Positions 1-64,000 of a stretch of 64,000 nt of DNA are shown in pieces. Numbering within the stretch: the first letter of the stretch is position 1; every line of letters starts with the position of its first letter. This stretch comes from Bifidobacterium sp. ESL0745 (GTDB lineage Bacteria; Actinomycetota; Actinomycetes; Actinomycetales; Bifidobacteriaceae), in NCBI RefSeq assembly GCF_029433335.1, contig NZ_JAQTHX010000001.1, forward strand, positions 992,001 to 1,056,000, read 5' to 3'. The notes beneath the pieces were generated by a model that was not told where the DNA came from, ran no database searches, and worked only from the letters and a program-made list of their open reading frames with translations. The translations under genes and the position numbers were made by a program.

Positions 1-1
1 C

Positions 2-1216
2 ACCATCGGGTTCATCGTCTCGGCCGTGGGTCTGCCGATCCTGGGCGTGCTGGCCGTGGCTTCGGCCGGCGGTTTCGAACATCTCGCCTCACGCGTCTCA
101 CCCAAGTTCGCGGCGGTTCTGGCATTCGTCATCATCATGGCCATCGGCCCCTGCTTCGCGATTCCACGCACGGCAACGACCTCATATGAAATGGCGATCG
201 CCCCGTTTGCCGGGGAGAACAACCGATTGGCGCTGCTGCTGTACTCCATCGTCTTCTTCACATTGTCGTTCATCCTGAGCCAGCACCCGGAAAAGCTTTC
301 GAAATCGCTGGGACGATTCATGGGACCGTTGTTGCTTGTGCTGATCGTCGTCATGTTCGTGGCCTGCATCTTCATCAGCCACGCCCCGCTCGGCAAGCCA
401 TTCGGCGAGTATGCGCACGGTTCGCTGATTTACGGATTCATCAATGGCTACCAAACCATGGACCTTCTAGCCGCCCTATATTTCGGTATCGTCATCTCCG
501 CCAACATCTCTGAGTTCGGCGTCACCGATACCAAGGCCAACCGCCGCGAAACCGGCATCGCCGGTACCGGCGCCGGCATACTGCTTATCCTCATCTACGC
601 CGCGCTTTCCTTCATCGGCGCGGTGAGCGGTTCCATCAAATCCGCCAATGGCAAGGACGATACCGGAGCCACCGTGCTGACCAACCTCACCACCTCGGCT
701 TTTGGTTCCATCGGAACCGCCTTCGTCGGCCTGATCTTCGTACTTGCCTGCTTCAACGTGTGCACCGGCCTCATCTCGACCTGCGCTACGTATTTTGAAG
801 ACACTTTCCCCACCGTTTTCGGCCATACGGTAAAATACCGCGTCTGGAGCGTCGTCTTCGCCGTCTTCAGCTTCATCGTTTCCAACGCCGGTCTGAGCGC
901 CATCATCACCGTCTCGCTGCCGGTGCTGGGAGCCCTCTACCCCATCGCCATCGTGCTGGTGCTGCTGAACCTCGTTCAAAAGCCGTTCTCGTCGAAGTTT
1001 CCGCGAGTCTATTTCTGGACCGTTCTGCTGGTAGCCTTCTTCGCCATCTTCGACTGCATCGTCAAACTGCTCGCCGTGTTCGGGCTTTCGGTTACCGTAC
1101 TGAGCAACGCCTTGGCAGCCCTGCCGCTTTATGGCGCCCAGCTTACCTGGCTCATCCCCGCTGCGGCCGGTCTGGTCATCGGCGTCATCGATAGCCTGAT
1201 TCGTCGCCGGAACTGA
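2..1216 (+). CDS. brnQ: Branched-chain amino acid carrier (LIVCS family), 5' end outside window
   Basis: Sodium- or proton-coupled uptake of leucine, isoleucine and valine across the cytoplasmic membrane. The frame is open from base 2, so the true start lies upstream of the window; about 405 residues are present. The family's characteristic stretch with GPCFAIPRTATTSYE is visible near the beginning, followed by about ten hydrophobic segments and a basic tail ending in IRRRN. The internal GTG at 26 is not a real start because TIGFIVSAVGLP, typical of the family, precedes and spans it. The gene stands alone, convergent with gluconokinase. Family assignment is firm; substrate is by family. Confidence 0.92.
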   Translation, partial: TIGFIVSAVGLPILGVLAVASAGGFEHLASRVSPKFAAVLAFVIIMAIGPCFAIPRTATTSYEMAIAPFAGENNRLALLLYSIVFFTLSFILSQHPEKLSKSLGRFMGPLLLVLIVVMFVACIFISHAPLGKPFGEYAHGSLIYGFINGYQTMDLLAALYFGIVISANISEFGVTDTKANRRETGIAGTGAGILLILIYAALSFIGAVSGSIKSANGKDDTGATVLTNLTTSAFGSIGTAFVGLIFVLACFNVCTGLISTCATYFEDTFPTVFGHTVKYRVWSVVFAVFSFIVSNAGLSAIITVSLPVLGALYPIAIVLVLLNLVQKPFSSKFPRVYFWTVLLVAFFAIFDCIVKLLAVFGLSVTVLSNALAALPLYGAQLTWLIPAAAGLVIGVIDSLIRRRN

Positions 1217-1240
1217 ACGCATAATCAATCAGAAAAGTTA

Positions 1241-1273
1241 TGGGCGTGTAATCCATTAACGGTCGCACGCCCA
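1241..1273. terminator. Hairpin between convergent genes
   Basis: Perfect 8-bp arms TGGGCGTG / CACGCCCA separated by 17 bases, lying between brnQ (+) and gluconokinase (-). There is no long T-run, so a bidirectional terminator is inferred only from position and symmetry. Confidence 0.5.
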
Positions 1274-1323
1274 CAATCATGCAAGATCCCTTTGCTGCGG
1301 CAAAAGTGCAAAAACTCAGGAAT

Positions 1324-1833
1324 TCATCGCTTCAACCATTGCTCCACAGCATCTGCGGCGGCTGCCTCGACCTGTTCGGGCAAGGCATCGATGGAAACGT
1401 CGACCCCACCTTCGTCGGACTGCAAAGGCTCAAGATCTGCGAACTGGCTGGGAAGCAAGGAAACCGGCATGTAGTGCCCCTTGCGCTGCTTCATTCTTGA
1501 GCCGATCAGGTCTTCGCTACCTACAAGATGGATGAAAAGAACGTCGAGATCCTTACGCAGCACGTCACGATATACACGTTTCAATGCCGAGCAGGAAACG
1601 ACGGTGGACACACCTTTGGCATCCTTGTCGCGCATCCATTCGTTGATGGTCTTAAGCCAGGGCCAGCGATCCTCGTCGTTGAGCGGGATGCCGTGGCTCA
1701 TCTTGTCGACATTGGCCTGGGGATGAAAATCATCGCCTTCTGCCATCTCAAAACCGAATTTTTTGGCAAGGGCCTGCGCCACTGTGGTTTTCCCGCATCC
1801 CGAAACGCCCATGACGATGATATGTGTGCTCAT
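1324..1833 (-). CDS. gntK: Gluconokinase
   Basis: Phosphorylates gluconate to 6-phosphogluconate with ATP. The 169-residue product has the usual length. The P-loop GVSGCGKT lies near residue 8 and is followed by the family's EGDDFHPQANVDKMSHGIPL and DRWPWL. ATG at 1833 is chosen because AGGAGG lies 7 bases upstream; a longer frame adds ten unlikely residues. No gluconate permease is adjacent. Assignment is firm. Confidence 0.93.
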   Translation of the reverse strand: MSTHIIVMGVSGCGKTTVAQALAKKFGFEMAEGDDFHPQANVDKMSHGIPLNDEDRWPWLKTINEWMRDKDAKGVSTVVSCSALKRVYRDVLRKDLDVLFIHLVGSEDLIGSRMKQRKGHYMPVSLLPSQFADLEPLQSDEGGVDVSIDALPEQVEAAAADAVEQWLKR

Positions 1834-2048
1834 GGCCAATCCTCCTGTTTGTCCTGCCGCCAACTGTAGAAACGGGCGGCCGACGAGTCAATGAGATGTC
1901 ACTATTTGCCATGATGCCAACACCCTATCGAACCGTTTCGCTCTTGTTTCAGGAAGGTCGGTTACCTATCGGATTTTTCAATACCACAATCCACAAGCCG
2001 CCTTCGAAGCCGGTATTCAATTGTCTAGATCAGTAATTCAGATACAGG

Positions 2049-2082
2049 AAAGGGTCCAGCCGAAAATCGACCGGACCCTTTT
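2049..2082 (-). terminator. Terminator-like hairpin after the sugar ABC operon
   Basis: AAAGGGTCC / GGACCCTTT arms with a 15-base loop, 26 bases past the stop of the last permease gene on the minus strand. Only a short T-run follows the hairpin. Confidence 0.6.
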
Positions 2083-2107
2083 CGTATAGTGCCGAGAGCA
2101 GTAAAAA

Positions 2108-2974
2108 TCAGCCCTTGACAGCACCGGAGGTGACACCCTCGACCACATAACGCTGCAGGAAGAGGTAGAGCACCAGGATCGGCAGCATCGCAAGCAGCAA
2201 AGCCGCCATGACCAGGCCGATATCGGTGGAATACGTGCCGTAGAAGATCTGCGTAGCGATAGGAATCGTGTAGAGCTCCCTGCGCCCGAGCACCAGGGAC
2301 GGCAGCAGGTAGTCGTTCCAGAACGCCATGGCCTCGATGATGGTCACCGTGGCTGTGGTGGGCTTCAAGAGCGGGAAGACGACCGTCCAGAAGGTGCGCC
2401 ACTTGCTGCATCCATCAAGCTCCGAGGCTTCCTCAAGCTCAAGCGGAATGTTGGTCTTGATCGCGCCGTGGAACATGAACGTCGCCAACGACACGGAGAA
2501 GCCGGTGTGCATCAGGATCAGCGTGATACGGCTGTTGAGCACATGCAGGATGCCACCGTAGACGGAAACCAACGGGACCATGACCACCTGGAAGGGGATG
2601 ACCATGGAGGCGACCATCAGCGTGAAGAAGATGGCGCTGGCCTTCCATTTCGGGTTGCGCACGAGCACATAAGCGGCCATCGCGGAGAACAGCACCGTGA
2701 GGATAGTGGCGCATACCGTGACCATCAGCGAATTGCCGAAGACGGTCCAGAAGTCCATGGCATCCATCGCATTGGGGAAGTTATCCAGCGTGAAGCCATG
2801 CTTGCCGACCAGCGAAAGCGGGTTGCTGGTAATGTCGGCCTTGGTCTTGAAGACGTTGATGATCACCAGGATGAACGGGGCCAGGAAGGCGAGCAAAAGC
2901 AGGATCAGCAGCACCCAGACAAGGGCGTGACCTACCCTCTGAAGCGGAGTAATACGTTTGGCGGATTCAGTCAT
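2108..2974 (-). CDS. Carbohydrate ABC transporter permease (MalG type)
   Basis: Inner-membrane permease, 288 residues, with six predicted membrane segments. The EAA loop reads EEASELDGCSKWRTFWTVVFPLLKP, the site that docks the ATPase. The stop codon of the preceding permease overlaps this start as TGATG, so the two are translationally coupled. It ends the operon binding protein - MalF - MalG. No ATPase is encoded nearby, so a shared MsmK-type ATPase elsewhere is likely (inference). Substrate is probably sucrose or a related oligosaccharide, because the same operator precedes sucrose phosphorylase. Confidence 0.92.
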   Translation of the reverse strand: MTESAKRITPLQRVGHALVWVLLILLLLAFLAPFILVIINVFKTKADITSNPLSLVGKHGFTLDNFPNAMDAMDFWTVFGNSLMVTVCATILTVLFSAMAAYVLVRNPKWKASAIFFTLMVASMVIPFQVVMVPLVSVYGGILHVLNSRITLILMHTGFSVSLATFMFHGAIKTNIPLELEEASELDGCSKWRTFWTVVFPLLKPTTATVTIIEAMAFWNDYLLPSLVLGRRELYTIPIATQIFYGTYSTDIGLVMAALLLAMLPILVLYLFLQRYVVEGVTSGAVKG

Positions 2975-3852
2975 CAGGCTTCCACCTCACCTTTCTTGCC
3001 GAAGTAGACCTGCAACAGGCCGATCACGGCGCACACGATGAACAGCACCAGCGCCTCGGCCTGACCCGTGCCATAGTCCTTGTAGACGAACGCCTGGTTG
3101 TAGACATGCATGGCGGCCATGACCGATGAGTTGAACGGCTCGCCGTTGGTCAGCGAAAGGTTGACGTCATAGACCATGAAGCAGCGGGTCGTGCTCAGGA
3201 AGATGCACTGCACGAACGAGGAACGCATCAGCGGGATGACCACATGGAACGTGGCCTGCGTGGTGGAGCAGCCGTCGATGAGCGCCGCCTCCTTGAGCGA
3301 ATTGTCGACGCCCATGAAACCGGCCACGTAGATCAGCATCATATAGCCCGCATACTGCCACACCGACACCAGAATCAGACAGAACATGGCCCCGTTCGGC
3401 GTGGAAAGCAACGACGGTATGTCGTGATGGGTCAGGAATGTGCCGATGGCGACGAAGGCGCGGTTGAAGACGAACTTCCAGACGTAGCCCAGAACGATGC
3501 CGCCGATGAGATTGGGGATGAAGAACGCGGCGCGGAAGAAATTCTGGCCTTTGATGCCGCTGGTGACGAGGTACGCCAGCAGGAATGCGACGATATTGAC
3601 CAAGATCACCGAGATGATCGAGTAGACGAACGTGCGCCCGAGCGACTGCCAGTAGGCGGTATCGGCGAACGCCTTCTTGTAGTTGGCAAGACCGACGAAC
3701 GGCTTCGTCGCCGAAACGCCGTCCCAACTGGTGAATGTCAGGTAGAGGCCATAGACGAACGGGACGGCGACCACGGCGGTGAACAGAATCGCCGCCGGCC
3801 CTGCAAACATCGTGAACTGGCCCAACTTGTAGGAAAACTTGTTATGTTTCAT
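2974..3852 (-). CDS. Carbohydrate ABC transporter permease (MalF/UgpA type)
   Basis: Membrane permease of about 292 residues and partner of the MalG-type protein. Its EAA loop reads KEAALIDGCSTTQATFHVVIPLM. About six hydrophobic segments begin with MFAGPAAILFTAVVAVPFVYGLYLTF. ATG at 3852 is preferred; a TTG three codons upstream is too close to the AAAGG ribosome site. It overlaps the downstream permease by TGATG and lies about 95 bases after the binding-protein gene. Confidence 0.91.
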   Translation of the reverse strand: MKHNKFSYKLGQFTMFAGPAAILFTAVVAVPFVYGLYLTFTSWDGVSATKPFVGLANYKKAFADTAYWQSLGRTFVYSIISVILVNIVAFLLAYLVTSGIKGQNFFRAAFFIPNLIGGIVLGYVWKFVFNRAFVAIGTFLTHHDIPSLLSTPNGAMFCLILVSVWQYAGYMMLIYVAGFMGVDNSLKEAALIDGCSTTQATFHVVIPLMRSSFVQCIFLSTTRCFMVYDVNLSLTNGEPFNSSVMAAMHVYNQAFVYKDYGTGQAEALVLFIVCAVIGLLQVYFGKKGEVEA

Positions 3853-3945
3853 TGTTGGCAAGACCTTTCATCTTCAAGGGCGATGACGCCCGGCCGCAAG
3901 GATTTCAGTATCCAGGCGACCGGACGCCATGCTTTTGAAGAGACG

Positions 3946-5253
3946 TTACTTGGCGACCGGTTGGGTGATCTTCGCACCCTTCCAATAGGTCTGAACGTCG
4001 TTGGCGAAGGTCTGGCGGTCTTCCTGGCCGGCGAGGTACTTCTGGAACTTGGCACCCACCACGGAGAGGTGGTCGTCAGGAAGGAAGCTGTAGTTGGGGA
4101 TGAGCTTGCTGTCGGCCGCGTACTTCTGGACGGACTGGCCGAGAGGATCCTTGACCGGAAGCTTGTTGTTGCTGAACGGGGAGACGAGCGAGCAGTCGTT
4201 GACGATGAAGGACTGGCCCTCCTTGGAGCTGACGAGCCAGTTGAGGAAGTCCTTGGCCGCCTTGCGCTGGGCGTCGGAGGTGTTCTTCGAGGAGTCGATG
4301 AAGATGAACTTCGAGCCGCCGCCGACAAGCTTCTGGTTGCTGCCGTCCGTGGTGTCCTGGGGCACCGGCATCTCGCCGATGTTCTTGGTGTAGTCATAGG
4401 CGTTCATGACCGACCAATCCCAGTTGCCGCCGAACATGAAGGCGATCTTGCCTTCGGCGAGCTTCTGCTCGGTCACCTCGCGCTCGGCGGAGATGGCCGA
4501 GTTCTTGGCGTAGTTGTTATCCTTCAGGACATCGAACGTGTTCATCAGCGAGGTGAACTTGGCGTCCTTGTCGAGGTCGACCTTGCCATCGTGCAGATCG
4601 TTGATGAACTGGGCGGGGTCTTTCTGCTCTTCATAGACCTGGGCCATATAGTGGGCCGCGAGCGACCAGTCTTCCTTGATGACACCGGTGGGCTGTGCCA
4701 TACCGCCGGCCTTGAGCTGATTGATGAGCGCCTTGAAGGAATCCAGGGTCTGATAGTCTGCGGGGTTGAAGGTCTTTCCGGTGATCTTCTTGATGGCGTC
4801 GCCGTTGTAGATCAGTCCGCGGGCTTCCACGGAAACCGGGAAGCCATAGGTCTTGCCGCCCATGGTGAGGGCGTACTTGGTGTCCTTGGTCCAGGCCTGG
4901 TCGCTCAGGTCGATGGCATGCTGCTTGCCGAGCGTGTAGACGTCCTTGTCGTCCACCATGGAGAGGGTGTACGGATCGTTGGAAGCATATTTCGTGGCCA
5001 GGTGCGAGGAGACGGTATCGGTCGAGCTGTAGACCTCAAGGTCGACGCCCTTCTCCTTCGAATACTGCTTGGCCATCTTCTCCATTTGCTTTTCAATCTC
5101 GGACTTCGAGTTGAACAGCGTGATCTTCACTCCGCTTTTGCTGGCCGAACCGCTTGACGAGCCGCAGGCGCCCAGCATGCTCAGCGACAATACCGAGGCG
5201 AGCGCTACAGCACCGACCCGCTTCCATGTATGTTTTGTTGTTCCGTTACGCAT
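3946..5253 (-). CDS. Sugar-binding lipoprotein of the ABC transporter (family 1)
   Basis: Extracellular solute-binding protein, 435 residues from ATG at 5253 (GGAAGG upstream). The N-terminus has a basic stretch, a hydrophobic core VGAVALASVLSLSMLG and the lipobox LGACG, so the mature protein is lipid-anchored. The fold follows family 1 binding proteins: ITLFNSKSEIEKQME at the start, FMFGGNWDWSVM mid-protein and AAKDFLNWLVSSKEGQ near the end. It opens the uptake operon and two LacI-type operators sit about 100 bases upstream. Sugar specificity cannot be read from sequence. Confidence 0.92.
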   Translation of the reverse strand: MRNGTTKHTWKRVGAVALASVLSLSMLGACGSSSGSASKSGVKITLFNSKSEIEKQMEKMAKQYSKEKGVDLEVYSSTDTVSSHLATKYASNDPYTLSMVDDKDVYTLGKQHAIDLSDQAWTKDTKYALTMGGKTYGFPVSVEARGLIYNGDAIKKITGKTFNPADYQTLDSFKALINQLKAGGMAQPTGVIKEDWSLAAHYMAQVYEEQKDPAQFINDLHDGKVDLDKDAKFTSLMNTFDVLKDNNYAKNSAISAEREVTEQKLAEGKIAFMFGGNWDWSVMNAYDYTKNIGEMPVPQDTTDGSNQKLVGGGSKFIFIDSSKNTSDAQRKAAKDFLNWLVSSKEGQSFIVNDCSLVSPFSNNKLPVKDPLGQSVQKYAADSKLIPNYSFLPDDHLSVVGAKFQKYLAGQEDRQTFANDVQTYWKGAKITQPVAK

Positions 5254-5348
5254 GATTACCTTCCTTGTTCCTTCCGCGGCGAACTGCACAACTTGGCAGC
5301 CCAGCCGCTACGAGGCCGATGATCCGTCAGCACTGAAGGCGCTAACAT

Positions 5349-5362
5349 CGAACCGGTTTAGT
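5349..5362. promoter_or_regulatory. LacI-family operator, site 1 of the uptake operon
   Basis: TCGAACCGGTTTAG with the palindromic core AACCGGTT centred on CpG, as usual for LacI-family operators. It lies about 95 bases before the binding-protein start. The same extended motif recurs inverted 32 bases away and again before sucrose phosphorylase. Confidence 0.8.
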
Positions 5363-5380
5363 ACGAGACAAACAATGTCT

Positions 5381-5394
5381 CTAACCGGTTCGAT
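5381..5394. promoter_or_regulatory. LacI-family operator, site 2 of the uptake operon
   Basis: CTAACCGGTTCGAT, the reverse complement of site 1 with one base difference in its flank. Centre-to-centre distance to site 1 is 32 bp, about three helical turns, so two dimers could bind the same DNA face. Confidence 0.8.
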
Positions 5395-5399
5395 AATAA

Positions 5400-5600
5400 C
5401 GCGCTGTTTTCTACTTGTCAATTTGGAGTAAGTTTATGGTCATTTATAATAAAAACGTATAATTAACGGAGTTATAATTATTCAATTGATATAAAATTAC
5501 TTTATTTTAAGATCATTATGTCGAATCAACTATGCAATCAATAAAGAATCATATAATTGTCTATCCGACCATGAACGCCGCATTGACTGTTCGATGAATA
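5400..5600. other. AT-rich intergenic stretch upstream of the uptake operon
   Basis: About 160 bases, mainly 5420-5560, are strongly A/T-rich, with repeated ATAAAA, ATAATT and TTTATTTTAAG runs, in contrast with the surrounding DNA. No open frame is seen. It lies directly upstream of the operators, so it may be a curved or UP-element-like promoter segment (inference). Confidence 0.4.
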
Positions 5601-5603
5601 AAA

Positions 5604-5647
5604 AAAGATGGAGCATTTCCGGCTTGAGTCGGAAATGCTCCATCTTT
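5604..5647 (-). terminator. Strong intrinsic terminator after the DUF624 gene
   Basis: Perfect 18-bp stem (arms 5604-5621 and 5630-5647; stem core GATGGAGCATTTCCG) with an 8-base loop. On the minus strand the stem is followed by a T-run (the A-run at 5598-5606 of the plus strand). It separates the DUF624 gene from the binding-protein promoter. Confidence 0.88.
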
Positions 5648-5724
5648 CACAATTTTTCCGATTTTCAACAGCAAGGCCACCAGTTTACGATGAACCGGCA
5701 ATCAATGGCAGCAAGACTTATATC

Positions 5725-6339
5725 TCAGACATCTAATTTTTTGAAAATCGGGTTATAGAGCCACGCGCAACAATACTGCGGCAAGGAAAAACCGAGCAAC
5801 ACGAACAGCGGGAACGCATAGACGACATAGCGCAACAGCACCAGCGCAAAGGCGACGAGAATAACCAGCATGGCGATCGTCCTTGGGAAAAACGCGACCG
5901 CACACCTGACGGCATTCGCAAGCTGGATTTTTGTGGGGTTGTCATAACGGGAAAGAAGAATGAAAAAATACTGCCCTATCACCGCAGCGACCACCGCAAC
6001 AAGCGCCACAAGCGTTTCAATGGCGTATCTGAGGCTTGATGAAAGCCCCAAGGCGTACCTTATATCGAACACCACGATCAGCGCGACCAATAGCAACACA
6101 AGCCACACCGGCGTGGCCTGCTTCCAGTTGCGTTTGAAGGAATCGAGGAATTGGCGCCACACATAGGTTTCTTCACCTCGAACCATGTGCCAAAGCACCG
6201 AATGCATCGCCGTGAAAGCAGCGCCTGCCGTGACCACTGGCAGGCAAAAAATCAATGTGATCAGGTTGAGCACGATCAGGTCGCCCAAAATGCCCATGAA
6301 ACGAAAGAACAGATTGTCCTGATTGAAAAGATTCGACAC
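5725..6339 (-). CDS. DUF624 (YesL-family) membrane protein
   Basis: Small membrane protein, 204 residues, with five hydrophobic segments. The N-terminus SNLFNQDNLFFRFMGILGDLIVLN is typical of DUF624 proteins, which usually sit next to family 1 sugar ABC transporters and glycosidases; their biochemical role is not established. The GTG at 6339 is chosen over longer frames because AAAGGAAC lies just upstream. It follows sucrose phosphorylase by about 100 bases on the same strand and is closed by a strong terminator, so it probably belongs to the sucrose phosphorylase transcript. Confidence 0.85.
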   Translation of the reverse strand: MSNLFNQDNLFFRFMGILGDLIVLNLITLIFCLPVVTAGAAFTAMHSVLWHMVRGEETYVWRQFLDSFKRNWKQATPVWLVLLLVALIVVFDIRYALGLSSSLRYAIETLVALVAVVAAVIGQYFFILLSRYDNPTKIQLANAVRCAVAFFPRTIAMLVILVAFALVLLRYVVYAFPLFVLLGFSLPQYCCAWLYNPIFKKLDV

Positions 6340-6442
6340 GATGTTCCTTTCGGTTCGAGGTCTGGACTTCGCCCATGACAATCCACGTGCAAAGCCCAAA
6401 CCCCACTCAGACCATTATCGGTAAAGGCATTTTCAGCCCAGA

Positions 6443-7981
6443 TCACACACTCGCAACGGGAGGATTGGACAGCAGATCCTCGGTAGCGTGCTCCCCTGCC
6501 GCGTCTCTCCAGACGAGCTTGACGACGGACTTGTCGCTGTCGGCCTGCGGGGCGCGACCCGGCGCAAAATCGAGCGTAGCCTCGCTGCCCTCGCCCTTCC
6601 ACTGAAGCGAGATCAGTTTGCCGTTCTTGCCCGACTTCTCGTCGTTACGGACTTCGTAGGAGAATTTGCCATTGAACGCATCCAGCGTGTTGCGCAGGCG
6701 GCAGAGCGCATTGAGTGCCTTGACCACCGGACGCTGAAGATTTTCGTCGATTTCCTTGGTCGAGTAATAATGACGGTTGATGTCACGGCCGTTGTTGGTG
6801 CGGTGCAACAACTCCATATCGTTCTTTCCAGCCAATGCCCCGACGTAATAGACCTGCGGCACGCCTGGCAGGAAGAACTGGACGGCGCGGGCGGCCAGAT
6901 AATGTTGGTCGTTGCAGCCGAGAGCCGCGTAATACGTGGAGTTGATCTGGTAAAGATCAAGGTTGCTCGCCGCCGCCCCGGTGGCGGCCTTGGCCTCGCC
7001 ATGGGTGTTGCGGTCGATGGTCTCGACCAGCGCATCCACGGCCTCGTCGCTTACCAGACCCTTGAGGCTATGGTCGAGCTGGTCGCTGCCGATGTCGATG
7101 ACGCCGATGCCGTCGTGCGTGTCGAGCACAGTGACCGCGTTGTTGGGCCGGATCTGCGTCCAATGCGCCAGCGATTCGACGTCGCCGGTGGAAAGTGCGT
7201 GCAGCAGCAGCGGCGGCAAGGCGAAATCGTAGACACGATCGACCTTGGAAGCGATTTCAACCTGCTTCTTGTAATAGGAATGGACCTCAATCAGCGTCTC
7301 CAATCCACGGGAGGCTGCTTCGGCCTTGATGCGGCCGATAAGGTCGAAGGTCTTCGGCGTCATGAAGCAGCTAGTATCGGCCTGCTTGGCGCCGTATCCG
7401 ACGGCATCGAGACGGATGAACTTGACATGGCTTTGCGCAAGCCGGTCGAGGATCGAGGTGAGATAGCCCCAGCCCTCAGGCGAATCCGTGTTGATGTCGA
7501 CCTGCTGGGGGGTGAACGTCGTCCAGACCAGACGTGTCTTGCCGCCCCAATCGTAGTGGGTGAACGGCAGACCTGGCCGAGGGCGATAAATGCCGGCGAG
7601 CTCTTCTTCGGTGGCCCCATCCGGGAACACCGAAGACATCGTCAGGAACATCCCGTAATAGGGGCTCTTTTCGCCGCGTGCCATGACATCCTGGAACTGC
7701 TTGGATTTCCACGACATGTGGTTGACGATGGTGTCGACCATGATGTCATGAGTGCGACTCAAGTCGGTGATGTCATTCCAGGTGCCAAGCCTGGGATCGA
7801 CCTGCGTATGATCGATGGGGTCGAAACCGGCATCCGCTCCGTCGAAGGGAGTGAAGAACGGGAGAATATGAACGCCCGTATAGACGCCGTCAAACCGTGT
7901 GCGCAGTACCTCGGTCATCGAGGCAAGCGTACCTTCACCGAGCCTGTCGGCATATGTGATGAGCTGGACCGTGTTGTCCAT
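6443..7981 (-). CDS. Sucrose phosphorylase (GH13)
   Basis: Splits sucrose with phosphate into glucose-1-phosphate and fructose in the cytoplasm, saving one ATP in the bifid shunt. The 512 residues from ATG at 7981 (GGGAGG upstream) match the family's length. The N-terminus VQLITYADRLGEGTL is nearly diagnostic. GH13 motifs are visible: nucleophile Asp in FIRLDAVGYGAKQ, acid/base Glu in LIEVHSYY, and the transition-state Asp in VLDTHDGIGVID; loop GVPQVYYVG is also present. A LacI operator lies about 150 bases upstream and the LacI gene follows divergently organised promoters on the same strand. Assignment is firm. Confidence 0.95.
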   Translation of the reverse strand: MDNTVQLITYADRLGEGTLASMTEVLRTRFDGVYTGVHILPFFTPFDGADAGFDPIDHTQVDPRLGTWNDITDLSRTHDIMVDTIVNHMSWKSKQFQDVMARGEKSPYYGMFLTMSSVFPDGATEEELAGIYRPRPGLPFTHYDWGGKTRLVWTTFTPQQVDINTDSPEGWGYLTSILDRLAQSHVKFIRLDAVGYGAKQADTSCFMTPKTFDLIGRIKAEAASRGLETLIEVHSYYKKQVEIASKVDRVYDFALPPLLLHALSTGDVESLAHWTQIRPNNAVTVLDTHDGIGVIDIGSDQLDHSLKGLVSDEAVDALVETIDRNTHGEAKAATGAAASNLDLYQINSTYYAALGCNDQHYLAARAVQFFLPGVPQVYYVGALAGKNDMELLHRTNNGRDINRHYYSTKEIDENLQRPVVKALNALCRLRNTLDAFNGKFSYEVRNDEKSGKNGKLISLQWKGEGSEATLDFAPGRAPQADSDKSVVKLVWRDAAGEHATEDLLSNPPVASV

Positions 7982-8130
7982 GGAACCTCCCTGCTGTTTC
8001 CGTGTTGCCGTGTTCATTGCCGGCATTGTTGTCGCCTGAACGCTTCGACTTCGAGCGTTCTGTGGCGTCGGGGACATCGCACCTGCGGTGTGGCTGCCCC
8101 TTCGAGCCCAACGGCATACCGAACAATTAC

Positions 8131-8144
8131 TAAAACCGGTTCGA
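8131..8144. promoter_or_regulatory. LacI-family operator upstream of sucrose phosphorylase
   Basis: TAAAACCGGTTCGA, sharing the core AACCGGTT and the TCGA flank with the two sites before the uptake operon. It is the only such site in the 376-base gap 7982-8357 between sucrose phosphorylase and the regulator; nothing else is recognisable in that gap. Confidence 0.78.
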
Positions 8145-8357
8145 TACTATCACACGTTTATACGACAGGCTTGTCGAAACCGGAATTTATCTGAAAAAAT
8201 GAAAACGATAGCATCTCGTTGTCCGTCTCTCTGTGGCACAAACAGCAATCAAGACCGCTCAATTACCGGGAGAGAGAAAGACTAACGGCGTTGAATTAAA
8301 ACTAGCGTCCACTTGCTTTACGGCATTTTCAACCAATTAGCCGCCAATCATCCGGTT

Positions 8358-9557
8358 CTATCGCGTCGTTTCGGCCACACGCAAGGTGATGGGAACAACA
8401 TCGCCGACATCATGCGGATACATACGCAGTTTATCCGCCGTCGTCGCATCTTGAACCGTTTTACGAAGCGTCGAGGCCGCAGCGGACCGCTTCTCGCTCT
8501 GCTTGGTTTTCTTGCTGTCCTCATCCTCGACACTTGCGTCAAGTGCGATCGAATCGAGCAGCCGCTTCACCAGCAGGTTCGCGATGCCATCGAAGTTTTG
8601 GCAAACAGCGGTCATCCTCATGCCAGCCACATTGGCCAGGTACGTCCCGTCATAGGCGATGATCTGCAGGTCGTGCGGCACGTCGATGCCGCGTCTGATG
8701 GCCTCCTGCACACATTCCGCCGCTTCAAGATCAGAGCCGACAATGGCATCGACGTCATCGAACCGGTCAAAGACCGACCGCGCCGCCTGCAACGAACTTT
8801 GCATATCCGCGACATCTCCGGCTTCCACATAATCAAACCTGACGTTATGCTTGCCAAGCTCCTCTTCAAGTCGCAGATAATAGCGAATGGTAGGGAATGT
8901 GGTGTCGGCATCGCCGCTGTCAAGACGAAAGGCGGTTGAATTCTTCGTCTTCTTGTCGCTCCCGCTTTCATCGCTTTGCCGATACCGAGCCAAATCATGG
9001 AACTGCGTCTGCGGGCCACCGATCATGACGACATGACGGGCTTTGGTCTTAAGAAGGATTTTGGCGATCTGAGCGCCACCTTCCTCATGGTCGGAGAACA
9101 CAGCCGGTACACCGGGCCCCAGGTAACGGTCGAAAGCGACAACCGGCCGTTCGATGGAACTCCAATAATCAAGGTCGTGCACGGTGTGGGCGGCCATGAT
9201 GATGCCGTCCATGATGTGCCGGCGCAGCATGTCAACATATTCGGCTTCACCGGTGTCCGCATCGACCGCAGAGCAGAGAAGCACCTGGTAGCCGCGCTCG
9301 GCCAGCTCGTGCTGTACCGAAGCCGTGAGACGGGCAAAGAAGGGATGGCGTATGGTGGGCACGATCATGCCAATCATGTGGGTGCTGTCGTTGTGAAAAT
9401 TACGCGCAAGCTCATTGGGCACATAATCCAACGCCTTCATCGCCGCCTCGACTTTGGTGCGCATCTTTTTGGATACGTAACCGGTGTGGTTGACGACCAA
9501 CGAGACCGTACTCAGCGAGACTTTCGCCTTCTTCGCGACATCGCGCATTCCGACCAT
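8358..9557 (-). CDS. LacI-family transcriptional regulator, probably of sucrose genes
   Basis: DNA-binding repressor, 399 residues and longer than the usual 330-350. The N-terminal helix-turn-helix MRDVAKKAKVSLSTVSLVVNHTGYVS and hinge YVPNELARNF are followed by a periplasmic-binding-like effector domain. Two low-complexity segments explain the extra length: QSDESGSDKKTKNSTAF around residue 190 and SVEDEDSKKTKQSEKRSAA near residue 345. It lies just upstream of sucrose phosphorylase in the same direction. The three AACCGGTT-core sites nearby are its likely operators (inference). Confidence 0.92.
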   Translation of the reverse strand: MVGMRDVAKKAKVSLSTVSLVVNHTGYVSKKMRTKVEAAMKALDYVPNELARNFHNDSTHMIGMIVPTIRHPFFARLTASVQHELAERGYQVLLCSAVDADTGEAEYVDMLRRHIMDGIIMAAHTVHDLDYWSSIERPVVAFDRYLGPGVPAVFSDHEEGGAQIAKILLKTKARHVVMIGGPQTQFHDLARYRQSDESGSDKKTKNSTAFRLDSGDADTTFPTIRYYLRLEEELGKHNVRFDYVEAGDVADMQSSLQAARSVFDRFDDVDAIVGSDLEAAECVQEAIRRGIDVPHDLQIIAYDGTYLANVAGMRMTAVCQNFDGIANLLVKRLLDSIALDASVEDEDSKKTKQSEKRSAAASTLRKTVQDATTADKLRMYPHDVGDVVPITLRVAETTR

Positions 9558-9662
9558 TGTTCAGCTTCCATCCTTCCGCCATACTATGGCGATAATGTAT
9601 CCTTGCATTTGTTTGCGGAGCCCCGAATCGTACTGGGGTTCCCACTGTCCTTGCAATCGTAT

Positions 9663-10361
9663 TCAGACGTAATTGCGATCAATGCGGATATCCGAAACGG
9701 TGAGATTCTCCTCGTACACCAGGTTGCGAAGAATCACTGCGGCCAACTCGCCGGCATCCATGAAGGAATGCTGCTTGTCGACCGACACGTAATCGTGACT
9801 TTCCTTGTAAAAATCAGTGTCGATACCGCCGGGATAAACGCCGACGACTTTGACGCTGGAGCCTTTGTACGCCGCTTTGAGGCTTTCTGTGTACCCCTTC
9901 TCCCCCCATTTCGCGGCACAATAGACGGATTCATTGGCATTGCCACGCGTTGCGGCGGTGCTCATGACATTGGCGATCTTGAGATGTTCTTCGCCGTCGG
10001 CCTTCAGCGCCGCGACGCAGCACAGCACCATGCCTTTAAGCCCTTTAAGACACTTGTCGACATCGGCCCCGACATAGGCGGTCGGGACTTTGAAGGAAGG
10101 TTGGCCGGCATTATTGATCAAAAGATCAATATGACCGGTGGCACCAATTGACGAGAAAGCCTGGTCGATAAAAGTTTCGTCGGTGATGTCGCCCACGTAG
10201 CCCTTGTAGGAACCAGCATCAAAACGGTTGTCGAGCTCAGCCATCCGCTTGTCGTCAAAATCGATGGTATTGACCATCCATCCCTGTTCAATCAGTCCGC
10301 GGACCAACTCAAAACCAAGTCCTGCCGCCCCGCCGGTGACCACTGCGATTTTCTTGCCCAT
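9663..10361 (-). CDS. SDR-family oxidoreductase
   Basis: NAD(P)-dependent short-chain dehydrogenase, 232 residues. The cofactor motif is TGGAAGLG near residue 9, the NNAG motif sits in LLINNAGQPS, and the catalytic pair is YCAAKWG (YxxxK). The preceding catalytic Ser is in MSTAAT. The substrate is unknown; sequence resembles general 3-oxoacyl-ACP-reductase-like SDRs. It is followed on the same strand after about 100 bases by the LacI gene, but co-regulation is not shown. Confidence 0.88.
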   Translation of the reverse strand: MGKKIAVVTGGAAGLGFELVRGLIEQGWMVNTIDFDDKRMAELDNRFDAGSYKGYVGDITDETFIDQAFSSIGATGHIDLLINNAGQPSFKVPTAYVGADVDKCLKGLKGMVLCCVAALKADGEEHLKIANVMSTAATRGNANESVYCAAKWGEKGYTESLKAAYKGSSVKVVGVYPGGIDTDFYKESHDYVSVDKQHSFMDAGELAAVILRNLVYEENLTVSDIRIDRNYV

Positions 10362-10536
10362 ACTCGGAGTCCCTTCGCCTGTGACAAGTTACTTATACGA
10401 AGTGTATGGGTTGGTTACGACTCCATCAAACTGTTCGATATTACAACTCTGATTTTCAAACACGAATTGCGCACTTTCCCGGACCTATAAAATAAAATAC
10501 ATTTCGATAATCGATGTTGCCTGACGAAAAGAAAAA

Positions 10537-10562
10537 CCGGGTGACGAATTGTCATCACCCGG
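10537..10562 (-). terminator. Intrinsic terminator after the nucleobase permease
   Basis: CCGGGTGA / TCACCCGG arms with a 10-base loop; on the minus strand the stem is followed by TTTTTC. It lies 50 bases beyond the permease stop. Confidence 0.85.
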
Positions 10563-10611
10563 CACACATCGCCAATATCGTTTTATGGCGATTTTGGCTC
10601 AAATCAAACGC

Positions 10612-11895
10612 TCAGTCGTCTTCATCCTTGGGGATGGCACCGGTGGCGTGGCCGATGGCACGCAGACCATGGTACATCACGAGCACCGCGACGGTGCCGA
10701 TGGCGATGCCGTTGAACTTGACACCGGAGATGGCGAAGCCGAAATCAGCGATGCCGATGATCATCGTCACGGCGGCGGTCATGTTGTTCAGGGGCTTGCC
10801 GAAATCGACGTGGTTGTCGACCCAGATGCGCACGCCGACCATGCCGATCATGCCGTAAAGCAGGGTGGTCACGCCGCCGAGCACGCCGGCGGGAATCGTG
10901 TTGATGATGGCTCCGAACTTCGGGCACAGGCTCAAGATCAGCGCGAAGGCGGCGGCGCACCAGTAGGCGGCGGTTGAGTAGACGCGGGTGGCAGCCATCA
11001 CGCCGATGTTCTCGCCGTAGGTGGTGGTGCCGGAGCCGCCGCCGAAGCCGGCGATGGTGGTCCCCAGGCCGTCGGCGAAGAGGGCGGTGCCGATGTGGTC
11101 GTCATAGTTGCGGCCGGTCATCTGCGCGACGGACTTGACATGACCGACGTTCTCGGCAATCAGGACCATGACCACCGGGATGAACATGGGCAGCACGGAG
11201 AAGTCGACCTGCGGCAGATGGAAATGCGGGAAGCCGATCCATGCGGCCCTGCCCACGGCGGCGAAATCGACCTGACCGCGGAAGCAGGCGTAGGCGTAGC
11301 CGACCAGCACACCGAGCAGAATGTTGAGGCGGCCGAGCAGGCCTTTGAAGAGGACCGCGATCAACAGAACGGCGACCAGCGTAACCGCAGCGGTATCGGG
11401 GGCCTTCTGGAAGTTGTTCCACACCGATGGGGCGAGGTTGAAACCGATGATGGCGACGATGGCACCGTTGACCACCGGCGGCATGATGATGTCAATCCAT
11501 TTCGCGCCGGCGAAGTGGACGAGGATGCCGATGAGTGCCAGCAGCATGCCGGTGACCATGATGCCGAAGCTGGCCACCGCTATGCCCTTATGCGCAGTGG
11601 TGACCGCGACGATCGGGGCTATAAAACCAAATGAGCTACCCAAATAACTGGGGAGCTCATTTTTATTGATCAACAGGAACAACGCCGTCGACATCGCCGT
11701 GAAGAACAATGTCGTGGACGGATCGAAGCCCGTCAGAATCGGAACGAGGAACGTCGCGCCGAACATCGCGATCACGTGCTGAGCACCAATGCCCGCCGTA
11801 CGGCCCCACGTCATGCGTTCGTCGGGGTCGACCACCTCTCCGGGGTTCAACGTCTTGCCGTCACCATGCAGTTTCCAGGTGAACATGTTGCTCAT
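10612..11895 (-). CDS. Uracil/xanthine permease family transporter (NCS2)
   Basis: Membrane symporter for uracil or related nucleobases, 427 residues and about 12-14 hydrophobic segments. ATG at 11895 follows AAAGGAG at good spacing. Family signatures visible are QHVIAMFGATFLVPILTGFDP at the first segments, GGSGTTTYGENIGVMAATRVYS in the substrate region and AENVGHV before it, all typical of UraA-like members. It is monocistronic and ends in a hairpin terminator. Confidence 0.92.
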   Translation of the reverse strand: MSNMFTWKLHGDGKTLNPGEVVDPDERMTWGRTAGIGAQHVIAMFGATFLVPILTGFDPSTTLFFTAMSTALFLLINKNELPSYLGSSFGFIAPIVAVTTAHKGIAVASFGIMVTGMLLALIGILVHFAGAKWIDIIMPPVVNGAIVAIIGFNLAPSVWNNFQKAPDTAAVTLVAVLLIAVLFKGLLGRLNILLGVLVGYAYACFRGQVDFAAVGRAAWIGFPHFHLPQVDFSVLPMFIPVVMVLIAENVGHVKSVAQMTGRNYDDHIGTALFADGLGTTIAGFGGGSGTTTYGENIGVMAATRVYSTAAYWCAAAFALILSLCPKFGAIINTIPAGVLGGVTTLLYGMIGMVGVRIWVDNHVDFGKPLNNMTAAVTMIIGIADFGFAISGVKFNGIAIGTVAVLVMYHGLRAIGHATGAIPKDEDD

Positions 11896-12070
11896 CCTTG
11901 ACTCTCCTTTTGGGCATACTTTGGCCACTACTAGAAAATAGGGGATTCACCGCGCGGCCTTGCTTTTACTTTGCTTTCGTCGTGCGCCTTGGGACATTTT
12001 AGCGGCCCCTTTGACATTGGCGTGTCGGACATCGTATATCCCAGCCCCAAACACGTCAGTAAAATTAACA

Positions 12071-12883
12071 TCACAGATGCGGGGTGACGGACTGGACCAC
12101 GTCTACCAGGTCACCGTTGGAGAGCAGGGGGCGCTGGAACTCGCGCCACGGGTCGACCTTCACCGTCCAACGGCCGGTGTCTTTGTCGTAGACGGGACGG
12201 GCGGTCTGCTCGTAGCGGATGCGCTCGTCGGTACGGCCGGTGTTGGGGTCGCGGCGCGAATAGTGCAGGCAGGTGCAGTTGGTGATCTTCCAGTTGTCGC
12301 TGTCGGCGCGGCGCAGGAATTCCTCGTCGGAAAGGTCCTCAAGCGTCAGCATCAGCGAAAGCATGAAATCGCCGTGGGTGACCGCGATGACGGATTGAGC
12401 TTCGGCGCGACGGTTCAGTGACGTCAGCAGGTTATGGGCGCGGTTCTCGGCAACGTCGGCAATGGATTCTCCGGCCGGCGGACGCCAGTAGAGCGGGTCG
12501 GTTTTCTTGAACATCCAGTTGCGCTCGTAGTTGTTCTTGAACATGTCCTGGGTCACCGTGCTAATCTCACCCCACGAACGTTCACGCAAGACGCGGGTCT
12601 CCTCCCATTTGGCCTTGGGCAGCGCCATGGTCGCCGCAGTCTCACGCGTGCGTACGTAGGGCGAAACCAAATAGCGATCAAACAGCTGCTGCTGCTCGAC
12701 CAACCAGCGGCCGATGCAATAGGCCTGCTTGCGCCCTGTCGCTGTCAGTCTCCACGAGCGATCGGGAACCGTGACGTTATCCTGTGTAAAAAGCGAATTG
12801 TCGCCGTGCTCCCCCGCCTTGACGATGACGTTCGCCTCCGACTCCCCATGTCGGATCACATACAAATCCAATGGCATACCCAT
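12071..12883 (-). CDS. Histidine phosphatase superfamily protein
   Basis: Phosphoglycerate-mutase-like phosphatase, 270 residues. The catalytic motif is VIRHGESEAN at residues 8-17, with acid residue region RERSWGE and second histidine VTHGDFML. The length and extra C-terminal WREFQRPLLSNGD segment are as in the larger actinobacterial members; the substrate is unknown. AGAGG lies upstream of the ATG. It is divergent from the peptide-binding lipoprotein gene. Confidence 0.88.
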   Translation of the reverse strand: MGMPLDLYVIRHGESEANVIVKAGEHGDNSLFTQDNVTVPDRSWRLTATGRKQAYCIGRWLVEQQQLFDRYLVSPYVRTRETAATMALPKAKWEETRVLRERSWGEISTVTQDMFKNNYERNWMFKKTDPLYWRPPAGESIADVAENRAHNLLTSLNRRAEAQSVIAVTHGDFMLSLMLTLEDLSDEEFLRRADSDNWKITNCTCLHYSRRDPNTGRTDERIRYEQTARPVYDKDTGRWTVKVDPWREFQRPLLSNGDLVDVVQSVTPHL

Positions 12884-13041
12884 AAACGCTTACCTCTGCT
12901 TTCTCACACACTCTTCATCAACAAATACTGTTATCAATCATAAACCCATAGTAAATGGCCACACGAAAACATAGGCCATTGCCGATCATTTACACCGCAG
13001 AAAAAACTACGATACTTTTCAAAATGTACGATTCAACCCCA

Positions 13042-13107
13042 AACGTGAGTTACACTACTTATGAAGCCTTGATAAAAGGCCATAAACAACGCCGCTAATC
13101 TCACGTT
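13042..13107 (+). promoter_or_regulatory. Structured leader before the peptide-binding protein gene
   Basis: Arms AACGTGAG (13042-13049) and CTCACGTT (13100-13107) enclose a second small hairpin GCCTT-GATAAA-AGGC around 13066-13081. It lies in the 335-base gap 12884-13218, about 110 bases before the start codon. No known riboswitch class is recognised. Confidence 0.4.
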
Positions 13108-13218
13108 CATCTATCCGCTGAAGATACCTTTTAAAGCCTCGTACAGCAACAACGAAGTCGTTAAAGTTGAGAGAACACAACTTAGTACTAAAAATCCAAG
13201 AGAGAAAAGGTCGTCTAC

Positions 13219-14871
13219 ATGTCCACTAGAAAAACCCTCAAAACCGCCATCGCAGGCTTGGCACTGATTCTCAGTGCGTCCATGGCTTTGGCCGGTTGCG
13301 GCGGATCGACCGGTGGCGCAAAACAGACCGGGGCCTCATCCGAATCAGGCCAGCCGGTCGTGGTCAACAACGTCGAACCCGCAGTAGGCCTCGTCCCCTC
13401 CAATACCGATGACACCGCCGGTTGGAAAGTCGTCACCCAACTGTTCGAGGGCCTGGTGACTTTCGGCAAGGACGGAAAAGCGGTCAACGCCGGAGCGCAA
13501 TCGATCACGCCCAACGACGACGCCTCCCAATACACCATCACTTTGAAGCCGGGACTCACCTTCTCCACCGGCGAGCGTATCACCGCCGAAACCTATGCCA
13601 AATCTTGGTCATTCGCTGCGAACGCCGCCAACGGCATGATGGGCGCCTCCATCTTCTCCACCATCGCCGGCTACGATGCGCTGCAGAACGAAAAAGGCGA
13701 CCCCAAGGCCCAGCTTTCCGGCCTTCACGCCGTCGATGACAATACGCTCAAGGTTGATATCAATGGACACGATTCCTCATTCGGCTACAAAGTCGGCGAT
13801 GTAGCGTTCCTGCCGATGCCTTCTAACGCATACGCCGACATCAAGGCTTTCGGAGAACATCCAATCGGCAACGGCCCTTACAAACTCGCGTCCTGGACCC
13901 ATGACCGCGAGATACGACTTGTGCCAAATAAGTCATACAACGGACCGCGGAAACCAGCCAACAAGGGCCTTATCTTCAAGCTTTATACAAACGTCGATTC
14001 GGCATATTCGGATCTGGAAGGCGGCAATCTCGATGTACTCGACGCCATTCCCAACTCCGCGCTGACCACGTTTAGAAACGACAAGGACATCACCCCCTAC
14101 GTCAAGCCTGGCCCGGCCTTCAAATCATTTACCATTCCTCAGAACCTCAAGCATTTCACCGGCGAGGAAGGCCGTCTGCGCCGCGAGGCGATTTCGCTTT
14201 CCATCGATCGCAAAGACATCACGACCAAGGTGCTGCATGGCACCGCCACGGTAGCCACGGACTTCACCGCACCGACTATCGCCGGCCACAGTGCCAAACT
14301 CGCCGGAGGCGACGCCATCGGCTACAACCAGAAAGAAGCACAGGAACTTTGGAAGAAGGCCGATACCATCGCCCCCTTTGATGGACAGTTCCGCCTGGCT
14401 TACAGCGCCGACAGCGGCTTCAAGCCATGGGTAGAGGCCATCATCAATTCCATCAAGAACACGCTGGAAATCGATGCAGCTCCTTATGCACTACCCACCC
14501 AGAAGGAATTCAGCGGTGCCGTGCACAACAGGACCATCAACGCCGCCTTCGTGCAAGGGCTTCAGTCGGATTATCCCCACCCGGAAGGCTACCTCGTGCA
14601 AGCCTACGATTCTTCGGCAGCCGACGGCAAGGGGCTCAACAACGGCGATTACAAGAGCAAGGAATTTGATGGCCTGATTGACAAAGCCGCGGCGCAACCT
14701 GAATTGTCGGACTCGATTACGACCTATCAGCAGGCCGAAGAGACGCTGCTGCACGATCTGCCGGTGATACCACTCTGGTATGCAAACGTCGCCGCCGGCA
14801 GTTCGAAAAACGTCGAACACGTCGATTTCAACTATATGGGACTTCCTGAATACGAGAAAATTACCAAGTGA
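13219..14871 (+). CDS. Peptide-type ABC substrate-binding lipoprotein (family 5)
   Basis: OppA/DppA-type binding protein, 550 residues. Signal sequence LKTAIAGLALILSASMALAGCG ends in the lipobox ALAGC. Family 5 features include YTITLKPGLTFSTGERITAETYAKSW and IGNGPYKLASW. No permease or ATPase gene adjoins it, so it either feeds a transporter encoded elsewhere or is an orphan receptor. AAAGG precedes the ATG. Confidence 0.92.
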   Translation: MSTRKTLKTAIAGLALILSASMALAGCGGSTGGAKQTGASSESGQPVVVNNVEPAVGLVPSNTDDTAGWKVVTQLFEGLVTFGKDGKAVNAGAQSITPNDDASQYTITLKPGLTFSTGERITAETYAKSWSFAANAANGMMGASIFSTIAGYDALQNEKGDPKAQLSGLHAVDDNTLKVDINGHDSSFGYKVGDVAFLPMPSNAYADIKAFGEHPIGNGPYKLASWTHDREIRLVPNKSYNGPRKPANKGLIFKLYTNVDSAYSDLEGGNLDVLDAIPNSALTTFRNDKDITPYVKPGPAFKSFTIPQNLKHFTGEEGRLRREAISLSIDRKDITTKVLHGTATVATDFTAPTIAGHSAKLAGGDAIGYNQKEAQELWKKADTIAPFDGQFRLAYSADSGFKPWVEAIINSIKNTLEIDAAPYALPTQKEFSGAVHNRTINAAFVQGLQSDYPHPEGYLVQAYDSSAADGKGLNNGDYKSKEFDGLIDKAAAQPELSDSITTYQQAEETLLHDLPVIPLWYANVAAGSSKNVEHVDFNYMGLPEYEKITK

Positions 14872-14901
14872 TACATATTAATTTAAGAATAAATAAAGAA
14901 T

Positions 14902-15008
14902 GTTTGGGTCTGTAAATAAATTCATATCGGCCCAAACGTCAAAATGCCGCCGTGCCAAGCAGAACTTCGAGAAAAACTATTCTTTCTATCCTGCCGGCAC
15001 GACGGCAT
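14902..15008. terminator. Two inverted repeats between convergent genes
   Basis: First GTTTGGG / CCCAAAC (14902-14937), then a longer ATGCCGCCGTGCC / GGCACGACGGCAT pair (14944-14956 and 14996-15008, one mismatch) enclosing an A/T-rich loop. They lie between the binding-protein gene and hsp20 and probably stop one or both transcripts; no clear T-run is present. Confidence 0.5.
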
Positions 15009-15078
15009 CGGCATTCCGCCGGACGCTGGTTTCAAACGGATATCAATCCGTATATCCCCACTGTCCGCAATCGGTCAA

Positions 15079-15534
15079 TCAGCCTTCAATGGCGATCTGA
15101 TGCTTCGGTTCGACCTTCGGCAGCGGCTGCGGCTTTGCAATTTCAAGGCTGAGCGTGCCATCCTTGTAGCTGGCATGCACGTCAGGTTCCTTGACATCGT
15201 CGCCGACGTAGAAGCTACGCGAGCAGGTGCCGGCGTAACGTTCGCGACGAAGCCACTTGCCCTCATCGTTCTTCTCGTCATGATGCTCATCGCGCTTGGC
15301 GGAGACGGTCAGATAGCCGTCATGCAGTTCAAGGGAGATATCGTCCTTCTTGAAGCCAGGCATATCGATGGAGACATCATAGCCCTTGTCGGTCTCACGA
15401 ACATCGGTCTTCATCATGTTGGCCGAAGAAATCGGATTGCCCATGCGGCTGCTCGAATCTCCCCAACCGGCGAAGAACGGATCGTCGAACATATCAGAGA
15501 ACGCATCATGCATCAAAGCCGGAAACATAGCCAT
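15079..15534 (-). CDS. hsp20: Small heat-shock protein (Hsp20/alpha-crystallin)
   Basis: ATP-independent holdase chaperone, 151 residues. ATG at 15534 follows AGGAG by 8 bases; a longer frame is not needed. The N-terminal arm is short and Phe/Asp-rich (DAFSDMFDDPFFAGW), then the crystallin domain runs from TDVRETDKGYDVSIDMPGF to ASYKDGTLSLEIAKP, with the conserved G-x-L in DGTLSL. A perfect HspR box lies 170 bases upstream, indicating heat-shock repression by HspR. Confidence 0.94.
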   Translation of the reverse strand: MAMFPALMHDAFSDMFDDPFFAGWGDSSSRMGNPISSANMMKTDVRETDKGYDVSIDMPGFKKDDISLELHDGYLTVSAKRDEHHDEKNDEGKWLRRERYAGTCSRSFYVGDDVKEPDVHASYKDGTLSLEIAKPQPLPKVEPKHQIAIEG

Positions 15535-15704
15535 AATCAATACTCCTAAGTATCTGAGGCAAGCCGTGACGCCCACGGCCGGAAGCCGAACCGGCCGAGT
15601 GACGAGACGCTCCGGAACCTTACGACTCCAAGTCTTTATCTTGTCACTATGTCCAACCGTTATTCCCGCTTTGGCTTCCCAAATTTAACCTGCAGTGAAC
15701 AAAA

Positions 15705-15725
15705 CTTGAGTCTACCTGACTCAAG
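15705..15725. promoter_or_regulatory. HAIR element (HspR operator)
   Basis: CTTGAGT-N7-ACTCAAG, an exact match to the HspR-associated inverted repeat of actinobacteria, with symmetry extended by flanking AAAA and TTTT. It sits in the 557-base gap 15535-16091 upstream of hsp20; nothing else is recognised in that gap. Confidence 0.92.
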
Positions 15726-16091
15726 TTTTGAAAATTGGCTTGATTGCTACGAATAGTCAAAGATTAAAAAGGGGTTCGTGAACAAGAATCTGGGATAACA
15801 GCCAAAATGCGTATCCAAAATTAGCCTTGAGACATTGAGAAAATAGCGGAAAAGGGAATTCGAATCTCTGCGCCCTAATCTTAAACAGCTTTTATTCCAT
15901 ATAGCAGAACACTTTTAAGCCTACTTTGGACACACAATGAGACCTATAACCCAAGAATCTGAACGAATTCACTGTTTATACCCGCATATCCGAATCCACA
16001 ATGGCAAGTAAACAGAAACAGATCAATCGACCTTGACAACAATCGATTCGCTCCCCGCTTCGTTCCGCTAAAGCATCAAACCTATGAACAC

Positions 16092-16529
16092 CTACTCGCT
16101 TTTGTACGGGTAATCGCGGCGACGCTTGGCCTGGAATTCACGGACACGCCTGATCTTGTTCTGCCGATTGAACTCGATGACCGAAACGCCATCGAAATCG
16201 TAGGCTTCTCCGTCGTTTTCCTTGGCCGCGAACGTCCAGAACACGGTAATCGAAGGCTGCCCTTCACGACCACGGGCGTGAGTGAAATTGGCTATCTTCC
16301 ACATCGAGACGATCTGATGCCCCATCAAATCCTCAATCCAGTGATGAATCTGGTTGCGGTTTTCATAGATATGCCCGTTGCATTCCTCATATTCACAATC
16401 AGGGGCGAAAATCGCGTCGAACTTGTCGAAATCACGCATCACCCACATGTGGAAATAGTCGGAAATGGCACGCTCACGTTTGCGTGCTCTCGGTATCGAT
16501 AACGTCACTGTCGCCATATTTATTATCAT
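16092..16529 (-). CDS. SnoaL/NTF2-like domain protein
   Basis: Small cytosolic protein of about 141-145 residues with a cone-shaped NTF2-like fold predicted from ISDYFHMWVMRDFDKFDAIFAPDCEYEECNGHIYENRNQIHHWIEDL and ending in VIEFNRQNKIRRVREFQA. Such proteins bind or isomerise small molecules; the substrate is unknown. Start is uncertain: ATG at 16529 or 16517, neither with a clear ribosome site. Confidence 0.72.
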   Translation of the reverse strand: MIINMATVTLSIPRARKRERAISDYFHMWVMRDFDKFDAIFAPDCEYEECNGHIYENRNQIHHWIEDLMGHQIVSMWKIANFTHARGREGQPSITVFWTFAAKENDGEAYDFDGVSVIEFNRQNKIRRVREFQAKRRRDYPYKSE

Positions 16530-16672
16530 ACGCCATGCAAACCGCACCACACGGCACAAATATCGATTTTCCTATGACATTCATGACACAAAATACACAC
16601 GCGCCTGAAGCCGTTCTCAATAGCTTTGACCATTTTGCTGCCGCTCCTATAGACAAGCCGCAAAATATCGTA

Positions 16673-17032
16673 TTACGAAAGACGCTCTTCGAGATACTCT
16701 TTCAGAACCACTGCCTGATTGTGCTCTGGATCCTTGGCTCCATAAAGCAACGTGACCCTTGACTGCTCGCGGCAGACGGCGACCAACTTGCCGACCGTTT
16801 CCGCATTGGCATCCAGTTCCATGCGATACTTCTCGGCAAACTCCTCGAACTTGGCCGGATCATGGCCAAACCACTTGCGCAATTCGGTGGTCGGTCCAAT
16901 CTCCTTGAGCCACAGATCGAGCTTCGCTTTTACCTTCGAAATGCCACGCGGCCAAAGCCTGTCGACCAGCACGCGATACCCATCCGAATCCTCGGCCGCC
17001 TCATATACCCGTTTCAACGCAATCGTCATCAT
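16673..17032 (-). CDS. DUF488 family protein (YeaO-like)
   Basis: 119-residue protein with the family's RVYEAAEDSDGYRVLVDRLWPRGISK, LDLWLKEIGPTTELRKWFGHDP and LLYGAKDPEHNQAVVLKEYL. Function is not established. AAAGGAG lies upstream of two adjacent ATGs; the first is used. Confidence 0.88.
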   Translation of the reverse strand: MMTIALKRVYEAAEDSDGYRVLVDRLWPRGISKVKAKLDLWLKEIGPTTELRKWFGHDPAKFEEFAEKYRMELDANAETVGKLVAVCREQSRVTLLYGAKDPEHNQAVVLKEYLEERLS

Positions 17033-17091
17033 TCCCGCTCCTTTGGTTTTATATGCCCAGACTAGCGCAGGCAGGAACGGAATAACAGATA

Positions 17092-17301
17092 TCAGTTCAT
17101 CAGGAAATCGAGGATGTTCATACCCGCGTCAGTCTCGGCACGATAGAGCTCCGTATAGCCACATTGCGTGCAGCTGACAGTGATGAACTTCTTGTTCTGC
17201 ACGTTGAACAGTTTGGCGACATCACCGCCCGTCGCCTGGAATTGGTCGGAAATATAATGCTGACAACCGCACTTCTCGCATACGTACTGTTTCTGTTCCA
17301 T
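17092..17301 (-). CDS. Small zinc-ribbon protein
   Basis: 69 residues with two Cys pairs, CEKCGC near residue 8 and CTQCGY near residue 44, forming a predicted zinc ribbon. Members of this small family are annotated only as predicted nucleic-acid-binding proteins. It lies 60 bases before the DUF488 gene on the same strand. Confidence 0.8.
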   Translation of the reverse strand: MEQKQYVCEKCGCQHYISDQFQATGGDVAKLFNVQNKKFITVSCTQCGYTELYRAETDAGMNILDFLMN

Positions 17302-17368
17302 CGTCGGGCCTTTCTTTATATTTGTATATCCCTCAATAATCTATCTAACCATATGCGTTGGCATAAAA

Positions 17369-17407
17369 ATCGCCACCTCCGAAACCCGTGCTTTCGGAAG
17401 CGGCGAT
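17369..17407 (-). terminator. Intrinsic terminator after the NAD(P)-binding protein gene
   Basis: Arms ATCGCC..CCGAAA and TTTCGG..GGCGAT with minor mismatches and a short loop; on the minus strand TTTTT follows. It lies 28 bases beyond the stop at 17435. Confidence 0.85.
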
Positions 17408-17434
17408 ATGTCACAATGAGATTTCGACTTGGCC

Positions 17435-18121
17435 TCAGACCAGAATCTCGTCAATCGGTTTGTCGCCATCGTAGAAGTCGATGGTCTTGCGCTTGGCGAT
17501 ATCTGCCGAAAGCACGCGGGCAATGACTGCTGCGACGTTGCCGCGCGAGGTCGCGCGCTGTTCGTCAGTTGCTGGCTTGCCGTCGATTATCGTATGGTCA
17601 TCGGTCAAGACAATCTTGTCGGTTTCCGGCTCAAGCGTAAGCAGACCGGGACCGAGAATCGTATACTCGAGCGAAGAATCACGCAAGTGGGCGTCTGCAT
17701 CGTGTTTGGACTGCGCATACGTGATGAACGAGTCGGGCCAGCCCATCTCCTGCGGGTCACGGTCAGACGTATCATACGAAACCATAACAAAGCGTCGAAC
17801 ACCAGCCCTTTCGGCCGCATCCATCGCGTTGACCGCAGCCTGGTAGTCGACGGCGTGGGTACGAACGTCATCCCCACCACCGGCGCCCGCCGAAAAGACC
17901 ACCGCAACGGCGCCTTCGAAGAGCCCCGCGAAGTTGTCGACATTGGCATGCTCCATATCGAAGACCACCGGATTCGCGCCGGCCTTGCGCACATCATCCG
18001 ATTGTGCCGGATTGCGGATGACCGCGTCCACTACAAATCCGGCCTCTTTCAGCTTCGGTTCGGCAAGCAACGCCACCTTGCCATGCCCACCGAGAACAAC
18101 CACTCGTCTTTGATCAACCAT
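17435..18121 (-). CDS. NAD(P)-binding oxidoreductase (YwnB/atypical SDR-like)
   Basis: 228 residues from ATG at 18121 (AAAGGA upstream). An N-terminal Rossmann fold starts RRVVVLGGHGKVALLAEPKL, then VVFSAGAGGGDDV and GVRRFVMVSY, typical of NAD(P)H-binding atypical SDRs that act as flavin reductase-like or redox sensor proteins. The glycine motif is GGHGKV. Substrate is unknown. Confidence 0.85.
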   Translation of the reverse strand: MVDQRRVVVLGGHGKVALLAEPKLKEAGFVVDAVIRNPAQSDDVRKAGANPVVFDMEHANVDNFAGLFEGAVAVVFSAGAGGGDDVRTHAVDYQAAVNAMDAAERAGVRRFVMVSYDTSDRDPQEMGWPDSFITYAQSKHDADAHLRDSSLEYTILGPGLLTLEPETDKIVLTDDHTIIDGKPATDEQRATSRGNVAAVIARVLSADIAKRKTIDFYDGDKPIDEILV

Positions 18122-18242
18122 ATCGATTCCTTTCAAAAGGTTTAGATACCCATCATTGTTGATGAACCCCAATCACCATTACTATGCCATAAAAACCGAT
18201 CTATGCGGACAAAGCAAATAATCGAACGTACCATTGCAAGAT

Positions 18243-18431
18243 TTAGAGCTCAGCCAACTGTTGCTGTGCGTGCCGGAATCTTGATTCCATAAACGAAACG
18301 GAATGATTATCGATATGACGCAACCTAGCTCTTGCAATGGCCTGCTTGATAACAGAACCCAGCGTTCCCGCGTAATCCCGCGCTTCCTGCCGCGAAATGG
18401 CCTGGCAAAAACCGTTACTTTGCGTTTTCTC
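18243..18431 (-). pseudogene. Fragment resembling a HipA toxin C-terminus
   Basis: An open stretch of 62 codons without any start codon ends at TAA (18243-18245) and begins just after an in-frame TGA, immediately downstream of the XRE gene. It reads SRQEARDYAGTLGSVIKQA then ARLRHIDNHSVSFMESRFRH, helical and similar in pattern to the end of HipA kinases. Most of the gene is missing, so it would be a deletion remnant. The HipA identity is inferred by pattern only. Confidence 0.45.
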
Positions 18432-18451
18432 TCAAGGAATTCGAATAATGA

Positions 18452-18742
18452 TTATCTCACTCGCTTGGGCAGAAGTTGACCGGCACGAACCATGCCCAGA
18501 TCATGCGAATACGGGTCGGCCGCCTTGACCATGTAATCGGCCAGTTGAAGTATGCGGGCGACAGTAATCAGCGCGTCAGAGCGCACCGGCCTCCCGTGCT
18601 CGAGATTGGTCACCGTAGTCTCGCTGATCCCCGCGCGCTTGGCCACGTCGTTGACTCGCAGTCCCAGCAGCTTGCGCTGTGCCGCAAAGTGCTCCCCGAT
18701 AATCCGCAAGTCTCGTTTGGTAGTCGTCGGCGTATATTTCAT
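18452..18742 (-). CDS. XRE-family regulator (HipB-like)
   Basis: 96 residues. Helix-turn-helix around residues 16-70: IGEHFAAQRKLLGLRVNDVAKRAGISETTVTNLEHGRPVRSDALITVARIL. Such small XRE proteins are often antitoxins that repress their own operon; a HipA-like remnant follows directly, suggesting an orphaned HipB. It is the last gene of the AT-rich island, about 107 bases after the duplicated-domain protein gene, so it could also regulate that cluster. Confidence 0.82.
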   Translation of the reverse strand: MKYTPTTTKRDLRIIGEHFAAQRKLLGLRVNDVAKRAGISETTVTNLEHGRPVRSDALITVARILQLADYMVKAADPYSHDLGMVRAGQLLPKRVR

Positions 18743-18849
18743 TTCTTACCTAACGCTTTAATCATTAGCATTCTACTGATTAAGTAGATTATACTATGAC
18801 ATACTAGTGCTTATAGATAAAGTCATAGCACAAAATACAACACTAATTT

Positions 18850-19827
18850 TCAAACCATTGGTTTAAGTGTCATTACAAAAACATTGTCGACAGTTTTAGT
18901 TAAGAATTGTAAATTATTTTGTCGTAGGCCTCCAATCTCAGCACTTTCTTTAATGAAACGTTCCGGAGATATATTCATCTGCGTTGCAAAGCAGCTAACT
19001 TCCGTATCATATAGTTGACTCGGTTTTGTTACCTTAAAAGTCATCTCTATTTGATTTTCTGAAAGCTGATATCTGAAATTTGGATCTTCCTGAGTTGGTG
19101 TTGGAGCACATTTCCAAAAAATTTTAGCAACTTTAGAAGTAACGGATGTAGAAGTTGCCCCAGCTGGAACATACCATTGAGCTGAAGACCCATAGCCACC
19201 CTCAAGATTCCTTTGTTTCACCATAAGATCGAGCCAACCGGTTGAACCATCAGAAGCTTGGGTACCAGTATCCATAATTTTGGATTGAATATTATAATTA
19301 CCTTCAGAATTTACACGCCAGCCATGCTCTATTGTGCCGGCCTTTGTCAACTCAGCAGTTCCTAACCCAAGTTTTGAAGCAAAGCAGCCAACAATCTGGT
19401 CAGACCAAGCAGAGGGATAACTCACCCTCAACCATAATTCAGACTGATCATCAGATAAATCATAATAAAAATTATCATCATTTGGCTGAGACTGTGGAGA
19501 GCATTCCCAAAAAACACGTGCTATATCAGTCTTCTGACTCAATTGTGAGTCTTTGGGAGCATAAAATCGATTGTTGAATGAACCAAAACCCCCACCATCT
19601 TTCGTTGTCTCTGGATTGTTTAGCTTTTCCCCATTATCAGGAGTAGTCGTTTTTTTACCAGTATTTTTCTTCACACCATTAGTATTAGAAGATTGTTTTT
19701 CCGCAGAACTGTTGGAAGACCCTCCTACTATCGAAGAAGTAAGCCCTGTATAAATCCCTACAATCATCAGTACTGCCGAAAGAAGTAATCCCAAAACGGA
19801 AATGATTTTGATACGATTTTTATCCAT
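18850..19827 (-). CDS. Unknown membrane-anchored protein with a duplicated domain
   Basis: 325 residues; family not recognised. A single N-terminal membrane segment (residues about 8-30) is followed by a Ser/Asn/Lys/Thr-rich spacer to residue 85 and then two copies of one domain, about 88-203 and 218-322. Shared positions include VFWECSP vs IFWKCAP, NFYYDLSDDQSE vs NFRYQLSENQIE, VSYPSAWSDQIVGCFA vs VTKPSQLYDTEVSCFA and WRVNSEGNYNI vs LRQNNLQFL. Each copy keeps two cysteines that could form a disulfide, so the domains are probably outside the cell. The start lies 8 bases after the stop of the upstream coiled-coil gene. AT-rich compared with the flanks. Confidence 0.75.
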   Translation of the reverse strand: MDKNRIKIISVLGLLLSAVLMIVGIYTGLTSSIVGGSSNSSAEKQSSNTNGVKKNTGKKTTTPDNGEKLNNPETTKDGGGFGSFNNRFYAPKDSQLSQKTDIARVFWECSPQSQPNDDNFYYDLSDDQSELWLRVSYPSAWSDQIVGCFASKLGLGTAELTKAGTIEHGWRVNSEGNYNIQSKIMDTGTQASDGSTGWLDLMVKQRNLEGGYGSSAQWYVPAGATSTSVTSKVAKIFWKCAPTPTQEDPNFRYQLSENQIEMTFKVTKPSQLYDTEVSCFATQMNISPERFIKESAEIGGLRQNNLQFLTKTVDNVFVMTLKPMV

Positions 19828-19835
19828 TTTTTATC

Positions 19836-20549
19836 TCACTCCTTTCCATAATCATTAATATGCACAAGAAGCACTTGATTTTCTTCATCCAAACGTGTTG
19901 CATCATTCTGAAGTTGAGAAATTTTAGTTTCAATCATTCCCAACGCCAACTTTGCTGCCTCATAATCTGATTCTGCTTGATCCGCAAGACTTGTTAATTG
20001 ATTCAGATATTTCAGCTCCTGTTGTTCTTCATCAAAACGCTTCTGACAAATATCTTGATATTCTTTTGCATCCTCAGGTGTGGTTGCGAGACCAGTCAAC
20101 AAAGCTCGTAACATATTTTGAACAGCAAAATGGCTTTTATATCCGGTCGGAAGTTCAGATTCCAATTGATTAAATTCTTCCGAAAAATCGCTTAAACTTT
20201 CCTGCGATTGTTTATATGACTGAGCAAGCTTGGGCACCGCACGCTGAGCCTCTTTATACCGAGTATCCTGAATTACTGCACTTAGGAAAAGAAAGAATCC
20301 CAAAGCTCCGCCAACGGCAGCGATGTTCCATTGACTTGTGAAGATACACGCCAGCAGAGTAAACGCAAGAACGATAAAAGCAACAACAATTTCAACCTTC
20401 GAACTCGTTGAAAATGAATTACTCCTAGCAACGGCAAAGTCCTGACGCTGCTTCTTTTTGTCTGTCTCTTCAAGAGTCTCAAAATCCTGGTTAAGGGTAG
20501 AAAGCTTTCCAATCAATTGAGAACGGCTGAGATCATTCACTTCCATCAT
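19836..20549 (-). CDS. Two-TM coiled-coil membrane protein, unknown family (second)
   Basis: 237 residues. An N-terminal helical region (1-45) is followed by two membrane segments (about 52-70 and 74-92: VEIVVAFIVLAFTLLACIF and GGALGFFLFLSAV), then a long Glu/Gln-rich coiled coil to the end (LEETD..., QSYKQSQESLSDFSEEF..., LNQLTSLADQAESDYEAA). The layout mirrors the preceding gene, so the two probably form one membrane complex. Its start overlaps that gene's stop (CAATGATGG), with GGGAGG just upstream. Confidence 0.75.
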   Translation of the reverse strand: MMEVNDLSRSQLIGKLSTLNQDFETLEETDKKKQRQDFAVARSNSFSTSSKVEIVVAFIVLAFTLLACIFTSQWNIAAVGGALGFFLFLSAVIQDTRYKEAQRAVPKLAQSYKQSQESLSDFSEEFNQLESELPTGYKSHFAVQNMLRALLTGLATTPEDAKEYQDICQKRFDEEQQELKYLNQLTSLADQAESDYEAAKLALGMIETKISQLQNDATRLDEENQVLLVHINDYGKE

Positions 20550-21313
20550 TGAACCTCCCTTAAAACGTCATCAGGATTTTCGTTGTGCCGGCTAACGATA
20601 TTTCTTAAGTCGTTGTTTCTGTCCTTAATCGGCTTATACCGACCACGCCATTCTTCGAGCGCACGAGTTGCCTCAACAATTTTTACAGTTCTAAGAATTT
20701 CAGTTTTTCGCTCATAATCTGCTCGACGTTCTTGCTGTTCAGCTTGTCGCTGCTGGAGGTCCTGAATGATTTGTGTATGCTTTTCAATCTCATATTCTTC
20801 AGCGATATCAGCAATTGAATCGTTGCTATTCTTTAAATGCTCGATGAAATAGCTCAATTCATTTGCATGACGATACTCATTCGGGATCAATCTCAACTCT
20901 TCGCCATATTCCTCTCGCATCTGGCCCAAGCCTTCAGTGAGTTCTTCGGATTTCTTTTCCATTCCCGGAATTTCGTTGAGTAGAGTTTCGCTTGTCTGTT
21001 TCTTTTTTAACGCAATAGGTATCAAGATAAGACCAGTACAGATTGGGATCAAACAAATCCACAGGTATCGTTGAGGAAGAACCCCGAGGATGCCAACACC
21101 CGTCACTATCAAGAAAATGGCAAAAGTTAGCGAGCGATAATAAGAATCTCGTTTGCCCTCGTAATCTTTACGAGCCTTGTCAGTCATTGAATCCGCAGCA
21201 TTTTTCACCTTGTCAAAAACGGTGACTACGGGAATCATGCTCGTCAAAAACTGAATCAACTCGTCATGAGAGTATCGATCAATAGTCTCAACTTTTCGTA
21301 ACGCAGCTGCCAA
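20546..21313 (-). CDS. Two-TM coiled-coil membrane protein, unknown family (first)
   Basis: 255 residues from a TTG start at 21313, chosen because AGGAG sits 6 bases upstream. Residues 1-55 are helical, two membrane segments follow (about 65-82 and 85-103: LTFAIFLIVTGVGILGVL and LWICLIPICTGLILIPIAL), then a charged coiled-coil tail with KHTQIIQDLQQRQAEQQERR. No enzymatic motif is seen. It is the first of three tightly packed genes; the upstream nuclease gene probably belongs to the same transcript. Confidence 0.75.
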   Translation of the reverse strand: MAAALRKVETIDRYSHDELIQFLTSMIPVVTVFDKVKNAADSMTDKARKDYEGKRDSYYRSLTFAIFLIVTGVGILGVLPQRYLWICLIPICTGLILIPIALKKKQTSETLLNEIPGMEKKSEELTEGLGQMREEYGEELRLIPNEYRHANELSYFIEHLKNSNDSIADIAEEYEIEKHTQIIQDLQQRQAEQQERRADYERKTEILRTVKIVEATRALEEWRGRYKPIKDRNNDLRNIVSRHNENPDDVLREVQ

Positions 21314-21410
21314 GGGAATCTCCTATTCTAAAAATTCGAAAATCAGTCTGTAGTCTGCTCCATATCATCAAGCTCATGACCATCATTGTCAGAAAGAGCC
21401 TGCTTGCTTT

Positions 21411-22676
21411 TCAGATATTCAAACATGTCATTTTCGAAACTAAGCATTTTTCAACAGCATTGCGAAGTTTCTTGGCATTATCTTCCTCATCCTTTCCCAA
21501 CTCATTAACTCTCAATTTGTCGGTTTCATCGATGCCGGTATCAATCGTGTATATTCTGCGCAAGTCCAATTCTTTGTTACTTGTCTTTTCTATTCCTCCT
21601 CGTTCAGAGCAATAGTGTTGCAGCATATCCATCTTGTTAAGAATCCGTGTTGGTTGGCCGGCACGGTGTATTTCAAAAACAATACTGGGCTTTTGAAGTC
21701 CACCCGGCCCTGGATAAACCCAATAGTTATAACTCGCATATGGCTCCGTCCACGCACCCGAATGTGTCTTATTCTCCAGGTACTCATTCATTCTCGAAGT
21801 AGTAAAGAACAGATAATCACTAGTTGAATCTTCCGGCTCACAATCGTTAATATCAATATCATCCTTCTGTTTAAATTCATTCAAAACCTTTAGATACATT
21901 TGTCTTAATTCAGTGTTTATCCCATCATTATCCGGCACAGCCCGATCATGGACAAGATCAAAAACAGCAGGATATTTCCTATAGAGATTTAAAGCCAAGT
22001 CATCAAGTTCGTCGTTTTTCACAAGATTCTCCTTCTCCAAAAAGTCAATGTAATCATCAATGAGTTCTTTTGCTCGACCTCGTGCCAAGGTCTCGATGGA
22101 TTTCAAAACCGTGACTATGGATGTATACGAAAGCGTCAACCAACTATCAGGTTCATCACTTTGATCTTCAGGAACCCGCTCACCTTTGGGAGTAAGGAAG
22201 ATATATATTTTATGTGCGTATCCTGCATAGGTGTTTTCAACATATTCTCGATAGCGAAACAGCTGATTATCATGCAGCCACGCATCAACCTTGTTCTCGA
22301 TGCATATCACCATACGATTATCAAGTGTTTTCACCAAAATATCTATGTGCGCTTCTCGTTCACGAACCACCTCAATCTCAGTAAGATCATCGGCAGCTAA
22401 CGATGCAAAATCATTCGCAAGCTCATCTGAATGGTGATTTTGAATGTTTTCTCGATACAACTGGGCAAGAAGACGACGTATAAACAGGTCCCCCAGTCCA
22501 TGTGGAGATGCCGGATCCATCAGCCAAGCCAAAAACGCCGAATGCTTAATCTCCTGACGCCCCATGTCAATAACATCAAAAACATTCACACGGCTTAATC
22601 TTTGGCTAAGTTTGTTAAATTGCGGATCCGAAAGCAACTTCATTGCCTGCACCATGACAGAATCCTCTTCAGCCAT
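21411..22676 (-). CDS. PD-(D/E)XK nuclease superfamily protein, possibly frameshifted at the 3' end
   Basis: 421 residues from ATG at 22676 (AAAGGAG upstream). The N-terminal HSAFLAWLMDPASPHGLGDLFI (45-66) and catalytic core HIDILVKTLDN...ICIENKVDA (Asp112, Glu127-x-Lys129) followed by NQLFRYREYV match the PD-(D/E)XK family that Pfam groups as PDDEXK_4, common in defence islands. At a run of five T (21447-21451) the frame ends quickly in CLVSKMTCLNI; a shift would continue as MLSFENDMFEYLKSKQALSD to a stop at 21343, only 29 bases before the next start. This suggests a one-base deletion or assembly error. Confidence 0.8.
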   Translation of the reverse strand: MAEEDSVMVQAMKLLSDPQFNKLSQRLSRVNVFDVIDMGRQEIKHSAFLAWLMDPASPHGLGDLFIRRLLAQLYRENIQNHHSDELANDFASLAADDLTEIEVVREREAHIDILVKTLDNRMVICIENKVDAWLHDNQLFRYREYVENTYAGYAHKIYIFLTPKGERVPEDQSDEPDSWLTLSYTSIVTVLKSIETLARGRAKELIDDYIDFLEKENLVKNDELDDLALNLYRKYPAVFDLVHDRAVPDNDGINTELRQMYLKVLNEFKQKDDIDINDCEPEDSTSDYLFFTTSRMNEYLENKTHSGAWTEPYASYNYWVYPGPGGLQKPSIVFEIHRAGQPTRILNKMDMLQHYCSERGGIEKTSNKELDLRRIYTIDTGIDETDKLRVNELGKDEEDNAKKLRNAVEKCLVSKMTCLNI

Positions 22677-23028
22677 CAGCGTTCGCTCCTTTGCTCTGGT
22701 TTTGAAATGGTTACGATGAACTTTCTTGTTCTTAAAGTCGTAACCAATCAAACACTTTAATTATTATCCCGCTTTACTCAGTTATCTGTATTGGCATTAA
22801 ACCTCTAATACAGATTTTACATTTTAGAAAACCAAAAACTCTGCTCTAGCCTACGAATCAATCCCCGTTCTTTAAATACCTCATTGCAGCAGGGAAGAGC
22901 CTCGATTCTCGGATTTTATGTTTATACAATTAATTCTTCTTTCCTTTATCTTTCATAAAAGTTATCTTATATAAAAGATAATAAGATTATAGATGTACAA
23001 ACTATTTCTTTTAACTTGCATTTGCCAA
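22677..23028. other. AT-rich intergenic region
   Basis: 352 bases without a convincing gene. Contains a weak inverted repeat TTATCTT / AAGATAA (22962-22981), possibly ending the unknown 139-residue gene, and A/T-rich promoter-like sequence 22720-22800 ahead of the nuclease gene. Confidence 0.4.
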
Positions 23029-23448
23029 TTATTCGCGATTGAGAATCTTGATATTTTTCTTCACTTCATCAGGAGCAAGAATATCGTACTCATCAAAATA
23101 TGCAATCGGATTTTTGGAATTGTTGCGCTTAAGAGTCTTACCTAACCATGCATCATATTTATGTTCTACCGGTTCACCAATGAAACCCATGCGCAAATCC
23201 TCGCGCTTAATCAGGCCACGAATCTTGGCCACACAAACGACGACGTTTTCAGGATTGAGAATGACCGCCAAATCGCAGCGTACAGCGCGACCTGGCTCAA
23301 GCTTCCACCAGCTGTTGCCAGCATGCCACACTTCTTTGGGTGACATACCCTCCTGCCAGCCTACGAATTCGCGGTAGCCACCTTCGGGCAACTCTTCATG
23401 ACGAACTGGCCTGCGAGGACCAAGTTTCATAGTAACAATCTCGCTCAA
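23029..23448 (-). CDS. Unknown 139-residue protein
   Basis: Not recognised. Soluble, mixed alpha/beta composition, with conserved-looking WHAGNSWWKLEPGRAVRCDLAVI and VVCVAKIRGLIKREDLRMGFIG, ending in a Lys-rich DEVKKNIKILNRE. The start is taken as TTG at 23448; ATG at 23430 is possible. It lies between the DUF2442 gene and the nuclease gene on the same strand. Confidence 0.65.
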   Translation of the reverse strand: MSEIVTMKLGPRRPVRHEELPEGGYREFVGWQEGMSPKEVWHAGNSWWKLEPGRAVRCDLAVILNPENVVVCVAKIRGLIKREDLRMGFIGEPVEHKYDAWLGKTLKRNNSKNPIAYFDEYDILAPDEVKKNIKILNRE

Positions 23449-23532
23449 AGAAACCTACCTTGTTGAATCAAAACTTTTATACTAGTTTCCACGATAGTAA
23501 GCAAGCTGCACAGATTTAGAGACAAAACTTAA

Positions 23533-23844
23533 TCAAGCAGAAACCAACTCTCCGTGAGAATCATATTCGTAGGAGTGATCGTATAAGTAGGCTGGAGAAA
23601 TATCGATACTACCGTTTTGCCACATCGGAATGCCATGTATGACCTTGACGTTCTCAAAGACGGCTTCATCACGTAATGGTTCAAAAGCTGGGACTTTGTC
23701 AAATAGTTCGGTAAAATCACACAAACGAGTTTCACCAGTGGAAAAGGTGACCAGCATAATATGGTCATCGGTCACACGTACCGACTCGGCCTTCAACTCC
23801 TTTGTAGGAGCATCCGCATACACGATGCCATTTACTTCAAACAT
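23533..23844 (-). CDS. DUF2442 family protein
   Basis: 103 residues with the family's pattern: VTDDHIMLVTFSTGETRLCDF, then AFEPLRDEAVFENVKVIHGIPMWQNGSIDISPAYLYDHS. Function is unknown; members typically sit next to DUF4160 proteins, and the pair is often listed as a putative toxin-antitoxin module. It starts 11 bases after the DUF4160 stop. Confidence 0.85.
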   Translation of the reverse strand: MFEVNGIVYADAPTKELKAESVRVTDDHIMLVTFSTGETRLCDFTELFDKVPAFEPLRDEAVFENVKVIHGIPMWQNGSIDISPAYLYDHSYEYDSHGELVSA

Positions 23845-23855
23845 TTGGCGTCTCC

Positions 23856-24122
23856 TTATGAGAGCGGCTTAATCCGGTCAAACGAATGCCCGGCTACTGC
23901 TTTGTTCCACGCTTCATACAGCTCATCTTCATGCAATACTAGCCAAGCTGCCACTAGCTTATACTGCTTTGCAGGAAGAGAACCAGCCAAAAGCTGTCCA
24001 TCGAGGCCAATAGACGCTTCAAAATCACCGTAATAGACATGAACATGCGGACGATGATGCTCTTTCTCGTCCTGATACATCATTCGTATCACGATCCCGA
24101 AAAATCTACTTACCTCCGGCAT
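23856..24122 (-). CDS. DUF4160 family protein
   Basis: 88 residues: MPEVSRFFGIVIRMMYQDE, then HHRPHVHVYYGDFEASIGLDGQLLAGSLP, the family core with its HxPHVHV motif. It is the upstream partner of the DUF2442 gene. Role in toxin-antitoxin function is inferred from family context, not shown. Confidence 0.87.
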   Translation of the reverse strand: MPEVSRFFGIVIRMMYQDEKEHHRPHVHVYYGDFEASIGLDGQLLAGSLPAKQYKLVAAWLVLHEDELYEAWNKAVAGHSFDRIKPLS

Positions 24123-24197
24123 TTTGTCACCCGCCTCGTCTTGCTTTCAGGTTCTATTGTATAAGAAAACTGTAAGCCTTAAACATTTAAACTAGTT

Positions 24198-25118
24198 TTA
24201 TAATTGCGAATCCTCGTCACTGCGCTGTACAAGACCAGCATCGAAGAATTGCACCAGTGACGTTGCAAGACCAACCGCAACTGTTGCTTCCTCAACGGTG
24301 ACCGGCTGAGATTCGACACCGCCATGCCTGTCATGTTGACCGCGCCATAATAAACCAATCATATCGAGCAGCGTTTGTGAAGAAGTAGAACGTTGATCTT
24401 CCTTCAGCATGGGCAATCGCCAATTTTTTTGATCACTCATCTGGTTCAAAACCGTCCCAAGAGTGGCCTTTGAGTTTTGAGGGGAAACCACAGGAATTGC
24501 AGCATCTTCCACAGATTTAATTGCATGGGAATAAGCCTCACCAGGCTTTGGATCTATTCCATAAAGACATTCCCAAGCTTTGGACAATTCGATACCAGCA
24601 TTACCCGAATGGGTCATCACCGCATTTGCGACCTCTTGAACTCCCTTTGGCACTCGTCGTATAAGACCAGGACGGCCAGCTCTTGCATGTTCCGATACAA
24701 GCCAAGCGGACTTACTCCGTTCTAGAATCTTATCCAACTTGCCTGCGTCTACATTATCAAAAAACGCAAGAATATAATCAGCAAGAATTAATGGATTCGA
24801 AACACGTTCAAGTTCAAACATCGCCTGATCCAATTGGTCAGTTCCATCACTTTCATAGTGAATTTCTTTGTTTAAATCAGGAAAACGAATTTGCAAAATT
24901 TGGCACATTTGCTCTGTCTCGGCTACCCTCAATCCATAAATCGGGTGTCGGCCCCCATACAAATCTTCTCTATACGTAGCAAGACAAGTTATGCTTTCTC
25001 TTACCCAAGCCCAAAATGGTGCGCTCATCCAATCTGGTACACCATCATGCAGCGCATCATATTCGGCTATTTCTTCTTCGGAGTCCACACCCAAAGGTCT
25101 CCAAACCTCTTCATCCAT
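24198..25118 (-). CDS. HEPN/abortive-infection C-terminal-like protein
   Basis: 306 residues from ATG at 25118 (AGGAGG upstream; a TTG one codon earlier is possible). The N-terminal half contains ALHDGVPDWMSAPFWAWVRESI. The C-terminal half has AWECLYGIDPKPGEAYSHAIKSVEDAAIPVV and, at residues 260-266, RGQHDRH, which fits the Rx4-6H pattern of HEPN ribonucleases, followed by AVGLATSLVQFFDAG. This resembles Abi_C-type proteins. RNase activity is inference. First gene of the AT-rich island. Confidence 0.72.
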   Translation of the reverse strand: MDEEVWRPLGVDSEEEIAEYDALHDGVPDWMSAPFWAWVRESITCLATYREDLYGGRHPIYGLRVAETEQMCQILQIRFPDLNKEIHYESDGTDQLDQAMFELERVSNPLILADYILAFFDNVDAGKLDKILERSKSAWLVSEHARAGRPGLIRRVPKGVQEVANAVMTHSGNAGIELSKAWECLYGIDPKPGEAYSHAIKSVEDAAIPVVSPQNSKATLGTVLNQMSDQKNWRLPMLKEDQRSTSSQTLLDMIGLLWRGQHDRHGGVESQPVTVEEATVAVGLATSLVQFFDAGLVQRSDEDSQL

Positions 25119-25168
25119 CAATGTAACCTCCTGTCTAAAGCATTACGATAATTATCTTTAAGATACAA

Positions 25169-25206
25169 CAAGGTGGTTCATTACTCGAATACAATGAACC
25201 ACCTTG
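25169..25206 (-). terminator. Hairpin after ychF
   Basis: Perfect 14-bp arms CAAGGTGGTTCATT / AATGAACCACCTTG with a 10-base loop, between the ychF stop and the island. T-runs are weak on the minus strand. Confidence 0.72.
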
Positions 25207-25229
25207 AAAATATAACTAAGTTTTTCAGC

Positions 25230-26318
25230 TCACACGTTGAACTTGAAGTCTACGATGTCGCCGTCCTGCATCACGTAGTCGCGGCCTTCCTGGCGGAGCT
25301 TGCCTTCCTCCTTGATCTCGTTCATGCTGCCGTTGGCGGCGACGAAATCGTCGTAGGAGACGATGTCGGCCTTGATGAAGCCACGCTCGAAATCGCTGTG
25401 GATCACGCCGGCGGCCTGCGGGGCGGTCCAGCCCTGATGGATCTGCCAGGCGCGCACCTCCTTGACACCAGCGGTGAGGAAGGTCTGCAAACCGAGCACG
25501 TCGAAGCCAACGCGTGCCAACTGGTCGAGGCCGGATTCCTTCAGCCCGGCATCGGTCAACATCTCGCGGGCGTCGGCCTCGTCGAGGTCGGTCAGGTCGG
25601 ACTCGAACTGGGCGTTCAAGAAAATCGACTGCGCTGGAGCAACGGAATCGGCAAGTTGCTTCTGATAATCCTTGTCGGAAAGCTCGTTGTCGTCGACGTT
25701 GAAGACGTAGATGAACGGCTTGGCGGTCATCAGGTGCAGGTCGTAGATGTCGGCCTTGTCGATCTTGCCGGCGGATGCGGCGTGGTCGATGGTCTCTCCC
25801 TCGCTCAGGATCGACTGCGCCTTCTTGACCGCGTCCATGTATTCCTGCGTGACCTTCTTGCCGCGCAGCTCCTTCTCGAGCTTGGGCAGCGCATTCTCGA
25901 TGGTCTGCAGATCGGCGAGCATCAGCTCGGTGTTGATGGTGTCGATGTCGTCGGACGGGTCAACCTTGCCGTTGACGTGGACGATGTCATCATCCTTGAA
26001 GGCGCGCACGACCTCACAGATCGCGTCGGCCTCGCGGATGTTGGCCAGGAACTTGTTGCCCAAACCTTCACCCTCGGAAGCACCCTTGACGATGCCGGCG
26101 ATGTCGACGAACGTGACGGTAGCCGGCACGATCTTCTCGGTGCCCACCAGCTTGGCGAGGACGGGAAGCCGCTTGTCGGGCAACGGCACGATGCCGGTGT
26201 TGGGCTCGATGGTGGCGAACGGGTAGTTTTCCGCAAGCACGTTGTTGCGGGTCAGGGCATTGAACATGGTGGACTTGCCGACGTTGGGCAGACCGACGAT
26301 TCCGATAGTTAAAGACAT
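25230..26318 (-). CDS. ychF: Redox-regulated ATPase YchF
   Basis: Universally conserved Obg-family NTPase that favours ATP and binds ribosomes, 362 residues. P-loop GLPNVGKST near residue 8, switch region [36 protein letters not shown], and the C-terminal TGS-like domain with [32 protein letters not shown]. It follows the GDPD gene by 34 bases on the same strand. Confidence 0.95.
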
Positions 26319-26352
26319 ACCTCAAGTCTACCGGCGAACCGGACGAAGAAAC

Positions 26353-27462
26353 TCAATCCTGCAGCGGTACGAACGCCTCGAAAATGAAATAATCGAAATC
26401 GGAACGGCATTGGGCGAGTTCCTCGGCGCTGCGCGGGGTCCAAGCCACGGGGGTAGCGCCAAGCGCACGCGCCGCCCGGACTTGCGCCGAACGCCCACCA
26501 TGCCAGTCATAAGCCACGAAATCAGGGCGCGAAACCCAGTTGAATCCGAATTTTCCGGCGATCCAAGTCAGCAAACCGTCAACAGACTTGGCCGAGAAAG
26601 GTGCTGACGCCGAAAGCTGCCCGCGGAAAACCTCGGGACGGCAGTGCCGATACCAGCGCATGGCCATAGGGTTGAACGATTCCACCACATACGGGCCATC
26701 GTAGGCACGCAGCAGCGCGTCGCCGCTTTCCATCAGCAATCGTTGGCGAGCGCCCCACGTGGTGCCTTCGAACTTGTATTCGACGATAATCGGTACACGT
26801 CCGGCGACGACTTTGAGCACGTCGGAAAACAGGGGGACATGCTGGTATTGGCTTTGCTGCGGCAACGGCATGATTTTCTCGGCCTGAACCTCGGCAGGCG
26901 TGAGGATTTCTGCCTTGGCATCACCATAAACGCTGGGGTTGGGGAACAGCGGAATATGGCGCAGTTGGTCATACGTGAGATCCGCTATACGTTGGTCGCA
27001 GCCGGCCACGCGAAGCAAATCCGGGTCGTGGACCACCACAACCTTGTCGTCGGCGGTGAGCTGGAGGTCGAGTTCGATGCCATAGCCGGCCTCGCAAGCG
27101 GCAGCGAAAGCAGCAAGCGAATTTTCAGGAGCAATGGACCGGTCGTCATTCCCCGAACCCAAACCGTAGCCCGCCCGACGTGCCATACGACGAGCAAGCC
27201 GGATATAATCACCGTCGGTTTGGCCGTACTGCTTGGTCAACCCCGATCCGGCATCGTGAAGACCACGATGGGCATACCAGACGTTTGGCATTCCGGGAAC
27301 GTTGTTCGTCTCCCTGTCTTTTTGCGAACGCGGGGCCAACACCCACGCCGCCGCCCCGGCAAACGCCGCACCGCCCACCAACGCCCGAGACAGCCAGGAA
27401 GCAACCCCTTTCTTGGACGCTTTCGACTTGGTAACCTGCCGATTTGTGGCATGCTTTGACAT
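26353..27462 (-). CDS. Glycerophosphodiester phosphodiesterase family protein
   Basis: 369 residues. An N-terminal basic segment and hydrophobic stretch ALVGGAAFAGAAAWVL (about 27-42) suggest a membrane anchor or signal. The catalytic TIM-barrel motifs are AHRGLHD, PENSLAAFAAACEAGYGIELDLQLT and VVVHDPDLLRV. It probably releases glycerol-3-phosphate from glycerophosphodiesters. AGGAG precedes the ATG; likely cotranscribed with ychF. Confidence 0.9.
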   Translation of the reverse strand: MSKHATNRQVTKSKASKKGVASWLSRALVGGAAFAGAAAWVLAPRSQKDRETNNVPGMPNVWYAHRGLHDAGSGLTKQYGQTDGDYIRLARRMARRAGYGLGSGNDDRSIAPENSLAAFAAACEAGYGIELDLQLTADDKVVVVHDPDLLRVAGCDQRIADLTYDQLRHIPLFPNPSVYGDAKAEILTPAEVQAEKIMPLPQQSQYQHVPLFSDVLKVVAGRVPIIVEYKFEGTTWGARQRLLMESGDALLRAYDGPYVVESFNPMAMRWYRHCRPEVFRGQLSASAPFSAKSVDGLLTWIAGKFGFNWVSRPDFVAYDWHGGRSAQVRAARALGATPVAWTPRSAEELAQCRSDFDYFIFEAFVPLQD

Positions 27463-27682
27463 TATCGTTCTCCTGCCGTTACTTCAACCATACGTCTCGT
27501 TTTATCGTATATGATGCGCGTGAAATAGATGATGGAAGCTGACCTGCCGAAAAAGAACAAGGCTAGTTTACCGGATTGTTCAACATTTCATACCTGACAT
27601 GATTCAAGGTTTCAACAGCAGTTTGGAAAATCCAAATCTTCTGCAATCTGTATTTTTGAAAGCCATGTTTGTACCCGCGCCT

Positions 27683-28327
27683 TTACCGACGATCACGGTG
27701 ATGGATATGGATATGCGGTATTCTTCCTTTGACGATAACCGTCAACGCATCGGTCAGGGTATGAATGAAGTGTCCTTCTTCACGTTCGGCGGCGACGATA
27801 GCACGCGCGGCCGGCCCCATGATCGGGTTGTCAAGATGCGGGACGAGACGGAAATCGACCAGATGGAGCCCCGTCATATCATGCAGCGAAGGGGCCGCGC
27901 TACGCTCGTCCATTTCGCTGATATAGCCGATGTCAGGCCCGGCGACAACGGCACCCGCGGAGACCCCTACATAGGTTTTGCCTTTGGCCACTTGCTGGAC
28001 AATGATGTCGGCGGCCCCGGAGCGCCGCAGCTCATGAAGCAGGAAAAAGCTGTTGCCGCCACCCACCCAAATGATGTCACAGGTGGACAGAATATATCGA
28101 ATCTCCTTGTAACTCGCACGGGCCACTTCAAGCAGGTGCACGCGGAATCCGGAGGCACGCAGCATCCATCGGACCAAGGGCCGAAGGTAACGGGACATCT
28201 CCTTGTTATCCGCCGTAGGTATATAGGCGATGCGCGGATGGGAATGACGGGCATGACGTCTGGGAACCATAGTGAGCAGTGAACGGAGGGCGGGGATAGC
28301 ACTTGATGCCAAAAGTACCCTACCCAT
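27683..28327 (-). CDS. Peptidase E-like (S51) family protein
   Basis: 214 residues. WVGGGNSFFLLHEL and YVGVSAGAVVAGPDIG carry the S51 dipeptidase E signature, with the nucleophilic Ser in VSAGA; HLDNP follows. Cleaves Asp-X dipeptides in characterised relatives; this member could be a cyanophycinase-like or other S51 hydrolase. AAGGTGA lies upstream of the ATG. Confidence 0.83.
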   Translation of the reverse strand: MGRVLLASSAIPALRSLLTMVPRRHARHSHPRIAYIPTADNKEMSRYLRPLVRWMLRASGFRVHLLEVARASYKEIRYILSTCDIIWVGGGNSFFLLHELRRSGAADIIVQQVAKGKTYVGVSAGAVVAGPDIGYISEMDERSAAPSLHDMTGLHLVDFRLVPHLDNPIMGPAARAIVAAEREEGHFIHTLTDALTVIVKGRIPHIHIHHRDRR

Positions 28328-28513
28328 ATTGGTTCACCTTCGATCCTTGCTCGTTTTCCGCTTCACCTTTCGACGCGATAATCCGCCGATTGTTTCATCA
28401 TAACGCCAAAAGCAAGCGATACTCCGTGAGATTAACTATACAAATATCAATAGTCTTTCCTATCGATGTCCTCCTCATATCACGAAACCGAATCGCCGGG
28501 AACACTTTGCCAT

Positions 28514-29311
28514 TCAGCCGTTTTGAATGGCGTCGACCCCGGAAATCACCGCACCACGGAACCCTTGCTTTTCCAGCTCGGTAACGCCTTTGATGGTGGT
28601 GCCGCCCGGCGAGCAGACCGCGTCCTTCATCGCACCAGGATTGGTGCCGGTGGCCATGTAGAGCGCGCCGACACCCTCGGTCATCTTGGCGGCAAGACGA
28701 TAGGCGGTTTCACGCTTGAGACCATACTTCACACCGGCATCGGCAAGCGCCTCGATATACATGGCGGTGAACGCGGGCGCACAGCCGGCCACGGACGAAC
28801 CGATGTCCATCAACGGGGTGTCGACACGCTCAATCAGCGCAATCGGCGAGAACAACGCCTCGAAAGTCTCGCGCTGGGCATCGGTCAAGGTGTTGGCGTT
28901 TTCGGTGACGAGGATGCCCTGACCGACCTCGATGGGAGTGTTGGGGATGACGCACTGCACATGCGCGCCATCGCCCAGAAGCTCCTGAAAATAATCGAGG
29001 TCGCGGCCGGCGGCGATGGAAACGATGAATTTGCCATCGGTTTTCAGCTCGTCCAGCACATCGGCGAGCGCAGTTTCGATCTGGTTGGGCTTAACCGCTA
29101 TGACCACCACATCCGCGGCGGCGACCGTTTCCACAGCACTGTGCGCGGCTTTGGCGCCAATGACTGCCGTGGCTTGTTCGGCCTTATCGAAATGGCCGGA
29201 ATTCGCCACGATATGTGCGCCGTCAACGACTCCCCCGTTGACCAGGCCTTTGGCGATACCCTGCGCCATATTGCCGAAACCGATGAATCCGACCGTCACG
29301 TCCTGTGCCAT
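28514..29311 (-). CDS. proC: Pyrroline-5-carboxylate reductase
   Basis: Last step of proline synthesis, NAD(P)H-dependent, 265 residues. N-terminal Rossmann motif VGFIGFGNMAQGIAKGL, VVVIAVKPNQI, and the C-terminal signature DAVCSPGGTTIKGVTELEKQGFRGAV are all present. AAGGAG lies 5 bases before the ATG. It follows the proline iminopeptidase gene but is separated from it by a terminator. Confidence 0.95.
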   Translation of the reverse strand: MAQDVTVGFIGFGNMAQGIAKGLVNGGVVDGAHIVANSGHFDKAEQATAVIGAKAAHSAVETVAAADVVVIAVKPNQIETALADVLDELKTDGKFIVSIAAGRDLDYFQELLGDGAHVQCVIPNTPIEVGQGILVTENANTLTDAQRETFEALFSPIALIERVDTPLMDIGSSVAGCAPAFTAMYIEALADAGVKYGLKRETAYRLAAKMTEGVGALYMATGTNPGAMKDAVCSPGGTTIKGVTELEKQGFRGAVISGVDAIQNG

Positions 29312-29413
29312 GAAAGCTCCTTGCCGAAAAGAATGATTGGAACCGATACTTCCCTAATCCTAAACCATCAGCAAAAGCGACGCACTGCCGAAAAACCGAT
29401 AACACGGGCAAAA

Positions 29414-29472
29414 ACAGGGATTGCGGCATACAATAATGGGAAATCCCACTATCCGTCTGCCGCAATCCCTGT
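29414..29472 (-). terminator. Strong terminator after the proline iminopeptidase gene
   Basis: Perfect 15-bp arms ACAGGGATTGCGGCA / TGCCGCAATCCCTGT enclose an inner palindrome TGGGAAATCCCA. On the minus strand TTTTT follows the stem. Confidence 0.9.
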
Positions 29473-29502
29473 CAACAACAACCCATATATATGCCATGTC
29501 TT

Positions 29503-30858
29503 CTAGAACAGACTCTCCAGATCGCCGCGGTCAAGGGCCTCGCGATACAGATGATCGAAAACCTTGCCACCATGATGGATGCCGTCATGCTGGTATTCGT
29601 TGGTAACCCAGGCGTGCGAGTTGCCCACGCGAGAAAGCGTGTCGAGCTGCATGCCGGAGTCGACGTACATGTCGTCGAAATAAACCGCCGCCTGAAGCGG
29701 GACGTCGTTGCGCTTGAGCTGGTTGGTGTCATAGATCTTGCCGAAATGGGTCTCGCCCATCAGCTCCTCAACCGCCGGCTTGAACGGCCTCAAGGCACGT
29801 TCCTGCTCGAACATCCATGGGAACATCGCCTCGCCGGTGAACAACAGCGGGCGATGGCCGACATCGAATTCCGGATGCTCGTCGCGAACCTGCTGGGCAG
29901 CCCAGCCGATAGGTTCGTCGAGTTCACCGTCGGCATAGATGAACTCCTGCAGCGGCCAATACAGTGGATTGGACGACGTGGCTTCCATCACGGACTCAAG
30001 GAACTGGTCGGAAAGCGGGGAACGCTTGTTTTCAGATCCGTCACCGGCACTAAAGGCGATATCCATCAGCCAGTGCAGGCGCTCCGGGCTGGGCTGCATG
30101 CCGAAATCGCTTCCCAAGGTCTGCAGGCGTTCAACGGTCAACGGGTCGCCGTTGGGCAGGGTGATGGCGGACTTGCCTTTATGCGCGGCAAGTTTGTCGG
30201 CAACGGCGGCCACCCGTTCGACATCCTGCGGATAGCGCTGATAATACAGACGTGTTTTCTGTGCCATTCGCGGGAACGTATGCTCATAGACTTCACGCGC
30301 ATTGGCTGGGACATGCGGAATCCCACCCATCGTGAAGCTGGCGTTCACGCCTTCCGAATACGAGGAAAGATAGACGAGGGTGAGGAACCCGCCGTAGCTC
30401 TGGCCAAGGGTCACCCATTTCTTGCCGCCGAATTCGGTGCGACGCAGATGTTCGAAATCGCGCACAATGGAACCCGCCAGAAAAGCCCTGAGATAGTCGG
30501 CCTGCGCCCGCGCTCCTTCGATGCGACGCATCGCATTGGAATCAACGCAGGAGGAACGGCCGGTACCACGCTGGTCGGGCAGAATGACACGGAAATGCTT
30601 GATAGCCTCAGCGATCCATCCATCGCTTGATGGGTTCAACGGACGAGGACCGGCACCACCGGGCCCGCCCTGCAGGAAAATCAGCAGCGGCAGATCATCG
30701 TGGACATGCTCCGGAGCCGTGACCACGCGGTAAAACAGGCTCAACGACTCCCCCGCGAATCCCTTGCCGGGGTCGTTGCCGCGCCAATCAAGCGGCACTT
30801 TGATGGAACGGTCCTCAACCGCGAGTCCCGGTACATAATATTTGGTCAGCAATGTCAT
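29503..30858 (-). CDS. pip: Proline iminopeptidase family alpha/beta hydrolase
   Basis: Releases N-terminal proline from peptides; 451 residues from ATG at 30858 (a longer frame adds nine residues). Motifs are oxyanion LLIFLQGGPGGAGPRP, DQRGTGRSS, and nucleophile elbow TLGQSYGGFLTL; the C-terminal VTNEYQHDGIHHGGKVFDHL holds the likely catalytic His. Length is typical for the larger actinobacterial form. Confidence 0.9.
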   Translation of the reverse strand: MTLLTKYYVPGLAVEDRSIKVPLDWRGNDPGKGFAGESLSLFYRVVTAPEHVHDDLPLLIFLQGGPGGAGPRPLNPSSDGWIAEAIKHFRVILPDQRGTGRSSCVDSNAMRRIEGARAQADYLRAFLAGSIVRDFEHLRRTEFGGKKWVTLGQSYGGFLTLVYLSSYSEGVNASFTMGGIPHVPANAREVYEHTFPRMAQKTRLYYQRYPQDVERVAAVADKLAAHKGKSAITLPNGDPLTVERLQTLGSDFGMQPSPERLHWLMDIAFSAGDGSENKRSPLSDQFLESVMEATSSNPLYWPLQEFIYADGELDEPIGWAAQQVRDEHPEFDVGHRPLLFTGEAMFPWMFEQERALRPFKPAVEELMGETHFGKIYDTNQLKRNDVPLQAAVYFDDMYVDSGMQLDTLSRVGNSHAWVTNEYQHDGIHHGGKVFDHLYREALDRGDLESLF

Positions 30859-31131
30859 GTTGCCCTCTTCTCCACATCGAAACACCTATGAAATCACTGT
30901 ATAACACACCTATGGCATACGAAGGGCAAACTACTGAAATTTGTCTGGAAATTTTTTTATATCAATAATTTGTATTGCAGATACGAAACAGGCAAGAGAC
31001 ACCTGAGGGTGACAGCAAGACAAGCGCAGCAAATGCGGAGTCCTGCTGCCCGCTGCCAGAGCACATTCCCATCTCCCCAATCATTCCTGAGCACGATACC
31101 GGAGACAACCGCCCTGCGATAGGCTTGAGCC

Positions 31132-33984
31132 ATGAGCAAGATACGGCGGTTCGGCAAGTGGCTGGCACGGAACCCGGTGGCCGGTGACTCCCTATTGGCA
31201 CTGGCGGCGCTCTTCTTCGCCTGCATCAGCACGACCACCGATGAAGGCGGGCTGTGGGTCGGCTACAGCGAAAGCTGGCAGATTCTGTGGTCGTGCGGGC
31301 TAATTATCCCTGTAATTTTCCGTCGAAGCCATACGCAAGGTGCGGCGCTCGTTTTCGCTTCTCTTGCCGTTTTGCAGCTTCTCACCGGACCAAGCTACGT
31401 ATTCGGCGACCTGCTTGCGTTGGTGATGCTGTATTCAGTTATTGTTTACGGCGATCCCGCACGCAGCAAGGTCTTCATCACTCTGGCGTTTGTTATCGGC
31501 ATCGCTGCAGCGCCAATCATCACCTGGGGCTCGGAGGTCGGGCCGCTATACAATTCTGGGAACGCGGGCGACTCGGCAAGTCAGGTCTACTATTCTTGCC
31601 ATACCGTTTATACTTCTGGACTGAGCGGATCCTGCAGCAAAAACCTCGCCGGAACCGCATTTTTCCTGCTCGCCTGCATCGTCACCGCGCTTGCCGCCAC
31701 ATGTTTTATGGGTTATCGCTCACGCACGAGGCTGGCCACCGCGTCCTTGCTGCGTGAACGCAACGAGGCGCTGGCCGCGCGCGAGCAGGAGGATCTTGAC
31801 ATCGCCCGCACCGCCGAGCGCGCCCGCATCGCCCGCGACATGCACGACGTAGTGGCCCACACGCTTTCCACCATCATTGTCCAGTCGGACGGCGGCAGGT
31901 ATGCAGGCGCGAAAGACCCCGCAAAAGCGCGGGAAATCATGGAGACCATCAGACACGAATCGCAGCGTGCACAGCACGATATGGATGGTCTGCTGAGCAC
32001 GTTCGGTGGGAACTCACACGCCGGTTATGGCGATATCCCAGCGCTTGTTGCACAGGCCGACACAACCGCCTGCGCCGCCGACGGAAACGTAATACGCACT
32101 ATCGGCAACGACACCAAACCGCAGCCAGAACGCTTAAGCGACAAAGCCCAATCCGCGCTGTACCACGCCGTACAGGAGGCACTGACCAACGCTCGCAAAT
32201 ACGCCGGCACTGGCGTTATCGTTGAAGTCTCGGAAGCCTGGAACGACAACGGTCTGCATTTGACCGTGCGAGATAACGGCAACGGGACCTCCGCCTCACT
32301 TGACGGCCACCGTCCCGGCTACGGGATCACCGGTATGCGCGAACGCATCGAGGCTGTGGGTGGAACGGTTGTCGCCGGACCTCGCGTGGGCGGCGGTTTC
32401 GAGGTCGACGTCACTTTGCCGTTTGATACAACCGCGAAAATATCGCACGATACAGCGGTATCAGCACAGGCAATATCTTCCCCTCACACAGAAGCTTCAT
32501 TGCAGACTGCTGACGGATCAATCGATGACCAAACGACAAATCGGGAGCTTGGCGATCGGGAAACCGTCAACGAGTATACAAACCATAGCAAAGGCAGCAA
32601 TAACGAAGCAGGCAATCGTCAAGTCGACAATCATGAACCCATAACAACGGAATCGAACGATCAACAATACATAAATACGTTATCGGTCAATCACAAAATC
32701 GATAATGACAAACCTGTCAACACCCAATCAGCCAATCGCGGGCCCAACAACGAGGAACCGGCCAAACAGAGCGCCGATACTCGCAAATCCTTCAATGCCA
32801 CAGCAAACAATCACCCAACCGACAATAACGAATCCGATAATCACTATGCTAGCCTCGCTAATTCATCTTCCGACGGCAGCGAGCGCAACAAACCAAATGG
32901 CATAGAGACACATCACCATCCCCTTTTTGCAAAGCTCTTGGCAAATACGAACAGCTCCACAACAAAACCGGCAACCAGACAGGCATCGGCCGATCTCAAT
33001 TGGGCGGAACGGGTATCCCGCTTCTTTGCACAGCATTACATATTGGCCGATGCCATCATCGCGCTGGTTTTAATGGGCCTGATTTTCCCTTGGACTGTGC
33101 TGACGTTCCGCTACAACGACGGCACCCACATCATGGTGTTCGGCTCTTCGGCGCGTGCCTCGAGCGCCACACTGAAGCTCGCGGACTTCGTTGTCAGTCT
33201 CATCGTATTTATCGCCCTGGTGCTTCGCCGACGTTTCCCGCAGTCCGCCGCGGCTGTCATGGTCGTTGCGGCGACTTTCTCACTCTGCTTTCTGGAAGAA
33301 ATACCTTCGGCCGTGCTATACGCTCCGCTCTCGTTGTATTCCGTATGCCTTTATGGCAAAAATCACTCACGCCGGTGGGCAAGCATCGCCGCAATCGTGG
33401 ATTCCATACTGTTCGGCCTCCGTTTCGCCGGATCGTTTGTCGGCTATCCGACGCTGGTGGATTGGGTGTTGAACCGGCAACACTATTCGGGGGTTTACGC
33501 GACACGAGGCAGCTACCCGCACGAAATCATCGGACTGATATTCCTCGCATTGGCCATATGCGCCGTAGCCATCGGAGCCGCGCTGTGGGTTCGCGCCAAC
33601 GGCACGAACGCCATGGTGCTCGAGGCACGGCACGAGGCTTTGGAAGCGGAAAGTGTCAAGAAACAGGTTCAGGCGGCCAACAGCGAACGAGAACGGATCG
33701 GTGCGCAGATACGCGGCGAAGTGAGCGAGACGCTGGCCGGCGTTATCTCCAAAGCCGACGCGGGGCTTGCCATGCTGGATGCCGATGCAGCCTCTGACGT
33801 AACCACTTCCCCACAAGCCATTACCGATGCCTTCCGTGCCATAGGCGAACAAGGTCGCGAAGCGCTGGCTCATATGCGCGAACTGCTACGCGTCCTGCGC
33901 GAAACCGGCGGCAGCGATGACAATCCAGCCACGTCCCAGCTACTGTTGCATCCTGTTGTCGGAATGGAGAACAGAGAAAAATGA
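31132..33984 (+). CDS. NarL-type sensor histidine kinase fused to a second, degenerate kinase half
   Basis: 950 residues, about twice the family's length. Residues 1-200 hold several membrane segments. The HisKA_3 box ARIARDMHDVVAHTLSTIIVQ (phospho-His238) and HATPase motifs ALYHAVQEALTNARKYA, VRDNGNG and GYGITGMRERIEAVGG (to about 415) complete a full kinase. A 190-residue Asn/Thr/Asp/Glu-rich linker follows (about 430-620), then a second membrane block (640-830) and a degenerate box ERIGAQIRGEVSETLAGVI where Arg replaces the phospho-His; there is no second HATPase. The response regulator gene follows by 134 bases. It may be a receptor with two sensory modules. Confidence 0.88.
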   Translation: MSKIRRFGKWLARNPVAGDSLLALAALFFACISTTTDEGGLWVGYSESWQILWSCGLIIPVIFRRSHTQGAALVFASLAVLQLLTGPSYVFGDLLALVMLYSVIVYGDPARSKVFITLAFVIGIAAAPIITWGSEVGPLYNSGNAGDSASQVYYSCHTVYTSGLSGSCSKNLAGTAFFLLACIVTALAATCFMGYRSRTRLATASLLRERNEALAAREQEDLDIARTAERARIARDMHDVVAHTLSTIIVQSDGGRYAGAKDPAKAREIMETIRHESQRAQHDMDGLLSTFGGNSHAGYGDIPALVAQADTTACAADGNVIRTIGNDTKPQPERLSDKAQSALYHAVQEALTNARKYAGTGVIVEVSEAWNDNGLHLTVRDNGNGTSASLDGHRPGYGITGMRERIEAVGGTVVAGPRVGGGFEVDVTLPFDTTAKISHDTAVSAQAISSPHTEASLQTADGSIDDQTTNRELGDRETVNEYTNHSKGSNNEAGNRQVDNHEPITTESNDQQYINTLSVNHKIDNDKPVNTQSANRGPNNEEPAKQSADTRKSFNATANNHPTDNNESDNHYASLANSSSDGSERNKPNGIETHHHPLFAKLLANTNSSTTKPATRQASADLNWAERVSRFFAQHYILADAIIALVLMGLIFPWTVLTFRYNDGTHIMVFGSSARASSATLKLADFVVSLIVFIALVLRRRFPQSAAAVMVVAATFSLCFLEEIPSAVLYAPLSLYSVCLYGKNHSRRWASIAAIVDSILFGLRFAGSFVGYPTLVDWVLNRQHYSGVYATRGSYPHEIIGLIFLALAICAVAIGAALWVRANGTNAMVLEARHEALEAESVKKQVQAANSERERIGAQIRGEVSETLAGVISKADAGLAMLDADAASDVTTSPQAITDAFRAIGEQGREALAHMRELLRVLRETGGSDDNPATSQLLLHPVVGMENREK

Positions 33985-34118
33985 ATTGGGTTTTCTGCGT
34001 TTACTCGTAATAGTGAAATAAAATCATCGAAATCATAAATTATTTTTGATAATGTTTCATACACTCACTGACTATAGAATCCCATGGGTTTGCCGCCGCG
34101 TCTTGCTAACCTTGAGGT

Positions 34119-35057
34119 ATGAGTGAAACACAGCCTATCCGAGTCCTTATCGCCGATGATCAGGAGCTGGTGAGGGCGGGTTTCGCCATGGTCATCGATT
34201 CGCAGGACGATATGGAAGTGGTCGGCCAAGCCTCCAACGGCGACGAAGCGGTGTCGCTGAGCCTCGATCTGAAGCCAGATGTGGTACTGATGGACGTGCG
34301 CATGCCCGGCACCGACGGCATCGAGGCGACGAAGCTCATCATCGACGCGGAACGCGAGACGGGGAACGAAGCTACAAAAACCCATGTCATTATTCTGACG
34401 ACATTTGATCTGGACGAGTACGTGATGAGCGCCATCGACGCCGGTGCCTCCGGATTCTTGTTGAAAGACACCGAACCGGAAACGTTGCTCTCCTCAATTC
34501 GCACGGTCTATCAAGGCAACGCCATCATCGCGCCGAGCGCCACCAAGCGGCTTATTGAGAAAATGGTCGACGGCGAGCTAGGTGCGACGCGGGCCACAGC
34601 AAAGAGTTCCGGCGGTGTTATCAATGCAGGGAATGCCCGAAATGCCGGCAATTTTAATACTGCCGAGAATGCTCAAAACAACGAAAATCTCAACAATGAC
34701 AGCTTCCACCACAATGGAAGTATTAGTAATGCAAATAATGCTGATTATTCCAACACGATAACTGGCAGCAATACCGCCAGCAGTGCCGACAACGATAATT
34801 CCAACGTTCAAGTTCCACAGCAAACCGCCGATAACGCACCACTTCCCTACCACGACCCGGCGGTCGATACACTGACCGATCGCGAGCGCGAGGTGCTGGT
34901 CGAAATCGCGCACGGCCTGTCCAATCAGGAAATTGCGGACAAGTTGTGCATCAGCCTGCCGACGGTCAAAACCCACGTCGCCCACATCCTGCAGAAGACC
35001 TACTCGCGCGACCGCGTGCAGGCCGTCGTCTTCGCCTACGACAACAAACTGGTATAA
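34119..35057 (+). CDS. NarL/FixJ response regulator with long Asn-rich linker
   Basis: 312 residues. Receiver domain 1-130: acidic pair IADDQE, phospho-Asp in PDVVLMDVRMPGTDGI, Lys in FLLKDTEPE. The LuxR-type helix-turn-helix is C-terminal: LTDREREVLVEIAHGLSNQEIADKLCISLPTVKTHVAHIL. Between them about 85 residues are very rich in Asn, Ala and Ser instead of the usual 15-25. It is the evident partner of the double kinase and may control the convergent ABC exporter genes. Confidence 0.92.
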   Translation: MSETQPIRVLIADDQELVRAGFAMVIDSQDDMEVVGQASNGDEAVSLSLDLKPDVVLMDVRMPGTDGIEATKLIIDAERETGNEATKTHVIILTTFDLDEYVMSAIDAGASGFLLKDTEPETLLSSIRTVYQGNAIIAPSATKRLIEKMVDGELGATRATAKSSGGVINAGNARNAGNFNTAENAQNNENLNNDSFHHNGSISNANNADYSNTITGSNTASSADNDNSNVQVPQQTADNAPLPYHDPAVDTLTDREREVLVEIAHGLSNQEIADKLCISLPTVKTHVAHILQKTYSRDRVQAVVFAYDNKLV

Positions 35058-35072
35058 ATTTCAGAAAAATAT

Positions 35073-35116
35073 AAAAAATCCGTTCACTTTCGTACTGACA
35101 AGCGAACGGATTTTTT
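35073..35116. terminator. Bidirectional terminator
   Basis: Perfect 13-bp arms AAAAAATCCGTTC / GAACGGATTTTTT with an 18-base loop. A- and T-runs on either side serve both the response regulator (+) and the ABC permease (-), which converge here. Confidence 0.92.
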
Positions 35117-35141
35117 ATTGGCTGACGACGCTACGGCCTCA

Positions 35142-37775
35142 CTACGCCTCGGCGAGGGCGGCGACGGGCGGGGTCTTCACCGCACGACGGGCCGGGAAGA
35201 TGCTCGAGACCAGAGCGGCGAGCGCAGCAATCAAAAGCACCGCACCGTTGAACTTCCAGTCGAAGAGGTAGGCCGTCTTGCCGTAGAGACTGAAGACCAT
35301 GTAGGAGCCGAGCCAGCCGAACGCGGTGCCGAGGATGACGCCGACCACGCCGGAGACCAGCGAGATGAGCAGCGCCTCACAGGCCAAGGAACGCTTGAGC
35401 TGGCCGCGCGTCATGCCGATGGCGCGCAAGGTGGCCGATTCGCGGGTGCGTTCGATCACCGACAGACTCAGCGTGTTGGCTACGCCGATCAGTGCGATGA
35501 GCACGGCGACGGCGAGCAGTGCGATGAGCACCTTCATGATGGTGTCGATCTGCGTGTCCCAGGTGACACGATCAGCGATCGGGCCGGAGACGTTGATGCC
35601 GTCGGTGGAGCCCAAGGCGCTTCGCACGGCGTCGAATGTGTCACTGACGCTCGCTGCATTCGTATCGAACTTGGTCAGGAGCATGTGGCCGTCGGTTTTG
35701 ACGTTGCTATTGGCAAGCGTCGACTGGTCGACGAAGACGACCATGGAATACATGCCGGTGAGCTTGCGGTAATCGACCTGCGTGACCTTCATTGCGGGCA
35801 GGCTGATATGGTTCTTGGAACCATCCTTGCCGACATTGATGAAATCGACGGTGTTGTTCGCGAAACTCAGCTTTTCGCCGGTTTGGGCGTTGTTGAGGGG
35901 AGCAAGCACCGTTCCAGAGGCGATAGTGCCGGAAGAGAGATCCGTGCGCATTACCTTCTGCAAGGCCTGCTTGTCGTTGACGCCGACCAAAAGAGCGCTG
36001 AGATTCTTGCCTTTGACATTCGCCGTAGCGGTGGGCAGGAAGAGGGTATCCGAAATACCCTTGACCTTGGCGACCTTATCGGCGGTGTGCTTGGTCAGGC
36101 CGTTGCCTTCGGCAACCATGTCGACGCTGTAATGCGAATCGAGGGTGGAATCCATGGTCTGTTTGCCGCAGGCCGCGCCGGTGGCGATGGTGGAGACCAA
36201 GGTGACACCAATTAGCAGGGCGACGCCGGTGGCGGCCACGCGACGCGGGTTCTTCTGGATGTTCGCGTTGGCGATGTTGGCGGACGGGCCGATATGGGCG
36301 ACCAATGCACCAATGCCGCGCATCAGCACCGGCAGCCAGAACGTGGCGGTGATGGCCAGGCCGATGAAGAGCAAGGCGCAGCCGCCCATGGCGGAGAACA
36401 GCGCATATTCGTAAGTGGTATCACTGCCGTTGCTTGGTGATGGAGTGTTGATGATGGAAGGCATACGGCTCGCGCCGAGTGCGCAGCAGACCACACCGAG
36501 CACAATCATCAAAGTGCCCAGCACACCACGCACCCTGCCGGCCTTGCGCGTATCGGTGACCTCGATCGGACGCAGAGCCTCAAGCGGGGTGACGGCCGTC
36601 GCGGAACGCGCGGAGCCGATGGAGGCAAGCACCGTCATGACGATGCCGAAAGCCAGCGGCACTACGATGACCGGCCAAGTGACGATAATGCGCATCGCCT
36701 GACCGTTGATACTTCCGGCCTTCGTGACACCCAGCAGCGCCATGAGCCCGATGGCCGCGAGAATGCCAAGAACAGAAGCGATAAGGCCCAGTACGCCAGC
36801 CTCGAAAAGCACGGAACGGTAGAGCTGGCCTTTCTTGGCCCCGATGGTGCGCAGCAGGGCAAGCGTACGACGGCGCTGGGCAATCATGACCTGGAAGGTG
36901 TTGGCGATGACCAAGGCCGCGACGAACATGGCAAGGATGCCGAAGACCATGAGGAAGATCTTCACCGGCGAGCTGCCGTTGGCGCTCAGGGACTTCATCT
37001 CCTCGTCGCCGATATGCTGGCGGGTGTCGACGCTCATCTTCTTGCCGAGGATCTGCTTGACCTGGGGTATGGCCGTTGCGGCCTTGGCCGGGTCGACATT
37101 GAAAACGAGCCCGTTGGACGGTACGTCATTGAAGGAACCCACATTGTATAGCGTCGCCAGCACTTGCGGCGAGACCAAGGTGACGCCGCCATAGACGGTA
37201 TAGCTGCCGTTTTGGTCGCGGGTCAGACCCACCAACGTCGCGTCGGCGGTAGGAACATTGCCGGAACCACCCTCGGAAAGGGTGAGTTTGAACGTATCGC
37301 CGATCTTCATATGCATCTTGTCGGCCATCTTCTCAGGAATCGCGGCCTCATCGGCCTTGAGCGGGCTATGCCCCTTGACCACCTCGACCGGCTGGAGCCT
37401 GTCGCTGGCGGAGCCCAGACCGTACATGGTTGTGGACGAGCTGTCGCCCTTCTTAACATGGCCGTCGCCGTAGACCACGGGCTGTGTGGCGGTGACGCCA
37501 TCGACCTTTTCAATTTCGTCGGCCTTGAAGGTGCCGACCGTCGGCGGGGCGTCGTCGCTGTAGGTGCTGCTGTCGCCACCGTTCGAGCCTTTCAGCACCG
37601 CGACATAGTCGGCCTGCATAAATCGCGAGGTCAGCTGCGTGCGCAACGAGTCGTCCATCGAGTTGCCGAACAGGAAGGTCGCGGCGATGAACGCGGTGCC
37701 GATGAGGATGGCGATGCCGGCGGGAATGAGCATCTTCCCGCTCTTTTTCATAAGTTTGAGTGTTACCGAGAGCAT
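35142..37775 (-). CDS. FtsX/MacB-type ABC transporter permease
   Basis: 877 residues with a duplicated layout: an N-terminal membrane segment, large extracytoplasmic domain (about 40-260), three segments (270-390), two segments in the middle (410-500), a second extracytoplasmic domain (540-720) and three final segments. FtsX signatures occur twice: RRRTLALLRTIGAKKGQLYRSVLFEA and RTRESATLRAIGMTRGQLKRSLACEA. Such permeases export peptides, lipids or drugs or act mechanically; no substrate can be read. It follows its ATPase gene by about 200 bases. Confidence 0.92.
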   Translation of the reverse strand: MLSVTLKLMKKSGKMLIPAGIAILIGTAFIAATFLFGNSMDDSLRTQLTSRFMQADYVAVLKGSNGGDSSTYSDDAPPTVGTFKADEIEKVDGVTATQPVVYGDGHVKKGDSSSTTMYGLGSASDRLQPVEVVKGHSPLKADEAAIPEKMADKMHMKIGDTFKLTLSEGGSGNVPTADATLVGLTRDQNGSYTVYGGVTLVSPQVLATLYNVGSFNDVPSNGLVFNVDPAKAATAIPQVKQILGKKMSVDTRQHIGDEEMKSLSANGSSPVKIFLMVFGILAMFVAALVIANTFQVMIAQRRRTLALLRTIGAKKGQLYRSVLFEAGVLGLIASVLGILAAIGLMALLGVTKAGSINGQAMRIIVTWPVIVVPLAFGIVMTVLASIGSARSATAVTPLEALRPIEVTDTRKAGRVRGVLGTLMIVLGVVCCALGASRMPSIINTPSPSNGSDTTYEYALFSAMGGCALLFIGLAITATFWLPVLMRGIGALVAHIGPSANIANANIQKNPRRVAATGVALLIGVTLVSTIATGAACGKQTMDSTLDSHYSVDMVAEGNGLTKHTADKVAKVKGISDTLFLPTATANVKGKNLSALLVGVNDKQALQKVMRTDLSSGTIASGTVLAPLNNAQTGEKLSFANNTVDFINVGKDGSKNHISLPAMKVTQVDYRKLTGMYSMVVFVDQSTLANSNVKTDGHMLLTKFDTNAASVSDTFDAVRSALGSTDGINVSGPIADRVTWDTQIDTIMKVLIALLAVAVLIALIGVANTLSLSVIERTRESATLRAIGMTRGQLKRSLACEALLISLVSGVVGVILGTAFGWLGSYMVFSLYGKTAYLFDWKFNGAVLLIAALAALVSSIFPARRAVKTPPVAALAEA

Positions 37776-37972
37776 TTTGGTTCCTTTTGCTTTTCGTCTG
37801 CAAGTTCGTTTTCCGGGTGATTGATGGAGGTCGCTCGCTGTGTTTCGCTTCGGCTTTTGAATGTCAGCTGGATTGTTTGCAGCTACAACTGCTACTATTT
37901 GACGATTTTCATCATTGCGTCAATATGAATCCAGCTGCCAAGCACAAACGAAACCACTACGATTCCATCAAT

Positions 37973-39199
37973 TCACTGCGCGACTTGTGCGTGCCTGGGC
38001 TTGTCGTTCATCAGCTGGTCCATCGTGGGTGCCGCGCTCTGGCGGGCGGCGCGTTCGCTCTCCTCCATCAACAGGTCACTCATGTGCTCGGCGGTGGGGT
38101 GCTCAACATCGGCCACAATACGGCCGTCGGCGAAGACGATGGCGCGGTCGGCGTAGGAGGCGGCCACCGCGTCGTGGGTGACCATGACCACGGTCTGGCC
38201 GAACTCGCGCACGGAACGCTTGAGGAAGCTCAGCACCTCGGCGCTGGAGACGGAATCAAGGTTGCCGGTCGGTTCGTCGGCGAAGACCACCTGCGGCTTG
38301 GAAATCAGCGCACGGGCGATGGCGACGCGCTGCTGCTGGCCGCCGGAAAGCTCGTTAGGGCGGTGTTTGAGGCGCTGGGTGAGGCCGAGGGTTTCGACCA
38401 GTGTGTTGAACCATTTCCTGTCGACCTTGGAGCCGGCGAGGGTCAGGGGCATCAGGATGTTCTGCTCGGCGGTGAACATCGGCAGGAGGTTGAAGCTTTG
38501 GAAGATGAAGCCGATCTCGTTGCGGCGCAGCATCGTCAGCTGGTTGTCGTTCATCTTGGTGATATCCTGCCCGCCGAGGATGACCTTGCCGCTCGTGACG
38601 GAATCGAGGCCGGCGAGCGTGTGCATCATCGTCGACTTGCCGGAACCGGACGGGCCCATGATAGCGGTGAACTTGCCTTTTTCGAAGCCGACGTTGACGT
38701 TGCGCAACGCGTGCACGACGTTCTCGCCCGTACCGTAGTCCTTGACCAGGTCGATGGCCTCGACGGCGAATTGCTTGGGCTGCTGCGGCTGTTGGGTCTG
38801 GACGGGAGTCTGCTGTACCGGCTGTTGGGTTTGTTGCGGCTGCGCCGACGGGAACAACGGTGATTGCGCTGGTGTCTGCTGGAATTGCTGCGGCTGTGCC
38901 GGCTGCGTGGGCTGCTGGTAGACCGGAGGATAGGATTCCGCCGGTTGCTGCGAGTACTGCCTAGACTCGGATCCCGTCGTCTGCTGCGGGCGCTGCTGAG
39001 GTTGAGATGCCGATGGCATCTGCTGTGGACGCTGCTGAGGTTGCGGCGGAATGAAGGAAGGTGCCGGAACGTCGGCATTCGGCGTGGTTCCGGTGTTGGC
39101 AGCATTCGCATCTGTGCCGTCGCCACCGCCCAGGTCCGGGTTGATGATGCTGCGGAAATCGTTGCCGGCACTGTTGCCGTAGATGTTGTTAGGGTTCAT
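37973..39199 (-). CDS. MacB/LolD-type ABC transporter ATPase with Gln/Pro-rich N-terminus
   Basis: 408 residues. Residues 1-145 are a low-complexity Gln/Pro/Ser extension (PQQRPQQ repeated), then a complete ATPase: Walker A GPSGSGKST, Q-loop FIFQSFNLLP, signature LSGGQQQR, Walker B VVFADEPTGNLD and H-loop VTHD. It energises the adjacent FtsX-type permease. AAAGGAG precedes the ATG, which fixes the extension as part of the protein. Confidence 0.93.
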   Translation of the reverse strand: MNPNNIYGNSAGNDFRSIINPDLGGGDGTDANAANTGTTPNADVPAPSFIPPQPQQRPQQMPSASQPQQRPQQTTGSESRQYSQQPAESYPPVYQQPTQPAQPQQFQQTPAQSPLFPSAQPQQTQQPVQQTPVQTQQPQQPKQFAVEAIDLVKDYGTGENVVHALRNVNVGFEKGKFTAIMGPSGSGKSTMMHTLAGLDSVTSGKVILGGQDITKMNDNQLTMLRRNEIGFIFQSFNLLPMFTAEQNILMPLTLAGSKVDRKWFNTLVETLGLTQRLKHRPNELSGGQQQRVAIARALISKPQVVFADEPTGNLDSVSSAEVLSFLKRSVREFGQTVVMVTHDAVAASYADRAIVFADGRIVADVEHPTAEHMSDLLMEESERAARQSAAPTMDQLMNDKPRHAQVAQ

Positions 39200-39374
39200 G
39201 TGGACTCCTTTGTTTTGAGGTCACTGCTTGTCTGTTACCTCAAATTCTAAAAGAATCCGCCGGTCTTCCCCATCGTGCGCAGGAATGAATTATTACCCCC
39301 GTTACACAAGACCAAGAAATTCATACCTCATCCTTGAGGATGATTCCTGTCCGACCTACCCACAACCCACATTA

Positions 39375-39600
39375 ATGCTGGGAAACCGCACATAACTGAT
39401 AACCAGAGTCCGTTTACCAGCACCCAAGTGTGAAAAACACGTAAGATGCAGGAAAACCGCATATAACAAATCCCCAGATGCCGTTTACCAGCACCAAAGC
39501 ACAACCATTCATGCTGGAAAACTGCATATAACTAACTTTTAAAGTCCGTCTACCAGCAGCAAAATGGCGTCAAACCGACAAAAAGCCCGTCTACCGACCC
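39375..39600. repeat. Tandem array of imperfect hairpin repeats
   Basis: Three clear copies start at 39375, 39446 and 39511 (spacing 71 and 65), and a degenerate fourth near 39564. Read on the plus strand each has ATGCTGGAAAACYGCATATAA, a 15-20-base spacer, then CCGTTTACCAGC. The ends GCTGG.AAAC and GTTTACCAGC are inverted, so each unit can fold into a hairpin. It fills the 450-base gap 39200-39649 between the ABC ATPase start and metY. Confidence 0.75.
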
Positions 39601-39628
39601 AACATCAAAAATGCAGGCGGCAAACGGG
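39586..39628 (-). terminator. Intrinsic terminator after metY
   Basis: On the minus strand CCCGTTTGCCG pairs with CGGTAGACGGG (11 bp, two G-U pairs) and is followed by CTTTTTG, 20 bases past the metY stop. The hairpin arm resembles those of the adjacent repeat array. Confidence 0.8.
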
Positions 39629-39649
39629 TTTGGTTAGCACGTGCGCGAA

Positions 39650-40972
39650 TTACTTGGCGAGTCCGGAGGCGCGCAGGGCCTCGAAGCCGCCCTTCAGATC
39701 GTCGAGGATGTCGTCGATGTACTCGGTGCCGATCGACAGACGGATGGTGCCCTGATGGATGCCCTGGCTTTCCAGCTCCTCGCGGGTCTCCTGCGCGTGG
39801 GTGGTGGAGGCCGGGTGCACGACCAGGCTCTTCACGTCCGCGACGTTGGCGAGCAGGCTGAACAGGTGCAGGTTGTTGATGAACACGCGCGCCGCGTCCT
39901 TGCCGCCCTTGATGTCGAAGGTGAAGATCGAGCCGGCGCCGTTCGGGAAGTACTTCTCGTAACGCTCATGGTCGGGACGGCCGGGGATCGAGGGGTGTGA
40001 GACGGATTCGACCTCGGGCACAGTCCGGAGGTATTCGACCACCTTGAGGGCGTTCTGCACATGGCGTTCGACGCGCAGCGACAACGTTTCAGTACCCTGC
40101 AGCAGGAGCCACGCGGCGAACGGGCTGATGCAGGCGCCGGTGTCGCGCAGGAAGATGGCGCGAGCGCGGGTGACGAAGGCCGTCTCGCCCAGCGCCTCAT
40201 AGAAGTTCATACCGTGATAGGAAGGATCCGGCTCGGTGAGTGTCGGGAACTTGCCCGGCACCGCGGCCCAATTGAAGTGGCCTCCTTCGACGATGACGCC
40301 GCCCAACGTCGTGCCGTGGCCGCCGATGAACTTGGTGGCCGATTCCACGACGATGTCCGCGCCGTTCTCCAGCGGACGGAAAAGATACGGGGTGGCGAAG
40401 GTGTTGTCGACGAAAACCGGCAGGTTATGCTTGTGCGCGATCTTGGAGATGGCCTCGAAATCGGGCAGGTCGGCGTTCGGATTGCCGAAGGTCTCGAAGT
40501 AGACGAGCTTCGTGTTCTCCTGGATGGCATCCTCGAAATTCTGCGGGTCGGCCGGGTCGACGAACGTGGTGGTGATGCCGTCGCGCGGCAGGGTGTGGCG
40601 CATCAGGTTGAAGGTGCCGCCGTAGATGTGCGAGGAAGAGACGATGTGGTCGCCGGTCTGCGTGATGTTGCGCAGCGCGGCCTCGACCGCCGCCGCACCG
40701 CTGGCCAAGGCGAGTGCCGCAGTGCCGCCTTCGAGCGCGGCCATGCGACGTTCGAACACATCCTCGGTGGAGTTGGTCAGGCGGCCGTAGATATTGCCCG
40801 GATCTTGCAGGGCAAAACGCGCCTCGGCGTGATCGAAGTCGTGGAAGACGTAGCTGGTGGTGGCGTAGATCGGCACGGTGCGCGCGTCGGTGGCGGGGTC
40901 GGCCTTCTCCTGGCCCACGTGCAGCTGGAGGGTCTCGAAATGGTACTTCTTCGGTGTGGTCTCATCGGTCAT
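39650..40972 (-). CDS. metY: O-acetylhomoserine aminocarboxypropyltransferase family (PLP) enzyme
   Basis: PLP-dependent sulfhydrylase that makes homocysteine from O-acetylhomoserine and sulfide; 440 residues from ATG at 40972 (AAAGGAG upstream). [34 protein letters not shown] at the N-terminus, [46 protein letters not shown] (PLP Lys in ATKF) and the C-terminal [14 protein letters not shown] match MetY rather than the shorter MetB. It lies alone between two repeat arrays. Confidence 0.93.
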
Positions 40973-41223
40973 GTCCGGCTCCTTTATATACGAATATCCA
41001 ATGTGGTATTTCCCAAGTTCGAGCGTAAACCGGCGGAACGTGCGCGGCAAGCGCGACGCTATCCCGGTAATCTATAACGGCTTGAAAATCTTTGGAATTC
41101 AGCCGTTCTATTAGTCACGCATTGATCAAAATCGACTATTCACAATCTTTGGCAATTATTGCCGTGACTTGTTCGGCTTGCGTTTCAGATGGAATCGGTA
41201 CCCAATTCTCATTTTTCGGGGGT

Positions 41224-41361
41224 CTTGGCGCGCCAAGTCCCCCATTTTGGACAGAATTGATGGCAAATCCTCTAATTTTGGGCAACTTGGCGCGCCAAGA
41301 GGCCCGTTTTCGACAGAATTGATGATCAATCTCCCGATTTCGGGCAACTTGGCGCACCAAG
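41224..41361. repeat. 62-bp tandem repeats carrying a 14-bp palindrome
   Basis: CTTGGCGCGCCAAG occurs at 41224-41237 and 41286-41299, and CTTGGCGCACCAAG at 41348-41361, exactly 62 bases apart each time. Spacers share TTTTSGACAGAATTGATG and TTTYGGGCAA. They lie in the 630-base gap 40973-41601 between divergent metY and the pyridoxine kinase gene. No protein is encoded with confidence; short frames across both strands reflect the periodicity. Confidence 0.85.
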
Positions 41362-41601
41362 CCCCCCCCTGATTCAGGCAAATTCGGCCATGCCCCTTTC
41401 ACCACAAACAGCGTATAGCGAATAACTCAAGCAGAGATTTGCGAATTATTTCTCACAAACCCAAGCCACCGCGTCACCTTGCGGACGAAACGGGGCGTGT
41501 TTGTCGCCACGAGGTCTACAGTCGTTACCAGCGACGCACCGAGCATTCCCGCCCGGCGACGGACGCCGATATTATTCATAGACTTTCTGAAAGGTCATGA
41601 A

Positions 41602-42477
41602 ATGCAAGAAGATACGACGCTCTATGAGCGCGACCCCAAATATATCCCTCGCGTCGCGGCAGTGCACGACATGTGCGGCTACGGCAAATGTTCGCTGACC
41701 GCTGCGATTCCGATTCTTTCGGCGTGCGGCTGCGACGTGTGCCCGGTGCCGACGGCCCTGTTTTCGGCGCACACCAAGTTCCCGGTCTATACCTTCCACG
41801 ACACCACGGATATGCTTTCCGGCTATCTCGACGCGTGGCAGAAGGTCGACGTCCAGCTTGACGGCATCTATTCCGGCTTCCTCGGCTCGGCCGAGCAGGT
41901 GGACATCATCAAGCGCATGTACCGCGAATACCCGAAAGCGCTGCGGCTGGTCGACCCCGTGATGGGCGACGGCGGGCAGATGTACCCGACGTATTCCAAG
42001 GAAATGTGCGACGCGGTCAAGACGCTCGTGGACGGCGCGGACGTCTTGATGCCAAACCTCACCGAGGCCAGCATTTTGACCGGACGCGATTATCCGGGAC
42101 AGAACCTCGACGAAGACCAGGCGACCGATTGGGTCGGCGCGCTGCTCGACATGGGCGCGAAGAACGTCGTATTGAAGGGCATCGACCGCGGCGACGGCAA
42201 GCTGCGCAACTTCGTGGGCAGCGCGAGCGCCGGGGCTTCCGCACGCGTCGAGCTCGCGCACGACAAGCTCCCCTACATGATCCACGGCACCGGTGACGCC
42301 TTCGCTTCAGCGCTGTGCGGCGCGGTGATGGCCGGCAAGACGCTCGGCGAATCGGCGCAGGTGGCCGGCGAATTCGTGCGTCACGCCATGGAATCCACGC
42401 GCAACCAGCCCGATTTCGAAGAGCGCGGCGTGAGCTTCGAACTCAACCTCGGCGAGTTGACCGGACTCGTCGGTTGA
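41602..42477 (+). CDS. pdxK: Pyridoxine/pyridoxamine kinase family protein
   Basis: Phosphorylates B6 vitamers with ATP (ribokinase superfamily), 291 residues. ATG at 41602 follows AAGG by 7 bases; the frame runs 41 codons further upstream without a start signal. VAAVHDMCGYGKCSLTAAIPILSACG, DPVMGDGG, MPNLTEASILTG and the anion-hole HGTGDAFASAL are visible. It is followed by a strong terminator. MetY's cofactor need may be the link, but the genes are divergent. Confidence 0.9.
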   Translation: MQEDTTLYERDPKYIPRVAAVHDMCGYGKCSLTAAIPILSACGCDVCPVPTALFSAHTKFPVYTFHDTTDMLSGYLDAWQKVDVQLDGIYSGFLGSAEQVDIIKRMYREYPKALRLVDPVMGDGGQMYPTYSKEMCDAVKTLVDGADVLMPNLTEASILTGRDYPGQNLDEDQATDWVGALLDMGAKNVVLKGIDRGDGKLRNFVGSASAGASARVELAHDKLPYMIHGTGDAFASALCGAVMAGKTLGESAQVAGEFVRHAMESTRNQPDFEERGVSFELNLGELTGLVG

Positions 42478-42566
42478 ATGTTTCATTTTCGGCATTAATT
42501 ATTGGCCGGCCCGCTGCGTTTTCGTTCTGATTTCAAAACTCGCAGCTTGACGGCTTGAAATCGATA

Positions 42567-42625
42567 TCGTCCCTATATTTCGGCAATTTCTTGTTATTCC
42601 GCCGAGATATGGGGACGATTTTTAT
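42567..42625 (+). terminator. Intrinsic terminator after pdxK
   Basis: TCGTCCC-TATATTTCGGC pairs with GCCGAGATATGGGGACGA (18 bases with G-U pairs) around a 16-base loop, followed by TTTTTATC. Confidence 0.88.
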
Positions 42626-43080
42626 CTCGCTTTAATCTGGCGGAATGCTAGGCGCACAAAACGGACATATTGCATTCCCCGATCTCGCCATTTGCGATAT
42701 CACGACGAACTGCCGAAACGACTTCATTATCAAGTCTTAAATATCGTTCCAATTTTCGCAGCACCTTTCAACGATGACGGTTCAATCGTCAACTCGATTG
42801 TCAACGGCTGACGATTTCAAGGTGTGGATGGATTTGTGGGTGTTCTTGCTTCCACTCACAGAGTTCTCCACCACGAACGCAGCCACTGGCAAAGTTTTCC
42901 ACCGTTCAAGTCACGACTTGTACACATAGCTATGAAACCATCCACAACGTTAATCACAATTGCATTACAATTATGCCGAATTATCCAGAGAAACGCCGAG
43001 AAAAACGAAAAGGCCCATCATTCGACCACAGCACCCGTTTTTTACACGGTAAAAGCACGAACCATGCAACACTCAACTAC
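42626..43080. other. Intergenic region before yraN
   Basis: About 455 bases with no convincing gene. An in-frame extension of yraN reaches an ATG at 42973, but neither it nor ATG 43081 has a clear ribosome site. No strong symmetry noted. Confidence 0.4.
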
Positions 43081-43584
43081 ATGGACACACAAATTTCAGC
43101 AGCACAAAGGCGTCGATCCACCACATGCTTCGGAAGCGACACCGATCTTGAAGATACCGACCTTGCCGACACCGCCTCGGTTGGTCTGTTGGCCGAGCTT
43201 GAAGAACAACTGATCATGCCCGATCTTTCAGCAAAGCAGCTCGGAAAGATAGGCGAGCAGTACGCAGCGGCATGGCTAGCTCAGCTCGGCTGGCGTGTCT
43301 TAGCCAGAAATTGGAGCACCCGTTTCGGCGAGCTCGACATCATCATGATGACCTCTGAACATATCGTCGTGTTCGTCGAAGTGAAAACACGTCGAACTGC
43401 ACGTTATGGTTCCCCGCAGGAGGCCATCACCCCACACAAACAGGCCAATCTCCACCACGCCGCGGCGCTTTGGCTGGCCGGTCCCGGCAAATCGATACGA
43501 CGAACCGGCATACGCTTCGACGCCATGTCCATTTTGCTGGAAGGCAACCGGCCGAGAGTCCAACACATACCGGGGGCATTCTGA
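43081..43584 (+). CDS. YraN/UPF0102 family putative endonuclease
   Basis: About 167 residues from ATG 43081; start uncertain (an alternative lies at 42973). The conserved domain begins near 43215: LSAKQLGKIGEQYAAAWLAQLGWRVLARNWSTRFGELDIIMMTSEHIVVFVEVKTRR, with the nuclease-like GELD...VEVK motif. Function is unproven; members usually sit with comM and dprA, as here. Its TGA overlaps the comM ATG. Confidence 0.88.
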   Translation: MDTQISAAQRRRSTTCFGSDTDLEDTDLADTASVGLLAELEEQLIMPDLSAKQLGKIGEQYAAAWLAQLGWRVLARNWSTRFGELDIIMMTSEHIVVFVEVKTRRTARYGSPQEAITPHKQANLHHAAALWLAGPGKSIRRTGIRFDAMSILLEGNRPRVQHIPGAF

Positions 43585-45119
43585 TGGCCATCGGGACGGC
43601 GATGTCAGTAGGACTGGTGGGGCTGAAAGCCAACGCCATTCAGATGCAGGCCTTCATCTCACCGGGACTGCCGTATTTCTCCATCATCGGACTGCCAGAC
43701 ACTTCACTGAGCGAGGCACGCGAACGGGTGAAGTCCGCCTGCCAAGCCAGCGGCTTCAGCTGGCCCGAAACACGGGTGACGGTCAACCTCTCCCCGGCCT
43801 CCTTGCCCAAACGCGGCTCCTCACATGATTTGGCCATTGCCGTTTCTGTGCTGAGTGCGGCGGGAGTCATCCCCCACAACTGTCTGGCCGACACCATCGT
43901 GCTCGGCGAGCTCAACCTCGACGGATCGGTACTGCCGGTCACCGGCGTGCTTCCAATCGCACTCTACGCCCGCGAGCACGGTATCGACCAGATTATCGTG
44001 CCACAATGCAATATCAAGGAAGCCCAACTGGTGGAAGGGCTCAGCGTCATCGGAATCCGCCATTTGGGAGAGCTCATCGAGCTGATGGGCGGCAAAGCGA
44101 AATACATAATCGACGAAAACCGTAATTCTTCTGAACAATCAGGCAACGACGATGAGGCGAGCCTCGCACCGTCCGTCGGCGATATGGCCGAAGTCATCGG
44201 CCAGGAACGTACAAAATGGGCGCTTGAAGTGGCGGCTGCAGGTGGCCATCACCTGCTGATGACCGGACCTCCCGGTTCCGGAAAGACCATGCTCGCTTCA
44301 CGTATGCCCGGCATCATGTGCCCGTTGAACGAACAGGAACAGCTTGAAGTGGCTTCGATACGCTCGCTGTGCGGCACGCTACAAAGCTATGGCATCAGCG
44401 ACATTCCACCATTCGAGTCCCCGCACCACACTGCTTCAACGGCTTCGCTCGTCGGCGGCGGTTCGGGCATCGCTGCCCCAGGGGCCATCACCCGCGCCCA
44501 CCGCGGCGTGCTTTTCATGGACGAGGCACCGGAATTCTCACCACGCGCGCTGCAGACCTTACGTGAACCGTTGGAGTCGGGATATGTTGCGCTTTCACGC
44601 TCCAAAGGAACCACCTACTACCCTGCCAATTTCCAGCTCATCATGGCCGCCAACCCCTGTCCATGCGGCTACGGGTATGGCGACGGCTCACGCTGCACCT
44701 GTAAGGAAAAGGACCGAATCCGCTATTTCTCAAGACTTTCCGGACCTATCCTCGACCGCATTGACATTCAAGTTGAAGTGCCGCCAGTGGAGCATCTGAT
44801 GACGGAAAACTCGCGCCCACAGACCACCAGCGAACAGATGAGACACAAGGTCAGCAATGCCCGGCACACCGCCCAGCAGCGTTTCGCCGCCTATCACTGG
44901 ACATGCAACGCACAGGCCTCAGGCACCTGGCTGCGCGCGAACACCTCGAAGACCGCACTCACCCTTATCGACGAAGCGCTGGAGAACGAGCGATTGAGCC
45001 TGCGCGGAGCCGACCGGGCGCTGCGCCTGGCGTGGACGCTGGCTGATCTGGGCGGCAAGATGTCACCCGGTCACGTCGAAATGATGCAAGGCATTGCCTT
45101 GCGGACAAGGGAGTCGTGA
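43584..45119 (+). CDS. comM: ComM/YifB-family Mg-chelatase-like AAA+ ATPase
   Basis: 511 residues. N-terminal S5-like domain AMSVGLVGLKANAIQMQAFISPGLPYFSIIGLPD, Walker A GPPGSGKTML, Walker B VLFMDEAPEFSPRALQ and arginine-finger region. In naturally competent bacteria ComM is a branch-migration helicase for integrating incoming DNA. Overlaps yraN and dprA by TGATG on both sides, so the three genes are translationally coupled. Confidence 0.94.
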   Translation: MAIGTAMSVGLVGLKANAIQMQAFISPGLPYFSIIGLPDTSLSEARERVKSACQASGFSWPETRVTVNLSPASLPKRGSSHDLAIAVSVLSAAGVIPHNCLADTIVLGELNLDGSVLPVTGVLPIALYAREHGIDQIIVPQCNIKEAQLVEGLSVIGIRHLGELIELMGGKAKYIIDENRNSSEQSGNDDEASLAPSVGDMAEVIGQERTKWALEVAAAGGHHLLMTGPPGSGKTMLASRMPGIMCPLNEQEQLEVASIRSLCGTLQSYGISDIPPFESPHHTASTASLVGGGSGIAAPGAITRAHRGVLFMDEAPEFSPRALQTLREPLESGYVALSRSKGTTYYPANFQLIMAANPCPCGYGYGDGSRCTCKEKDRIRYFSRLSGPILDRIDIQVEVPPVEHLMTENSRPQTTSEQMRHKVSNARHTAQQRFAAYHWTCNAQASGTWLRANTSKTALTLIDEALENERLSLRGADRALRLAWTLADLGGKMSPGHVEMMQGIALRTRES

Positions 45120-46927
45120 TGAGCACCGACAAGACGAAAAAACTTCTGCCGGACCCCTCAACAGTCTCGGCATCAAAAGACACAATCGAAGCACCCCCTC
45201 AAATGATGCGGGAACCAGAGACAACGACAACATCATCTTCAATATCGATAGGAACGATGCCTGAACCGCCATTCACTGCAGAAGCCAGTCCTCAAAAATC
45301 GTCTATGACTGATATCGATGACGATACGCTGGCCCGGGCGATCCTCACTTTCTGCATCGACAGCGCCGATGCGCTGCTGTTCGCCACCATCAAAGGAGCC
45401 GGAGATGCCGTGACCGCACTGCGGCTTATCGCGGATGAAAAAGGTGGTGCCGCCAACCGTAACAGGCTTGATAAGACGTTCGCCATAGGCACCGCCAAAT
45501 GGGGAAGAAAAGTCAATGCGCGAGGCATGGGTTCCTTCCATCACGGACTGGAACGTTGGCGAGAACGTCTGCATCAACTGCCGTCAAACGACGTTCATGA
45601 GCTCAAAGAATGGTTCACCGTAGACGGGACGCAATGGATCATCGGGCCAGCCAGCCCTTATTGGCCTGTCCAACTTGACGATCTGTCCATCAGAAAAGAC
45701 TGGGCCTCCCCCTTGTGTCTATGGGGCATCGGCGACCCTGCAGTCTTGACCAGTTGCGCGCATCCGCTGGCCATCGTCGGCTCGCGTGGAGCCGACGACT
45801 ACGGGCGGTATGCAGCCAAAACCATCGCCAAAAAGGCTGCGGAACAAGGGCATCTGGTGGTCTCCGGAGGTGCGTTCGGCATCGACGCCGCAGCCCATTG
45901 GGGAGCCCTGGATGCCATGAGCGGCATCGGCGAAAACGAAAGCGGGCGAACGGTGGCGATCTTTGCCGGAGGTCTCAACCACATCGGCCCCGAACGCAAC
46001 CAACCCCTGTTCGAACGCATCAAAGCCAGTGACGGAGCCCTTATCAGCGAACTGTGTCCGAACACTATCCCCGAAGCACGACGATTCCTGCTGCGAAACC
46101 GCATCATCGCAGCTTTGGCATCCACGGTTGTCGTCGCCCAGGCACGCAGTCGATCAGGCGCTCTCAATACAGCCAATTGGGCGGCGGAGCTCGGCCGCGA
46201 AGTCTACGCCGTCCCTGGCAACATCAACATGCCCAGCAATACCGGATGCAATTGGCTCATCCGCGATCAGCGAGCGACCATCCTGACCACAGTCAACGCC
46301 ATCGACGAAATATGCCACGAGGGACATGCTCCAAAAATAATGCGTTTTGAGCAGAGGACGCTGACACCCAACGCCGATGCAACTGCGGAAAACCAAACAT
46401 CAATGCCGATATCCGATGCCCCCTTACGTTCCAAGGAGACCAGCCACGATTATGCCAATCAACCACGGCAGCATTCCGATAACCCCACTGTCAACCGAAC
46501 AAATAGCGTCCTGCGAGTCCCTTTGCCAGACGCGACCAAGACTTCGCAACCTTGCCAAGGCAACGTCACGATGGCAGAATGCACATCCCTACACCCCAAG
46601 CCACAACCGGCAGCGCACGAGGCCAAGCCCTCCGACACACAAAAGGAGGTGCTGACAGCCATTCGTCGTTGCAGAAGGCAGGGTGGAACAGCCACTCATG
46701 AAACCATTCTTGCGATGCTCAACATGCCAAATCCTAAACTCAAAAATCAATCGAAAACGCCGAACCCCGCCAATACGACAATGCAGCAACAACCATGGGA
46801 TATCGGCAGACTGGAAAGCGAACTCGGAGAAATGGAACTGTTGGGCATGGTGCGTCTGGAAGCGGGCATGGTGCGTATCACTATCTCGAATAACAGGAAA
46901 GTGAACGATCAACAAGCGATCACTTGA
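45119..46927 (+). CDS. dprA: DNA-processing protein DprA, extended
   Basis: 602 residues, against 300-400 usually. A charged, low-complexity N-terminus (1-60) precedes a SAM-like region, then the Rossmann-fold core: LAIVGSRGADDYGRYAAKTIA, VVSGGAFGIDAAAHWGALDA, AIFAGGLNHIGP, ISELCPNTIPEARRFLLRNRIIAAL, QARSRSGALNTANWAAELGREVYAVPGNI. A 110-residue Gln/Asn/Ser/Pro-rich linker leads to a C-terminal winged helix (TATHETILAML ... LGMVRLEAGMVRI). Loads RecA on transforming DNA in competent species; competence here is not established. ATG overlaps the comM stop. Confidence 0.92.
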   Translation: MSTDKTKKLLPDPSTVSASKDTIEAPPQMMREPETTTTSSSISIGTMPEPPFTAEASPQKSSMTDIDDDTLARAILTFCIDSADALLFATIKGAGDAVTALRLIADEKGGAANRNRLDKTFAIGTAKWGRKVNARGMGSFHHGLERWRERLHQLPSNDVHELKEWFTVDGTQWIIGPASPYWPVQLDDLSIRKDWASPLCLWGIGDPAVLTSCAHPLAIVGSRGADDYGRYAAKTIAKKAAEQGHLVVSGGAFGIDAAAHWGALDAMSGIGENESGRTVAIFAGGLNHIGPERNQPLFERIKASDGALISELCPNTIPEARRFLLRNRIIAALASTVVVAQARSRSGALNTANWAAELGREVYAVPGNINMPSNTGCNWLIRDQRATILTTVNAIDEICHEGHAPKIMRFEQRTLTPNADATAENQTSMPISDAPLRSKETSHDYANQPRQHSDNPTVNRTNSVLRVPLPDATKTSQPCQGNVTMAECTSLHPKPQPAAHEAKPSDTQKEVLTAIRRCRRQGGTATHETILAMLNMPNPKLKNQSKTPNPANTTMQQQPWDIGRLESELGEMELLGMVRLEAGMVRITISNNRKVNDQQAIT

Positions 46928-47103
46928 CCATGTTTGTCCAGATAAGGAATCCGCTAGATACACCTCATCTGCATAAATGCAAGCAGGAATTCAGTCAGTT
47001 ATCCGCAATCCTAATGGAATGAGAAGGCCCAAGCACTAAGCAGATCGATCGCACAAACCGAAAGGAAAACGTATGGAATCGAACCACTATAATCGAAATG
47101 GTC

Positions 47104-47448
47104 TCAGTTTTGCCACTGGCAACGCTTCAAATCAACGACCCATCCTTTTTCGCCGGCGTTCTCATGTTTGGGGGCAGGAGGCACAAATGAAACACCTTCA
47201 TCCTCAAGCAACGCCCGTTGCCGATCCGGTCCTCCGAACGCAAATCCGGGAGCCAATGACCCGTCGCGAAAAACCACGCGATGACATGGAATCACGCCGG
47301 GTTCAGGATTGGAATGAAGTGCATAGCCCACAAACCTCGCGTTGTGCGGCTTGCCCGCGAGCGCCGCCACCTGGCCATATGTGGCCACCTTGCCTTCAGG
47401 TATTTCCTTGACGACATCGTAGACACGTGCATTGAATGTTCCGCTCAT
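47104..47448 (-). CDS. MGMT-family DNA alkyltransferase-like protein
   Basis: 114 residues from ATG 47448. NARVYDVVKEIPEGKVATYGQVAALAG and the helix-turn-helix RFVGYALHSN precede the active-site PCHRVVFRDG. The Cys is present, so it is not the Trp-containing ATL variant; it lacks the N-terminal domain of full Ogt/Ada proteins. GAGGG is unusually close to the ATG. Divergent from the flavoprotein gene. Confidence 0.9.
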   Translation of the reverse strand: MSGTFNARVYDVVKEIPEGKVATYGQVAALAGKPHNARFVGYALHSNPEPGVIPCHRVVFRDGSLAPGFAFGGPDRQRALLEDEGVSFVPPAPKHENAGEKGWVVDLKRCQWQN

Positions 47449-47541
47449 ACCCTCATAGTAAGAGTGCCTCGCCCATATGGGAAGAGCCAACCTACCCCGC
47501 TTCTGCAATGCTCTTGCTGGCCTTGTGCCATAATCGGGGGT

Positions 47542-49521
47542 ATGAGTCCAGAACAAGTTGAAGACATCTACGATGTGGTGATCATCGGCGCGGGGGCGGC
47601 CGGATTGTCGGCAGCATTGGGAATCCTCAGGTCCAATGAGGTCAAGACGATGAATGCACGGGGACGAAGTCCGAAGCTGCTGGTCATCTCGAAATTACAG
47701 GCGCTGCGTTCACACACCGGTTCAGCTGAAGGCGGCATCGCGGCGAGCCTGGGCAACATCGAGCACGACGATTGGCGTTGGCATTATTACGACACCGTCA
47801 AAGGCGGCGATTGGCTGGTCGACCAGGACGCGGCAAAGATATTGGCCGAATACGCCCCGCAGACCGTCGTCAACCTCGAACGCAGTGGCGTGGCATTCTC
47901 ACGTACCGAAAATGGACATATCGCCCAGCGCAAGTTCGGTGGGCATACGAAAGACTACGGAAAGGCGCCCATACGTCGTGCGGCCTATGCCGCCGATCGT
48001 ATCGGCCATCAGATCCTCTATGCGCTGTGGCAACAATGCATCGGCGCAGGAGTGGAGTTCGCCGAAGAATGGTATGTCACCGACCTGGTGCTTGACGAGG
48101 CTAACAACAGGGCTTGCGGCGTGGTCGCGTTTGACACGCACACCGGAAAGACGCATGCCATCGCCTCCCGCAACGTCGTTGTGGCGACAGGCGGCGCTGG
48201 GCGGCTTTTCCACACGACCTCGAACTCATGGGATCTGACTGGAGACGGAATGGCATTGGCACTGAAGGCTGGCCTGCAGCTTGAGGATTCGGAATTCGTG
48301 CAGTTCCACCCTACGGGTCTGGCGCATACCGGTATCCTGCTTTCTGAAGCCTCACGTGGCGAAGGCGGTATCCTGCGCAACGCCGACGGCGAGGCCTTTA
48401 TGGCCCGCTATGCCCCCGAACACAAGGACTTGGCGGCACGTGACGTGGTCAGCCGGTGCATCATGGCTGAAGTCGATGCGGGACGCGGCGTAGCCGACCC
48501 AAAGGATCCGGATGGTCCCAAGGATTGCGTGTGGCTGGATATGACCGGCATCGACAAGACACATATGCAGGAGGTGCTTCCCCAAGTACTCGAAACCATT
48601 CATGATTACGCAGGGTTGGACCCCAGCAAGGACTGGGTGCCTGTCAAGCCCACCGCGCATTACACTATGGGCGGTATTCCCATCACCACCAGCGGCGAGG
48701 TCTACCGCTGGCAGGACGGCAAGCGCCATATTGTCAACGGCCTGTATGCAGCCGGCGAATGCTCCTGCGTCAGCGTTCACGGCGCGAACCGCTTGGGGGG
48801 CAACAGTCTGCTCGACGCGTGCCTTTTCGGCACACGCTGCGGCGAATCCATCGCCAGAAACATTGCCGATGAAACCGATGAAGCCGCTGACGCTGAAGAA
48901 CGGTCTTTGGATATGCAGAGCCAAAGCGCAACCCGTAGCACAGCGGACCAACGCCAACAGTCGATCAAAGACCTGCTGATTTCATCCAATAGCGATCATG
49001 CCACAGCCGAAAATGAAAGAAACAGCACTATCACAACATCAACAGCCCAATCAGCTGAAACCAAAGATGGCTCGCTTTCCGTTGCGGATTCACAGACCGC
49101 CACATTTACGGTCAAAGAATCAGATAAGGACAACCCGTACCAACTGTTGGCTGACCTTGGAACGACGATGGAGCACGCCGTAGCGGTTCGTTGCGACGCA
49201 GACAGCATTGCAAAAGCGCAACGAACAATCACCGACAAGCTGCTTCCTCAGGCACATGCCTTGCATTCCCATTCAGACAGCCCAGCTTTCAATCAGGAGT
49301 TAACGGCCATTTTCGAGGTCGACAACCTTATTGAACTGGCACAAGCCATGCTCAACGCCTCGGCTGCACGGCATGAATCCCGCGGCGCATTTTCCCGCAC
49401 CGATTTTCCGAAACGCGACGATGAACATTTCCTGACCCATTCGATGGCCGATGACAACGGCAACGTGACGTGGCAACCGGTCCACATCGTCGACATTCCG
49501 CCGAAATCACGTGCATACTGA
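47542..49521 (+). CDS. Succinate dehydrogenase/fumarate reductase flavoprotein subunit (SdhA/FrdA-like)
   Basis: 659 residues. Rossmann motif VVIIGAGAAGLSAA, FAD-linking region ALRSHTGSAEGGIAAS with the His that carries FAD covalently in SdhA/FrdA (aspartate oxidases lack it), and QFHPTG, SEASRGEGGILRN, HYTMGGIPI and HGANRLGGNSL of the active site. An insert of about 80 Ser/Thr/Asp-rich residues (about 450-530) lies before the C-terminal helical domain. The Fe-S subunit gene follows after 97 bases. No membrane-anchor genes are present. Confidence 0.9.
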   Translation: MSPEQVEDIYDVVIIGAGAAGLSAALGILRSNEVKTMNARGRSPKLLVISKLQALRSHTGSAEGGIAASLGNIEHDDWRWHYYDTVKGGDWLVDQDAAKILAEYAPQTVVNLERSGVAFSRTENGHIAQRKFGGHTKDYGKAPIRRAAYAADRIGHQILYALWQQCIGAGVEFAEEWYVTDLVLDEANNRACGVVAFDTHTGKTHAIASRNVVVATGGAGRLFHTTSNSWDLTGDGMALALKAGLQLEDSEFVQFHPTGLAHTGILLSEASRGEGGILRNADGEAFMARYAPEHKDLAARDVVSRCIMAEVDAGRGVADPKDPDGPKDCVWLDMTGIDKTHMQEVLPQVLETIHDYAGLDPSKDWVPVKPTAHYTMGGIPITTSGEVYRWQDGKRHIVNGLYAAGECSCVSVHGANRLGGNSLLDACLFGTRCGESIARNIADETDEAADAEERSLDMQSQSATRSTADQRQQSIKDLLISSNSDHATAENERNSTITTSTAQSAETKDGSLSVADSQTATFTVKESDKDNPYQLLADLGTTMEHAVAVRCDADSIAKAQRTITDKLLPQAHALHSHSDSPAFNQELTAIFEVDNLIELAQAMLNASAARHESRGAFSRTDFPKRDDEHFLTHSMADDNGNVTWQPVHIVDIPPKSRAY

Positions 49522-49618
49522 TTTATCGGGCAAACCGAAACCCATCGGCGAATGGACATCCAACAGGCCACGGTTCGTGGCAGACTGGCAGACGAAAAAC
49601 ACAACGAAGGCAGTGACA

Positions 49619-50701
49619 ATGAGTGAAGATGCGATGCAGGGCATGAATGTGACCATACGAATCCAACGGTTCGCCCCGGCACAGGAGCGTGAGCGCCCCC
49701 GCCGCCATTCTTCAAGCCCGTTCGGCAGCAAGGCGCGAGGCGGCAGTCCGTTCGGTTCTTCGCCTTCGTCACGTCGAGTACGCGGCAAACACTGGACGCA
49801 AGACTACACCATTGGCACCCGCCCCGGGCAGACCTTGCTCGACTGCCTGCTGAACATCAAACGTGATATCGACCCCACACTTGCATTCCGCTATTCCTGT
49901 GGTCACGGCATCTGCGGTTCAGACGCGGTATCCATCAACGGCACACCCACGCTGCTGTGCACTGCCAAAGTCGAGGACTACGCCAAGGCCGAATCGAATC
50001 CAGGCAGCGACGCCAATGCAATAGCCGACGCGGGATTCCGCTCCACCACATCCACGGGCAGCAAAAACACTGCCGGCACTGGCGTTTCAAATCCAGACAC
50101 CAACGCACCATTTGACGGCAATACATATTCACATCCCGATCTCAACGCGGGCGGTAACCAAAGTTCCACCGATGTCAACAAGTCAAGCTCCCTCGCAACG
50201 AACCAAGACGTTCAATCAAGCCTCGATATCATCGAAATCGCCCCGCTTCCGGGCTTTCAAGTCCAACGCGATCTCATTGTCGATATCGATCAGATGATGA
50301 ATCAGATCAAAAGGCTCGAACCCTATCTCAAGGCGGACGGCAAGCTGGCCACCACCAAAGACGGCAAAATCGACATGTTCGAATATCTGCAACGCCCTGA
50401 AGCGCTCAAACGATACGAGCTCTTGAGCAACTGCATCTCGTGCGGGGTATGCGAAGGCAGCTGCCCGGTCTACGCCGGCGGAGAGGCATTCATCGGCCCA
50501 GCAGCGCTTATTGCGGCTTCCCGGTTCATCAACGACTCACGAGACAATGCTACCGGCGAACGGCTCGATGCCATCGCCACCGTCGACGGCATCACCGCCT
50601 GCCAGTCCGTGCGTGCCTGCAGCCGCAAGTGCCCGCGCGGCATCGATGTGGGCGAGGAAATGTGGCAGCTCACCGAACGGGTCAAAAACCGGCAAAACTA
50701 G
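49619..50701 (+). CDS. Succinate dehydrogenase/fumarate reductase iron-sulfur subunit (SdhB/FrdB-like)
   Basis: 360 residues, about 100 longer than usual. [2Fe-2S] ligands Cys94, Cys99, Asp102 and Cys114 in YSCGHGICGSDAVSINGTPTLLC match the Asp-containing variant of SdhB. The C-terminal domain has CISCGVCEGSCPVY and CQSVRACSRKCPRGID for the [4Fe-4S] and [3Fe-4S] clusters. Two inserts: a SPFGS-containing segment (20-56) and an Asn/Ser/Thr-rich segment (about 121-200) that separates the two cluster domains. ATG 49619 follows GAAGG. Partner of the upstream flavoprotein. Confidence 0.9.
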   Translation: MSEDAMQGMNVTIRIQRFAPAQERERPRRHSSSPFGSKARGGSPFGSSPSSRRVRGKHWTQDYTIGTRPGQTLLDCLLNIKRDIDPTLAFRYSCGHGICGSDAVSINGTPTLLCTAKVEDYAKAESNPGSDANAIADAGFRSTTSTGSKNTAGTGVSNPDTNAPFDGNTYSHPDLNAGGNQSSTDVNKSSSLATNQDVQSSLDIIEIAPLPGFQVQRDLIVDIDQMMNQIKRLEPYLKADGKLATTKDGKIDMFEYLQRPEALKRYELLSNCISCGVCEGSCPVYAGGEAFIGPAALIAASRFINDSRDNATGERLDAIATVDGITACQSVRACSRKCPRGIDVGEEMWQLTERVKNRQN

Positions 50702-51039
50702 TTCTCTTCATTGGCTTCACTACACCACCTGTGTTTATTATTCAAAGAGACAACCGGTAATACTGGGATGCCTGTGAAGACCAGCATATCGGAAAGTTAA
50801 CTGTCGCCGCAAAAAAGTACAACACAGGTGGCATCACGAGATTCCGCAATCAGACCTAGCCAAACTTGCTGAAACATACATGTCTCAAGACACCATTTTT
50901 CAAAATATTTGCACGACAAAATCGTTGATCGGCCGCCCATCCCCGCCTTTCATTGGGTTTTGGCGATTGCTCGCCGTATCATGAAGACCAGTAATCGGTT
51001 GTCGCTATACACGACAAACACTAGAACTGCAGGGTGAAG
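50702..51039. other. Intergenic region
   Basis: 338 bases between sdhB-like and methyltransferase genes. No gene, terminator with a T-run or recognisable RNA was found. The methyltransferase promoter presumably lies here. Confidence 0.4.
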
Positions 51040-51684
51040 ATGAACAAGACGACATACACGAATATGGCCAAGGTCTGGCAATTCGCCGAAGAATACGCAT
51101 TGGGGCTCGAAAACGACACTGTGCGCAAAGCCCGCGCCGATGCCGAGGCGGCCGGCCTTCCGCAAGGTTCCGCAGCCCAGGCCAATCTGCTGCGTTTCAT
51201 CACCCAGACATTGAATGCGACCTCGATCATCAGCGTCGGCACCGGCTCGATCGTCGAAACGTTGCAACTGGTAGATGGTCTGGGCGGTGCGGGCCAGCTG
51301 ACGGCTGTGGATTCCTCAGCTCGAGGCATCACCATGATCCGTAACCTGTTTTCGGGTTTTTCGGATTCGGCTGACAACCGCACCACGCTGCGCGCCGTCA
51401 ACACTTCCCCGACTGTGTTCTTACCGCGCCTCAACGCTGGAACCTATGATCTGATCGTCGTTTCCGGCATCGTCTCAAACTACGAGCCTTCCTTCGTTGA
51501 AGCAGCGAATCTTCTGAAAGTCGGCGGGCGCATCATTTTCACTGATATGTCAGGCCTCGCCTATCCCAATGACAACAAGCCGGATGTGATGCGCACGTTG
51601 CTGACCAATGTAGAGGATGACGAACACTTCGAACAAGCTCTGACCCCGACTGGAACCGGCATGCTTATCGCCGTCAAGCGCTGA
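51040..51684 (+). CDS. O-methyltransferase family protein (class I SAM)
   Basis: 214 residues from ATG 51040 (AGGG upstream; GTG 51034 is possible). The SAM-binding motif is SIISVGTGSIVETL, then GQLTAVDSSARGITMIRNLF and YDLIVVSGIVSNY, and KVGGRIIFTDMSG. It belongs to the actinobacterial O-methyltransferase group without known substrate. Confidence 0.86.
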   Translation: MNKTTYTNMAKVWQFAEEYALGLENDTVRKARADAEAAGLPQGSAAQANLLRFITQTLNATSIISVGTGSIVETLQLVDGLGGAGQLTAVDSSARGITMIRNLFSGFSDSADNRTTLRAVNTSPTVFLPRLNAGTYDLIVVSGIVSNYEPSFVEAANLLKVGGRIIFTDMSGLAYPNDNKPDVMRTLLTNVEDDEHFEQALTPTGTGMLIAVKR

Positions 51685-51752
51685 ATATGAACACTTTTAA
51701 AGTCCCGATCTTGACCTATTAGATTCCAAGTTGTCTGAGCCTCAAAAAGAGC

Positions 51753-51796
51753 AAAGAAGGATGCCTCCGTCCAAAGCCGGATACGCATCCTTCTTT
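51753..51796. terminator. Bidirectional terminator
   Basis: Perfect 12-bp arms AAAGAAGGATGC / GCATCCTTCTTT with a 20-base loop, followed by TTG; A-run on the other side. It lies between the methyltransferase gene and the convergent LOG-family gene. Confidence 0.88.
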
Positions 51797-51841
51797 TTGT
51801 TTACCATTGGCATTTTGTCATATCGCTATTTTGTCACTCGA

Positions 51842-52690
51842 CTATTTCGTCATTCCGCCGATTGCCAGCCGTACCGCCTCCTCAGGATCATCGGTGAACT
51901 GCACCTTTTTCAGATCGTCTTTCGAAATGAGCCCACGGTCGAGCATCGGCCCCTGAACCCAGTCGAACAGTCCCTTCCAGTATTGCGTATCGAAAAGCAC
52001 CACCGGCTTTGGCGAGGTCTTGCCGGTCTGCACCAACGTCAGGATCTCGAACATCTCGTCAAGCGTGCCAAACCCACCGGGGCAAACGATAAGTGCCGAA
52101 GAATACTTGACGAACATCATCTTACGCACGAAGAAGTAGCGGAAATTCATGCCGAGGTTCACCCACTGGTTGAGCCCTTCCTCGTGCGGTAACTCAATGC
52201 CCAGACCCACGGAAACTCCACCTGCTTCGGCCGCACCACGGTTCGCGGCTTCCATGATGCCAGGGCCACCACCGGTGATGACGTTAATACCGTTCTGTGC
52301 AGCCATCTGGCCCATGCGCATGGCCTGGTGGTATTCCGGCTCGTCCCTTTTCACACGGGCCGAACCGAAAATGCACAACGCCCGTCCAAGGTCGGCAAGT
52401 GCATCGAAGCCTTCCACAAATTCAGATTGGATACGCAGCACCCGCCACGGGTCGCCATGCCGCCAATCCTTGCTGTTATGCGTTTTGGCCATATGAGAAT
52501 CAGCGAAAACGTTATGGGCCGCTTCCTTTGCACCACCGGTATCGAAAGCATCAGCATCATCCGTACCGTCGGAAGCGGCAAGCAGCGCCTGATCCGGGGT
52601 CTGCTTCGGAATCATCGACCCGCGCATAAGTACCGATCCGCTGCGATGCGTCTCTCCCAATGGCGAGTGTTCGTCGGTTCCCTTGTCCAT
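51842..52690 (-). CDS. TIGR00730/LOG-family Rossmann protein
   Basis: 282 residues. A disordered N-terminus (1-90) precedes the LOG core: LCIFGSARV, GGGPGIMEAANRGAAEAGG and PGGFGTLDEMFEILTLVQTGK, the nucleotide-binding motif of the family. Plant and some bacterial members release cytokinin base from the nucleotide; others are nucleotide hydrolases. Substrate here is unknown. AAAGGA precedes the ATG. Confidence 0.9.
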   Translation of the reverse strand: MDKGTDEHSPLGETHRSGSVLMRGSMIPKQTPDQALLAASDGTDDADAFDTGGAKEAAHNVFADSHMAKTHNSKDWRHGDPWRVLRIQSEFVEGFDALADLGRALCIFGSARVKRDEPEYHQAMRMGQMAAQNGINVITGGGPGIMEAANRGAAEAGGVSVGLGIELPHEEGLNQWVNLGMNFRYFFVRKMMFVKYSSALIVCPGGFGTLDEMFEILTLVQTGKTSPKPVVLFDTQYWKGLFDWVQGPMLDRGLISKDDLKKVQFTDDPEEAVRLAIGGMTK

Positions 52691-52921
52691 TTCACATCCT
52701 TTTCGTTATTCGCCGGCCATCTTTCATGCAACCAGACGCGACCAATATTCACACCGGTCATGCTGTAATGCAACAGAACCGGTACCTGATGTATAGCATT
52801 CTGCCACACACCGGCAACCAAGGCATCCGTTTCTCTTTCACGAAAGATAACAAAACCACGGAACCGACGATGGCGGCAGAGATGCGAATACAAACACCAA
52901 CACTTCTTCCGGCGAATTTCT

Positions 52922-54907
52922 TCAATGACCAATAACCATCGGAACTTCCAGACGTATGGAATCGAGATCAACATCAAAATCGCACGATGATACTTCTGCC
53001 AGCCTGCATGAGTTGTTGTAGATTGCCAATGCCAACCGATGCCTGGCGCGGATGGTCCAATCCGTGGCCAGCAAATCGAAACCGATCTCATAGAACTGCC
53101 CCACCGGCGTCGGTTCAAAAGACTCGAACGAATCCTTGTGCGCGGTCGCGATCCAGCCACGTGTCACCATGTTCTCCATCTCGCGCGATTTTCGCGGCAC
53201 ACAGACCGGATAGACGGACTTGTCGTCGGCGGACTGGCTGCCCACTGCCTCCCGTTTTTCCTCAAGCGGCACCAGCGCACTCAGATCTCTGCTGACCTGC
53301 ACGTAATTGCCTTCGCCGTATTCTATCAGCGAGGCGCAGAGATTCGTGTCCCCTGCCGTCGATTTGATGCGCAGGCTGATGTACGGGGTGCCGGAAACGT
53401 GGCAATCGTACGGCAGAGGTTCCGAAACGTATAGCAGGCGCTTGTCATTAGGCTTGTCGGATTGAGAGAACGGCACCAGCTCGGGGATTCGCCCGCCCTT
53501 GATCGTGGCGATATGAAGGGGCTTTGGCGTATCGGAGATATCGTTCTGCGCGTCTGCAGATACGTTCGCAAAGCTGTTCGTGGACGTTTTCGCCCCTGTA
53601 GCATCTTCCGCCACAAGACCAAACACAGTACCGAACTCTGTCTTGGCACCGCCCGCATTGTTGGCTTGCCCCTCAGCAGATGTATCCGTTCCGACATCTG
53701 CCACAACATCGGCATCCGCATCATTCAGCACGTTGAGTGTCCCGAGACGCGCGTCTCCGACTCCACTGCGAACCCCGAACTTGCGAATCCGCGTCCCCGG
53801 CACCGGCCAACTCGCGTAATTCTGCCAGTTGCCGTTGTCGTCCTCCACACAGACTTGAGGCTCATCCATAATGCCGTTGTCGATGCCTTTGAGCCAGTAG
53901 TCGAACCAACGTTCCAGCGTCTTGAGCCAGACAACATTACGCACGTCGAACGGGTCATCGTGGCCATACTGGTGCAGCCACATCTTGCGCGGGACATCCG
54001 CCTGCCCCAGCGCCTTCCAGTAGCCGCTGACCTGGTTCATCATCACATTGAGGTCGTGGGTGCCGTGCACCAGGAACACGCTGGCCTTGAAATCCTTGAC
54101 ATGGCTTCGGTAGTCGCGTTCCCGCCAGAATTCGTTGTAGGAGCGGTGCAGCTTGTCCGCACCGTCATGCAACCGCTGCCATCCTCCGTGCGAATTGAAC
54201 CGCTGCAACCGTCCTTCGGCCGCGGTCTGCAAGGTGACGGCGAAATTGTCCGGCTCGAACCAGCCGCCGTCCGCATCGTCGCCGTCGAGCAACGCACCTT
54301 GGGGATGATACCAGTCGTATTGGCTGGAAATGGCGGAGATCGGCACGATGGTTCTAAGCCCTTCCACCCCGGTGGCGGCCATGCCGTTGGCCACCGACCC
54401 GTCGTAGGATTTGCCGATCGCCCCGACCAGGCCGGAAGCCCAATCCGCTTTCATCTCGCTTTGCGGCGAGCGCACATCACGTGTCGAATAGCCCTTGAGC
54501 CTGCCGTTGACCCAGTCGACCACGGCGTTGGCGCTGGCCACGTCCTGCGGCCCGCCGATATCACAGAAACCTGCGGAACGCGAGGTGCCGGCGGTGCTTA
54601 AGAGCACGACGGCATAGCCACGCGGCACGAAATAGTTGTCATACAGGAACGGGAACCGTACCAACGGGCTGTTCCATGGGTCTTCAGGATGGGCATATAC
54701 GATTTTCTCGCCATGCCGATCATAAAGTTCGTAATACGGACTTGCGTCCATGATGACCGGTATCTTCGCGGTGCCATCCAGTTCGCGCGGCCGGATGATA
54801 TCGGCTCGGATCAGATCATTGCGGCCATCCTTGTCCTCATCGCCCGGCAACTCGATGTAGACGAACTCACGAATGGCATCCTCAAACGAAAACCGTGCCT
54901 CACTCAT
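52922..54907 (-). CDS. Xaa-Pro dipeptidyl-peptidase-type (CocE/NonD) hydrolase
   Basis: 661 residues. Catalytic Ser in GKSYDGSVANGMA, Asp region VHGTHDLNV and His in HQYGHDDPFDV; a C-terminal jelly-roll domain begins near YVSEPLPYDCHVSG and ends in SIRLEVPMVIGH. It removes X-Pro dipeptides from peptide N-termini, most likely. An insert of about 80 residues, Asp/Ala/Asn/Thr-rich (LNDADADVVADVG ... SADAQNDISD), separates the hydrolase and jelly-roll domains. AAGGA precedes the ATG. Confidence 0.87.
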   Translation of the reverse strand: MSEARFSFEDAIREFVYIELPGDEDKDGRNDLIRADIIRPRELDGTAKIPVIMDASPYYELYDRHGEKIVYAHPEDPWNSPLVRFPFLYDNYFVPRGYAVVLLSTAGTSRSAGFCDIGGPQDVASANAVVDWVNGRLKGYSTRDVRSPQSEMKADWASGLVGAIGKSYDGSVANGMAATGVEGLRTIVPISAISSQYDWYHPQGALLDGDDADGGWFEPDNFAVTLQTAAEGRLQRFNSHGGWQRLHDGADKLHRSYNEFWRERDYRSHVKDFKASVFLVHGTHDLNVMMNQVSGYWKALGQADVPRKMWLHQYGHDDPFDVRNVVWLKTLERWFDYWLKGIDNGIMDEPQVCVEDDNGNWQNYASWPVPGTRIRKFGVRSGVGDARLGTLNVLNDADADVVADVGTDTSAEGQANNAGGAKTEFGTVFGLVAEDATGAKTSTNSFANVSADAQNDISDTPKPLHIATIKGGRIPELVPFSQSDKPNDKRLLYVSEPLPYDCHVSGTPYISLRIKSTAGDTNLCASLIEYGEGNYVQVSRDLSALVPLEEKREAVGSQSADDKSVYPVCVPRKSREMENMVTRGWIATAHKDSFESFEPTPVGQFYEIGFDLLATDWTIRARHRLALAIYNNSCRLAEVSSCDFDVDLDSIRLEVPMVIGH

Positions 54908-54968
54908 ATCTCTTGTCCTTCGCTCGTCGCGACTTCTTCGTATTTAAAGAATACAGGACGCCCTTCCG

Positions 54969-54997
54969 ATTAGTCATACTCTATTAATATGACTAAT
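54969..54997. promoter_or_regulatory. Inverted repeat upstream of the PepX-type gene
   Basis: ATTAGTCATA-N9-TATGACTAAT, a perfect 10-bp inverted repeat 60-90 bases before the start codon at 54907. Its size is typical of a dimeric repressor operator; no matching regulator gene is in the window. Confidence 0.6.
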
Positions 54998-55187
54998 AGA
55001 TAATTATTTCGTTGGCACCTGTAAACGACCGACACTTCGAATTTCGACACTGCGAAGGATAAAATCACGCTTCGATTCGCCTGCTGACGCTCAAACCTTT
55101 TCACAGGACCCCATAAACAACCCACAATTACGAATTCAGCACTTTAATAAGTGCCGGGATCGAAGGAATCGCGCCTCGTCGGCCGAA

Positions 55188-56429
55188 TCATCTCGCCAAT
55201 AACCGGTCCAGATCTTTGACGACTTGCGCATTGCCGCCGGCTTCGCGCATATCTCGGCTCATCACCTTGACACGTTCGGCAATTCCCCTGTCGGCCATGG
55301 CTTTCGTCGCAGCTTCATCGACGGATTGCGCCGAAATCGACCGCTTATCGAGACGAACGCCCAAACCCAGCTCTTCGAGCCTTGCAGCAACCGTCGGCTG
55401 GTCGTCCGCCATCGGCATCGCAACCAGCGGAACGCCGTAATACAGAGCCTCATTGACGCTGTTCATCCCGCCGTGAGTCAGGAACACCGAGGCCTTACGA
55501 AGCACAGAAAGCTGATCCACCGATTCGTAGATATGGATATTGGACGGAATCTCGCCCAACTTGCCACGATTGAAATTATGGCCGACGGAAAGGATGACCG
55601 TGACATCCTTGCCTCCGAATGCGCCGACAACGGCACGATAGAACGGCAGGAACGTATTGAAAATGGTGCCAAGCGAAGCGTAAATAATCGGCTTTCCATC
55701 GCTTTTCTCCAGTACCGATGCCAAATCGGCGCTCGGCTTCTGGTCTTCTCTGCCGTCCAACGAAGGGCCAATGAATTTATATTGTTCCGACGGGAAGGAA
55801 TCGCCGTCGATCTGGAAGGAACGTGACGTGTACGTATAGGTTAACGTCGGCGGGTTGTCGACCATTTCGCTGATGAAATCCTCGGTCTTCATCAGTCCCC
55901 TGCGCCGAGTACTTGCCGACATGAGGCGCAGGAACTTCTTGCTGCGCAACACCGATGTCAAATGGAATCCCTTGCTGGCACCGGCGAGTCGGTTGAGAAT
56001 GTCGCGATTGTAGCAGAACGTCGAATACAGACGGATTGACGGAAGCCCCAGTTTATCCGCCAACGCCTTGCCGGCAACCAGCAGACCCTCATAGAGAAAT
56101 GCGTCGAAATGCGATTCGCGGCCTACCCGCAATACCGTATTGTCGGCCTTTTCAGGTGCCTGAATCGTACGTTCGAACTTGCCGGGATTGGCAGAATAAT
56201 CGTCATAAGGCACAAACGTCGCCCCTGACGCTTGAACCTGCCGCTTCCATCGTGGATCACAGATATAGGTGACTTCCCAGCCGTCGGCGACCAACGCCCG
56301 GACCGTTGCCAGCGTCGGGTTGATATGCCCCTGATACGGCATGCACACCATCAAGAGCTTGCCGCGGACAGGCTGTTTGGACTCCACCACTTCCCCATCT
56401 TCCTCGACAGGATTTCCCGATGCGTTCAT
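55188..56429 (-). CDS. Glycosyltransferase, macrolide/UGT type (GT1)
   Basis: 413 residues with a GT-B fold. N-terminal KLLMVCMPYQGHINPTLATVRALVADGWEVTYIC, acceptor-domain region to about 215, and C-terminal donor site PIIYASLGTIF plus VFLTHGGMNSVNEALYYGVPLVAMPMADDQP. It resembles YjiC/YdhE-like transferases that glucosylate small molecules or lipids; donor and acceptor are unknown. Monocistronic. Confidence 0.9.
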   Translation of the reverse strand: MNASGNPVEEDGEVVESKQPVRGKLLMVCMPYQGHINPTLATVRALVADGWEVTYICDPRWKRQVQASGATFVPYDDYSANPGKFERTIQAPEKADNTVLRVGRESHFDAFLYEGLLVAGKALADKLGLPSIRLYSTFCYNRDILNRLAGASKGFHLTSVLRSKKFLRLMSASTRRRGLMKTEDFISEMVDNPPTLTYTYTSRSFQIDGDSFPSEQYKFIGPSLDGREDQKPSADLASVLEKSDGKPIIYASLGTIFNTFLPFYRAVVGAFGGKDVTVILSVGHNFNRGKLGEIPSNIHIYESVDQLSVLRKASVFLTHGGMNSVNEALYYGVPLVAMPMADDQPTVAARLEELGLGVRLDKRSISAQSVDEAATKAMADRGIAERVKVMSRDMREAGGNAQVVKDLDRLLAR

Positions 56430-56461
56430 GCGTGATCTTTCTATCTCTAATTGACCTATTC

Positions 56462-56473
56462 ATTGTTAACAAT
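56462..56473. promoter_or_regulatory. Palindrome upstream of the glycosyltransferase gene
   Basis: Perfect 12-base palindrome ATTGTTAACAAT, 33 bases before the start codon. It could be an operator or chance A/T symmetry in a promoter. Confidence 0.4.
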
Positions 56474-56681
56474 AACTTCTTCATCGTAGCATTACCGAGT
56501 TGGGCAATCGTCATGATTCCCGATTACGAAAGCATATCTTTTCTTGCCCATACGCTTGTCAACCCCAGTTACGAACGCCGTCAATATCAACAGAATCAAC
56601 CTTTCGGGCATTGCAGAACATCAATGCAATTGAAAAATCAAGGCTTCTCGATATGAGATTTGAGATTCTGCCAATTTTTAT

Positions 56682-57362
56682 TCATTGCAGTTCATCCATG
56701 CCGGATTTGTACCAGAGAACGGCTATGTTGACGCGTTCTCGTGCATCGAGCTTGGCGAGGATACGGCTGACTGTCTTTTTGACGGAATCCGGCTGGATAC
56801 TCAAGCGTTCCGCGATTTCGGCATTTGACAAACCCTCACTTACCAACGAGGCGACCTCGAGCTCGCGCTTACCCAACGTCATGAATCGGGCGCGCAGTTC
56901 GGCTTGTTCGGCTTTGACATTGGCTTTGGGAATCCCACGTTTGATCACCTCGCCGGTGATGCGCGGCGTCAGAATCGCGTCGCCTTCGTAGACCGAATGG
57001 ATTGCGCGGCACAGATCGGCCGTATGCACATCCTTCAGTAGAAAACCGGAAGCGCCCGCGCCCAACGCCCCGAACGCGTAATCGTCCTGATCGTAGGTGG
57101 TCAGCATCAGAATCTTGATATTCGGACAACGCTGTTTGATGGCTGCAGTCGCGTCGATACCGTCCATAACCGGCATCCGCACATCCATAAGTATTACATC
57201 AGGCAATGGCTCATTGGCCGCACTCAACGAAGCGAGCATATCGAGTGCCGTCTGCCCGTTTTCCACTTGTCCGACCACCTGGAGCTCGCGGTCTTTGGCG
57301 ACCATCAGCGCGAACCCCATTCTGGCCGGACGCTGGTCGTCGACGATCATGACGCGAATCAT
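56682..57362 (-). CDS. NarL/FixJ response regulator of the ABC operon
   Basis: 226 residues. Receiver: IVDDQRPARMGF, phospho-Asp in PDVILMDVRMPVMDGI, FLLKDVHTADL. C-terminal LuxR helix-turn-helix LGKRELEVASLVSEGLSNAEIAERLSIQPDSVKKTVSRILAKL. Its ATG overlaps the kinase stop (ATGA). It closes a five-gene operon with two permeases, an ATPase and a kinase, probably controlling that transporter. Confidence 0.93.
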   Translation of the reverse strand: MIRVMIVDDQRPARMGFALMVAKDRELQVVGQVENGQTALDMLASLSAANEPLPDVILMDVRMPVMDGIDATAAIKQRCPNIKILMLTTYDQDDYAFGALGAGASGFLLKDVHTADLCRAIHSVYEGDAILTPRITGEVIKRGIPKANVKAEQAELRARFMTLGKRELEVASLVSEGLSNAEIAERLSIQPDSVKKTVSRILAKLDARERVNIAVLWYKSGMDELQ

Positions 57363-59137
57363 CTCTGCTCACCACCTTGCGACTGCTTACTGGCGAAACC
57401 CATCAACGAAGGAATGTAGGCCTTCACCGTCCAGCCATCGGCATCCGGACCAGCGGCAAACGTGCCGCCTACCCTTTTGACGCTTTTCTTAAGTCTTGCC
57501 AATCCCGTTCCGTCACTATATTCGCCGGACTTTGGCCTGTTTTTGCCGCTTTGGCGAGATTCCACCTCACCGATATTTTCATCGTTGAATTGCGCAGGCA
57601 CATGCTTGTCGCTCTGATCGAATTCTACAGAGCCATCTCCGTCACCAAGTTCAGAATGAACTGTTTCCGCTTTGCCATCTTGCTTGACGGATGCGACGGA
57701 ATCCTTTCCAGCCTCGATATCAGAACGTGACTTGTCAGTTGATTTCCCGTTGTCACGCACAGCAATGGCAATGCCGCCTTGCCCGTCGTGATCCCAAGAA
57801 ACAACGATTCTATCGACTTCCTGCCCATGCCGAATCGCATTGGTAATACACTCACGAGTGATACTGAAACTCAAGTCTGCCTGCTGCGGATTTTGCGGCC
57901 GACGTCCGGTTTCCGTCAAAGCCGTGGTGATACCGATTTGTCGGGAATGGTCGAGAACGGGATTGATATCGTCCCAGCCATGAAGTCTGCTCAAAGAAAA
58001 TGTCGTATAAACACCATTTTTGGGGTTAGGGCTGCAGTCCTGTCTGTCGCTGTTATCTTGAACGATATTCCCGTTTCGCTTACCATCATCAGATTTTTCG
58101 ATAGTTTTACCTATCGGGGAATCCCCAAACTGGCCATTCCCAGCGATTCCAACATTCTGTTCGACATCCTGCCGATTTCCCGCAAACACATCTTTATCGC
58201 TATCACCACGATTATCCGGCTGTAACGCCTTTACAGCAGTTCTCGTATCCGCAAGTCCCTGCCGAGCCAAATCGTTGATCATGCCGATGGCATCGTTCAT
58301 CTCAGGCTTGTCGCTGACGCCATCCAAGCCTTCGGAAAGGGCGATGATGGCGGTCAGATCGTGGCCGACACTGTCGTGAAGTTCCGCTGCTATACGCGAC
58401 TGCCTCATGGCCCTATCACGCTCCAAAGCCAATTTTTCGCCACGTTCCTGCGCGTCTTGCAACGCGTGCTCGGATTGCCTGCGTTCTCGAAAGTTCCGCA
58501 CTATCAGTCCGGTTGCGACGAACACGACATAAAGCAAAATGAATGGATACAAAAAGTTGGTCAATCCGGCATCTTGGTGCCATATGGTCGCCAAAACTAC
58601 GCCGCCCAACCCAAGTAGGCCGGCAGCAACGAGCCCGCATATCCGCAACGGTAGGCTTTCGATTCCCGCCGCCGCAAAATACAAGGCAATCGCCCACGGC
58701 AATGACAGATAGCTGAACGCCGAACCATACAAAGCCGAAACCGACAGGAACAAAGCGGTTTCCAGCAGCAATATCCACACCGGCCAATGGCGGCAGAACC
58801 ATATCCCGATCACCGCCGCGACGACGATAAGAACGAATGACGACATCGCCCATGCGCTGACTGCCATCGCCGATCGCAATGTCGGATTCGCAATACCGGG
58901 CGCCAGAAGCAGGCGGGTCACAATCACAGCCTCGTACAGGGCGCAGAGCACTGCAAGGGCGTGAGCACCATTCATCTGGCCCCAAGCCCGTCGCATTTGA
59001 CCCGTCAATTTCGTCGCGCTCATATCATCCCTCCCCATCGACTGCCGTTTCATTCCGTCTGTTTTGTTCATTCCGACCGTTCTATCAGTGCCGCCGATTC
59101 CATTATGGCGGATTTGGCGTATAACTTCGAGGTTCAT
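57359..59137 (-). CDS. NarL-type sensor histidine kinase with internal inserts
   Basis: 592 residues. Six membrane segments (about 55-215), HisKA_3 box SRIAAELHDSVGHDLTAIIAL, then a 60-residue Asp/Asn-rich insert, N-box SFSITRECITNAIRHGQE, VRDNGKS, a second 80-residue insert (Ser/Asp/Lys-rich) inside the ATPase domain, and the last box GTGLARLKKSVKRVGGTF. The active His is kept. Whether the inserts allow ATP binding is untested. Its start overlaps the permease stop (TGATG). Confidence 0.9.
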   Translation of the reverse strand: MNLEVIRQIRHNGIGGTDRTVGMNKTDGMKRQSMGRDDMSATKLTGQMRRAWGQMNGAHALAVLCALYEAVIVTRLLLAPGIANPTLRSAMAVSAWAMSSFVLIVVAAVIGIWFCRHWPVWILLLETALFLSVSALYGSAFSYLSLPWAIALYFAAAGIESLPLRICGLVAAGLLGLGGVVLATIWHQDAGLTNFLYPFILLYVVFVATGLIVRNFRERRQSEHALQDAQERGEKLALERDRAMRQSRIAAELHDSVGHDLTAIIALSEGLDGVSDKPEMNDAIGMINDLARQGLADTRTAVKALQPDNRGDSDKDVFAGNRQDVEQNVGIAGNGQFGDSPIGKTIEKSDDGKRNGNIVQDNSDRQDCSPNPKNGVYTTFSLSRLHGWDDINPVLDHSRQIGITTALTETGRRPQNPQQADLSFSITRECITNAIRHGQEVDRIVVSWDHDGQGGIAIAVRDNGKSTDKSRSDIEAGKDSVASVKQDGKAETVHSELGDGDGSVEFDQSDKHVPAQFNDENIGEVESRQSGKNRPKSGEYSDGTGLARLKKSVKRVGGTFAAGPDADGWTVKAYIPSLMGFASKQSQGGEQR

Positions 59138-60177
59138 CACACAGCTTTACGGGTCAGCTTGCGGAAAATCAGCCCGCCTACGATGACCCAGAACGCGGCC
59201 ATCAGTGTTGCCGCCATTATGGAGCTGCTCGACACGATATTACCGAGATCGCGTGCGGCCGAAGCACCGGTAATTAACGAGAAAGGATAAATCAGCGTCA
59301 ACGACGGAACAATAAGCGAAAGCACACATCCGAACAAAGTGAGTACCAACACTACGCTCATGGTGCCGGCAAATGATTCGAATTTCGTCGAAATCGCCTG
59401 GGTCAAGGTCATAATCGCCCAGACCGCCAACATCATCGGAACGCCACGAAGCAGGAACGGGCCTACGTCACGCAAGTCGAAACCGAGAATCACCTTGCCG
59501 ACTATAAGGAATTCGGCCTCGAAAACCGCGACAGTCAGTAACGAGGCCAACAAGCCATGCAGCATCTTGCCAGCAATCGCCGTCGATGCCGTGCCACTGG
59601 CGTTGAGACGCTGCCAGTTGCGGCCGACGTGCTCGTTGGATTCAATCTGTGAGGCGAACGCCGCGACCAGAATCGGCATGAACACCATGCTTGGCAACAG
59701 GATGGCCTGCCCCCAAACCGCCGCCCACGTCACGCCTTGGGCTTCAAAATCCTTGCGATAGTCGACATATTGGCTGAACCCGTTGAACATGCCGATGAGG
59801 TCGAAGAGCACTGTCGCGATCCAGTACCACAAGTTGCCCGCCTTGCGTATTTCCCAGCGGAACGCCGCCATTACGGAAGGTTTGGGTAGACGCTTTGCCG
59901 CTTTTCTGTTGCCATCAGTGAATCTCGGAGAGACCACATTAGGCGTATTCTGAGCGTTGCTCATCGGCCCGTTCATTGCCACTTGCCTGTTCATCATCGT
60001 ATTCCCGTTCATTGCCACTTGCCTGTTCATCATCGTATTCCCGTTCATTGTCGTCTGCCGTTGCGCCGTTGCTGACCTGTTTGCCATCGACAGATTGTCG
60101 GAAACGGCCTGTCTATTCGCTTTCAAGGTTCCATTCATAATCGCTCGATTATCCGGTATTGTGTTGTCGCCTGTCAC
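59137..60177 (-). CDS. ABC-2-type permease (lantibiotic-immunity-like), second
   Basis: 346 residues from GTG 60177. Residues 1-105 are a Met/Asn-rich low-complexity segment including two perfect copies of NGNTMMNRQVAM; the conserved permease begins near MAAFRWEIRKAGNLWYWIATVLFDLIGMF with six segments to the end (VGGLIFRKLTRK). Resembles EpiG/SpaG or BcrB-type subunits of peptide-antibiotic transporters. Start choice is uncertain: an upstream ATG with a good ribosome site leads only into a 12-codon micro-ORF whose TGA overlaps this GTG. Confidence 0.85.
   Translation of the reverse strand: MTGDNTIPDNRAIMNGTLKANRQAVSDNLSMANRSATAQRQTTMNGNTMMNRQVAMNGNTMMNRQVAMNGPMSNAQNTPNVVSPRFTDGNRKAAKRLPKPSVMAAFRWEIRKAGNLWYWIATVLFDLIGMFNGFSQYVDYRKDFEAQGVTWAAVWGQAILLPSMVFMPILVAAFASQIESNEHVGRNWQRLNASGTASTAIAGKMLHGLLASLLTVAVFEAEFLIVGKVILGFDLRDVGPFLLRGVPMMLAVWAIMTLTQAISTKFESFAGTMSVVLVLTLFGCVLSLIVPSLTLIYPFSLITGASAARDLGNIVSSSSIMAATLMAAFWVIVGGLIFRKLTRKAV
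59971..60042. repeat. Two perfect 36-bp tandem copies inside a permease gene
   Basis: GTTCATTGCCACTTGCCTG... repeated exactly at 59971-60006 and 60007-60042, with a partial third copy after. The repeat is in frame (12 codons) and encodes NGNTMMNRQVAM on the minus strand. Confidence 0.95.
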
Positions 60178-60209
60178 GACGAGCCATCTGCCATTCCGTT
60201 TGCATTCAT
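60174..60209 (-). CDS. Micro-ORF bridging the two permease genes (11 residues)
   Basis: MNANGMADGSS. Its ATG overlaps the first permease stop (ATGA at 60206-60209) and has AAGGAG 8 bases upstream; its TGA overlaps the GTG start of the second permease (GTGA at 60174-60177). It may serve translational coupling or be a relic of a frameshift. Confidence 0.45.
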   Translation of the reverse strand: MNANGMADGSS

Positions 60210-61084
60210 CGTCTTGACTCCTTTATCTTGATCATTAACATCGAAACAATCGTCCAAATCACACAAGCGACAAGACTGGCCACCACGCAAATCCACGGGT
60301 TGCCGACCATCGTCACGCTGGCGTATCCGTTAGACAGAGCCTTGCTTACAAAGGGATCAGCGGCAGAACTGATACCGGCGGGAAACAGCCAGCCGAGTTG
60401 CGGTTTGCCCATCGGAATCAGTCCAGAACCGACCAGACCGGCAATCACGGCGATGCCAAGCCCCACGGCCTGTTTACCGACGACCATGGAAATCAGCAAT
60501 TGGACAGCCGTGACCGCCAGCGACGCAAGCAATGCAACCAACGACGGCACCGCCAACAATGTCACAAAACTTCCGACAAAGCTGAAACCCTTCGCTCTCG
60601 CTGCCAGTGGGATCCACACCAAGGGAATAATGAAGCACATCGCAAGCGCCAGCCCCGCAACGATAAACTTGGCGAGGAACCTCATTGCTTCCGATTGGCC
60701 TAACGACAGCCATTTGAGGTCCATCCGCCCACCCGTTTCCATCACCGACAGGCGACTGGTCAGCAGCGCGGCCAGAATTGGCGCCAACAGACTGATGGAA
60801 GTGTACGGATCATTGGCCGCAAGCGCAATGGTTTGAGTCAGCTGATTGCCGCCGGCCCGCTTCATGAATGCCGCGCCCGACCACGCGGAAACCAGAAGCG
60901 CCATGCCTGCCGCCATCCACCAGAACGATGACCCTTTGAGCTTGCGCAGTTCCATACGAATCGCCGTGAACAGGCCAGCTTCCCTGCGGATTGCGTTACC
61001 AGTTCCGCTTCTTCGTGGATTCCGGATCGGCATATTGTGATACCGATTGTCGAAAGGACTGCAACTCATTGCCTTCTCGTTCAT
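60206..61084 (-). CDS. ABC-2-type permease (lantibiotic-immunity-like), first
   Basis: 292 residues from ATG 61084 (AGGAGG, 6 bases before). A short basic N-terminus (IRNPRRSGTGNAIRREAG) leads to AIRMELRKLKGSSFWWMAAGMALLVS and about six membrane segments, typical of EpiE/SpaE- or BcrB-type subunits. Preceded by a 33-codon micro-ORF and followed by another, each overlapping. Confidence 0.87.
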   Translation of the reverse strand: MNEKAMSCSPFDNRYHNMPIRNPRRSGTGNAIRREAGLFTAIRMELRKLKGSSFWWMAAGMALLVSAWSGAAFMKRAGGNQLTQTIALAANDPYTSISLLAPILAALLTSRLSVMETGGRMDLKWLSLGQSEAMRFLAKFIVAGLALAMCFIIPLVWIPLAARAKGFSFVGSFVTLLAVPSLVALLASLAVTAVQLLISMVVGKQAVGLGIAVIAGLVGSGLIPMGKPQLGWLFPAGISSAADPFVSKALSNGYASVTMVGNPWICVVASLVACVIWTIVSMLMIKIKESRR

Positions 61085-61182
61085 CGCGCACCTCCTAGCA
61101 TCCGTACGTTGCTTGCCGAATGCGACAGAAAAATCAGAATAGGTTGATTGCAATACCAATTGTTGCGAGTATTGAAATTCAT
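61081..61182 (-). CDS. Micro-ORF between ATPase and first permease (33 residues)
   Basis: Starts MNFNTRNNWYCNQPILIFLS and ends VRMLGGAR. Its ATG overlaps the ATPase stop (ATGA, 61179-61182) behind GGGAGG; its TGA overlaps the permease ATG (61081-61084). GGAGGTGCGCGATGAA occurs at both junctions, so the segment may be a duplicated junction. Confidence 0.45.
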   Translation of the reverse strand: MNFNTRNNWYCNQPILIFLSHSASNVRMLGGAR

Positions 61183-62324
61183 CGCGCACCTCCCAGAACC
61201 GGCATCCCGGAATTGTCCAAAGATGACCGGGGTCCAACAACATCATGCTTCGTCACAGTCTGCACATTGCCGCTATACGCCGGCGCATTCCCATATTCCG
61301 CCGCCATCGTCCCTTGGCCCATGCGATCAATGCGATCGCTCTGGCTACTTTGCGATTGCTGACCCTGCGGACTTTCCACCAATTCAAGGAACGCCTCCTC
61401 AAGGCTTTTGCGCTCGGAAGCGACGCGGTAGACCGCAATGTTTCTATCAACCATTTGCGAGACCAAACCGGCAATCCGCCCATCTGCACATTCCGGAATC
61501 TGCAACTCGCTTGTTTGCGGGATGAACCGATAGGCCATGCCGTTTTGGCTGAGCAAGTCCGCGGCACTTTTCGGGTCAGAGACGCGGATGTCGATATGAC
61601 CCTGTTCGCGCAGATTGTCCAAGGAACCTTGATACAGCAGACGACCGGAAGCGATGATGCCGACCACCGGCGCCATCTTCTCGATTTCGGAGAGGATATG
61701 GCTGCTGATGATGACGGTGACCCCTTCACAGGCCGCCAGATTCATGATCATCTCGCGAACCTCGACCACCGCCTCAGCGTCCAAACCGTTCGTGGGCTCG
61801 TCAAGCAGCAACAGCTCCGGCCTCGAAATCAGCGCCATGGCGATACCCAAGCGCTGCTTCATGCCCAGCGAATAGTCCTTCGCCTTCTTGTCCTCGTGGC
61901 CTTTCAGACCGACCTGAGCCAAAATTTGCGTCGCCGCGGAAGTCGGCAAACCAAGATAGTCCGCCACCATGCGGCAGTTGTCCAAACCGGACAAGCCAGG
62001 ATAGAAACTCGGCCCTTCGATCATCGAGCCGACGCGGCCGGGCTGGATGCGGTGGTTGGCACCACGTTTGCCGTCAACCTGTTGCCCCAGCATCCACATC
62101 TGCCCGGAGGTCGGCGAGGTGAGCCCCAACAGCAGCTTCATCGTAGTGGATTTACCGGCACCATTGGGCCCGAGCAGGCCGTATATGCCTCCCGTCGGTA
62201 CTTTGAGATTCAGCCCATCCACCGCTCTGAAATCCCCGTATGCCTTCATGAGGTTCTGGGTAGCCACGGCCAGTTTCAGCTGCGTTCCGGATTGCCCGTG
62301 ATTCTTGTAACCATCGACGTTCAT
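61179..62324 (-). CDS. ABC transporter ATPase (BcrA/lantibiotic-immunity type)
   Basis: 381 residues from ATG 62324 (AAAGG upstream). Walker A GPNGAGKST, Q-loop region, signature YSLGMKQRLGIAMAL, Walker B LLLLDEPTNGLD, H-loop SSHIL; the C-terminal tail is Gln/Ser-rich. Energises two ABC-2 permeases downstream and probably confers resistance to an antimicrobial peptide. First gene of the five-gene operon. Confidence 0.93.
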   Translation of the reverse strand: MNVDGYKNHGQSGTQLKLAVATQNLMKAYGDFRAVDGLNLKVPTGGIYGLLGPNGAGKSTTMKLLLGLTSPTSGQMWMLGQQVDGKRGANHRIQPGRVGSMIEGPSFYPGLSGLDNCRMVADYLGLPTSAATQILAQVGLKGHEDKKAKDYSLGMKQRLGIAMALISRPELLLLDEPTNGLDAEAVVEVREMIMNLAACEGVTVIISSHILSEIEKMAPVVGIIASGRLLYQGSLDNLREQGHIDIRVSDPKSAADLLSQNGMAYRFIPQTSELQIPECADGRIAGLVSQMVDRNIAVYRVASERKSLEEAFLELVESPQGQQSQSSQSDRIDRMGQGTMAAEYGNAPAYSGNVQTVTKHDVVGPRSSLDNSGMPVLGGAR

Positions 62325-62706
62325 CGTTCCGCCTTTCCAGGTAAGTACTTCGTGCACTTCCCATACAAGACGAGACAGTTCGCTGCGACAACGCAAAACG
62401 GAAAACTGTACCCCCAAGTGGACATAAGATCAGTGAGGAAAGTACCTTTTAGACTGTAACTCACCGCTTTTCGCACTGGCTCCTGGTTTCACTGCGGCGA
62501 AAAGCACCATTTAAGGCACAATTTAGTGCTTTTCCCACTGAGTCATTATTCCGATGAGATGAGAAGCATTGCGGGGTTATAGGCAAAAATTGAGTATAAC
62601 CAGAAACATCCGGTGCCCGATAAACCGTCGCAGTACCGTCTGCTGAGCGCAGGAGTGAGTTCGAAACGCATTATAAGAGCTGGACACATGGCACAAGAAT
62701 TGAAAA
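62325..62706. promoter_or_regulatory. Promoter region of the ABC/two-component operon
   Basis: 382 bases without a gene. Perfect arms GCTTTTCGC (62466-62474) and GCGAAAAGC (62497-62505), and a third related copy GTGCTTTTCCCAC near 62527. Such spaced repeats upstream of the operon could be binding sites for its response regulator (inference). Confidence 0.45.
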
Positions 62707-62734
62707 ATCCGCAGAACCATGCGATTCTGCGGAT
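62707..62734 (-). terminator. Intrinsic terminator after tRNA-Arg
   Basis: ATCCGCAGAA / TTCTGCGGAT arms with an 8-base loop, followed by TTTTT on the minus strand, 6 bases beyond the tRNA 3' end. Confidence 0.92.
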
Positions 62735-62739
62735 CAATG

Positions 62740-62813
62740 TGCGCACGGCAGGATTCGAACCTGTAACCTGCTGATCCGTAGTCAGCTGCTCTAATCCATT
62801 GGGCTACGTGCGC
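62740..62813 (-). tRNA. tRNA-Arg (anticodon ACG)
   Basis: 74 bases. Acceptor stem GCGCACG/CGTGCGC, anticodon stem-loop GCTGA-CTACGGA-TCAGC with anticodon ACG, and T-loop TTCGAAT. CCA is not encoded. The outer T-stem pair is an A.C mismatch. Confidence 0.95.
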
Positions 62814-62932
62814 AGTGTCAAAAACCTTGTTTTTGACAACTCATCTAATATAACGTTTCATCTCGATTCTCGCAAGCATAGGCGTGTCGCGCAAGCCCAT
62901 GCATCAGCAGTCGCTTAACGCAATACATCCAC

Positions 62933-64000
62933 TTATCCGAATGCATGTATCTTGCTACGGCGCGACGAACGGCCGTCCGAAGCCGACGAAACCACCATCT
63001 TCGGCACGCCTGCACCGTTGACGGCAGAAGCGTCGACGATGACCTGCTCCACATCGTTCATCTCCGGCAGCTGGAACATGGTTTCCTCAAGCGTCTTTTC
63101 GATGATAGACCGCAATCCGCGAGCGCCGGTGCCTTCTTTGATAGCCTTGGCAGCGATGGCAGCTATGGCCTCATCAGTGAACGAAAGCCTGACCCCGTCG
63201 ACGGCGAACAGCTTGCGGTATTGCTTGACCAGCGCATTAGCAGGTCGCACGAGGATATCGCGCAGATCCTGCTCGGTAAGCTCGTCAAGTACGCTGACCA
63301 CAGGCAACCGACCAATAAACTCCGGCAGCAAGCCAAAATCGCTCAGATCGTCGGCATCGACCTGACGCAACAGGTCGGCCTTGCTCTCGTCATGCTCGTG
63401 CAAGGTCGCGGTGAACCCGCTTTCCTGCGCGCCAATCCGCTTGCGCACGATGGCATCGAGACCGACGAACGCGCCGCCGCAAATAAAGAGGATGTCACGC
63501 GTATCCATTTTCACCGTGTTCTGGTCACGATGCTTGCGTGTGCCCTCACCTTCCAGCGGCACCGAGGCGATGGTGCCTTCAAGGATCTTCAACAGTGCCT
63601 GCTGCACGCCTTCCCCGCTCACATCGCGGGTCAACGATGCGCTCTCTCCGCTTTTGCGTGCGATCTTGTCGATTTCGTCGATATAGACGATGCCATGCTG
63701 GGCGCGACTTACGTCGCTGTCGGCGGCCTGCAGGAGCCGTTGCAGCACACTTTCCACGTCGTCACCAATATAACCTGCCTCCGTCAACGTGGTGGCATCA
63801 ACGATGACGAACGGCACATTCATCACACGGGCGAGCGTCTGGGCCAGGTAGGTCTTGCCGACGCCGGTAGGACCGAGCAACAGGATATTGGATTTGCCAA
63901 CCTGCACGCCCGACAGCGAATCGGCACTGGGTCTGCCGGAACGTTTGGCATCGCCTGCCTTGGCGCTCCCGACGATACCGGACTTGCCCGTCACGCCGGA
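62933..64000 (-). CDS. clpX: ATP-dependent Clp protease ATP-binding subunit ClpX, 5' end outside window
   Basis: AAA+ unfoldase that feeds substrates to ClpP. About 355 residues are present and the frame remains open at the window edge; the N-terminal zinc domain is not included. Walker [33 protein letters not shown], Walker [14 protein letters not shown], sensor region [11 protein letters not shown] and [11 protein letters not shown] are all visible. Minus-strand orientation upstream of tRNA-Arg. Confidence 0.96.

Follow-up and report, generated by a model that had tools for sequence, protein, structure and literature searches.

The window analysed here is a stretch of 64,000 nucleotides from Bifidobacterium sp. 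ESL0745. Positions 18452-25121 form an AT-rich island with a GC content of 42.1%, against 56.0% for the remainder of the window; the lowest value among 219 other 6,670-bp segments of the 64-kb stretch is 53.4%. All nine genes of the island are encoded on the minus strand, as are both flanking genes. It is inserted between ychF and an nmrA-like gene, and in Bifidobacterium this insertion is variable and rich in defence genes. A presence/absence check showed the locus to be accessory, as a sister species (G092) has only 246 bp at the ychF-nmrA site. In other species the interval contains UzuA, Fic, DUF4160/DUF2442 or HTH/HipA-like genes. It is a variable hotspot with a near-empty site. The features on which the analysis centres are as follows.

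18850-19827, minus strand: gene H, 325 aa, with an N-terminal transmembrane (TM) anchor (residues 8-26) and a low-complexity linker
19836-20549, minus strand: gene G, 237 aa, with a TM hairpin (52-70, 76-94) and a coiled coil
20546-21313, minus strand: gene F, 255 aa, with a TM hairpin (61-79, 84-102) and a C-terminal coiled coil
21411-22751, minus strand: gene E, predicted PDDEXK_4 nuclease, PADLOC PDC-S26, likely start 22676
22963-22980, with a weaker copy at 22947-22964, no strand: two tandem CTT-N6-AAG palindromes, operator-like, with a 16-bp period
22986-23014, minus strand: promoter-like site, TTAAAA, 17 nt, TATAAT (10/12), the best match in the island
23029-23448, minus strand: gene D, 139 aa, a separate protein homologous to the modification-sensing domain of CMoRE/PD-T4-3

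The other genes, A, B, C and I, seem to lie next to a D-E-F-G-H cassette without being part of it. An earlier note on this DNA had placed them around its defence cluster, a grouping that the analysis did not support. Gene A, described there as HEPN/Abi-C-like, has no Pfam match above the cut-off (the best below it is EcoR124_C, E 0.012) and none in PADLOC, NCBIfam or PDB. No full-length relative of A occurs elsewhere in the 112 genomes of the genus, and one genome has two partial matches. The labels DUF4160 for B and DUF2442 for C are correct, both matches passing the Pfam cut-offs, and these genes, like a Fic gene, are also present at the same hotspot without D. For a DhiT-DhiA toxin-antitoxin pair made of B and C, the NCBIfam toxin_DhiT score of 89.4 bits lies below the cut-off of 100. 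Gene I, the XRE regulator of the note, has a GC content of 58.8% and so falls outside the AT-rich stretch. It resembles HipB in a HipBA pair of which the HipA member is a relic.

The nuclease slot and gene D

The identification of E as a PD-(D/E)XK protein is borne out by its match to PDDEXK_4 (E 4.8e-34), and its defence context by the PADLOC defence candidate PDC-S26 (PDLC04972, E 1.3e-72, 243 bits). Comparison with homologues indicates that translation probably starts at ATG 22676 and not at TTG 22751. With this start the D-E gap is 352 bp; the E-F gap is 97 bp, and both leave room for separate promoters. Residues D137, E152 and K154 are invariant across eight aligned sequences; judged from this alignment the PD-(D/E)XK residues are intact, and E is predicted to cut DNA. 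No TM segment was found in E by simple hydropathy.

D is matched in 19 of the 112 genus genomes, and a nuclease gene adjoins it in 15 of them. The nuclease is of the PDDEXK_4 (PDC-S26) kind in six genomes, UzuA-like in eight and PvuRts1I/SRA in one. In G014 a PDDEXK_4 gene substitutes for the GIY-YIG part of the UzuA operon, and the D of this genome is identical at 139 of 141 residues to that of G100, which has the UzuA version. The single PvuRts1I-like nuclease, in B. bombi, has its own SRA reader and lies beside a D that is 81% identical to that of the PDC-S26 locus in the window. On these sequence comparisons the nuclease slot beside a conserved D is exchangeable. G052 has an additional UzuA copy, of which only the first ~146 residues are matched.

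The structure model of D matches, in fold, the domain with which PD-T4-3 senses 5hmC, and the one modelled domain of D fills nearly all of its 139 aa. A D-profile match was also found in the C-terminal part of a G127 protein scored as PD-T4-3 by PADLOC, an intermediate sequence through which D is linked to PD-T4-3-type proteins. Scans of family libraries gave no HTH family match for D, and we know of no PUA-type sensing domain that acts as a repressor. D is a candidate operator-binding regulator or sensor.

The position of the palindrome points to such a role. The 18-bp palindrome TATCTTTTATAWAAGATA, with at most one mismatch, occurs in 10 of the 112 genus genomes, every one of which also has a D match, and all 15 of its 15 sites in the genus set are at the D locus (hypergeometric 1.6e-9, relatedness being ignored). 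It is absent from the D-E loci of G087 and G091, and also from G001, G090 and G007. The promoter-like site ends 5 bp ahead of it; this site is a consensus match only, of which 20 were found against 13.8 expected (sd 4.5) from shuffles. Homologues of D are also carried at 39 plasmid loci of other Actinobacteria, of which 13 were inspected. A related CTT-N6-AAG lies upstream of D in eight of the 13, compared with 33 of 2,815 control windows, and was not found in the other five inspected. At five inspected plasmid loci D is upstream of an HTH regulator, and it may be this regulator that actually binds the operator. None of the 13 has an annotated DNA nuclease adjoining D, several neighbours being unnamed, so a nuclease beside D is not obligatory.

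The same observations bear on a reading of D as a reader in trans, i.e. one half of a two-protein CMoRE in which D recognises modified cytosine in phage DNA and delivers the nuclease, the palindrome being bound by something else. The predicted resemblance in fold to a 5hmC-binding domain, the D-like C-terminal part of the G127 protein and the PvuRts1I/SRA neighbour in B. bombi are consistent with this. PvuRts1I has a reader domain of its own, however, the palindrome tracks D, and the plasmid homologues lack an annotated nuclease neighbour at all 13 inspected loci. The trans reader is considered fairly unlikely.

It is quite improbable that D is instead an antitoxin-like partner, restraining the nuclease and repressing the operon within a selfish or abortive-infection module. 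The small size of D, its location next to a nuclease that may be toxic and the palindromes close to a promoter-like site would suit this role, and the available text of one paper reports that EVE and ASCH, two domains of the PUA type, are found in the gene contexts of toxin-antitoxin systems (PMC7641849). The change of nuclease family beside a nearly constant D (81% identity between the window and B. bombi, 139/141 between the UzuA and PDDEXK_4 versions) is nevertheless difficult to square with a D that inhibits unrelated nucleases directly.

The predicted membrane trio F-G-H

Genes F, G and H are tightly spaced, with a 4-bp overlap (ATGA) of F and G and an 8-bp gap between G and H. Simple hydropathy finds two hydrophobic segments each in F and G and one near the N-terminus of H, in agreement with the two-TM layout and the membrane anchor that had been proposed. 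H contains two Cys-containing domains which are predicted to lie outside the cell; residues 102-186 align with the second part at 33% over 85 residues (E 1.3e-16). The description of H as a protein with two domain copies is correct in the window and is not a conserved feature, the second part being absent in G082 and B. bombi.

The gene order recurs elsewhere, as D-E-F-G-H in G082 and as D-[different nuclease]-F-G-H in B. bombi. The cassette of G082, a sister, occupies the same chromosomal site as that of the window and has a PDC-S26 nuclease, with E in two frames. That of B. bombi has other neighbours and a PvuRts1I-like nuclease, with G in two frames. F, G and H occur all together in these three loci only; a remnant of F is present in G090, and D adjoins nucleases also without F-G-H. 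D, F, G and H are under purifying selection, with dN/dS values against G082 of 0.04 for D, 0.20 for F, 0.18 for G and 0.34 for H, the dS of H (1.7) being near saturation.

By profile comparison, F and G are members of a bifidobacterial 2TM/coiled-coil family whose genes frequently adjoin defence genes. The family label "bifidobacterial Zn-ribbon/2TM/coiled-coil" was coined in this analysis and covers six reference members. In hhalign the core profile A6 scored 51.4 with G (probability 92.8) and 38.8 with F (67.6), and each of the reversed and 20 block-shuffled controls scored 28.7 or below. Direct alignment of F with G is weak (probability 20.0); G is a remote relative of F through the one 2TM family. 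F and G lack the N-terminal zinc ribbon, as do G073 and G048 among the six reference members. A TM-anchored secreted H-like protein of the same position and layout follows the 2TM gene in four loci, the G017 copy being of 79 aa, and its match to H in hhalign is weak (probability 6.7).

The distribution of this family allows F-G-H to be seen as an independent envelope module travelling in the same hotspot, with D-E as the complete defence unit. D-E occurs without F-G-H in G087 and G091, D with UzuA occurs elsewhere, and related 2TM genes are located away from D in G017, G073, G053 and G048. No nuclease is recognisable next to G000:C2 and G083, two weak relatives of the 2TM family. Independence is doubtful, with an appreciable chance of being right, given that D-nuclease-F-G-H keeps an identical order and strand in two settings with different nucleases, and that five of the six strong 2TM-family loci have D or a known defence gene directly next to the 2TM gene or to its H-like partner.

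The layout of F and G, in which a helical cytosolic part comes after two TM helices, is one that we take to resemble SLATT. On this reading they would be membrane-damaging 2TM effectors, forming an abortive-infection arm alongside the nuclease. G has a sub-threshold match to NCBIfam SLATT_5 (E 0.24, 10.9 bits), far under the cut-off of 60, and a nucleotide cyclase was not found among the nine scanned proteins, which leaves the SLATT-like reading highly improbable.

The proposed cassette and known systems

The favoured reading, with a probability of about 0.42, is that D-E-F-G-H is a rare accessory anti-phage cassette in which D controls an exchangeable nuclease and F-G-H acts at the membrane. 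D would bind the palindromic operator, respond to modified phage DNA or nucleotides and, through the palindrome, control the expression of the predicted nuclease E and of F-G-H. E would cut DNA, and F-G-H would act with it, either positioning the nuclease or sensing attack at the cell envelope. The entire cassette would protect against phage. What was computed directly is the recurrence of the gene order in two chromosomal settings, the nuclease exchange, the limitation of the palindrome to D loci in the genus set, the agreement in fold between the D model and the sensing domain, the purifying selection and the variable hotspot. The observations of the earlier note are confirmed in part, and its interpretation is supported in part. 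Its pairing of a membrane part with a nuclease effector stays a fair reading; it named four core genes and omitted a fifth, the sensor-like D, although this gene is central, and missed the palindrome and the exchangeability of the nuclease.

A more specific proposal, which we hold to be unlikely, is that a domain of the CMoRE/PUA type, which senses modified cytosine, makes D the first of a class of transcriptional switches. D would hold the CTT-N6-AAG operator before any slot nuclease and let go on modified phage DNA or nucleotides; here it would also raise the membrane trio, which would dock the nuclease at the point of phage DNA entry. A switch role of D would account for the replacement of one nuclease by an unrelated one in a single slot with control retained, and D could then be used to report the presence of modified phage DNA. 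Should F-G-H act in the service of the nuclease, the cassette would be a multi-protein counterpart, in a Gram-positive symbiont, of SNIPE-like membrane-bound nucleases.

Among known systems, PDC-S26 is matched by E, in which the D...E-x-K residues are kept. The PADLOC label presumably denotes a single-gene candidate, whereas E here follows D and the palindrome and precedes the membrane trio. In relatives, the corresponding position next to D or the 2TM family is taken by UzuA, PvuRts1I-type (PADLOC mREase_II) or GmrSD nucleases, none of which was found in this island. CoCoNuT type IV systems are similar in including, in the available text, coiled coils, PD-(D/E)XK nucleases and YTH-like domains (PMC11090510); the island differs from CoCoNuT/McrBC in that its nine proteins have no McrB-type GTPase match.

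SNIPE is described in the available text as a membrane-bound GIY-YIG nuclease, one protein with TM, DUF4041 and GIY-YIG parts, and shares with the cassette the idea of a nuclease at the membrane acting on incoming phage DNA (PMC13190303). Here, by contrast, the TM parts and the nuclease are separate genes, the nuclease is PD-(D/E)XK, and neither DUF4041 nor GIY-YIG has a Pfam match in the nine island proteins. CMoRE/PD-T4-3 is a type IV, 5hmC/5ghmC-dependent GIY-YIG nuclease, and the available text of the 2026 CMoRE paper reports no homologues of the sensing domain and only single-protein systems (PMC12923530). The D model matches the C-terminal modification-sensing domain of CMoRE. The chain of D, however, contains no GIY-YIG and E is PDDEXK_4; the CMoRE-type sensing fold is predicted here for a free-standing protein, tied to a palindromic site and encoded beside three nuclease families.

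The island and its chromosomal site

The island at 18452-25121 is a real, unusual accessory locus. Its GC content is 42.1%, against 56.0% in the rest of the 64-kb window, and is below that of every one of 219 equal-sized windows elsewhere in the 64 kb. Its nine genes are transcribed in the order A to I, with a 4-bp overlap between F and G and an 8-bp gap between G and H. The earlier note proposed a membrane-nuclease defence cluster here; the AT-rich island it described is confirmed, but gene D was overlooked.

Genes of the island, in order of transcription
24198-25121, minus strand, gene A
23856-24122, minus strand, gene B, DUF4160
23533-23844, minus strand, gene C, DUF2442
23029-23448, minus strand, gene D, 139 aa, without family match
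21411-22751, minus strand, gene E, PDDEXK_4 nuclease
20546-21313, minus strand, gene F
19836-20549, minus strand, gene G
18850-19827, minus strand, gene H
18452-18742, minus strand, gene I, HTH

A close homologue of the flanking nmrA-like gene (86-100% identical) is found in 13 of the 112 genus genomes. The distance from ychF to nmrA ranges from 246 bp in the near-empty G092 to 15,093 bp in G090 across 12 of these loci, window included, where each gene was placed by one alignment; in the thirteenth, G086, ychF lies in two frames. Occupants among the 13 loci include UzuA, Fic, DUF4160/DUF2442 and HTH with presumed HipA-like genes. D is present at five (the window's own genome G000, G082, G087, G091 and G090) and F-G-H at two (G000 and G082); G090 retains a remnant of F. 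The variable gap and occupants and the patchy presence of D and F-G-H therefore mark the locus as accessory. That the homologues are housekeeping genes, the contrary case in the earlier note, is not borne out by D at only five hotspot loci and a gap that can almost close.

G085 and G090 (L126, L008) share a hotspot cluster with a gene which, from its sequence, is presumably ornithine-carbamoyltransferase-like; in G090 it lies beside the D/F remnant. Next to gene I, 51 aa encoded at 18246-18398 match a HipA-like protein at 51% identity, and in G083 and G088 an HTH gene precedes a HipA-like gene at the same site. On these grounds gene I appears to be an orphan HipB.

Recurrence of the proposed cassette and the 2TM/coiled-coil family

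The gene order recurs. In G082, the metagenome-assembled Bifidobacterium sp. B-bin1, the corresponding chromosomal position again holds D-E-F-G-H, with E split over two frames. B. bombi (G013) contains D-nuclease-F-G-H, with G in two frames and a different nuclease, a PvuRts1I-like enzyme with an SRA domain; ychF and nmrA are absent from the 17-kb stretch holding it. Among the 112 genomes, F occurs in the window's own, G082, G013 and, as a remnant, G090, and H in the first three, two weak partial matches (G053, G015) being set aside. A 5.8-billion-protein database returned two matches for G, two for H and four for F as a profile, own copies included. Between the window and G082, dN/dS is 0.04 for D, 0.20 for F, 0.18 for G and 0.34 for H (dS for H, 1.7), and all four genes are under purifying selection.

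Simple hydropathy and charge predict a TM hairpin for each of F and G, with both ends in the cytosol, and for H a single TM segment with most of the protein outside the cell. The two domains of H align at 33% over 85 residues. F and G are distant members of a 2TM/coiled-coil family of bifidobacteria (profile A6), in which some proteins have a zinc ribbon. Against the profile the scores are 51.4 for G and 38.8 for F, with shuffled and reversed controls at or below 28.7; G is recovered directly with one family member (E 1.6e-4), and the direct comparison of F with G is weak (prob 20.0). The family is nearly restricted to the genus, with three weak matches, the window's own among them, in 396 phylum genomes.

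Genes abutted by a 2TM gene or its H-like partner
G017, PDC-S26
G073, UzuA
G053, GmrSD
G048, PD-T4-5
G005, D

No defence gene was recognised at the sixth strong locus, G004, where the gene is at a contig end, and no recognisable nuclease adjoins the weaker relatives in G083 and in the window's own genome (G000:C2:91806-92180, a second weak relative there). In four loci the 2TM gene is followed by an H-like anchored protein that shares position and layout with H; profile comparison of H with these proteins gave prob 6.7. G073 (L112:3800-5820) and G053 (L113:10969-12994) have genes for a WYL-domain regulator and a DnaA-like ATPase near their 2TM, H-like and nuclease genes; a WYL gene is also near family genes in G017 and G048.

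Among the rival readings, F-G-H as an independent membrane module is somewhat unlikely, and F and G as 2TM effectors are highly improbable.

A palindrome accompanying D

Two tandem palindromes lie between D and E, right after the best promoter-like match.

Palindromes between D and E
22963-22980, palindrome 1
22947-22964, palindrome 2, the weaker copy

The motif TATCTTTTATAWAAGATA, with at most one mismatch, is present in 10 of the 112 genomes, all among the 19 with D. Of the 15 distinct sites, none lies away from a D locus; each is either no more than 200 bp from D or, where an operon has UzuA and D at its end, some 30 bp ahead of its first gene. A control search with the reversed pattern gave no sites. 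Looser copies (3-4 mismatches) stand at the corresponding position in G100, G014 and G101; in G005 a single CTT-N6-AAG lies 24 bp before D. Neither form was found in D-bearing G087, G091, G001, G090 and G007.

D homologues are also carried by 39 plasmid records of other Actinobacteria. In the 13 plasmid loci examined, CTT-N6-AAG lies within 150 bp upstream of D in eight, against 33 of 2,815 control windows from the same loci (binomial 4e-13, which ignores relatedness, two of the eight being near-identical). C. crudilactis has two perfect copies. On five Streptomyces plasmids (L149, L152, L153, L156, L157) such sites lie immediately upstream of D, and after D come an HTH gene and then one annotated 'transcriptional regulator'. 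D is the simplest candidate for the palindrome binder because it is the only gene found common to all these settings; in the five Streptomyces loci the HTH gene is an alternative candidate.

The nuclease beside D is exchangeable. The UzuA form that is split in G014 is a fusion with an FtsZ_C-like domain (24.7 bits, against a cut-off of 27). There (L054:4602-7842 compared with L053, L056, L057 and L058) the FtsZ_C-like part is retained as a separate gene and a PDDEXK_4 nuclease replaces the GIY-YIG part, with D still adjacent; this is a natural nuclease swap. In the 13 plasmid loci no annotated DNA nuclease adjoins D, several neighbours being unnamed and the gene table incomplete. With the nuclease exchanged while D stays, D as an antitoxin-like partner seems quite unlikely. 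D as a reader acting in trans, weighed with these plasmids and with the confinement of the motif to D loci, is unlikely. Separately, in G127 a 208-aa gene without PADLOC match (L137:1849-2475) lies 12 bp downstream of a PD-T4-3-like gene and is a possible second component.

The preferred reading, at a probability of about 0.4, is a cassette controlled by D. The sensor-like D would hold the cassette's operator until set free or redirected by modified cytosine of phage origin. The cutting would fall to E, and F-G-H would keep E near the membrane or signal damage from outside through H. Of this scheme, the gene arrangement, the palindrome, the selection and the match in fold of the D model are observed. 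The strangest part of the locus is D, a free-standing domain of predicted CMoRE type that accompanies a palindrome and exchangeable nucleases.
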